Shown here: positions 1 to 33,460 of the stretch, one piece after another
Position numbering within the stretch: position 1 is the stretch's first letter
Layout: each line of letters starts with the position of its first letter
NCBI GenBank assembly: GCA_017442105.1
Contig: JAFSAX010000027.1
Span: 1 to 33,460 of the forward strand
From: Selenomonadales bacterium
GTDB taxonomy: Bacteria > Bacillota > Negativicutes > RGIG982
DNA: 33,460 bases
Direction: 5' to 3'
Program-made: the position numbers and the translations under genes
The notes under the pieces: generated by a model
The model's input: only the letters and a program-made list of their open reading frames with translations
Databases searched by the model: none
What the model was told of the DNA's origin: nothing

Positions 1-20
1 AAGTCATGATGTCGGGGAAA

Positions 21-52
21 GAAAAAAAGAAGCGCCCACAAGGGACGCTTCT
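21..52 (-). terminator. Rho-independent terminator after prs
   Basis: Read on the minus strand, a GAAGCG/CGCTTC stem extended by CCC/GGG pairs (one unpaired base) is followed by a run of seven T. It lies about 10 nt past the prs stop and closes the glmU-prs operon. Confidence 0.85.
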
Positions 53-62
53 TACAGTTATC

Positions 63-1013
63 TTATTCGAACAATTTGCTGACAGGTTCTTCTTTGTAGA
101 TGTTTCTGATGATCGCCGCGAACGGTTCGGCAACAGAAACGATCTTGATTTTATCAGACTGTTTTTCTTCCGAAAGAGGGATCGTATCCGTGATGATAAG
201 TTCTTTCATAACGGAGCCATTGATGCGTTCGATAGCCGGGCCGCTGAGTACACCGTGCGTGCAGCAAGCATAGATCTCTTTCGCGCCGAATTTGCTGAGT
301 GCTTTGGCACCTTCTACAAGGGAGCCTGCCGTATCAACGATATCGTCGACGATAACAGCTGTTTTACCTTCAACGTCACCGATGAGGTTCATAACTTCTG
401 CCACACCCGGTTTCGGACGGCGTTTTTCGATGATAGCGATCGGCGCATGAAGACGATCAGCGAACTGACGCGCTCTTGTTACACCGCCGAGGTCAGGCGA
501 TACGACAACGAGGTCGCTGAGCTGTTTGCCTTTGATGTATTTTGCCAAATGCGGTACACCCGAAAGATGATCAAGCGGAATATCGAAGAAGCCTTGGATC
601 TGGCCTGCATGGAGATCCATCGTAACAACACGGTCTGCGCCTGCCGTCGTCAAGAGGTTCGCAATGAGTTTCGCGGAGATCGGTTCACGACCGCGCGTTT
701 TACGATCCTGACGAGCATACGCATAATACGGAACGACTGCCGTTACACTGCGGGACGATGCACGTTTGCATGCGTCGATGAGAACGAGGAGCTCCATCAA
801 GCTGTCGTTGACCGGACCGCTGATGGACTGAATGATGAACACGTCTTTACCGCGTACGCTTTCGTTTACCATGACCTGCGTTTCACCGTTGTTAAAGTGA
901 CCTACGAAGGCATCCATCAAGTCGATGCCGAGGTATGCTGCAATACCCTGCGCAAATTCAGGATGCGCATTGCCTGTTAAAATACATAATTTGCTGTTTT
1001 CTTCCAACTTCAT
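63..1013 (-). CDS. prs: Ribose-phosphate pyrophosphokinase (PRPP synthetase)
   Basis: Makes PRPP from ribose 5-phosphate and ATP in the cytosol, feeding purine, pyrimidine, histidine and NAD synthesis. The 316-residue protein has the family's usual length. It shows RQDRK (about residues 101-105), DLHAGQIQGFF (about 133-143) and the PRPP loop DDIVDTAGS (about 223-231). The frame is open further upstream. I chose the ATG at 1013 because it follows a GGGGGATG Shine-Dalgarno sequence and the protein begins MKLEENSKLC as family members do; a longer start would run into glmU. It lies 37 nt after the glmU stop, the same glmU-prs order as in B. subtilis, so the two are probably co-transcribed, ending at the hairpin beyond prs. 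Confidence 0.96.
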   Translation of the reverse strand: MKLEENSKLCILTGNAHPEFAQGIAAYLGIDLMDAFVGHFNNGETQVMVNESVRGKDVFIIQSISGPVNDSLMELLVLIDACKRASSRSVTAVVPYYAYARQDRKTRGREPISAKLIANLLTTAGADRVVTMDLHAGQIQGFFDIPLDHLSGVPHLAKYIKGKQLSDLVVVSPDLGGVTRARQFADRLHAPIAIIEKRRPKPGVAEVMNLIGDVEGKTAVIVDDIVDTAGSLVEGAKALSKFGAKEIYACCTHGVLSGPAIERINGSVMKELIITDTIPLSEEKQSDKIKIVSVAEPFAAIIRNIYKEEPVSKLFE

Positions 1014-1050
1014 ATCTTCATCCCCCATAATGCTTCTATTAAAATTGAGT

Positions 1051-2418
1051 TTATTTCTTTTTCTTCTCTGCCCAACCGTCGATATTCTTCTGTGCAGCAC
1101 GTGCCACACCGAGTGCATCGTCGGGAACATCTTTGGTGATGGTGGAGCCTGCCGCTACGAACGCACCGCGTCCGATCGTTACAGGTGCCACGAGATTGCT
1201 GTTACAGCCGATAAACGCATCGTCTTCGATCGTCGTACGATGCTTGTGCTGGCCGTCATAGTTGACCATGATCGTACCACAGCCGATGTTGACGCGCGCG
1301 CCCATATCCGTATCGCCGATATAGCTGAGATGCGGAAGCTTACTGCCTTCGCCGACGGTAGAATTCTTCACTTCGATGAAGTTACCGATCTTAACATGGT
1401 TCTCGATGACCGTATCCGGACGAAGATGTACGTACGGACCGACCGTAACGCCGTCTTTGACCGTACATTCATGCGCATAGACGAACTTCATCTGTACATC
1501 ATTTCCGATGACAGAATCCTCGACCATGACATTCGGGCCGATGACCGAGTTCTCACCGATCTTCGTCTTACCACTGAGCCACGTGTACGGATAAAGCACC
1601 GTATCCATGCCGATCTCTACGTCCGTATCAACGAACGTCGAGGCGGGGTCGATGATCGTAACACCGGCTTCCATCAACTGACGGTTCTTGCGCTCTTTCA
1701 TCACCTGTTGTGCCTGTGCAAGCTGTACGCGCGAATTGATGCCCTGTACTTCGGACGCATCGTCTGCCACGACTGCCCATACACGCTCACCGCGGTCACG
1801 CAGGATACCGATGACATCAGTCAAATAATATTCGCCCTGTGCATTATTGCACGTAAGGCTGTCAAGCGTTCCGAGAAGTGCTTTCGCATCGAAGCAGTAG
1901 ATCGCCGTATTGACTTCGTCTACGAGCTTCTCTTCTTCGGAAGCATCTTTTTGTTCTACGATCTTCACGACGACACCTTCTTCGTCGCGGATCACTCTGC
2001 CGTATCCTGTCGGATCAGCCATTTTTGCCGTCAGCACAGTCGCTTTCGCACCTTGTGCTTCATGCTCCTTACACAGATTTTTGAGAAGCTCGGGCGTCAG
2101 AAGCGGCGTATCACCGCACACAACGAGCACCGTGCCGTCCCAATCAGCCAATATATCACGAGCCTGCATCACAGCATGACCCGTTCCCAGTTGTTCTTCC
2201 TGCATCGCGAACTGCGCACGGCCCGCAAGATGCTCTTTGACCTTTTCTGCTCCAAAGCCAATGATGACGACATTGCGCTCGGAACCTGCCGCATTTGCCG
2301 CGCAGAGTACTTGCTCTACCATCGGTTTGCCGCCGATCTTATGCAGAACCTTCGGCAGACGCGATTTCATGCGCGTACCTTTACCTGCCGCCAAAATGAC
2401 AGTCAGCAACTTCGACAT
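1051..2418 (-). CDS. glmU: Bifunctional UDP-GlcNAc pyrophosphorylase / GlcN-1-P acetyltransferase
   Basis: Carries out the last two steps of UDP-N-acetylglucosamine synthesis, the precursor for peptidoglycan and, where present, lipid A. The 455-residue length is typical. The N-terminal nucleotidyltransferase domain has the LAAGKGTRM signature (residues 9-17). The C-terminal half, from about residue 250, shows the hexapeptide repeats of a left-handed beta helix, with a conserved NIGCGTI segment near the acetyltransferase site. The ATG at 2418 is preceded by GGAGGG. It is the first gene of a glmU-prs unit and is divergent from the RraA-like gene. I could not identify a convincing promoter in the gap. 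Confidence 0.96.
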   Translation of the reverse strand: MSKLLTVILAAGKGTRMKSRLPKVLHKIGGKPMVEQVLCAANAAGSERNVVIIGFGAEKVKEHLAGRAQFAMQEEQLGTGHAVMQARDILADWDGTVLVVCGDTPLLTPELLKNLCKEHEAQGAKATVLTAKMADPTGYGRVIRDEEGVVVKIVEQKDASEEEKLVDEVNTAIYCFDAKALLGTLDSLTCNNAQGEYYLTDVIGILRDRGERVWAVVADDASEVQGINSRVQLAQAQQVMKERKNRQLMEAGVTIIDPASTFVDTDVEIGMDTVLYPYTWLSGKTKIGENSVIGPNVMVEDSVIGNDVQMKFVYAHECTVKDGVTVGPYVHLRPDTVIENHVKIGNFIEVKNSTVGEGSKLPHLSYIGDTDMGARVNIGCGTIMVNYDGQHKHRTTIEDDAFIGCNSNLVAPVTIGRGAFVAAGSTITKDVPDDALGVARAAQKNIDGWAEKKKK

Positions 2419-2616
2419 AATAACCCTCCAATCCTGAACTCATTGTTTCAAGAATATAGATAACAGTTTTTCTTTCGACAGGAAGCATCTGTTTTCCTGC
2501 TTGAAAATAAATTAAAAAGATATCGACTTGATGATAAACAAAGAGGAGTTTGACTGTAAGTTATAGAATAATTCCAACAATTCAAAACATTTCGCATGCG
2601 AAAGGTGGTAACCAAC
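2419..2616. other. Divergent intergenic region, glmU / RraA-like gene
   Basis: A 198-nt AT-rich gap between two divergent genes must hold both promoters, but I see no hexamer pair good enough to name. A short palindrome, CAGGAA with a 9-nt loop and TTCCTG, lies near 2479-2499 and could be an operator; this is speculative. The SD of the plus-strand gene (AAAGGTGG) is at 2601-2608. Confidence 0.4.
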
Positions 2617-3315
2617 ATGATCATCGAAACATTCGAACGCACAGCTCCCGAAATCGTAGAAGGGTTCCGCAAACTTCTCGCGTATGATTCCGTTACTTGC
2701 GCTGTGGCCGACTGCATGGGTCGCTGGGGCGGCATGACAGGCGACATGAAGCCGCTCTATCCGGGCATCCGCGTCGTAGGAACGGCCGTTACGGCAAAAA
2801 CGCTCGAGAGCGATATCGCAGCTCCGATGAAAGCCATCGACACGTGTCAGCCGGGTGATATCATCGTCATTGATGCACAAGGTTCGATCAACAGAGCATT
2901 CTGGGGAGAAAATATGACGATGTCGGCCATCAACATGGGCGCGATCGCAACGGTCGTAGACGGTGCTTGCCGCGACGTGGAAGAGATCCGCAAGATCCCG
3001 TATCCTGTTATCTGTAAATCGATCGTTCCGACAGTCGCATCCGTATCGGGTTACGGCGAAGTCAATGTTCCCATCTCGGCAGGCGGTGTCGTAACGAACC
3101 CGGGCGATGTCGTTATCATCGACGAAAACGGTGTCGTTGTCGTTCCGAGAGAACAAGCGGCTGATATCCTTGAAAAAGCGACCAAGCTCCTCGAAACGGA
3201 ACATATCGTTCAGACGAAGATCGCAGAAGGCACGACGATCGGCAAACTGATCAATATTGATGCTGTCTTCAACTCGACGTTCGCTTACCAAGACAAAGCG
3301 GCAAACAATAAATGA
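2617..3315 (+). CDS. RraA-like / HMG-CHA aldolase family protein
   Basis: A 232-residue member of the RraA-like fold (4-hydroxy-4-methyl-2-oxoglutarate aldolase family, often labelled dimethylmenaquinone methyltransferase in databases). The diagnostic segment ATVVDGACRD ends at residue 120; R119 and D120 correspond to the substrate- and metal-binding Arg-Asp pair of the aldolases. The start ATG at 2617 follows AAAGGTGG; an ATG 21 nt upstream has no SD. It stands alone on the plus strand between glmU and galE, so context gives no pathway. The family includes class II pyruvate aldolases and the RNase E inhibitor RraA; the substrate cannot be assigned here. A bidirectional terminator follows. 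Confidence 0.85.
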   Translation: MIIETFERTAPEIVEGFRKLLAYDSVTCAVADCMGRWGGMTGDMKPLYPGIRVVGTAVTAKTLESDIAAPMKAIDTCQPGDIIVIDAQGSINRAFWGENMTMSAINMGAIATVVDGACRDVEEIRKIPYPVICKSIVPTVASVSGYGEVNVPISAGGVVTNPGDVVIIDENGVVVVPREQAADILEKATKLLETEHIVQTKIAEGTTIGKLINIDAVFNSTFAYQDKAANNK

Positions 3316-3328
3316 TCCTATAAGACGA

Positions 3329-3361
3329 AAAGCGATGCTACCAACGGCATCGCTTTTTTAT
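3329..3361. terminator. Bidirectional terminator between RraA-like gene and galE
   Basis: AGCGATGC pairs with GCATCGCT around an 8-nt loop, with A residues on one side and T6 on the other. It can stop transcription from both converging genes. Confidence 0.85.
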
Positions 3362-3380
3362 TTGCATAAATGAGTTTCTT

Positions 3381-4376
3381 TTATTTTGACCGATATCCGT
3401 ACGGGTGGTTCTTGTGCCACTTCCATGCAGTGCGGATGATCTCTTCGACACTACTATGCACAGGTACCCATCCGAGTTCTTCGCGTATGCGCTCGGAGGA
3501 AGCAATGAGTACGGCGGGGTCGCCCGCACGGCGCGCTTCTTCTATAGCAGCAAAATCCGTTTCGGTGACTTTCTTAGCGTAATCGATGATCTCGCGAACG
3601 CTGAAGCCGTGTTCACTGCCCAAGTTGTAGATGCGGCTCATGCCACCGCCGAGGAGATGCTTGAGCGCGAACACATGCGCTTTTGCCAAGTCGCATACGT
3701 GGATGTAATCTCTGATACACGTGCCGTCTTTCGTCGGATAGTCTGTCCCATAGACAGATATCTTGTCACGGACACCTTGCGCCGTCTTGAGGACGAGCGG
3801 TATGAGGTGCGTTTCGGTCGTATGATCTTCGCCGATATCGCGTCTGTGCGATGCCCCCGCGGCATTGAAATAGCGCAGTGCCGCATATCGCATACCGTAT
3901 GCCATATCATAGTCGGCGAGCATCTGTTCGATCATCAGCTTACTTCTGCCGTATACGTTCGTCGGCTGAAGTCTGCTGTTTTCTTTGATCGGCACTTCGT
4001 CGGGCTCGCCGTAGACTGCCGCTGTCGAGCTGAACACGACTTTATTTACGCCTGCTTTTCGCATGGCGTCAAAGAGATGAAGCGAACCTTCTACATTGTT
4101 ATAATAATATTTCGCAGGCTCCGTCATCGATTCGCCGACAAGACTGCTGGCGGCAAAATGGATAACGCCGTCGATGCAGTATTCACGCATAGCACGTTCG
4201 GCAAGTGTCGTATCGTGGATATCGCCTTCTACAAAGGGGACTCCTTCGGGCACAGATTCGATATGTCCCGTTGAAAGGTTATCATAAATAACAGGGATGA
4301 AGCCTTCTTCTATGAGTGCTTCTACAACGTGTGAGCCGATATAGCCGGCTCCGCCCGCGACCATGATACGTGTCAT
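3381..4376 (-). CDS. galE: UDP-glucose 4-epimerase
   Basis: Interconverts UDP-glucose and UDP-galactose, for galactose use and surface polysaccharide synthesis. The 331-residue extended SDR protein has the NAD-binding GGAGYIG loop (residues 8-14), the SST motif near 117-119 and the YGRSK catalytic motif (Y142, K146). An in-frame GTG two codons upstream is less likely, because AAGGTG is correctly spaced for the ATG at 4376 and too close to the GTG. It lies 28 nt downstream of the YbjN-like gene and is probably transcribed with it. Confidence 0.95.
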   Translation of the reverse strand: MTRIMVAGGAGYIGSHVVEALIEEGFIPVIYDNLSTGHIESVPEGVPFVEGDIHDTTLAERAMREYCIDGVIHFAASSLVGESMTEPAKYYYNNVEGSLHLFDAMRKAGVNKVVFSSTAAVYGEPDEVPIKENSRLQPTNVYGRSKLMIEQMLADYDMAYGMRYAALRYFNAAGASHRRDIGEDHTTETHLIPLVLKTAQGVRDKISVYGTDYPTKDGTCIRDYIHVCDLAKAHVFALKHLLGGGMSRIYNLGSEHGFSVREIIDYAKKVTETDFAAIEEARRAGDPAVLIASSERIREELGWVPVHSSVEEIIRTAWKWHKNHPYGYRSK

Positions 4377-4404
4377 CGCCACATCACCTTCATCTTATCA
4401 GTGT

Positions 4405-4836
4405 TTATTTCGCCCAAACGAGTTCCATGATCTTCGGATAGAGTTCTTCAAGCTGTTCGACTTCGATCTGGATAAGCGAACGGATCATTTCGGGATCGAA
4501 GTTCGACGGGATCGTCGGTGCGCAGATATCAATGTTGATATCGCCGCTGTCCGTTGCATAGAATTTGAACAGTTTGTATTTCATGTTGAGGTCGTTGAGA
4601 AACTCGTTAACAGCTGCTTTTTTGTCTGCCGTTACCGCACCTGCCACGATCTGTGTGCGAATGATCGTCCAGATGGTATCATCGGTGACGATGACCGTCG
4701 GGAGCACCTGTTTCTGGATCTCGATATTCGAACGGAACAAGACCGTATTGAATTCATCCGTCATCTCCTGCACTTGGAAGAAGTTCAAATTCTTTTCTGC
4801 GAAATATGCCTGCAATCGTTCTGCTTTTTGGTTCAT
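4405..4836 (-). CDS. YbjN-like domain protein
   Basis: A 143-residue soluble protein resembling the YbjN family (type III secretion chaperone-like fold, sometimes called sensory transduction regulator). It begins MNQKAERLQAYF, with a central block about inability- or ability-neutral beta strands (VLPTVIVTDD, then WTIIRTQI) and a C-terminal helical segment. No catalytic residues are visible and the molecular role in Gram-positive relatives is unknown. The ATG at 4836 has AGAGGTG upstream. A good sigma-A promoter with a perfect TATAAT lies just upstream, so this gene and galE form a unit separate from yabG. Confidence 0.65.
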   Translation of the reverse strand: MNQKAERLQAYFAEKNLNFFQVQEMTDEFNTVLFRSNIEIQKQVLPTVIVTDDTIWTIIRTQIVAGAVTADKKAAVNEFLNDLNMKYKLFKFYATDSGDINIDICAPTIPSNFDPEMIRSLIQIEVEQLEELYPKIMELVWAK

Positions 4837-4873
4837 GGGAAACACCTCTTTTTTCTCTGTAAAAATCATTTCT

Positions 4874-4901
4874 ATTATACCATTCTTGCCGTATACCGCA
4901 A
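4874..4901 (-). promoter_or_regulatory. Sigma-A promoter for ybjN-like gene and galE
   Basis: TTGCGG (4896-4901), a 16-nt spacer and a perfect TATAAT (4874-4879), with an extended TG before the -10. Confidence 0.7.
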
Positions 4902-4920
4902 TCTCCTCTTTTCAGTTATT

Positions 4921-5781
4921 CTACATCGTCTTAGGCATACCGATACGCAGTTTGCCGCGTGTTTCGATCCCGCCGACACCTTCCACGCCCGTGACTGATG
5001 CACCGATAGCATCCGAGATGTCGACGGTGCGCCCGATGGAGGTAAAAGCGACCTTCTCCGCAATAAAAACAGGATCATACGCATGGATAAAGATGCGATT
5101 CGGCGAGGAGGCATAGTTCGCGCCTGCCGCGAGGATCCCTTCAAAATGCGACTGACACGCGCCTGCGAAGATGACAAGCTCATCGCGCGACGGCTCGACG
5201 AGGCGCGCTCTCTTGACAGCTTCGATGAAATAGCGTGAATTGCGATAACCGGCAAGGTCGGCAAGCTTTTTCTTGCATCCGCTTAAGATCGCATCATGCC
5301 CCGTCAAGACGAGGATATCGGGGCGGTATTCTCTAAGCAGTCCTTCCACGAGTGCAGGCTGACATTCTTCGTCGACAGACCGCCCAACGGCGTCGATGCG
5401 CAGCTGACGATACGTTTTCATACACATCCGCAGATATTCCGTATCACCGTCCAAGTGAAGGACGCGCCCCGGCACATCGAACGAGCTGTATTTCTTCGCA
5501 CCGCTCGCCCTCATCATAGAACACTCCCCCCGCTGTCTGCTCCGTCGTTCAAAGATACGCCTTGTTGCATCACTTAAAACAGCCTCTTCGCGCAGCACTT
5601 CGTCGCGGAGCACCTTCGCATCGACAAGCTCCAAGTCAGAGCGCGGTGCATCGGCAAGCAGCCTGAGGTGAAGACCCTTTAGCACATACGTACCGCCCGC
5701 ACCTCGCCCGACTACCTTGAACACGATATCACCGCCGTGCGAACGCCGCACGACCAAGTCACCTACCTCGATCCCGCTCAC
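4921..5781 (-). CDS. yabG: YabG sporulation-specific protease
   Basis: In Bacillus and Clostridioides, YabG is a mother-cell protease that processes spore-coat and related proteins. This 286-residue product has the family landmarks: N-terminal GDLVVRRS, DVPGRVLHLDGD, VLTGHDAI, NSRYF and the signature GACQSHFEGILAAGANYASS, then HAYDPV near the C terminus. The frame is open back to an ATG at 5880, but that ATG lies in the terminator of rsmA. The GTG at 5781 follows AGGAGGGGG with good spacing and gives an N terminus like B. subtilis YabG. A sigma-K-like promoter sits immediately upstream. Its presence implies a sporulating lineage or one that has kept sporulation genes. Confidence 0.9.
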   Translation of the reverse strand: MSGIEVGDLVVRRSHGGDIVFKVVGRGAGGTYVLKGLHLRLLADAPRSDLELVDAKVLRDEVLREEAVLSDATRRIFERRSRQRGECSMMRASGAKKYSSFDVPGRVLHLDGDTEYLRMCMKTYRQLRIDAVGRSVDEECQPALVEGLLREYRPDILVLTGHDAILSGCKKKLADLAGYRNSRYFIEAVKRARLVEPSRDELVIFAGACQSHFEGILAAGANYASSPNRIFIHAYDPVFIAEKVAFTSIGRTVDISDAIGASVTGVEGVGGIETRGKLRIGMPKTM

Positions 5782-5804
5782 GATGCGCCCCCTCCTCTCT
5801 GCCG

Positions 5805-5833
5805 TATCATATGCGAAAGATACCTCTTTCGTC
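5805..5833 (-). promoter_or_regulatory. Candidate sigma-K promoter of yabG
   Basis: The -10 element CATATGATA (5805-5813) matches the sigma-K pattern CATANNNTA, and GACG 16 nt upstream resembles the short AC-centred -35. It lies between the rsmA terminator and the yabG SD. B. subtilis yabG is sigma-K dependent. Confidence 0.5.
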
Positions 5834-5842
5834 CGTTTGATA

Positions 5843-5878
5843 AAACAAAAACCGACCTTCCTCACAGGAAAGTCGGTC
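5843..5878 (-). terminator. Terminator after rsmA
   Basis: ACCGAC/GTCGGT plus TTCC/GGAA form a long stem, followed on the minus strand by TTTTTGTTTT. It begins a few nucleotides after the rsmA stop and isolates yabG transcriptionally. Confidence 0.88.
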
Positions 5879-5885
5879 ATTTCTG

Positions 5886-6746
5886 TTATTGTTCGTCTTT
5901 CAATTTTGTGAACGCATTGGCAAGGTCGGCGAACTCTTGCAGAGAGAGCGTTTCGCCGCGGCGTTGTCCGTCGATGCCTGTCATGGCAAGTACCTCTTTG
6001 ATAACATCTGCACCATAGCCCATTACCTTAAGCGAGTTGGAGAGCGTTTTGCGGCGCTGTGCAAACGATGCTTTTACCACGCGGAAGAACATCTTTTCTT
6101 CTATTACCTGCACGGGCGGATTTTCGCGTACGCGACAACGAATAACGGCAGAGTCGACAGCAGGCGCAGGGATGAACGAGCGCGGCGGTACGGTGAACAT
6201 GATATCAGGCTCGGTGAAATACTGCACCGATACAGAGAGTGCACCGTAGTCTTTCGTGCCGGGACGCGCGACCATACGTTCTGCAACTTCTTTTTGCACC
6301 ATCGTAACAAGAACGTCGATCGGAAGGCGTGCCTCCAAGAGCCCCATGATGATCGGCGTGGTGATGTAGTACGGCAAATTCGCCGCCACGCTGAATGTGC
6401 CTTCGCCCATCAGCTCGGGAATGTTGACGCGCAGGATATCGCCGTGATGAACGCGCACATTCTCATATCCGCCGACTGTTTCGGCAAGTACGGGAATGAG
6501 GTTCGTGTCGATCTCGACTGCCGTGACATCAGCACCCGTTTCGGCAAGCCCTTGTGTGAGCGTACCGATACCCGGACCGATCTCAAGGACACGTTTGCCC
6601 TCTTCAAGGCCTGCCGCTTTGGCGATGCGGTCAACGACCGTTCTGTCTATCAAAAAGTTCTGTCCGAGCTTTTTGCTCATATGAATACCGAATCGTTTCA
6701 AAATATGGAGCGTGACATCTTTTTTCGCAATTACAGGATGTATCAT
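5886..6746 (-). CDS. rsmA: 16S rRNA dimethyladenosine transferase KsgA
   Basis: Dimethylates the two adjacent adenosines of the 3'-terminal hairpin of 16S rRNA (A1518/A1519 in E. coli numbering) during 30S maturation. The 286-residue protein shows KLGQNFL (26-32), the SAM-binding EIGPGIGTLT (55-64) and the catalytic NLPYYI motif (123-128), followed by the helical C-terminal domain. The ATG overlaps the rnmV stop as ATGA, so it is probably translationally coupled to rnmV, the usual rnmV-ksgA pairing of Bacillota. Confidence 0.96.
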   Translation of the reverse strand: MIHPVIAKKDVTLHILKRFGIHMSKKLGQNFLIDRTVVDRIAKAAGLEEGKRVLEIGPGIGTLTQGLAETGADVTAVEIDTNLIPVLAETVGGYENVRVHHGDILRVNIPELMGEGTFSVAANLPYYITTPIIMGLLEARLPIDVLVTMVQKEVAERMVARPGTKDYGALSVSVQYFTEPDIMFTVPPRSFIPAPAVDSAVIRCRVRENPPVQVIEEKMFFRVVKASFAQRRKTLSNSLKVMGYGADVIKEVLAMTGIDGQRRGETLSLQEFADLANAFTKLKDEQ

Positions 6747-7294
6747 TCGGTTGCCTCCCTCGCGTCCATCTCGCAGATGGCGCGGTCAAATTCTTCTCTC
6801 GTTACACCGTAGTGATTCAGTCTGACAAGGAATGTCTTGGCATTCGCATAACCGATGCCTGTCCGTTTGCCGACTTCATTGCGTCTTGCGGCCGCATTAC
6901 GGTCGCCTGCAAGGCCTGCCATAATAAGGTCGGTCATCGTGAATGTATTCGTAACTTCTATCGACTGACAGCGTGCCGACTTGATCGCCGCCAAAATAGA
7001 TTCGGGCGATGCTTGTTCGACACCGATATCATCGTTGGCGTATGCTTCTTCCTGACTTATAAAAGCGTGCTTGGCATTCGGGAACCGTTTGGCGAGGAAT
7101 CGTCTGATGCGTTCGCCTGCGCTTTCGGGGTCGGTGAATATGAGGATACCGCGCTTTTCGTACGCGCTTTTGATCGCGGCAAGCGTATGCGGACGAAGCG
7201 AAAACCCGTTCGTCACGATGAAGTCTGCTTCCACCGCGCGGCTGACAGCGACGATATCTTGTTTGCCTTCTACTACGATTACTTCTTTTATCAT
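6743..7294 (-). CDS. rnmV: Ribonuclease M5
   Basis: A Toprim-domain endonuclease that matures the ends of 5S rRNA together with ribosomal protein L18. The 183-residue length fits the family. The Toprim glutamate is E9 (IVVEG), and the acidic DxD site reads DPE (D55, E57) before SAGERIR, with glutamate where an aspartate is usual; this is probably a tolerated substitution. The start ATG follows GAAGGA. It is the first gene of an rnmV-rsmA unit. Upstream at 7334-7339 a TAAAAT with an extended TG could be its -10, but the -35 is poor. Confidence 0.93.
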   Translation of the reverse strand: MIKEVIVVEGKQDIVAVSRAVEADFIVTNGFSLRPHTLAAIKSAYEKRGILIFTDPESAGERIRRFLAKRFPNAKHAFISQEEAYANDDIGVEQASPESILAAIKSARCQSIEVTNTFTMTDLIMAGLAGDRNAAARRNEVGKRTGIGYANAKTFLVRLNHYGVTREEFDRAICEMDAREATE

Positions 7295-7351
7295 AATTGT
7301 TCCTTCATTTCTTATCGAGGTGATATCTTTACTATTTTAGCATACCTCGAA

Positions 7352-7380
7352 AATAAAGAAAAGCGAAACCAAGTTTCGCC
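7352..7380 (-). terminator. Terminator after yabE-like gene
   Basis: GCGAAAC pairs with GTTTCGC around a 3-nt loop, followed on the minus strand by TTTTCTTTATTTT. Confidence 0.8.
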
Positions 7381-7391
7381 TTTCATCTTCG

Positions 7392-8378
7392 TTATTCAAG
7401 TACGTATACTTTGACAGAGCGTCTGCCGAATTTCATCGCTTCGCGACGACTTTCCATGCAGAGGTCGATGCGTTTGCCTTTGATCGCACCGCCCGTATCT
7501 GCCGCAAGTGCTACGCCGTAGCCCGGTACATAGACACGGCTGCCGAGCGGAATGACGCGCGGATCGACGGCTACGACACCATGTCGAGCGCGGATACCTG
7601 TTGCGGTGATGCATTTTCCGTCACCGTCTGTCGGCAAGTAGGCCGTTGCCTGCATGTAGTACGAGCGACTAAAACGCATATCGCCGCGCGATGTCGATAC
7701 GGTATCACGCGTACCTGTGCGTATGATGTGGTCGGTAGGTGCTACATGAACATCGGTCGTGATGACTTCTTCACCGGCAGGCTGTCCATTGTGGAACATC
7801 TGACGAACGGTAAGTGTTGCCTGTCCGTTCGTACCTTGCTGAACGACTTTTTCCATACCGCGTTCAAGCGTATCGTCATTTTGGTAGACGACATTGTACG
7901 GCACCTTCTCCGTACGTGTTACGATCGTTTCTTCATAATCAACGACTTTGATCTCCATACCTGATGTCACAGGCGTTTCTTCTGCTGGGAACGTCTTTAC
8001 CTTCGGCAAAACAAATCCGAGGTCGGTTACGGCACCGGCTATGGTATTTTTGTCTGTATGGATCGTCGTAGAGCGACCCTTGTAGGTAATATTGACAGGA
8101 ACGATTCTGGTGATCGTCAAAATCGTACCATTTTCCAACGTATTCGTGGAACTGCGGATCACATCTCTGGCACCGAGACGGATACCCGCTTCGCGAATGA
8201 TCTTACGAGGATTCATCAGTTCAGTCTGCACCGTATATTGCTGACCATCCGCAACAATATACACAGTATTCTTGTTCCATACAAATCCCGTCATCATCAT
8301 AAGCACTACAGACAATACGGCAACGATTGCTAATTTTCGGCCCTGTAACCACTGTTTTACGGGTGTTCGATTAGTCAT
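7392..8378 (-). CDS. YabE-like G5 and 3D domain cell-wall protein
   Basis: A 328-residue secreted or membrane-anchored protein of the YabE/Rpf-like group, probably acting on peptidoglycan. After a short basic N terminus there is one hydrophobic helix (about 14-32). Then come DUF348-type repeats (about 38-135), a G5-like domain (about 140-210, with EKVPYNVVY) and a C-terminal 3D domain (about 240-328). The three aspartates that name the 3D domain are visible in AVDPRVIPLG, AADTGG and RIDLC. This domain is related to lytic transglycosylase MltA and resuscitation factors. The ATG at 8378 follows AAGGAGG. The gene has a consensus sigma-A promoter and its own terminator, so it is monocistronic. 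Confidence 0.9.
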   Translation of the reverse strand: MTNRTPVKQWLQGRKLAIVAVLSVVLMMMTGFVWNKNTVYIVADGQQYTVQTELMNPRKIIREAGIRLGARDVIRSSTNTLENGTILTITRIVPVNITYKGRSTTIHTDKNTIAGAVTDLGFVLPKVKTFPAEETPVTSGMEIKVVDYEETIVTRTEKVPYNVVYQNDDTLERGMEKVVQQGTNGQATLTVRQMFHNGQPAGEEVITTDVHVAPTDHIIRTGTRDTVSTSRGDMRFSRSYYMQATAYLPTDGDGKCITATGIRARHGVVAVDPRVIPLGSRVYVPGYGVALAADTGGAIKGKRIDLCMESRREAMKFGRRSVKVYVLE

Positions 8379-8406
8379 ATCTTTCCTCCTTGTTGAGTGT
8401 TCGAAT

Positions 8407-8435
8407 ATTATAGCACGGCATTTTTGTTTTGTCAA
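8407..8435 (-). promoter_or_regulatory. Consensus sigma-A promoter of yabE-like gene
   Basis: A perfect TTGACA (8430-8435), a 17-nt spacer and a perfect TATAAT (8407-8412). This is the best-matching promoter in the window. Confidence 0.9.
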
Positions 8436-8533
8436 ATCAAACTGTTTTTTTACCATAAAAAACCGTTTTTCACCCCTCTGTTACCATATGAACACTGTCT
8501 GTTTTTTATGCCTGTATCGTCCGTTTTGGGCGT

Positions 8534-8574
8534 AAAAAAAGAGCGATCTTTCACTCGGAAAAGGTCGCTCTTTT
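8534..8574 (-). terminator. Terminator after tatD
   Basis: GAGCGACC and GATCGCTC form an imperfect 8-bp stem with a T-run of seven on the minus strand. Confidence 0.82.
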
Positions 8575-8599
8575 GTATATTTATTCATTATTTATGCAC

Positions 8600-9376
8600 T
8601 TATTTTAAGATAGGCATACGCATGATGCGCGCCGCATTTGCCGTCGTTGCCGCCGCCAGTTCTTCGAGCGTGATACCGCGAATATTCGCGATAAATTCGG
8701 CGATGGGGCGAATGTTGGCAGGCTCGTTGCGCGTACCGCGGTGCGGATGCGGTGCCAGGTACGGACAGTCTGTTTCGAGGAGCAGATACTCAAGCGGGAT
8801 GTTGGCCGCGATCTCGGGCAGTTTGGCCGCGTTTTTGAACGTGACGGCACCACCGATAGCGATGTAGTAATCCATCTTGATAAGCTCTTTTGCCATCTCC
8901 CAGCTTCCCGAGAAGCAGTGCAGGATACCATTTATGCCTTTACCTTCGTTTTTGAGCATACGCATGACGTCGCCGTGTGCATCGCGATCGTGGATGCTGA
9001 CAGGCATGTGCATCTGTCTTGCTACGTCGAGCTGTGCGGCGAACGCGTACGCCTGCATCTCTTTCGATGTCTGCGAGCGGAAGTAGTCAAGACCGATCTC
9101 ACCGACGGCTACGACTTTGTCATGCTCGCACCATTTGGCAAGCTTATCGAGTGCCTTGTCGTCAACTTCTGCTACATCGTGCGGATGAACGCCGACTGTT
9201 GCATAGATAGACTCGTACTTGTCGGCAAGCTCGATCGAAACGCGGGACTCGTCCATGTTCGCGCCGATGTTGACGACGTATTTGACATCGTTGGCATACG
9301 CGCGCTCGAGCATCTCATCGAAATCCTGCGCAAAGCCTTCTTCATCAATATGTGCATGGGTATCGACGAGTATCAT
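8600..9376 (-). CDS. tatD: TatD-family metal-dependent hydrolase
   Basis: A 258-residue TIM-barrel metallo-hydrolase of the TatD/YcfH family, with DNase activity shown in several members (B. subtilis YabD orthologue by position). Metal-ligand motifs are visible: DTHAHID at residues 5-11, GEIGLDYF, HDRDAH and the late ETDCPYL. The ATG overlaps the metG stop by one base (TAATG), so it is probably translated by coupling to metG, the same metS-yabD order as in B. subtilis. A terminator follows. Confidence 0.94.
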   Translation of the reverse strand: MILVDTHAHIDEEGFAQDFDEMLERAYANDVKYVVNIGANMDESRVSIELADKYESIYATVGVHPHDVAEVDDKALDKLAKWCEHDKVVAVGEIGLDYFRSQTSKEMQAYAFAAQLDVARQMHMPVSIHDRDAHGDVMRMLKNEGKGINGILHCFSGSWEMAKELIKMDYYIAIGGAVTFKNAAKLPEIAANIPLEYLLLETDCPYLAPHPHRGTRNEPANIRPIAEFIANIRGITLEELAAATTANAARIMRMPILK

Positions 9377-11313
9377 TATTTCACCCGACTTCCGATCGGC
9401 ATATCGACTTCGACGACTTTGAGCGCATCACCTTGAGATGCCGCAAGGACCATACCTTTCGACTGTACGCCGCGAATCTTGGCTTCTTTGAGGTTGACGA
9501 CCATAACGACTGTTTTGCCCACGAGCTCATCAGGCGAGTAGTGCATTGCAATACCCGATACGATGGTGCGCTGTTCGGTGCCGAGGTCTACCGTAAGTTT
9601 TAAAAGGCGATCTGCGCCTTCGACTTTTTCGGCAGCAAGTACTTTGACGACACGAAGGTCGATCTTCGCAAAGTCGTCAAAGAGTATCTCATCTGCAGGA
9701 GCCTGCTCTTTTTTCGCAGGTTTCGCTTTTTTCTCTTCTTTTTTCGGCTGCTGTTTCGCAGGTTTTGCTTCTTCTTTTTTCTCGATCTCGATACGCGGGA
9801 AGAGTGCTTCCGGTTTGCCGACGACGTGACCGTCACCCGTTACTGCCCACTGGTCGAATTCGGTAAGGCGTACGGAGTCGAAGTCATCGCCAAGACCGAG
9901 CTGTGCCCAGATCTTCGGTGCTGTACTCGGCATGAACGGTGCGATCATGATGCTGATCTTGCGAAGGCTCTCGAAGAGGTTGTAGAGTACCATGTTGAGG
10001 CGTTCTTTTTTCGCAGGGTCTTTCGCGAGTGCCCACGGCATCGTTTCGTCGATATATTTGTTCGCACGTGCGATGAAGTTCCAGACGTATTTGATCGCCG
10101 CGCTGATATCCATTTCGTCCATCGAGGAGCAGAATCCGTTGATGGTGATACCTGCCATGTCTACGAGGTCTTTGTCGTAGATGTCGGCTTCTCGCGAACG
10201 GTATACGATACCGCCGTTGAAACGGTCGATCATGTTGAGCGTGCGGTGAAGAAGGTTACCGAGGTCGTTGGCGAGGTCGGCATTGATGCGGTGAATGAGT
10301 GCATCACGCGAGAAGTTACCGTCCATGCCGAGTTTGATCTCGCGCAGGAGGAAGTAACGAATGGCGTCTGCGCCGAATTCTTCGATAAGACCGACAGGAT
10401 CGATGACGTTGCCTTTCGATTTCGACATTTTGTCACCTTCGACGACGAGCCAGCCGTGACCGTATACTTTTTTCGGAAGCGGAAGGTCGAGTGCCATCAA
10501 GATGATCGGCCAGATAATGGAGTGGAAACGAACGATCTCTTTGCCGACGAGATGTACATCGGCAGGCCAGAAGTGGTTGAATTTTTCGGGATCGTCAAGG
10601 TAGCCTGCTGCCGTCAGGTAGTTGGTAAGCGCGTCGAACCAAACGTATACGACGTGTTTTTCATCGAGCGGTACAGGAATACCCCAGTCGAACGTCGTAC
10701 GCGAGATGCAGAGGTCTTCAAGACCGCTTTTGATAAAGTTGATCATCTCGTTGCGACGGGAAGTCGGCTGAATGAAGTCAGGATTTTCTTCAATGAACTG
10801 AAGAAGTCTGTCTTGGTATTTGGACATACGGAAGAAGTAGCTCTCTTCCTGCACCGTTTCAACAGGACGACCGCAGTCGGGGCATTTGCCGTCAACGAGC
10901 TGACGCTCGAGCCAGTACGATTCGCACGGCGTGCAATAGAGGCCTTCGTATTTGTCTTTGTAGATATCGCCTTTTTCGTAGATCTTGCGGAAGATCTCTT
11001 GGACGACCTTATGATGACGTTCCTGCGTCGTACGGATGAAGTCATCGTTCGAGATGTTGAGCATTTTCCAGAGGTTCTGGAACGATGCCACGATCTCATC
11101 GACATACTGGATCGGCGTTACGCCCATTTCTTCCGCTTTGCGCTGGATCTTCTGACCGTGTTCGTCAGAACCCGTCAAAAACATGACATCATCGCCTGCA
11201 AGACGGTGATAACGTGCGACCGCATCGGCGATCGTCGTGCAGTATGCATGACCGATATGGAGCTTCGCACTCGGATAATAGATCGGTGTCGTAATATAGA
11301 ATGGTTTTCCCAT
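9376..11313 (-). CDS. metG: Methionyl-tRNA synthetase
   Basis: Charges tRNA-Met, both initiator and elongator. The 645-residue protein has the HIGH motif (19-22), a four-cysteine zinc knuckle (C127, C130, C144, C147), KMSKS (295-299) and an anticodon-binding helical region. A lysine/glutamate-rich linker then leads to a C-terminal tRNA-binding (Trbp111/EMAP-like) domain from about residue 540. The ATG at 11313 has AAGGAGG. It is co-transcribed with tatD. I looked for a T-box or S-box in the leader and saw neither. Confidence 0.96.
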   Translation of the reverse strand: MGKPFYITTPIYYPSAKLHIGHAYCTTIADAVARYHRLAGDDVMFLTGSDEHGQKIQRKAEEMGVTPIQYVDEIVASFQNLWKMLNISNDDFIRTTQERHHKVVQEIFRKIYEKGDIYKDKYEGLYCTPCESYWLERQLVDGKCPDCGRPVETVQEESYFFRMSKYQDRLLQFIEENPDFIQPTSRRNEMINFIKSGLEDLCISRTTFDWGIPVPLDEKHVVYVWFDALTNYLTAAGYLDDPEKFNHFWPADVHLVGKEIVRFHSIIWPIILMALDLPLPKKVYGHGWLVVEGDKMSKSKGNVIDPVGLIEEFGADAIRYFLLREIKLGMDGNFSRDALIHRINADLANDLGNLLHRTLNMIDRFNGGIVYRSREADIYDKDLVDMAGITINGFCSSMDEMDISAAIKYVWNFIARANKYIDETMPWALAKDPAKKERLNMVLYNLFESLRKISIMIAPFMPSTAPKIWAQLGLGDDFDSVRLTEFDQWAVTGDGHVVGKPEALFPRIEIEKKEEAKPAKQQPKKEEKKAKPAKKEQAPADEILFDDFAKIDLRVVKVLAAEKVEGADRLLKLTVDLGTEQRTIVSGIAMHYSPDELVGKTVVMVVNLKEAKIRGVQSKGMVLAASQGDALKVVEVDMPIGSRVK

Positions 11314-11474
11314 TTGGAAATTCCTCCTTGTGATAAGTTCTTGTTTTATCTATCAGAAACCGACGACAGTTGTGTTTTTTTATTTACAAAGTCACCGATT
11401 TTCTTTCGTTAGTCCTATTTCTCTCCTTATTTTACAATAATCAGAATATTTTTGATTCCCATAAACAAATACCG

Positions 11475-11503
11475 TTGACATTCTTGGAGAATTTTGGTAT
11501 TCT
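11475..11503 (+). promoter_or_regulatory. Sigma-A promoter of abrB
   Basis: A perfect TTGACA (11475-11480), a 17-nt spacer and TATTCT (11498-11503). The 5' leader would be about 60 nt. A GGAATTTTCC palindrome starting near 11516 lies just downstream of the expected start and could be an operator. Confidence 0.8.
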
Positions 11504-11570
11504 ATGTACAACAAGGAATTTTCCGAATATTTTGTAGTTGCATTGAAAAAGAGAGAGGGGAATAAAAAAG

Positions 11571-11825
11571 ATGAAATCCACAGGTATCGTAAGAAAAGTT
11601 GATGAATTGGGTCGCGTTGTTATTCCGATCGAACTGCGCCGTACGCTCTCCATCGAAGAAAAAGACGCTCTCGAGATCTATGTTGACAGCGACCGTATCG
11701 TGCTCCGCAAATATGAGCCTGCTTGCGCATGCGTATTCTGCGGCAACGCCGATAAGGTTACGAATTTCAAAGGTAAAAATGTTTGTGATGAGTGCATCGA
11801 GGCTATGGCAAACAAAAACTTCTAA
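11571..11825 (+). CDS. abrB: AbrB-family transition-state regulator
   Basis: An 84-residue DNA-binding protein. Residues 1-50 are close to B. subtilis AbrB (KSTGIVRKVDELGRVVIP), the swapped-hairpin SpoVT/AbrB domain. The C terminus differs from B. subtilis: it carries two Cys pairs, CVFC and CDEC, that look like a small zinc-binding ribbon, a form seen in clostridial AbrB proteins. AbrB usually represses post-exponential genes. It sits between rsmI and metG as in B. subtilis, but its neighbours run on the opposite strand. The SD is AGAGGGGA. It ends 22 nt from the convergent rsmI stop. Confidence 0.92.
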   Translation: MKSTGIVRKVDELGRVVIPIELRRTLSIEEKDALEIYVDSDRIVLRKYEPACACVFCGNADKVTNFKGKNVCDECIEAMANKNF

Positions 11826-11831
11826 GAAGTT
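11812..11831 (-). terminator. Weak candidate terminator of rsmI
   Basis: On the minus strand AACTTC-TTA-GAAGTT is followed by TTTG. The stem is only 6 bp and overlaps the 3' end of abrB. Confidence 0.35.
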
Positions 11832-11847
11832 ACTGCCATATATCACA

Positions 11848-12687
11848 TTATGCGAGTGAGAGTGCTATCTGATAGACGTCGCGTTTCGGCATATTGCGCC
11901 GTTTTGCGACCTGTCGGATAGCTTCTTTCTTTTCTGTGCCGTTTTCCATCAGCATGATGAGTTCTTGTTCGACTGTCATGTTGATCGTTTCTTCGACAAT
12001 CTGCGCTTCTTCTTCGCTCGCACCATCTACGATGAGAGTGAATTCACCGCGTGGTGCTTCTTCTTTGTAATAGGCGATCAGCTCTTCGATCGTACCGCGA
12101 CGGAACTCTTCGAATTTTTTCGTCAGTTCGCGGGCGGCTGCGATGTTGCGGTTGCCGAGCGCAGTAAGAAGTTCGCCGAGGGTGTCTTTGAGGCGATGCG
12201 GCGATTCATAAAAGATAAGTGTCCCTTGTATCGGTTTGATGCGCGCAAGCGTTTCGAGCCGATTTTTTTTCTGTTTCGACAAGAATCCGATGAAGTGAAA
12301 TTCTGTCGTATCAAGTCCCGAGGCAATGAGTGCCGAAAGGCCTGCATTGGCACCGGGGACAGGTGTTACGGTGATGCCTGCTTCGATGGCAAGCATGGCG
12401 AGATGACTGCCGGGATCGGAGATGCCGGGCATGCCTGCATCGCTGACACAGGCGATATCCTCGCCTGCCAATAGACGTTCGATAAGTTCGGGTCCGCGAC
12501 CGAGCTTGTTATGCTCATGGTAGCTGACGAGCGGTGTATGAATGTCAAAATGAGTGAGCAGCTTGCGTGTGTGACGCGTGTCTTCGGCGGCAACGACATC
12601 GACTTCCTTCAGGATACGAACGGCACGAAACGTCATATCCTCGAGATTGCCGATGGGAGTTGCACACAAGTAGAGCGTTCCCGTCAT
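11848..12687 (-). CDS. rsmI: 16S rRNA 2'-O-ribose C1402 methyltransferase
   Basis: Methylates the ribose of C1402 in the decoding centre of 16S rRNA. The 279-residue protein has the tetrapyrrole-methylase fold: N-terminal LYLCATPIGNLEDMT (residues 5-19), AAEDTRHT, and the glycine-rich DAGMPGISDPG. The ATG at 12687 overlaps the stop of the upstream methyltransferase gene (ATGA), indicating translational coupling. It is the last gene of the decarboxylase-to-rsmI run, as yabC is in B. subtilis. Confidence 0.95.
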   Translation of the reverse strand: MTGTLYLCATPIGNLEDMTFRAVRILKEVDVVAAEDTRHTRKLLTHFDIHTPLVSYHEHNKLGRGPELIERLLAGEDIACVSDAGMPGISDPGSHLAMLAIEAGITVTPVPGANAGLSALIASGLDTTEFHFIGFLSKQKKNRLETLARIKPIQGTLIFYESPHRLKDTLGELLTALGNRNIAAARELTKKFEEFRRGTIEELIAYYKEEAPRGEFTLIVDGASEEEAQIVEETINMTVEQELIMLMENGTEKKEAIRQVAKRRNMPKRDVYQIALSLA

Positions 12688-13442
12688 GGCGTTCCCTCTT
12701 CTTTCGTCATATTATGGTACGACAATATTTCTTCGCTGTATGTGCCGTCCGCTTCCATCAGGATGAGCGGCGGCATGACTTGAAGCCCGGGCTTGGCACC
12801 TTTGACTGCTTCGACCATGAACATCGACGGCGGGAGCTTTCGGTTCGGATAGACCATACGAAGCCGTTTCGGTTCAAGGTTCATGTCATGCAGAAGGCCG
12901 AGTATCTCGACCATGCGCTCGGGCAAGTGTATCATGGCAAAGCGACCGCGATATTTTACGAGATAGTGTGCCGCCCGCACGAAGTCGGCCAGACTTGCCG
13001 TGATCTCGTGGCGTGCTCTGGCTACGTCGTCAAGTGCGGCGATCTTGCCTGTATCGACGACACGATACGGCGGATTCGATACGACAAGGTCTGCTGATTC
13101 CGCCGCAAAATCGCTTCTGATATCACAGACATCTCCGCAGACGACGTTCATCACGTCTTCCATCTTGTTAAGGCGTACGTTGCGCGCGGCAAGGTCGGCC
13201 ATAGCAGGGTTCTGCTCAAGTGCCGTGACTTTTCGCGCACCGCGCTTCGCCACAAGGAGGCTGATGATGCCTGTCCCTGTGCCGAGGTCAATGGCGCGTG
13301 TTTTGTCCGTTACGTGCGCGAACTGCGATAAGATGATCGCGTCCATGCCGTAACGGAATCCTTTTTTCTTCTGGATCAGATGGATACCGTCCATCTTGAT
13401 ATCTTCGAGTGTTTCTTCCTGCTCATTCAGCAGATCATGCAT
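12684..13442 (-). CDS. tRNA1(Val) (adenine-N6) methyltransferase-like protein (YabB/TrmN6)
   Basis: A 252-residue SAM-dependent methyltransferase. Motif I is DLGTGTG (52-58) and motif IV is NPPY (123-126), the N6-adenine type. The N-terminal HLIQKKKGFRYGMDAIIL is typical of the TrmN6/YabB group, which modifies A37 of tRNA1(Val) in E. coli. The open frame extends upstream, but the ATG at 13442 has an SD-like GGTGG and overlaps ricT by only 8 nt. Its position between ricT and rsmI matches B. subtilis yabB. The target in this organism is inferred from the family. Confidence 0.88.
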   Translation of the reverse strand: MHDLLNEQEETLEDIKMDGIHLIQKKKGFRYGMDAIILSQFAHVTDKTRAIDLGTGTGIISLLVAKRGARKVTALEQNPAMADLAARNVRLNKMEDVMNVVCGDVCDIRSDFAAESADLVVSNPPYRVVDTGKIAALDDVARARHEITASLADFVRAAHYLVKYRGRFAMIHLPERMVEILGLLHDMNLEPKRLRMVYPNRKLPPSMFMVEAVKGAKPGLQVMPPLILMEADGTYSEEILSYHNMTKEEGTP

Positions 13443-14250
13443 CTTCTTTTTCCACCGCGTCTTCCCAATCGATGGTGACTGTCTTACCGCCTTCGAACAA
13501 GCGGATCGTCGCCGTCTGTTTGTTCTTCGAGATAGAAAGCACTTTGCCTTCACCGCTCATCGTAACGACGACAGCACCGACTTTCGGCGGCTGTGCTTTT
13601 TTTGTACATTCCGAGTAGCAATCGTTCTCGTACTTCAGACAGCACATCAAGCGGCCGCAGATACCCGAGATTTTGGTCGGGTTCAAGGAAAGGTTCTGGT
13701 CTTTGGCCATGCGGATAGACACCGGCTCGAAGTCGCCGAGGAACGATGCACAGCAAAGCTCGCGGCCGCAGCAGCCGATACCGCCGACCATTTTTGCTTC
13801 GTCGCGTACACCGATCTGTCTTAATTCGATGCGCGTGCGGAATACTGCCGCGAGGTCTTTGACGAGGTCGCGGAAGTCGATTCGGCCGTCTGCCGTGAAG
13901 TAGAAGATGATCTTATTGACATCGAACGTATATTCGACATTGACGAGTTTCATCGGCAGTTCGTGTGCCGCAATTTTTTGTTCGCAGATACGGAACGCAT
14001 CTTTTTCGCGGCGTTTGTTGTCTGCCACTTTTTTCATATCCGCAGGTGTTGCCTTGCGAACGACGTTTTTGAGCGGTGTGATGATCTTATCTTCCGCTAC
14101 TTCGCGCGGGCCGATAACGACAAGGCCATGCTCCAGACCGCGCGCCGTTTCAACGATGACGTGATCTTCTTTGGCGAGCTCGATCTCGCCCGGGTTAAAA
14201 TAATATATTTTGCCCGCTTCTTTGAAACGGACACCGACTACTAATTGCAT
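13435..14250 (-). CDS. ricT: RicT/YaaT, PSP1-domain protein
   Basis: In B. subtilis RicT (YaaT) forms a complex with RicA and RicF that carries Fe-S clusters and promotes RNase Y-dependent mRNA maturation, and so affects sporulation and biofilm. The 271-residue protein has the PSP1 C-terminal domain and nine conserved cysteines: C160, C161, C166, C167, C198, C203, C204, C211 and C215, in GGIGCCGRELCC and GICGRLMCC contexts. The ATG at 14250 follows AAAGGAG and is 2 nt past the holB stop. Upstream in-frame codons would overlap holB. The gene lies directly before yabB; yabA is missing here. Confidence 0.93.
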   Translation of the reverse strand: MQLVVGVRFKEAGKIYYFNPGEIELAKEDHVIVETARGLEHGLVVIGPREVAEDKIITPLKNVVRKATPADMKKVADNKRREKDAFRICEQKIAAHELPMKLVNVEYTFDVNKIIFYFTADGRIDFRDLVKDLAAVFRTRIELRQIGVRDEAKMVGGIGCCGRELCCASFLGDFEPVSIRMAKDQNLSLNPTKISGICGRLMCCLKYENDCYSECTKKAQPPKVGAVVVTMSGEGKVLSISKNKQTATIRLFEGGKTVTIDWEDAVEKEDA

Positions 14251-14252
14251 AG

Positions 14253-15239
14253 TTATCTCCTTTGTATCATACTTCTCCATGCGAGAAGCATGGCTTCTAT
14301 GACAAGTTTGATATTACCGTTATTTTTGACAGATTGTTCTCTTTTTACCAGTTCACGCATAAACAGGCTGAGTGTTCGCTGTGACCATACGTTTTTTGCT
14401 TGAGCGAATCGTTCAAGGCAATCGGAGTTGATGATCTGTTCATCAAGGTCTGCCGCGTATACCATCGCATCGCGCACGAGAAGCTTGAGGCTCCCCAGTC
14501 GTCTGAGCACTTCATCGCGCTCGCACATATCCCACGCACTTGCCGTTTGCCAGATATCTTTCTCCGACATCGTCACCATACGAAAGAACAGATCTATCGC
14601 CGCCTGCCGCCCCGATTGTCCGTCCTCGGCGAGGATCTCTTCGGCAGGTGCGAATCGTCCGCCCGCCAATCTCGCCGCGAGAAAAGCATCTTTTTCATTT
14701 GCTCCGCGTCTGACAAGCTCGCTCGCAAGCGCGTCCCACGGCACAGAGCCGAATTGGACGAGCATGCAGCGCGACCGTATCGTATCGAGGAGCTGATACC
14801 GCTTTGCCGTGATGAGGATGAATACGACATCTCCGACAGGCTCTTCGAGCGTCTTTAGAATACTGTTGGCGGCCTCGTCGCGCATCTTGTCGGCTTCATC
14901 AATGATGCATACGCGACGCTCGGCCATATACGGCGCAAGCGACAAGTCCTTCTGCATCTTGCGTATCTCACCGATCTTGATATTCTGTTTGTCGGGCCTT
15001 ACAACGACAAGGTCGGGATGCGACTCATTTTCTACCATTCGGCACGATCGGCACGTACCACACGGCGCATCGCCGCTTTCACACAAGAGTGCGGCAGCTA
15101 GCGTTTTAGCCGCAAGATATTTGCCAACGCTCTCGGGGCCTGCAAAGAGAAGTGCATGCGGCATACGTTCACCCTTGCAAAGTTTCCGCAAGCGACCGAC
15201 AGCGTCCTCTTGACCGACGATCGACGACCAACCGATCAT
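14253..15239 (-). CDS. holB: DNA polymerase III subunit delta-prime
   Basis: The delta-prime subunit of the clamp loader, which opens and loads the beta clamp. The 328-residue AAA+ protein has a degenerate Walker A, GPESVGKY (34-41), with tyrosine where Ser/Thr would bind Mg-ATP; delta-prime is normally non-hydrolysing. The zinc module has C53, C60, C63 and C66, and an IIDEAD Walker-B-like stretch and an SRC segment follow. The ATG overlaps the yaaR stop as ATGA. The yaaR-holB-yaaT order is that of B. subtilis. Confidence 0.94.
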   Translation of the reverse strand: MIGWSSIVGQEDAVGRLRKLCKGERMPHALLFAGPESVGKYLAAKTLAAALLCESGDAPCGTCRSCRMVENESHPDLVVVRPDKQNIKIGEIRKMQKDLSLAPYMAERRVCIIDEADKMRDEAANSILKTLEEPVGDVVFILITAKRYQLLDTIRSRCMLVQFGSVPWDALASELVRRGANEKDAFLAARLAGGRFAPAEEILAEDGQSGRQAAIDLFFRMVTMSEKDIWQTASAWDMCERDEVLRRLGSLKLLVRDAMVYAADLDEQIINSDCLERFAQAKNVWSQRTLSLFMRELVKREQSVKNNGNIKLVIEAMLLAWRSMIQRR

Positions 15240-15643
15240 TTGAATACCCTCTCCAACTGTTCGTACAGTTTATCTTGACGCTCTGTGATACGCGAACGTG
15301 CGACTTTACCCGTACGGATATCTTCGCCCAACTCACTGAGGATCTTATCCATCTTGCGAAGCGATTCATAGACGTTCTTCTTGCCGAATGCCGTCCACTC
15401 CGTACGCTCTGAGTGTGTATACTTTTGAGAGATATACAGACCGACGACCTCGCGAATGACCTCGCGATATGATTTCAATCCGCTGTAAGTCGGTGCTTCG
15501 CAAAGCTCTTGACCCTGCTCGATGATACGTGCGATAGATTCTTCTACCTGCACCGACATTTTTCCATTCTTGCCCAACGAAAGCGAACGTAACCGTCCGA
15601 ACGAATAATGGCCTTCTCGGTCGCCTATTTTTTTGATAACCAC
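15236..15643 (-). CDS. yaaR: YaaR-like protein (DUF327)
   Basis: A 135-residue, largely helical, highly charged protein of the DUF327/YaaR family, of unknown function and conserved next to holB in Bacillota. It shows LKSYREVIREVVGLYISQKY in the middle and ends in a charged helix (ITERQDKLYEQLERVF). I chose the GTG at 15643 because AAAGGCGG lies 8 nt before it; the ATG further upstream at 15697 would lie in the hairpin at 15676-15717. It overlaps holB by 4 nt, so holB is probably translated by coupling. Confidence 0.85.
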   Translation of the reverse strand: MVIKKIGDREGHYSFGRLRSLSLGKNGKMSVQVEESIARIIEQGQELCEAPTYSGLKSYREVIREVVGLYISQKYTHSERTEWTAFGKKNVYESLRKMDKILSELGEDIRTGKVARSRITERQDKLYEQLERVFK

Positions 15644-15675
15644 GGCACCTTCCGCCTTTCTGTATAACACAATAT

Positions 15676-15717
15676 AGCATAATGCCCCTCCTGCCATAAC
15701 GCAGAAGGCACTATGCT
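15676..15717. repeat. Long imperfect hairpin between kinase-like gene and yaaR
   Basis: Arms 15676-15694 and 15701-15717 pair as AGCATA/TATGCT, TGCC/GGCA and an inner CTGC/GCAG block around a 6-nt loop. No T-run follows on either strand, so it is not a classical terminator. It could be a processing site or a leader structure of yaaR. Confidence 0.6.
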
Positions 15718-15756
15718 CCTTTATTGATTATAAATCTTTTTTTGTCAACGTGCAAT

Positions 15757-16347
15757 TTATTTCTGACGCGCACGAAGAATCAATTCCGATATCTCTGCCA
15801 CACACGCATCAAGGTCGATATTCGTATGCGGTGCGATGTGAAGCTCGGCGAGCTTTTCTTCCGTAAAATCTTCTTCATCGGCAAGGAATCGTCTGCACAC
15901 CTCTCGATAGTTCGGCTTTGCCTGCGCCTTTTCGCGACGAATAAGACGCATCAGTCGTTCTTCATCATCGACCGCCAGATAAACAGGTACGACCTTATCC
16001 GCGCCGTAATAGTCGCGAAGTGCCACGTACGATTCGAGCGTGCCGATGAGAAGATAATCCCCGCCCGCGAAGTCTACCTGTCCGTCGTCCATCGTAAAGT
16101 AATGCCAATCGCCGAATACCGTATGATAGGTACGCGATTCGATCATGCGTCCGCTCTTTTTCAGCTCGCGAAACGCTTCTACCGAGCGGAAATGGTATTC
16201 GCGCCCGTCAATCTCACCGCTCCGCTGTGGTCTTGTCGTATAAGTCACGACAGAACCGAGGTCGAGCGACTTATCCGCCATCAAGCGAGCAAAGACCGTA
16301 TCCTTGCCCGCGCTGCTTTTGCCAAGAAGGCAGTATAATCTTCCCAT
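15757..16347 (-). CDS. Guanylate kinase-like P-loop protein
   Basis: A 196-residue P-loop kinase-like protein. The Walker A reads GKSSAGKD (9-16), with Asp where Ser/Thr is usual. YTTRPQRSGEIDGREYHF matches the GMP-binding segment of guanylate kinases (TTRxxRxGExxGxxYxF). The C-terminal part diverges from housekeeping Gmk. It stands where B. subtilis has tmk, between the yaaO-like decarboxylase and yaaR, so it may be a nucleotide-kinase paralogue rather than the cell's main Gmk. The ATG shares a base with the decarboxylase stop (TGATG). Substrate not assignable from sequence alone. Confidence 0.75.
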   Translation of the reverse strand: MGRLYCLLGKSSAGKDTVFARLMADKSLDLGSVVTYTTRPQRSGEIDGREYHFRSVEAFRELKKSGRMIESRTYHTVFGDWHYFTMDDGQVDFAGGDYLLIGTLESYVALRDYYGADKVVPVYLAVDDEERLMRLIRREKAQAKPNYREVCRRFLADEEDFTEEKLAELHIAPHTNIDLDACVAEISELILRARQK

Positions 16348-17864
16348 CAGTTTCTCTCCTTCTCTGCCAGTATCGTCCGAAGACTTCTGTCCATCGGCCC
16401 CGAAACGAACAGCCCTGCGTCCATACGACGGCGGCAATAGTCGATCGCCTCTGTCGTGATGCGCTCACCGGGACAAAGTACAGGGATGCCCGGCGGATAG
16501 AACGTCACGACTTCTGCCGCGATGCGTCCTGCCGACGCAGCAAAGTCTATCTTCTCGCGCTCGGCGTAGAGCGCTGCCCTAGGACTTGTCACCACCTCGG
16601 GAAGGCCTATCTCATCGCATGCGATATCATCAAGCACCACTCCCGTACGAAGCTCATCTGCCATCTCGCGGATAGCCACGAGCAGTCTGTCGATCGACTC
16701 ATCCGTATCGCCGACTGTGATAAGAAACAGCACGTTATAGTAATCGCACAGCTCCGATTCGATGCCTTTTTGGCGCAGAACGGCTTCTGCCTGTGCGCCC
16801 GTCACACCAAGACCGCTGACCGTCACCGTCACCTTCGTTTCGTCAAAGTCATAGATACCATACTGACCGATCCGCTCTCTGCCGAACGAAAATAGCCCGT
16901 CTATCCGATTGACCTCATCTCTGAGTCTGCGTGCCAACCGAAGCGTTCTTTCCATGAGTGCCTCTCCCTGTTCTTCCATCAGCGCACGCGCACCATCGAT
17001 CGAAGCCATCAGAATATAGTTTGGGCTTGTCGATTGCGTCAGCTGGAGCATCTGCAAGACCCGCTCGCGCGGTACACGTTCACCCTGCCTTAAAAGAAGC
17101 GACGCTTGCGTCATCGCAGGCAGAAGCTTATGCGTGCTCTGCGCCGCCAGATCGGCTCCTGCTTCCATCGCCGACATCGGAAGATCGTCTGCGAACATAA
17201 GATGTGGTCCATGTGCTTCGTCTACCAAGACGACCATACCGCGCTCGTGTGCAAGCCGTACGATCTCTCCGATATCACCGCACGCACCGTAATACGTCGG
17301 ATTGACTACGAATACTGCCTTCGCATCGGGATGCTCTTCCATCGTCGCCAGATACGCCTGCGGCGATGTACCGTGCGCCAATCCAAGCGCGTCGTCTACT
17401 TCGGGACGCACCCAGACAGGTATCGCATCGGCAAGGATGATGCCGCCGATGACCGACCGATGCGCCGTACGCGGCACGATGATCTTCTCTGAGGGGCGCA
17501 CCGACGCGAGTATCATCGCATGGATAGCACCTGTCGTACCGTTCACCGCGAAAAAGGCATCGTCTGCACCGTAAAGGCTTGCCGCCATCTGTTCTGCTTC
17601 CAAGAGGCACCCTTCGGGATCGTTGAGATCATCAAGCGCACTCATCAGTGACACGTCCATCTGAAGCCCCTTCTCCGTCAGCATCGTTCGCATAGACGGA
17701 TGTACCGTCACGCCATGCTTGTGTCCCGGTGTATGGTACGGTGCCATGTCGAGCGCGTGATACGATTCCATCGCCTCGATCAGTGGGGCACGTACTTTAC
17801 TATGTTTTTCGGTATTCGGCTCATCGTCTGTTATGCCGTTTATCTTCTGCTCATATTTGTCCAC
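16347..17864 (-). CDS. Orn/Lys/Arg decarboxylase family protein (YaaO-like)
   Basis: A PLP-dependent fold-type I enzyme of the short Orn/Lys/Arg decarboxylase family (about 505 residues). Landmarks are PYHTPGHKHG near residue 43, VNGTTGA near 108, LVDEAHG (D215-H218) and the PLP lysine in STHKLLPA (K246). The C-terminal domain ends with FYPPGIPVLCPGE, typical of the group. Family members make cadaverine, agmatine or other polyamines; in Negativicutes cadaverine is attached to peptidoglycan, which is only a possible link here. The start is uncertain: GTG at 17864 (10 nt after AAGGGG) is my choice, with TTG 6 nt upstream and ATG at 17918 as alternatives. First gene of the operon running to rsmI. 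Confidence 0.88.
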   Translation of the reverse strand: MDKYEQKINGITDDEPNTEKHSKVRAPLIEAMESYHALDMAPYHTPGHKHGVTVHPSMRTMLTEKGLQMDVSLMSALDDLNDPEGCLLEAEQMAASLYGADDAFFAVNGTTGAIHAMILASVRPSEKIIVPRTAHRSVIGGIILADAIPVWVRPEVDDALGLAHGTSPQAYLATMEEHPDAKAVFVVNPTYYGACGDIGEIVRLAHERGMVVLVDEAHGPHLMFADDLPMSAMEAGADLAAQSTHKLLPAMTQASLLLRQGERVPRERVLQMLQLTQSTSPNYILMASIDGARALMEEQGEALMERTLRLARRLRDEVNRIDGLFSFGRERIGQYGIYDFDETKVTVTVSGLGVTGAQAEAVLRQKGIESELCDYYNVLFLITVGDTDESIDRLLVAIREMADELRTGVVLDDIACDEIGLPEVVTSPRAALYAEREKIDFAASAGRIAAEVVTFYPPGIPVLCPGERITTEAIDYCRRRMDAGLFVSGPMDRSLRTILAEKERN

Positions 17865-17884
17865 AATCAAAAATCCCCTTACAC

Positions 17885-17905
17885 GCCTGTTATTACAGGC
17901 TTTTT
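17885..17905 (+). terminator. Small hairpin with T-run in the decarboxylase 5' leader
   Basis: GCCTGT-TATT-ACAGGC followed by TTTTT reads as a compact plus-strand terminator, yet no plus-strand gene precedes it. On the minus strand the same hairpin lies in the 5' UTR just before the decarboxylase SD, where it could affect mRNA stability. Confidence 0.5.
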
Positions 17906-17910
17906 GCAAC

Positions 17911-18065
17911 TTATCCACTTTTTATTCAAATCTGTGGATAACTTTGTTTATATGTGTATAAACGCTTGTTTTTCAAGGCATTTGTAATTCTTCGTTAAAA
18001 ACTATCCACAGAAATCATTGTGGACGGCTCTCCCGTCTGTGGATATCTGTGGATAATGTGGATAT
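17911..18065. promoter_or_regulatory. DnaA-box cluster
   Basis: Seven 9-mers match TTATCCACA with at most one mismatch in 155 nt. They are: 17911-17919 (plus), 17933-17941 (minus, perfect), 17953-17961 (minus, TTATACACA, which fits TTWTNCACA), 18002-18010 (plus), 18038-18046 (minus), 18048-18056 (minus, perfect) and 18057-18065 (minus). The last three are almost contiguous. An eighth weaker site, GTATACACA, is at 18151-18159. DnaA binding is inferred from the consensus. Confidence 0.8.
17947..17976 (-). promoter_or_regulatory. Sigma-A promoter of the decarboxylase-holB operon
   Basis: TTGAAA (17971-17976), an 18-nt spacer and TATAAA (17947-17952). The DnaA box at 17953-17961 lies in the spacer and the box at 17933-17941 at the expected start site, so DnaA could control it. 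Confidence 0.6.
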
Positions 18066-18447
18066 TCTTTATTCGATTACGCTCTGTACATCTTCTCGGA
18101 CAACGCATCACGCACTTCGTATTCCGCCAAATATCGCTGTCATCGCCGATGTATACACAGCGCAGACAGGTGTCAAAATGATGTCACCTATCTGAAGCGA
18201 AACGACCGTTTTATCGCAAAAACGGTGTCAAACGCGTCATGTTCCGACACAGTATACGCCTCCGGCACCATTCTCTGCCATGCATCGCATCGAGTTCGAA
18301 TTTTTATCAGCCGAGCAATATCTCCGCGCATATGCCGTAAATGCCGTCCCCTACGAAGTACCATCGACACGCATCCGATATCGCTGTTTCGCCGTTTGCG
18401 CATCTTTTGATATGTTATGATTGTATCATAAATCGAAGATATCTGCG
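18066..18447. other. Intergenic region between DnaA-box cluster and cca
   Basis: There is no convincing gene. Two inverted repeats lie here: CAGACAGGTGTCA (18163-18175) with an 11/13 complementary arm at 18182-18194, and ACCGTTTT (18205-18212) with AAAACGGT (18219-18226). One plus-strand frame from about 18059 to 18420 has gene-like codon choice but contains an internal TGA and lacks a ribosome-binding site, so it may be a gene remnant. Confidence 0.4.
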
Positions 18448-19872
18448 CTATTTTTCCACCGAAACGACTGCGTTTTTTTCCGTTTGCCTGCGGTATGATT
18501 TTTCGGCCGCCGCCAAGAGTACACCTCGCTCATTGATGAGTTCGCCTTGGCTCACGCGGTGCAGAAGTGTGTCAAGCATCTGTCCGACAGCCTGTCCGTC
18601 ACCCAAGATGGGCATAAGATCGCGTCCGCCGACTGCCAGCTCACGCACATAGAGAGCCGTAGATTCTGCCAGTCGAAACACTTCGGCGAACAGCTCATCT
18701 CGCCCGCGCCCTTCGCATCGTCCAGTTCCGATATCGTCGGCACAGAGGAGCGCATTTAGCTGACGGAGCGCATCGAGCAGTTCTTCTTTCGTGCGATGAT
18801 CGGTCGCTCTTTTTTTGAGCCAACGGAGCGCGCCTTTTTGATTGACAGGCGCACAGCCCATATGTTCGCGTACGAGCCACGATACGCGTGCGACCATCTG
18901 TTTCGGATATCCGAGCCTTGTCAAAATGTCACGTGCCATGAGCGCACCTGCCGCCGCGTGTCCGTGGTCGGTCGGCTGTCCGTTCTTTTCACCGCGGATA
19001 CCGTCGGTTCCCTTAGCCACGTCATGGAGGAGAGCTGCCCACCGCACGGTAAGCTCCGCAGGCACAGCTTCTACGACAGCGAGCGTATGATGCCAGCCGT
19101 CGTACTTGTGGTAGAGCGGATTCTGCGGCAAGTCTACGAGATGGCGAAGTTCCGGAAGGACTGCGACTTCGCGCACTTTTCCGCGTTCGCGTACCGTCAC
19201 GGACGCATCAAGAAGGCCGCTGTCCATCATCGCCGACAGACCGCGCGCAGGATGCGGGGATATGAGCGTTTTATCAAGCTCACTGCGCACACGTTCGACC
19301 GATAGTCCGCGCACACGCGAGAGGTTATGCGCGATGGCAGGAACGATCGCCTCGTCTAAGTCGAAGCCAAGCTGTGCGCTGAGCCGACACGCACGATACG
19401 CTCTGAGGGCATCTTCAGCAAAACGATCTTTCGCATCACCGATACAACGTACGATGCGCGCCTTGATGTCAGTCACACCGCCGACAAGGTCGATGACCGT
19501 ACCGTCTCTGTGCATCGCAAGACCGTTCATCGTAAAGTCGCGCCGTTTGACATCTTCTTCGAGCGATACGCCGTAACAGACTTCGCTCGGACGATGGCTG
19601 TCCGTGCCGTACGATTCCGAGCGGAAGGTGACGACTTCGTACGATCTGTCCGCTACCGTCACGATGATACAACCGAACGCTCTGCCGACTTCGCTTGTGC
19701 GCCAACCGTTTATTTCGGCTGCGCGCATGATCTCGTCGGGAAGTGCAGACGTGCAGATGTCGATATCGTGGCAAGGCCGCCCAAGGAGCGTATCACGCAC
19801 GATGCCGCCGATCAGATACGCTTCGTGTCCTTCTGCCATAAGTGCACCTAATATCCTTTTCGCATATTCCAT
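18448..19872 (-). CDS. cca: CCA tRNA nucleotidyltransferase
   Basis: Adds or repairs the 3' CCA of tRNAs. The 474-residue class II nucleotidyltransferase begins with LIGGIVRDTLLG (20-31) and the catalytic DID (D36, D38), then RRDF (110-113) and the ARRAYR-like region ADALRAYRACRL. A C-terminal HD domain follows with WHHTL, LLHDVAK and HGHAAAGA, which can give 2',3'-phosphodiesterase activity. The ATG at 19872 is spaced correctly from AAAGGGGG; the two upstream ATGs are not. It is divergent from tspO and separated from the decarboxylase operon by the DnaA-box region. I see no terminator after it. Confidence 0.93.
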   Translation of the reverse strand: MEYAKRILGALMAEGHEAYLIGGIVRDTLLGRPCHDIDICTSALPDEIMRAAEINGWRTSEVGRAFGCIIVTVADRSYEVVTFRSESYGTDSHRPSEVCYGVSLEEDVKRRDFTMNGLAMHRDGTVIDLVGGVTDIKARIVRCIGDAKDRFAEDALRAYRACRLSAQLGFDLDEAIVPAIAHNLSRVRGLSVERVRSELDKTLISPHPARGLSAMMDSGLLDASVTVRERGKVREVAVLPELRHLVDLPQNPLYHKYDGWHHTLAVVEAVPAELTVRWAALLHDVAKGTDGIRGEKNGQPTDHGHAAAGALMARDILTRLGYPKQMVARVSWLVREHMGCAPVNQKGALRWLKKRATDHRTKEELLDALRQLNALLCADDIGTGRCEGRGRDELFAEVFRLAESTALYVRELAVGGRDLMPILGDGQAVGQMLDTLLHRVSQGELINERGVLLAAAEKSYRRQTEKNAVVSVEK

Positions 19873-19916
19873 CGTCATCCCCCTTTCCGCACACGCGCAC
19901 ATATTCATTATCTTTT

Positions 19917-19946
19917 ATTATACCAAATCAGAGCCGTTCTAGGAAG
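19917..19946 (-). promoter_or_regulatory. Extended -10 promoter of cca
   Basis: TGGTATAAT on the minus strand (TATAAT at 19917-19922) is an extended -10. The -35 is poor. Confidence 0.5.
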
Positions 19947-20036
19947 GAATCTGTCATTCGCACCGCTTGCTCTATCGCACATATTCAGCATAAACTCTGC
20001 CGTTTCGGGGCATACAAACAGTAAAGGAGGCATTCG

Positions 20037-20519
20037 ATGGAAACGAAAACGAAACTGCTTGCTGTTTGTATCGCGCTTCCGCTTGCCACGGGTGCGCTGT
20101 CGTCGTTTTTGACGAGAGATGATATGATAGCGTTCCGCGCCGCTCAAAAGCCTGCTCTCTATCCGCCCGATCTCATATTCCCGATCGTCTGGACGGTGCT
20201 GTTTCTCCTGATGGGCATTGCCTCGTATCGCATTATCCGCGCACATAAAAAAAACGATACCGCCATTTATCGCATCCGTATCGCCATTGCTTATTATGTA
20301 CTCCAGCTCGCCGTCAACTTCATCTGGCCGCTCGTATTTTTTTCGTACCAAGCGTACTGGCTCGCATTCGCCGTCCTTATCACGCTCGTCTATATCGTCC
20401 TTCGCACATACCATGCTTTCTCCGCCATCGACCGATTCGCAGGCTATTACCTCCTGCCGTACCTCGTCTGGCTCGCCTTCGCAGGGTATCTGAATGTGAC
20501 AGTCGCGATGCTGAACTGA
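20037..20519 (+). CDS. tspO: TspO/MBR family membrane protein
   Basis: A 160-residue integral membrane protein with five predicted transmembrane helices, of the tryptophan-rich sensory / peripheral benzodiazepine receptor family, which binds porphyrins and related ligands. Family features are PALYPPDLIFPIVWTVLFLLMG in TM2, NFIWPLVFF in TM3 and the terminal PYLVWLAFAGYLN in TM5. AAAGGAGG lies 6 nt before the ATG. It is a single plus-strand gene among minus-strand neighbours, with no heme or porphyrin genes nearby, so its ligand is unknown here. Confidence 0.93.
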   Translation: METKTKLLAVCIALPLATGALSSFLTRDDMIAFRAAQKPALYPPDLIFPIVWTVLFLLMGIASYRIIRAHKKNDTAIYRIRIAIAYYVLQLAVNFIWPLVFFSYQAYWLAFAVLITLVYIVLRTYHAFSAIDRFAGYYLLPYLVWLAFAGYLNVTVAMLN

Positions 20520-20693
20520 AGATAAGACCGCATCTACCGCAATATCCATCACTATACAAATCGTCCTCTGCTATGCCTCGTCTACGTACTCTACACATAC
20601 AGCAGATCGCCTGTAAGGCATACCTTTGCTGTCTTTCTTCCGCCATATGCATTACTGCACCAAGCCGCCTGTATTACACTCCGCCACTCAGAC

Positions 20694-20725
20694 GAAAAAA
20701 AGACACGCATTTCTGCGTGTCTTTT
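20694..20725. terminator. Bidirectional terminator, tspO / lactate dehydrogenase operon
   Basis: A perfect 8-bp GACACGCA/TGCGTGTC stem with a TTTC loop, T7 on the minus side and T4 on the plus side. It mainly serves the etf-lactate dehydrogenase operon. Confidence 0.88.
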
Positions 20726-20738
20726 GTAGGTCGTTTGA

Positions 20739-22130
20739 TTAGCAAACTTTGCCCGGGTTGAGGATCCATTTCGGGTCGAGAGCGCCTTTGATCTGGCGGA
20801 GAACCGTCATGTATTCTTCACCCATCATGGATTCGAGGTACGGTTTTTTCATGTAACCGATACCATGTTCGCCGGACGGAAGTCCATCGAGTTCTTTTGC
20901 ATAAGCGAACATTTTGTCGAAGCCTTCGTTGAGTTTTGCTTCCCAAGTAGCATCGTCTTCGTCATAACGCATGATGTAAACGTGGAGGTTACCATCGCCT
21001 GCATGACCGAAGGATTTGATCGTGATGCCAACTTCTTCTTGGAGCTCATGAGTGTATTTGATGAAGTCTGCTACGCGGTTACGCGGAACAACAACGTCGC
21101 ACTCGTCGAGTTCTTTACATTCAGCTTTGTAAGCTTCGAGGAACGCGCCACGAGTTTTCCAGATGGATTCGTTGCGGTCGTTCGTGTTGGAGATGTATAC
21201 ATCGTACGCACCGGATTCGAGGCAGAGTTCTGCAACGTTTTTGTATGCGTTTTCGATTTCTTCTTTGATGTTACCGTCGAACGTCAAGAGAAGGTAAGCA
21301 TTAGCGGATTTATCCGGGAATTCTTTTGCCAAGAAGTCTTCAGCAGCTTCGATTGCACTGCGTTCCATGAACTCGATAGCAACCGGAATAACTTTTGCTT
21401 TGATGATTTTCGGAACCGTTTCGATAGCAACTTCGAGGCTCGGGAACGGAACGAGGAAGCTCCAAGCCATTTTCGGTTTCGGGATGAGTTTGAGGATAGC
21501 TTTGGTGATGAAACCAAGCGTACCTTCGGAACCTACGAAGAGGTCTTTGAGTGCGTAACCGGAGGAGTTTTTAACCTGTTTACCGCCAACGTTGATGATG
21601 CGGCCGTCAGCCAATACAACTTCGAGACCACGAACGTAGTCGCGCGTTACACCGTATTTAACAGCTCTCATACCACCAGCGTTAGTGGAGATGTTACCAG
21701 CGATGGATGCGGATTTTTCACCCGGATCCGGCGGGTAGAAGAGGTCATGTTCATCAACGAATTTGATGATGTCCATGAGGAGTACGCCCGGTTCAACCGT
21801 AAGCGTGAGGTTTTCTTCGTCGAGTTCGAGGATGTTGTTCATGAGAACAGTGGAGATCATGATACCGCCCTGCGTAGCAACAGCTGCGCCTGCAAGACCT
21901 GTACCTTGTCCACGCGGAACGACAACGATATTGTTTTCGTTCGCATATTTCATGATTGCAGCAACTTCTTCAGCCGATTTAACTTCGACTACTGCATCCG
22001 GGTACGGACCATTGTGAACGATCTCGTCACGGCTGTAGATTTCATGGATTTCGCTGCCAACGTACGCACGGTCGCCAGCCAATTCTTTCAAAAAGTCAAT
22101 GCCTTTTTGGTCAAGTTTATTATATTCCAT
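20739..22130 (-). CDS. FAD-linked lactate/glycolate dehydrogenase (LctD/GlcD-like)
   Basis: A 463-residue flavoenzyme of the GlcD/D-lactate dehydrogenase family (PCMH-type FAD-binding domain, about 40-220, then the FAD-oxidase C-terminal domain). [15 protein letters not shown] (about 70-84), GNISTNAGG and GSEGTLGFI are the FAD-binding landmarks. It is the third gene after etfB and etfA, the arrangement of the LctBCD complex of Acetobacterium woodii, which drives NAD-dependent lactate oxidation by electron confurcation with reduced ferredoxin. The SD is AAGGAGGG. Lactate as substrate is inferred from this context; other 2-hydroxyacids are possible. Confidence 0.88.
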
Positions 22131-22163
22131 CTAAGTAATTCCCTCCTTGTCAATTATCGGATC

Positions 22164-23345
22164 TTATTTCGCTTCGAGTTTTTCAACGAGTTTCGGCAAT
22201 ACTTCAAATACGTCGCCTACGATTGCATAGTGTGCAACGCCGAAAATCTGAGCTTCCGGATCCGTGTTGATCGCAATGATCGTGTCGGATTTGTCCATAC
22301 CTGCAACGAACTGGATGTAACCAGCAACACCGCAAGTGATGATGAGTTTCGGTTTAACCGTTCTACCGGAGAGACCGATCTGGAGACGAGCGTCAGCAAG
22401 ACCAGCTTCTACGAGCGGACGAGTTACTGCGAGCATACCGCCAAGACGTTTAGCGAGTGCTTCGAGTTCAGCCAATTTTTCAGGCGAGTTGAACGGACGA
22501 CCTGCAACAACGAGTACTTCAGCATCTTCGATCGATTTTTTCTGTTCTTTGATGTGAACTTCTTTAACTTCGATGTTGGAAGCGTATTTTTCAGCAGCCA
22601 ATTTGCATTCTACGATTTCGCCGCTAGCTTCTTCGCTTCTTTCCGGAGCCGTGAAGATTTTGTAACGAGCCGTAGCGAACTGCGGACGGTGGTTCGGCGT
22701 ATGGATATGAGCCATGATGTTACCACCGAATGCCGGACGGATCTGGTCGAGGTCCGTGTTCGGGTTCATTTCGAGTACCGTACAGTCAGCCGTAAGACCC
22801 GTGCGGAAACGAGCTGCTACACGCGGAGCGAGCGAACGACCAACGTTCGTACCACCGACGATGCAAGTGCCCGGTTTGTTCGTGTTGATGAAGTCTTCGA
22901 ATACTGCCGTGTAAGGTTCGATACGGAAGTACTGGAGTTCTTTGTCGTCGTAAACGAATACTTTGTCTACGCCGTAGTGGAGAAGCTCGTTAGCTTTGTC
23001 GGCAATGTTGTAGCCTGCAAAGAGAGCGTATACCGGCTGGTTGATAACAGCAGCCATGGATTTTGCTTTACCGATGAGTTCCATCGTTACCGGATGGATG
23101 TCGCCGTCAACGTGGTCAACGTATACGCAGATACCGTTCCACTGGCTTTTATCGATCGCTTCAACTTTTTCTTCAACGAATTCAAATGCGCCAGCAGGAC
23201 CTTTGCGTACGCACATTTTACACATTTTACAAGCAGCGTTGATTTCTACTTTACCGTCTGTAACTTCGATTGCTTTAAACGGACAGAGAGCAATGACAGC
23301 CTCTTTATCCGCGATAAGTTCTTGATGAATTACAATTTTAGCCAT
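22164..23345 (-). CDS. etfA: Electron-transfer flavoprotein alpha subunit with ferredoxin-like N terminus
   Basis: A 393-residue EtfA. The first 60 residues form a half-ferredoxin with C21-Pro and C39xxC42xxC45, enough for one [4Fe-4S] cluster; the position after C45 where a CP would close a second cluster reads KGP. The C-terminal FAD domain has GLSGRTVKPKLIITCGVAG and AQIF/FGVAHYAIVGD. Bifurcating EtfA proteins such as A. woodii LctC have the same extra domain. It lies between etfB (15 nt) and the dehydrogenase (33 nt). The SD is GGAGGG. Confidence 0.92.
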   Translation of the reverse strand: MAKIVIHQELIADKEAVIALCPFKAIEVTDGKVEINAACKMCKMCVRKGPAGAFEFVEEKVEAIDKSQWNGICVYVDHVDGDIHPVTMELIGKAKSMAAVINQPVYALFAGYNIADKANELLHYGVDKVFVYDDKELQYFRIEPYTAVFEDFINTNKPGTCIVGGTNVGRSLAPRVAARFRTGLTADCTVLEMNPNTDLDQIRPAFGGNIMAHIHTPNHRPQFATARYKIFTAPERSEEASGEIVECKLAAEKYASNIEVKEVHIKEQKKSIEDAEVLVVAGRPFNSPEKLAELEALAKRLGGMLAVTRPLVEAGLADARLQIGLSGRTVKPKLIITCGVAGYIQFVAGMDKSDTIIAINTDPEAQIFGVAHYAIVGDVFEVLPKLVEKLEAK

Positions 23346-23360
23346 CTAACTATTTCCCTC

Positions 23361-24158
23361 CTACACGATTTTCAAATCGATCAATTTCTGGAACAATTTT
23401 TCCGCAACTTCATCCGTCGTGCCTTCCCAAGTTTCACGATCAGTGTTCGGTTCCGGATTGAAAATTCTCTTAACCTGCGTCGGCGAACCGTTGAGGCCAT
23501 AGTGTTTTTCGTCTTTGTCTTCGAAATCGTTCAAAGTGAACCACGGAATCTGTTTGTCAGCCGTAGCTTTCTGCAATTTGTAGGACGGAAGTCTCGGAGT
23601 GTAGATACCTTTTTCTACCGTGATAAGGCACGGATACGTCATTTCAACAACTTCGACGCAGTGGCCGAGGTCCATTTCAACAACGATGGAAGCATCTTTC
23701 ACTTCTACAATTTTCGTTACATTCGGTACCATCGGAATTCCGAGGAATTCGGAAAGTTCCGGACCTACCTGAGCCGTGTCACCGTCAGTCGTCTGTTTAC
23801 CGCAAACGATGAGGTCCGGCAATTTGCCTTCGCCTGCTTTTTTGATACCGCCTGCGATCGTGTAGGACGTTGCAAGAACGTCTGCACCACCGAATTTTCT
23901 GTCAGTGATGAGGTAAGCTTCGTCAGCACCCATCATGAAAGTTTCGCGAAGAACTTCCTGTGCCGGCGGCGGTCCCATGCTGATGGCTTTCAATTTAGCA
24001 CCCGTCTGTTCTTTGATTTTGAGTGCCGTTTCAACAGCATACAAATCGTACGGGTTCATTTTCGAGTCGGAACCATCTCTCTTCAATACGCCTGTTTCCT
24101 TGTCTACTTCGACGTTCGAGGAACCAGGAACTTGCTTAACACAAACCATAATCTCCAT
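23361..24158 (-). CDS. etfB: Electron-transfer flavoprotein beta subunit
   Basis: A 265-residue EtfB (MEIMVCVKQVPGSSNVEVD), the partner of EtfA. CGKQTTDGDTAQVGPELSE is the segment that in bifurcating Etfs surrounds the second FAD in place of AMP, and suggests bifurcation or confurcation. It is the first gene of the etfB-etfA-dehydrogenase operon, with GAGGGGG before the ATG and a sigma-A promoter about 100 nt upstream. Confidence 0.92.
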   Translation of the reverse strand: MEIMVCVKQVPGSSNVEVDKETGVLKRDGSDSKMNPYDLYAVETALKIKEQTGAKLKAISMGPPPAQEVLRETFMMGADEAYLITDRKFGGADVLATSYTIAGGIKKAGEGKLPDLIVCGKQTTDGDTAQVGPELSEFLGIPMVPNVTKIVEVKDASIVVEMDLGHCVEVVEMTYPCLITVEKGIYTPRLPSYKLQKATADKQIPWFTLNDFEDKDEKHYGLNGSPTQVKRIFNPEPNTDRETWEGTTDEVAEKLFQKLIDLKIV

Positions 24159-24251
24159 AGAATAACCCCCTCTTGTTTGTTACCATTTTAACCATTTTCA
24201 TCGTAGATTCGACAGAACAAAGCATTTATTTGTTTAGTCGCCTTCTGCTTT

Positions 24252-24281
24252 ATTTTATCATAAAAGAATCATATTGTACAA
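24252..24281 (-). promoter_or_regulatory. Sigma-A promoter of etfB operon
   Basis: TTGTAC (24276-24281), an 18-nt spacer and TAAAAT (24252-24257). This would leave a leader of about 90 nt. Confidence 0.55.
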
Positions 24282-24621
24282 TACCTTCCCGCTTAGTTCT
24301 TTTTTTCACGTTTCGTGGGACAGGATCGTATGCGCATTATTATATGACGTCCCACGCAGGCGTTCAGCCTTGATTTGGCGCGGTCTGCGGGGTTTACGGT
24401 GCACGATGCGTCCGTAGTTTGTCCGTTTTTGTCCCACGTAAAAATTTTAAAAAAATTTCAACTTCAGAAAAAGTCCCTTGCCGTAAGCTCTTTTTCGCTT
24501 CTGTCACAGCTTGTTTTTTTGAGGTATCGCCGTTGATGCCTGCGCTTATGTTGCCAAAGACGGCGCGGTATTTTTTTAGGGTTCTCCGCCTGTTTTGGCA
24601 GTCGGTGATGACGGCTTTTTA
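24282..24621. other. Region upstream of etfB with GTGGGAC repeats
   Basis: There is no proper gene. The 8-mer CGTGGGAC or its complement occurs at 24314-24321 (plus orientation), 24349-24356 and 24431-24438 (minus orientation); the first two form an inverted pair around a 27-nt spacer. A 75-codon minus-strand frame from 24618 to 24394, with gene-like codons but no start codon or SD, may be a gene remnant. Confidence 0.45.
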
Positions 24622-24660
24622 CAAAAAAAGAACAGCCTCTGCCTTAGCAGTCTGTTCTTT
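24622..24660 (-). terminator. Terminator after ogt
   Basis: GAACAG/CTGTTC with an inner CTGC/GCAG stem, followed by a T-run of seven on the minus strand. It overlaps the last base of the ogt stop codon. Confidence 0.85.
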
Positions 24661-25130
24661 CATGTCGCCGCTGTTCTTTCCAGCAGAAGAAGTGTTCTTT
24701 TGATATCTGTTCCGCCCGCGTATCCCGTGAGGTGTCCGTTCGCTCCTATGATGCGGTGGCACGGTACGATGATGTGAAAAGGGTTTTTGTTTTCTGCCAT
24801 GCCGACAGCACGCGCGGCGCGCTCGTTTCCGATCATGCGAGCGATATCTCCGTACGTCGCAGTCCTGCCGTACGGTACGGTGATCGTGGCTTGCCAGACG
24901 GCATGCTGAAACGGTGTGCCTTTCATAGTGAGCGGCAGGTCGAAGGTACGTCTTTCTCCGCGAAAGTATTCGCCGAGTTGTTTTTCGGCTTGGTCTAAGA
25001 TGCGCTCGTCACGTTCGTTTCCTTGCAGACAGGATTCGGGCAGGTGATGCGTACGGACGGCGATGAGTGCGCCGTCATATGCGGCGAGGTAGATGTTGCC
25101 GATGGGCGATGCGATGACTCTGTCTGCCAT
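24660..25130 (-). CDS. ogt: Methylated-DNA-[protein]-cysteine S-methyltransferase
   Basis: A suicide DNA repair protein that removes O6-methyl groups from guanine. The 156-residue protein has the usual two-domain layout and the PCHRIIG active site with acceptor C124; ATYGDIA and an ENP-like NKNPFHI precede it. The stop of the upstream YdcF-like gene lies just before the ATG (two bases between), so translation is probably coupled; a GTG at 25142 is a possible longer start. It closes a two-gene operon. Confidence 0.93.
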   Translation of the reverse strand: MADRVIASPIGNIYLAAYDGALIAVRTHHLPESCLQGNERDERILDQAEKQLGEYFRGERRTFDLPLTMKGTPFQHAVWQATITVPYGRTATYGDIARMIGNERAARAVGMAENKNPFHIIVPCHRIIGANGHLTGYAGGTDIKRTLLLLERTAAT

Positions 25131-25132
25131 GG

Positions 25133-26107
25133 TCACCACCACAAGGAGAGGGCGCAGAGCGTGATCCAGCAGATGGCGACTGCGATGAGTGCACGTCTGT
25201 GTATCCAGATCATATTTTGGTATTCGTTCAATATCTGCACGGCCCAGCGTCCGATGCTCGTCTGATAGCCGAGGACTTCACCGTGAAGGCCGAGTGACTT
25301 GAGTTCGTGCGCAGTACGGCAGACGAGATAGTCTACGGTGATGATGAGTCCGAAGTGGTATGGCTTGACGGCAGGCGGTGCGTCGGCGACTGCGGCGAGG
25401 CGTGCGCGCAGCGTAGTATTGACGGTGTCGAGGTATGTGATATGTTCTGCGTCGATCCCGCGTTCACCGAGATAGTTTTCAGCGGTAAGGGCGGCTTCGG
25501 GTGTCGGCAAGATGATGCGCGGCATCTTGCCGTGTGTATTTTGGCAGATGGAGTGTGCAAGGTCAAGTCGACGGCGAAGGCGCGTCGTCATAATGCCGTC
25601 GGGTGTGAGGGTGTCGACGATAAGGATGTAGTCCCATTTGCTGCGCGAGGGCATGATGTGCGAAAGGAAGGTATAGAGGACGAGGCTGCCGAAGGAGAGG
25701 ACGAAGTAGGCAGATATCATCAAAAGAAGGTGCAAAAATGCGTCCCATACGCTGACGAAGAAGGGACCGCCGATCGTATAGTGAAAGAACGCGATGAGCA
25801 CCCAAGCAAAGAGGCTTGCTCCGACATAGAGCATGGCGATCTTGCGCGGTCTTTTTTTATCGTACAGCTCTTTGGCGGCGACAAGACATACGACCGAGAA
25901 CACGATGCTCGCAAGCGAGAACAAGAGGAGCAGATAACTGAGGAGATAGGTATATGCCCAACCGCTTCCGTCGAGCCATTCCAGACTGCAGACGACAGCT
26001 CCGCACGCAAAGAAAAACAGTCCGATGTTGGCGGTGCGCCGTTTTTCTTGGCGGACAGACAGTACGAACGCGGCGATGCTGATGATGGCGATGATGATGA
26101 ATCCCAT
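25133..26107 (-). CDS. Membrane protein with YdcF/DUF218-like domain
   Basis: A 324-residue protein with about five N-terminal transmembrane helices (roughly 1-160), a cytosolic or exoplasmic domain and one C-terminal helix. The soluble part resembles YdcF/ElyC (DUF218): DYILIVDTLTPDG, then RLRRRLDLA, followed by an E-x-YL region (AENYLGERGI). The usual glycine-rich first strand and the S-G-G-x-G loop are altered. Some family members act in peptidoglycan or polysaccharide metabolism; the role here is unknown. The ATG at 26107 has AAAGGAGG. It is coupled to ogt and starts the operon from its own promoter. Confidence 0.75.
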   Translation of the reverse strand: MGFIIIAIISIAAFVLSVRQEKRRTANIGLFFFACGAVVCSLEWLDGSGWAYTYLLSYLLLLFSLASIVFSVVCLVAAKELYDKKRPRKIAMLYVGASLFAWVLIAFFHYTIGGPFFVSVWDAFLHLLLMISAYFVLSFGSLVLYTFLSHIMPSRSKWDYILIVDTLTPDGIMTTRLRRRLDLAHSICQNTHGKMPRIILPTPEAALTAENYLGERGIDAEHITYLDTVNTTLRARLAAVADAPPAVKPYHFGLIITVDYLVCRTAHELKSLGLHGEVLGYQTSIGRWAVQILNEYQNMIWIHRRALIAVAICWITLCALSLWW

Positions 26108-26161
26108 GGGTGCGCCTCCTTTTGACTTTGAGTACGAGTGCATCTGATATATGTTCTTTTT

Positions 26162-26190
26162 ATTGTATCACAATTTTTTCTGCAATACAA
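26162..26190 (-). promoter_or_regulatory. Sigma-A promoter of ydcF-like gene and ogt
   Basis: TTGTAT (26185-26190), a 17-nt spacer and TACAAT (26162-26167). Confidence 0.7.
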
Positions 26191-26216
26191 AAAAGCGACC
26201 AAAAAGGTCGCTTTTC
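26188..26216 (-). terminator. Terminator after the secreted unknown protein
   Basis: AAGCGACC/GGTCGCTT stem with a TTTTT loop, followed by T residues on the minus strand. It abuts the next promoter. Confidence 0.85.
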
Positions 26217-26222
26217 ATCGTT

Positions 26223-27206
26223 TTATTCATTTTTCGGTGTCGGCTCGGTACTCTTTTTTTCTTGCAGAACAGTCGTTCCCTTCTTCGCCTCGTATATGCT
26301 TCCTTTGGCGGTTGCTGTTTTTACGATATCATCAGGTACAGCCGAGAATTCTGCCTCACCGACTTCGATGATGGTAAGTTTCATCGAATCTGTTTTGAGG
26401 AATGCTTCTGCCAACGCGCCCATTTTATATTCTTCATTTTCTTGGCTCGTGTCCATTGCTGTTGCAAAAATATGTGTCATGGCGTTCATCTGCGGTGCCA
26501 GTTGCGTCTGCATGCCGACGATCTTGCCGCCTGCTACCATGACCATCATTTTAACAGCTTCGGTATCCTTCCACGTTTCGAGCAGTTCCTTTGTAAGGTT
26601 ACGCATCATTTTTTGTTTTTCCGTTTCGGCAGTCGGCTCAGTCGTCGGCTCGCCTTCCGGCGGAAGTGTATCTTCTTTTTCATGGTATTTTTTTATGCTG
26701 TTATAAAAGGCGCGTCCGTCGAGCGTTACGTGATAGAGTTGTTTGTCGTCATCTTTGTCGAGCAGTTTGACACTGCGAACGAATTCGTCGAACGATAAGA
26801 GCAAGGAGGATATCTCTTCTACGTCACCGCTCGGCAAGGTTTCTTCATAGCATACCCATTCGTTCTTTGTACCGTCCTCTGTGTATTTCTCCTCTTCCGT
26901 ATAGATGCGAAGCGTGTCACCGTCCTTAAGAAGATAGCTCGTCGTTGTTCTTGTCTTGCCGAACATCGTCATAGAGTCTTCGCTGCGCATGAAGAACGGC
27001 TCTCGTTTGACATCTATGATGCTGCTGTTTTTTATCGTTCCGAACAGTGCCATTTTCGTATCGACTATGACATGATAGCGCGCGTTGCCGAAGGTCTGAT
27101 CTTCCCATATTTGCTTCAAGTCACTTTTGGGCGATGCGAATGCGGTGGTACTGATGACGAGAAGACAGAGCATCAAAAGTCCGATCAAATTTATGTTACG
27201 TTTCAT
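26223..27206 (-). CDS. Secreted protein of unknown function
   Basis: I do not recognise this 327-residue protein. It has a signal peptide (about residues 1-24: basic start, leucine-rich core, TTAFA before S25) and no lipobox. The mature part has repeated beta-rich stretches (IIDVKREPFFMRSED, SYLLKDGDTLRIY), a Pro/Glu/Thr-rich linker near residues 185-200 and a charged C-terminal tail. Lengths and strand patterns recall outer-membrane-lipoprotein-carrier-like folds (LolA/DUF6612-type), but this is a guess. The start is the ATG at 27206; the SD is weak. It has its own promoter and terminator, so it is monocistronic. Confidence 0.7.
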   Translation of the reverse strand: MKRNINLIGLLMLCLLVISTTAFASPKSDLKQIWEDQTFGNARYHVIVDTKMALFGTIKNSSIIDVKREPFFMRSEDSMTMFGKTRTTTSYLLKDGDTLRIYTEEEKYTEDGTKNEWVCYEETLPSGDVEEISSLLLSFDEFVRSVKLLDKDDDKQLYHVTLDGRAFYNSIKKYHEKEDTLPPEGEPTTEPTAETEKQKMMRNLTKELLETWKDTEAVKMMVMVAGGKIVGMQTQLAPQMNAMTHIFATAMDTSQENEEYKMGALAEAFLKTDSMKLTIIEVGEAEFSAVPDDIVKTATAKGSIYEAKKGTTVLQEKKSTEPTPKNE

Positions 27207-27234
27207 AGCAGTACACTTCTTTCGTTTTTTCTTC

Positions 27235-27263
27235 ATCATATCACTTCATGCTGCTCCTGTCGA
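27235..27263 (-). promoter_or_regulatory. Sigma-A promoter of the secreted unknown protein
   Basis: TCGACA (27258-27263), a 17-nt spacer and TATGAT (27235-27240). It begins right after the metQ terminator. Confidence 0.7.
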
Positions 27264-27264
27264 T

Positions 27265-27301
27265 ACAAAAACAGCCCGCCCATATTCGGGCAGGCTGTTT
27301 G
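27265..27301 (-). terminator. Terminator of the met operon
   Basis: AACAGCC/GGCTGTT with an inner GCCC/GGGC stem, followed by TTTTTG on the minus strand. Confidence 0.88.
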
Positions 27302-27318
27302 ATGCTTTATATCGCTTT

Positions 27319-28134
27319 TTAGAATGTTGCTGCGATAGAGCCTTTGTATTTTTCTTCGATGAATTTTTTGACTTCCGGGCTGGTGAGTGCTTTGACGAGT
27401 TTCTGGATCTCAGGTCTCGATTCGTCACCTGTACGTACTACGAGGATGTTTGCATACGGGGATTCTTTGTCTTCCATTACGATAGCATCGCGCATCGGAA
27501 TGAGGTCAGCTTCCATAGCGAAGTTGGTGTTGATGACTGCGATCGCTACGTCATCGAGTACACGCGGGAGCTGCGGAGCTTCGAGTTCGGTGATCTTGAT
27601 CTTTTTCGGATTGGCAACGATGTCTGCTACAGATGCCGTGATCGTTACGCCGTCTTTGAGCGTGATAACGCCATGTTTCGCGAGAAGAAGGAGTGCACGA
27701 CCGCCGTTTGTCGGGTCGTTCGGGATCGCTACTTCTGCACCTTCAGCAAGTTCGCTCAAGGCTTTTACTTTTTTGGAGTATACACCCATCGGTTCGATGT
27801 GGATCGGTGCTACGCTCGTAAGTTTGAGGTTACGTTCGGAGCAGAATTTGTCGAGGTACGGTTTGTGCTGGAAGAAGTTTGCGTCGAGCTGTTTGTCAGC
27901 TACTGCCGTATTCGGGATTACGTAGTCAGTCATTTCTACGATCTCTACTACTACGCCTTCTTTTTCAAGCATCGGTTTTACGATATTGAGGATTTCAGCG
28001 TGCGGTACCGGTGTTGCGCCAACTTTGATGGTCGCTTTACCGTCTGCCGGTGCTGCTGCTTTGTCTGCGCCACAGCCTGCGAATGCGAGCATTGCGGTAA
28101 GGCAGAGCGCGAGTACGAGCATCAGTTTTTTCAT
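27319..28134 (-). CDS. metQ: Methionine ABC transporter substrate-binding lipoprotein (copy 1)
   Basis: A 271-residue NLPA/MetQ-family lipoprotein that delivers methionine to MetNI. The signal peptide ends in a lipobox LAFAGC (C21). The family signature PHAEIL, PNDPTNGGRALLLL and NTNFA follow. It is the last gene of the five-gene met operon and the second of its two MetQ genes, 28 nt after metI. The SD is AAGGTGGG. The two copies may differ in ligand (for example D- or modified methionine). Confidence 0.93.
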   Translation of the reverse strand: MKKLMLVLALCLTAMLAFAGCGADKAAAPADGKATIKVGATPVPHAEILNIVKPMLEKEGVVVEIVEMTDYVIPNTAVADKQLDANFFQHKPYLDKFCSERNLKLTSVAPIHIEPMGVYSKKVKALSELAEGAEVAIPNDPTNGGRALLLLAKHGVITLKDGVTITASVADIVANPKKIKITELEAPQLPRVLDDVAIAVINTNFAMEADLIPMRDAIVMEDKESPYANILVVRTGDESRPEIQKLVKALTSPEVKKFIEEKYKGSIAATF

Positions 28135-28162
28135 GAGGTTTTCCCACCTTTTCTTTTTTTGA

Positions 28163-28825
28163 TTAGAGGTTACGTTTATTCAGACGGCGCGAGGCATAGT
28201 CCCCGACCGATTGAACCACTTGTACCATGATGATGAGAATGACAACGGTGATGATCATGACATCTGCTTGGAATCTCTGATAACCGTAGCGGATCGCAAG
28301 GTCACCAAGACCGCCGCCGCCGACTGCACCTGCCATCGCCGAGCAACCGATAAGGTTGATGATGGTGATGGTGATACCCGAGATGATGGAAGGCATCGCT
28401 TCGGGGATCATGACTTTGGTGATGATCTGCCACGGAGTTGCACCCATGGACTGTGCTGCTTCGATAACGCCGCCGTCAACTTCTTTTAAGGATGTTTCGA
28501 CAAGACGCGCGATGAACGGTGCGGCTGCGATGCAGAGCGGTACCATTGCCGCGGCTGTACCGATGGATGTACCGACGATCATACGCGTGAGCGGAATGAT
28601 GGCTACCATCAAGATGATGAACGGGGTGGAACGTGTTGCATTGACGATCCAGCCGAGCACACGGTTGATACCGAGATTCTGAAGGATACCGCCGCGGTCG
28701 GTACAAACGAGGATAACGCCGAGCGGGATACCTGCTGCTGTTGCGATAACGGTCGATAATGCGACCATGTAGATCGTTTCCCAGAGGGATTTAAGGAGAA
28801 GTGCATTCATCTCAGGCGATAACAT
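28163..28825 (-). CDS. metI: Methionine ABC transporter permease
   Basis: A 220-residue permease with five predicted transmembrane helices. The EAA-type loop region (IEAAQSMGATPWQIITKVMIPEA) contacts the MetN ATPase. The ATG at 28825 overlaps metN by 14 nt and its SD, GGAGGTGA, lies inside metN, so the two are translated together. Confidence 0.94.
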   Translation of the reverse strand: MLSPEMNALLLKSLWETIYMVALSTVIATAAGIPLGVILVCTDRGGILQNLGINRVLGWIVNATRSTPFIILMVAIIPLTRMIVGTSIGTAAAMVPLCIAAAPFIARLVETSLKEVDGGVIEAAQSMGATPWQIITKVMIPEAMPSIISGITITIINLIGCSAMAGAVGGGGLGDLAIRYGYQRFQADVMIITVVILIIMVQVVQSVGDYASRRLNKRNL

Positions 28826-29855
28826 AGCCGATCACCTCCACGCCGAGTTTTTGCTGATGCAGGTAGTCGAGACTTGCCTGGATATCTGCATCATCGCCCG
28901 ACAGCTCGATGATGAGCGTGCCGTACGCTGTGTTTTGTATCTGGTCGATGTTGCCGTAAATGATGTTGACATCTACGCCTTTGTCGCGAATGAGTCGGCT
29001 CATGACAGGTTCGTCTGCGCTGTCACCTACGAAGGAAAGACGAAGTACAAGGTTACTGCCTTCAACAGGTGTGTCGGACAGTTCAACATCCGCAAGGAAC
29101 GGCGGAAGTTCGTGGCTGATGACAGTGCTGATGAATTCGCGCGTGATCTGCTGTTTCGGATGCATGAACACTTCTGCAACAGGGCCTTCTTCAACGATGT
29201 TACCGCCGCCGATAACGGCTACTCTGTGGCAGATCTCTTTGATTACGTGCATCTCATGTGTGATAAGTACGATCGTAAGTTTGAGCTTCTCGTTGATATC
29301 TTTCAAGAGATTGAGGATCGATTTGGTCGTCTGCGGGTCGAGTGCACTCGTTGCTTCGTCGCAAAGAAGCACTTTCGGGTCGCTGGCAAGCGCACGCGCG
29401 ATACCGACACGCTGTTTCTGACCGCCCGAGAGCTGGGACGGATACTGATTGCGTTTGTCCGCAAGGCCTACGAGCTCAAGGAGCGGAAGAACTTTGGCTT
29501 CGATCTCGGCTTTTTTCTTGCCGACGAGTTCGAGCGGGAATGCGACGTTGTCGAATACGGTACGCGACGAGAGAAGATTGAAGTGCTGGAAGATCATACT
29601 GATATCCTTGCGTGCCGAACGAAGACGACTGTCGTTCATTTTCGTAAGGTCTTCTCCATCTACGATGACGCTGCCGCTCGTCGGACGTTCAAGCATATTC
29701 ATACAACGAACGAGTGTCGATTTGCCCGCGCCGCTTTCGCCAATGATGCCGAATATCTCACCTTCTGCAACGTGAAGATTGACACCGCGAAGCGCTGTTA
29801 CACGGCGGCCGCCGCTGGCTTCGTATGTTTTTTCAAGGTCTACTATCTTTATCAT
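28812..29855 (-). CDS. metN: Methionine ABC transporter ATP-binding protein
   Basis: The ATPase of the methionine importer. The 347-residue protein has Walker A GESGAGKS (39-46), signature LSGGQKQR (142-149), Walker B VLLCDE (162-167), and a C-terminal NIL domain (about 270-347) that senses methionine and inhibits transport. The start follows AGGAGG at an unusually long 12-nt spacing. It lies 22 nt after metQ copy 2. Confidence 0.95.
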   Translation of the reverse strand: MIKIVDLEKTYEASGGRRVTALRGVNLHVAEGEIFGIIGESGAGKSTLVRCMNMLERPTSGSVIVDGEDLTKMNDSRLRSARKDISMIFQHFNLLSSRTVFDNVAFPLELVGKKKAEIEAKVLPLLELVGLADKRNQYPSQLSGGQKQRVGIARALASDPKVLLCDEATSALDPQTTKSILNLLKDINEKLKLTIVLITHEMHVIKEICHRVAVIGGGNIVEEGPVAEVFMHPKQQITREFISTVISHELPPFLADVELSDTPVEGSNLVLRLSFVGDSADEPVMSRLIRDKGVDVNIIYGNIDQIQNTAYGTLIIELSGDDADIQASLDYLHQQKLGVEVIGYVIA

Positions 29856-29877
29856 TTATTTGTATTGCCTCCTACTG

Positions 29878-30702
29878 TTACCAACCAACGACTACCGAGC
29901 CTTTGAAGTGATCGTTGATAAATGTTTTGATCTCGTCCGACTGATATGCCGAAACGAATTCTTTTACGAACGGTTTATCTTTGTCCTCTGTGCGAACAAC
30001 GATGAGGTTGACGTACGGAGAATCGGAACTTTCGATAACGAGAGCATCTTTCGTCGGAACAAGACCTGCTGCGATCGCATAGTTCGTATTGACGACTGCG
30101 AAGTCAACATCCTGGAGCGCACGCGTGATCTGTGCCGCTTCCATTTCCTGAATAACAAGGTTTTTCGGATTCGATACGATGTCTACGACCATTGCTTCAT
30201 AGCCGACACCGTCTTTGAGTTTGATAAGGCCTGCCGCTTCAAGAAGCTTAAGTGCGCGACCGCCGTTCGTCGGATCGTTCGGGATCGGTACAGTTGCGCC
30301 GTCTTTGATCTCGCCGAGCGATTTGATCTTAGACGAGTAGATACCCATCGGATAGATGACCGTCTTGCCGACCGGTGTCAATTTGTAACCGCGGTCTTTG
30401 ATCTGATGTTTGAGGAACGGTTCGTGCTGATAGCTGTTGATCGCGATCTCTTTATTATCAAGTGCCATGTTCGGCTGTACAAAGTCGCTGAATTCTACGA
30501 CTTCGATCTTCATACCGCGCTTTGCGGCTACTTTTTTGACTTCGTCCATAATTTCGGCGTGCGGACCTGCCGTTACACCGACTTTAAGTACTTCGGCATT
30601 CGATGCGTTATCTTTTTTATCTGCGCCGCAGCCCGCAAAAAGTGCCATACCCAAGACACACGCCGCACCGACGCAGACGAATTTTTTTAACCATTTATTC
30701 AT
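29878..30702 (-). CDS. metQ: Methionine ABC transporter substrate-binding lipoprotein (copy 2)
   Basis: A 274-residue MetQ-family lipoprotein, signal peptide with lipobox LFAGC and the same PHAEIM and PNDPTNGGRALKLL signatures as copy 1. The ATG at 30702 follows GAAGGGA; an upstream ATG at 30732 has no SD. It sits between the aminotransferase and metN. It is clearly divergent from copy 1, so the pair is not a recent tandem duplication. Confidence 0.93.
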   Translation of the reverse strand: MNKWLKKFVCVGAACVLGMALFAGCGADKKDNASNAEVLKVGVTAGPHAEIMDEVKKVAAKRGMKIEVVEFSDFVQPNMALDNKEIAINSYQHEPFLKHQIKDRGYKLTPVGKTVIYPMGIYSSKIKSLGEIKDGATVPIPNDPTNGGRALKLLEAAGLIKLKDGVGYEAMVVDIVSNPKNLVIQEMEAAQITRALQDVDFAVVNTNYAIAAGLVPTKDALVIESSDSPYVNLIVVRTEDKDKPFVKEFVSAYQSDEIKTFINDHFKGSVVVGW

Positions 30703-30745
30703 TGTAATCCCTTCTTTCTTTATGTCAAGCAAATTTTTTCAGAAA

Positions 30746-31924
30746 TCATGCTTTGCGGTAGCCTTTGAGCTTTTCAAGACGCTCTGCCGCCGCTTCGAGT
30801 GTCGCCATCTGTTTGCAGAAGCAGAAGCGAACGAATTTTTTGCCGTCTTTTTCACCGTCACGGTAGAAGGTCGAGCCCGGAACGACTGCGACACCAATCT
30901 TTTCGGTGAGGAAAAAGGCGAATTCTACATCATCATCATAGCCGAAGTTCGAGATGTCTGCCATGATGTAATATGCGCCTTTCGGTACGATGCAGTGAAA
31001 GCCCGCATCGGTAAGGACTTTGAGGAAGTAGTCGCGGCGTGCACCGTAGAAGTCGATGAGATGTTCTTGGTAGTACGATTCATCGAAACGGAACGCTTCG
31101 GCAACTGCCATTTGCAGCGGAGCCGCAGCACCGACAGTCAAAAAGTCGTGTACTTTGCGAATGGCATCGGTAAGTACGTGCGATGCCGTTACAAAACCGA
31201 TTCGCCAGCCTGTGACGCTGTACGTTTTCGATACGCTGTTGACTGCAATGCATCGGTCGAACATATCGGGAAGCGTCCACATCGGGATATGTTTTTCACC
31301 GTCATAGACGATGTGTTCGTAGATCTCGTCGGTAATGGCAAGTGTGTCGTACTTTTTGCAAAGGTCTGCGATGAACGTCATTTCCTCAAGCGAGAATACC
31401 TTGCCTGTCGGGTTGTTCGGCGTATTGATGATAATGGCTTTCGTCTTTTCGTTGAAAAGGCCTGCCAGTTCATCGTGGTCGAACGAGTAATCGGGTGCAT
31501 TGAGCTTGATATAGCGCGGTGTCGCGCCGCAAAGCACGACGTCTGCACCGTAGTTTTCGTAGAACGGTTCAAAGATGATAACTTCATCGCCGGGGTTGAT
31601 CGTCGCGAGAAGCGTTGCGATCATGCCTTCGGTCGCACCACAGCATACGGTGATCTGACCTTCGGGATCGAGCGTGACGCCGTAGTCGCGCTGTACTTTG
31701 TAGACGATGGCATCACGAAGCTGTTTCGTACCCCACGTGATGGCGTACTGGTTATGGTTGTTGTCGATGGCACGATGGGCGGCATCCTTGAGTGCCTGCG
31801 GTGCAGGAAAATCAGGGAACCCCTGCGCAAGGTTGATGGCTTGGTGTTTATTCGCCACACGCGACATTTCACGAATGACCGATTCGGTGAATTGTTTTGC
31901 TTTGAATGAAGTGAAATCTCTCAA
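30746..31924 (-). CDS. Class I PLP-dependent aminotransferase
   Basis: A 392-residue fold-type I aminotransferase (AspAT subgroup Ib-like, near methionine/kynurenine aminotransferases). Landmarks are NLAQGFPDFPAP, NTPNNPTGKVF, TDEIYEH and the PLP lysine in NSVSKTYSVTGWRIGF. The substrate is not visible, but the SAM riboswitch and the downstream metQNI genes suggest methionine metabolism, for instance 2-keto-4-methylthiobutyrate transamination. The start is uncertain: TTG at 31924 has AAAGGA 8 nt upstream, while the ATG at 31933 has the same SD directly against it. It is the first gene of the met operon. Confidence 0.88.
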   Translation of the reverse strand: MRDFTSFKAKQFTESVIREMSRVANKHQAINLAQGFPDFPAPQALKDAAHRAIDNNHNQYAITWGTKQLRDAIVYKVQRDYGVTLDPEGQITVCCGATEGMIATLLATINPGDEVIIFEPFYENYGADVVLCGATPRYIKLNAPDYSFDHDELAGLFNEKTKAIIINTPNNPTGKVFSLEEMTFIADLCKKYDTLAITDEIYEHIVYDGEKHIPMWTLPDMFDRCIAVNSVSKTYSVTGWRIGFVTASHVLTDAIRKVHDFLTVGAAAPLQMAVAEAFRFDESYYQEHLIDFYGARRDYFLKVLTDAGFHCIVPKGAYYIMADISNFGYDDDVEFAFFLTEKIGVAVVPGSTFYRDGEKDGKKFVRFCFCKQMATLEAAAERLEKLKGYRKA

Positions 31925-31941
31925 GATATCCATCCTTTCGT

Positions 31942-31978
31942 ACAAAAAAAGACTCTTTTCACAGAGAAAAGAGTCTTG
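31942..31978 (-). terminator. SAM riboswitch expression-platform terminator
   Basis: AAGACTCTTTT/AAAAGAGTCTT (11 bp) followed by T7, ending just before the aminotransferase SD. Its 5' arm can instead pair with the aptamer P1 strand, so it is an attenuator. Confidence 0.9.
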
Positions 31979-31998
31979 CTTGTTTACTGTCGTCTTTT

Positions 31999-32099
31999 CT
32001 CTCATCTACCAGGCATCTGCCTGCTGGATTTGGCACCACTGCATCTCTGCCGGTTGCCGGGCGTCATCGGGCCAGTCCCTCGACCTCTCTCGATAAGAG
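31999..32099 (-). promoter_or_regulatory. SAM-I (S-box) riboswitch aptamer
   Basis: The conserved S-box core is readable on the minus strand: CTTATCGAGAGAGGT, GAGGGACTGGCCC, GATGACGCCCGGCAACC, then the distal hairpins. P1 pairs CTCTTATC (32092-32099) with GATGAGAG (31999-32006). A 10-nt stretch of the P1 3' strand (31993-32002) is perfectly complementary to 31963-31972 in the terminator 5' arm, forming the antiterminator. With SAM bound the terminator forms and the met operon is shut off. Confidence 0.95.
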
Positions 32100-32126
32100 T
32101 ATTTTTGCGGTTATTTTATAGTGTAC

Positions 32127-32155
32127 ATCTTAACATGATTGACTTTTTCTGTCAA
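32127..32155 (-). promoter_or_regulatory. Sigma-A promoter of the met operon
   Basis: A perfect TTGACA (32150-32155), a 17-nt spacer and TAAGAT (32127-32132). Transcription would start about 20 nt before the riboswitch. Confidence 0.85.
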
Positions 32156-32165
32156 GTTTATTTCG

Positions 32166-32188
32166 ACAAAAAATCGCCCTCCGAGCGT
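32166..32188 (-). terminator. Candidate terminator of the M20 hydrolase gene
   Basis: A short CGCTC/GGGCG stem (one G-T pair) is followed by ATTTTTT on the minus strand. Confidence 0.5.
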
Positions 32189-32219
32189 TACATATCAACG
32201 GTCGGCACGTGTTTTGCCC

Positions 32220-33440
32220 TCACTCTTCGGCAAGTTTTTTCACCATGTGATAGAGAAGGTTCGTACCGCGTACGATGTCAGCCATATCCGTATGCTCGGC
32301 AGCATTGTGACTGATGCCGTTTTTGCTCGGGACGAATATCATGCCGACAGGAGCGATACGCGTCATGTAGAGCGCATCATGCCCTGCACCGCTCGCCAGA
32401 CGCATCGTGCGTTCACCGATCTCGCCTGCGCAGTATTCGCCGAGCGCGATAAGTCCTTCGTCAAGGAGTGCGGGTTCTTCTTCGGTGAGCGTTTCGAGCT
32501 GTACGCCGAGATTTCGTTTCTGCGCGATGGCATCTACGTTCTCAAGGATCGCGATGCAAAGACTGTTGATGTTATCCTCGTCCGTTCCGCGCAGGTCAAC
32601 AGACATAGTGACCTTGCCGGGGACGACGTTCATCGCATTGGGCTGTACATCGAGCTGTCCGACGGTTGCGACGACGCCTTTTCTCACATTCGCCTGCGAG
32701 AGTTCTTCGATACGCAGTATCATCTCGGAGGCACCTGTGAGCGCATCACGGCGAAGGTTCATCGGCGTTGCACCCGAATGGTCGGCACGGCCCCCTATCG
32801 TCAGGCGATAGCGATGCGGGGCGGCGATGCCTGTGACGATGCCGAGCGGATTAAGCTGTGATTCGAGGATACTGCCCTGCTCGATATGAAGCTCGAGAAA
32901 TGCGCGCACTCTCTTTTTGTACGGTGCGTTCTCTGCAACGAATCCGCGCTCTGCCATGACCTCGCCGAGCGCTTGGCCGTCGCTGTCTTTATAAAACGAT
33001 GCGGCATCTTCGGGAAGCATGCCGACCATCGCCTTACTGCCGAGGTTCGCCACGCCGAAACGACTCGATTCTTCTGCCATAAAAAGAACGACTTCAACTG
33101 GACGAGGAAGTTTTTCTTTTGCGATTTTCTCTGCGACTGCGATGGCACCGACGATGCCGACGATGCCGTCATAGTTACCGCCCTGCGGTACGCTGTCGGC
33201 GTGCGAGCCGATGAGGACGGCAGGCAGTGCATTGTTGCCTCTCGTCCGTGCGAATACGTTGCCGAACGCATCTTCGCGCACAGTAAGACCTGCACGCTCC
33301 ATCTCGCCGATGAGATACGAGCGCACCGCCATATCAGCATCGCTGAACGCAAGGCGCGTATAGCCTCTCTCGTCTTTGCCGAGCTTGGCAAGCTCGTTCA
33401 TCATTTCTTCTACTCTATGTTTCAATAACGTTTCCGTCAT
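32220..33440 (-). CDS. M20-family Zn-dependent amidohydrolase (N-carbamoyl-amino acid hydrolase / allantoate amidohydrolase-like)
   Basis: A 406-residue di-zinc amidohydrolase of the M20/hydantoinase-carbamoylase group. Metal ligands appear as GSHADS (H80), NYDG (D91), AEESS (E123/E124), ELHIEQG and the late ISHNAAEHT; GGRADHSGATPM marks the dimerisation (lid) domain. Members hydrolyse N-carbamoyl-L-amino acids, ureidoglycolate/allantoate or N-acyl peptides; this one cannot be told apart. The ATG at 33440 has GAGGTG. It is adjacent to but transcribed separately from the met operon. The gene is complete; its promoter lies outside the window. Confidence 0.88.
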   Translation of the reverse strand: MTETLLKHRVEEMMNELAKLGKDERGYTRLAFSDADMAVRSYLIGEMERAGLTVREDAFGNVFARTRGNNALPAVLIGSHADSVPQGGNYDGIVGIVGAIAVAEKIAKEKLPRPVEVVLFMAEESSRFGVANLGSKAMVGMLPEDAASFYKDSDGQALGEVMAERGFVAENAPYKKRVRAFLELHIEQGSILESQLNPLGIVTGIAAPHRYRLTIGGRADHSGATPMNLRRDALTGASEMILRIEELSQANVRKGVVATVGQLDVQPNAMNVVPGKVTMSVDLRGTDEDNINSLCIAILENVDAIAQKRNLGVQLETLTEEEPALLDEGLIALGEYCAGEIGERTMRLASGAGHDALYMTRIAPVGMIFVPSKNGISHNAAEHTDMADIVRGTNLLYHMVKKLAEE

Positions 33441-33460
33441 AATATGACACCTCACTTAGA

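Follow-up and report, generated by a model that had tools for sequence, protein, structure and literature searches.

A DnaA-box cluster outside oriC in a Selenomonadales bacterium, with counterparts at a syntenic place in several families of Negativicutes

Clusters of DnaA boxes outside the origin of replication are described in Bacillus subtilis and Escherichia coli. Non-oriC clusters in B. subtilis include those at gcp/ydiF, sda-yqeG, ywlC, ywcI-vpr and yydA (Okumura et al. 2012, as cited in PMC5295017), and joint deletion of six of the clusters leads to early initiation (PMC5295017, PMC13220808). Regions outside oriC with strong in vitro DnaA binding were mapped in PMC4447404. The locus described here was found in a window of 33,460 bases, this being the whole stretch of DNA that was analysed, from a Selenomonadales bacterium. 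Like the B. subtilis clusters, which lie outside a bipartite oriC, it has several boxes, is intergenic and lies outside the origin, but it differs in locus as no top region in PMC4447404 adjoins holB, degS or ldc. A spacing pattern recurring across families is a further feature of the Negativicutes cluster that is unlike the B. subtilis clusters. E. coli datA is likewise a group of boxes outside oriC, and like it the window cluster could limit DnaA activity; datA, however, promotes ATP hydrolysis together with IHF (PMC5295017). DARS1 and DARS2 of E. coli resemble the window cluster in being non-coding DnaA-box arrays outside oriC but differ in that they reactivate DnaA. Judged by title and abstract, the few papers retrieved on Negativicutes/oriC and on Selenomonas do not deal with such clusters.

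With a DnaA box taken as a 9-mer that differs from TTATCCACA at no more than one position, eight boxes, two of them perfect, were found within 209 bases (17857-18065, Table 1). The preliminary description had reported seven boxes in 17911-18065, two being perfect and the last three contiguous. All seven were found where they had been placed, and the box at 17857 is an eighth that was absent from that list. The entire window contains nine boxes, eight of which are inside the cluster. Among 300 sequences of 33 kb, simulated to have the first-order composition of the window, only one reached three boxes per 209 bases and none went higher, while in 20,000 sequences simulated from the composition of the cluster itself the maximum was never above three. 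Given the genome-wide count of 322 boxes in 1.71 Mb, about 0.04 boxes are expected in 17857-18065 and the Poisson probability of finding eight or more is about 1e-16. Both the simulations and the genome-wide density therefore exclude chance as the source of the cluster. On the minus strand downstream of the cluster the gene order is decarboxylase, guanylate-kinase-like, yaaR-like DUF327, holB and ricT. Neither an Rfam family nor a tRNA was found at the cluster locus. Elsewhere in the window a SAM riboswitch (RF00162) is present at 31999-32099 on the minus strand.

Table 1. Coordinates of the DnaA boxes and neighbouring features in the window.
Feature	Coordinates	Strand	Remark
ricT	13435..14280	-	
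holB, DNA polymerase III delta-prime	14253..15239	-	
yaaR-like DUF327 protein	15236..15697	-	
Guanylate-kinase-like protein	15757..16437	-	Score below curated cut-off
Orn/Lys/Arg-type decarboxylase, first gene after cluster	16347..17864	-	GTG start at 17864 inferred from AGGGG ribosome-binding-like site; ORF can extend to 17918
DnaA box TTGTCCACA	17857..17865	+	Overlaps likely GTG start of decarboxylase
DnaA box TTATCCACT	17911..17919	+	
Perfect DnaA box TTATCCACA	17933..17941	-	Near inferred transcription start
Promoter-like TTGAAA (17976-17971), 18-nt spacer, TATAAA (17952-17947)	17947..17976	-	Consensus match only
DnaA box TTATACACA	17953..17961	-	Abuts predicted -10
DnaA box CTATCCACA	18002..18010	+	
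Three contiguous boxes ATATCCACA (18038), TTATCCACA (18048), ATATCCACA (18057)	18038..18065	-	
Decayed C-terminal remnant of PLP-dependent Orn/Lys decarboxylase (ldc-like, Pfam PF02784/PF00278 family)	18072..18387	-	Stops and frame change
CCA tRNA nucleotidyltransferase-like gene, upstream side of cluster	18448..19908	-	

The region upstream of the decarboxylase was surveyed in nearly all of 60 relatives, together with 60 regions upstream of degS. Clusters lie between ldc, which in the relatives is a PLP-dependent Orn/Lys decarboxylase gene, and degS in G002, G005, G013, G017, G032, G164 and G165, which represent several Negativicutes families. In G123 the cluster is upstream of degS, in G029 and G052 it is directly upstream of the decarboxylase, and in G124 a similar array is found farther from degS with another ORF in between. 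G164, G165 and G123 were found via the box-spacing pattern and the other carriers via their genes, so these three count for the anatomy of the locus but not for its frequency. A check for conserved boxes in relatives thus gives clusters at the syntenic place in several families, and the cluster survives it. Many families are without a cluster at this locus. Nearly all of the other regions upstream of degS among the 60 surveyed have no box or one box, the exceptions being G018 (two boxes) and G136 (three dispersed boxes), and a scan of the named genomes returned only eight loci, mostly distant. In a tree made from the decarboxylase and HolB, the carriers G013, G017, G005 and G002 form one supported group, together with one f11 genome that has no cluster here. 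The genome of the window (G000) branches near this group and G032 branches elsewhere, and the six cluster carriers in the tree need four changes. An old element with a single origin and subsequent losses fits this tree and is plausible, and repeated gain is conceivable.

The gap between the CCA transferase gene and the cluster contains the ldc remnant, whose end is within a few bases of the outermost box. The remnant gave a two-piece tblastn match to the homologue in G002 (E 2e-10) and matches to those in G005, G017 and G013 with E values from 6e-10 to 3e-8. No match to degS over the cut-off was found in the genome of the window. In G032 the order is CCA transferase-ldc-[cluster]-degS, and the CCA neighbour upstream of ldc is the same as in the window. 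Taken most simply, the remnant, the lack of a degS match and the order in G032 suggest decay of ldc and loss of degS around a cluster that persisted. On this view the window has a degraded version of the ldc-[cluster]-degS locus, in which the cluster would have outlived both of its neighbours.

The relatives in distant families have in common the gene-strand spacing pattern +12+22-54-, to which 13+20- is often added. In G017, G164 and G005, the genomes from which the template was derived, six of seven or six of six boxes agree with this pattern. The window array matches three of the six slots exactly; the box at 17857 fills the distal '-54-' slot exactly and the box at 17911 fills the '+22-' slot. 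Random placements of eight boxes matched as well in 1.6% of cases with exact spacing and in 17% when a shift of ±1 base was allowed, for a template chosen after the relatives had been seen. Since a match to three of six slots is weak alone, the orthology of the window cluster rests mainly on synteny. The arrangement TGTGGATAA-N43..47-TGTGGATAA was present in 76 of 381 genomes of the class, dnaA-linked and other loci being mixed in this count, and the reversed control was present in none. The histogram of box spacings is biased by the selection of loci and was not used as a test. It could be proposed that the cluster is an ancient DnaA-controlling element of Negativicutes with the fixed grammar +12+22-54-13+20- (gene strand), retained independently of neighbouring genes and forming a defined DnaA oligomer that regulates initiation, i.e. 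a Firmicutes-side counterpart of datA. We regard this wider proposal as unlikely.

Comparison of the congeners G029 and G052 showed identical boxes and 74.5% identity over the remainder of the array, though the box columns were picked by their match to the consensus and this favours the boxes somewhat. The spacers of G164 and G165 are 95% identical and thus too similar to inform. The window cluster has no footprint from a close relative, as the only genome of the same genus, G001, is without this stretch.

Box clusters were also observed at other loci. Two further clusters of the window's genome are conserved in the sister genome G001. One, with four boxes in a tyrosine-recombinase-like gene's leader (G000:C2:6-124, L004), is 100% identical in its boxes and 76% in the rest to G001:C70 (L218), and another four-box cluster (G000:C72:19218-19326, L009) is 97% identical in the boxes and 69% elsewhere to G001:C129 (L222). 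No perfect-box counterpart was seen in G001 for the seven boxes in 208 bases at G000:C199:5429-5636 (L015). Clusters 3' of polyphosphate kinase genes occur in G025, G059 and G020, with a like array in G006 (together L172, L152, L093, L173); these have the core pattern +12+22- and a distal box at 76 or 55. A box cluster just downstream of tsaD in G007 (L088) recalls the gcp/ydiF cluster of B. subtilis, and a large array lies downstream of an amino-acid permease gene in G164 (L147, contig C27).

The preliminary description suggested that DnaA could tie the expression of holB to initiation. In four carriers holB is missing from the examined stretch, namely G123 and G032, where the cluster is beside degS, and G029 and G052, where it is beside the decarboxylase. 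The decarboxylase-yaaR-holB run of G032 is some 12 kb from the cluster, and in G123 the decarboxylase is followed by thymidylate-kinase-like, Toprim/DUF4093 and rRNA dimethylase genes. Most of the surveyed decarboxylase-holB operons are without a cluster. Given these four carriers and the clusterless operons, coupling to holB is not what is conserved, and a conserved link between cluster and holB was rejected.

The alternative in the same description, a datA/DBC-like locus predicted to bind DnaA, is supported, and so is the reading of the locus as a non-oriC DnaA-box cluster. Its boxes are clustered well above chance and it is outside the dnaA-linked origin, as are the B. subtilis clusters. 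We consider it probable that this is an ancient cluster of the B. subtilis type that titrates DnaA and possibly also represses a local promoter. DnaA would bind the high-affinity boxes and oligomerise along the array, which would then act as a sink lowering free DnaA at oriC and so may affect the timing of initiation. If the array overlaps a promoter, which seems to be the case in the window, bound DnaA would also repress the decarboxylase operon. Retention of the cluster could instead reflect promoter control and not titration. The array would then be primarily a DnaA-regulated promoter, where DnaA near the -10 and the start represses, or in the relatives activates, the operon downstream (degS and/or the decarboxylase). 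DnaA is a known transcription factor (reviewed in PMC8203912), and the next conserved gene downstream in the syntenic cases is degS or the decarboxylase. The boxes earlier said to lie at the -10 are indeed there in the window, one abutting the -10 and another near the inferred start, but this promoter is predicted from a consensus match and was not reported by a stricter promoter scan, and the predicted promoters of the relatives are placed elsewhere relative to the boxes, so that the geometry looks different. The gene downstream also varies, being degS, the decarboxylase or, in G124, another ORF before degS, and four carriers have no holB close by. A primary role in promoter control is thus possible but doubtful.

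The ordered and oriented spacing conserved across families is what would be expected of a specific oligomer, and could point to an element like datA or DARS, one that alters the nucleotide state of DnaA and does not simply bind it. However, E. coli datA acts with IHF, and B. subtilis is without IHF, datA and DARS loci (PMC13220808), making such an element improbable. The array of the window is rearranged in comparison with the relatives and the adjoining ldc has already decayed, as might be seen if the cluster were a relic without function, or had survived by chance from an ancestral array. Arguing against a relic are the eight near-consensus boxes still present next to a gene that has accumulated stops and a frame change, and the conservation of boxes above spacers in the G029 and G052 array before the same decarboxylase. 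We give this explanation very little weight. Dense boxes in AT-rich DNA (65% AT) would also suit a second or alternative origin of replication. Contig C94 of this genome carries dnaA, which has four boxes upstream and four just downstream; this oriC has clustered DnaA boxes as the window cluster does but differs in that its boxes flank dnaA on both sides and in their order. The window cluster is neither next to dnaA nor at a change of strand bias. The genes on both sides are co-oriented, as they are in G017, G005 and G002, and the cumulative GC skew is still falling through 18 kb, with no minimum at the cluster and a shallow one in the window near 23-25 kb. In G017 and G005 the distances from cluster to dnaA are about 211 kb and 340 kb, roughly 8% of those genomes. 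The preliminary reading that this is not the main oriC is thus borne out, the main origin being ruled out by the dnaA elsewhere with its own boxes and by the co-oriented flanking genes, and an alternative origin is barely credible.

The restraint of initiation is poorly known outside E. coli and B. subtilis. A DnaA-box cluster that is found at one place across families, shares a spacing and appears to have outlived its neighbours would offer a concrete locus at which long-term selection on DnaA binding outside oriC may be tested.
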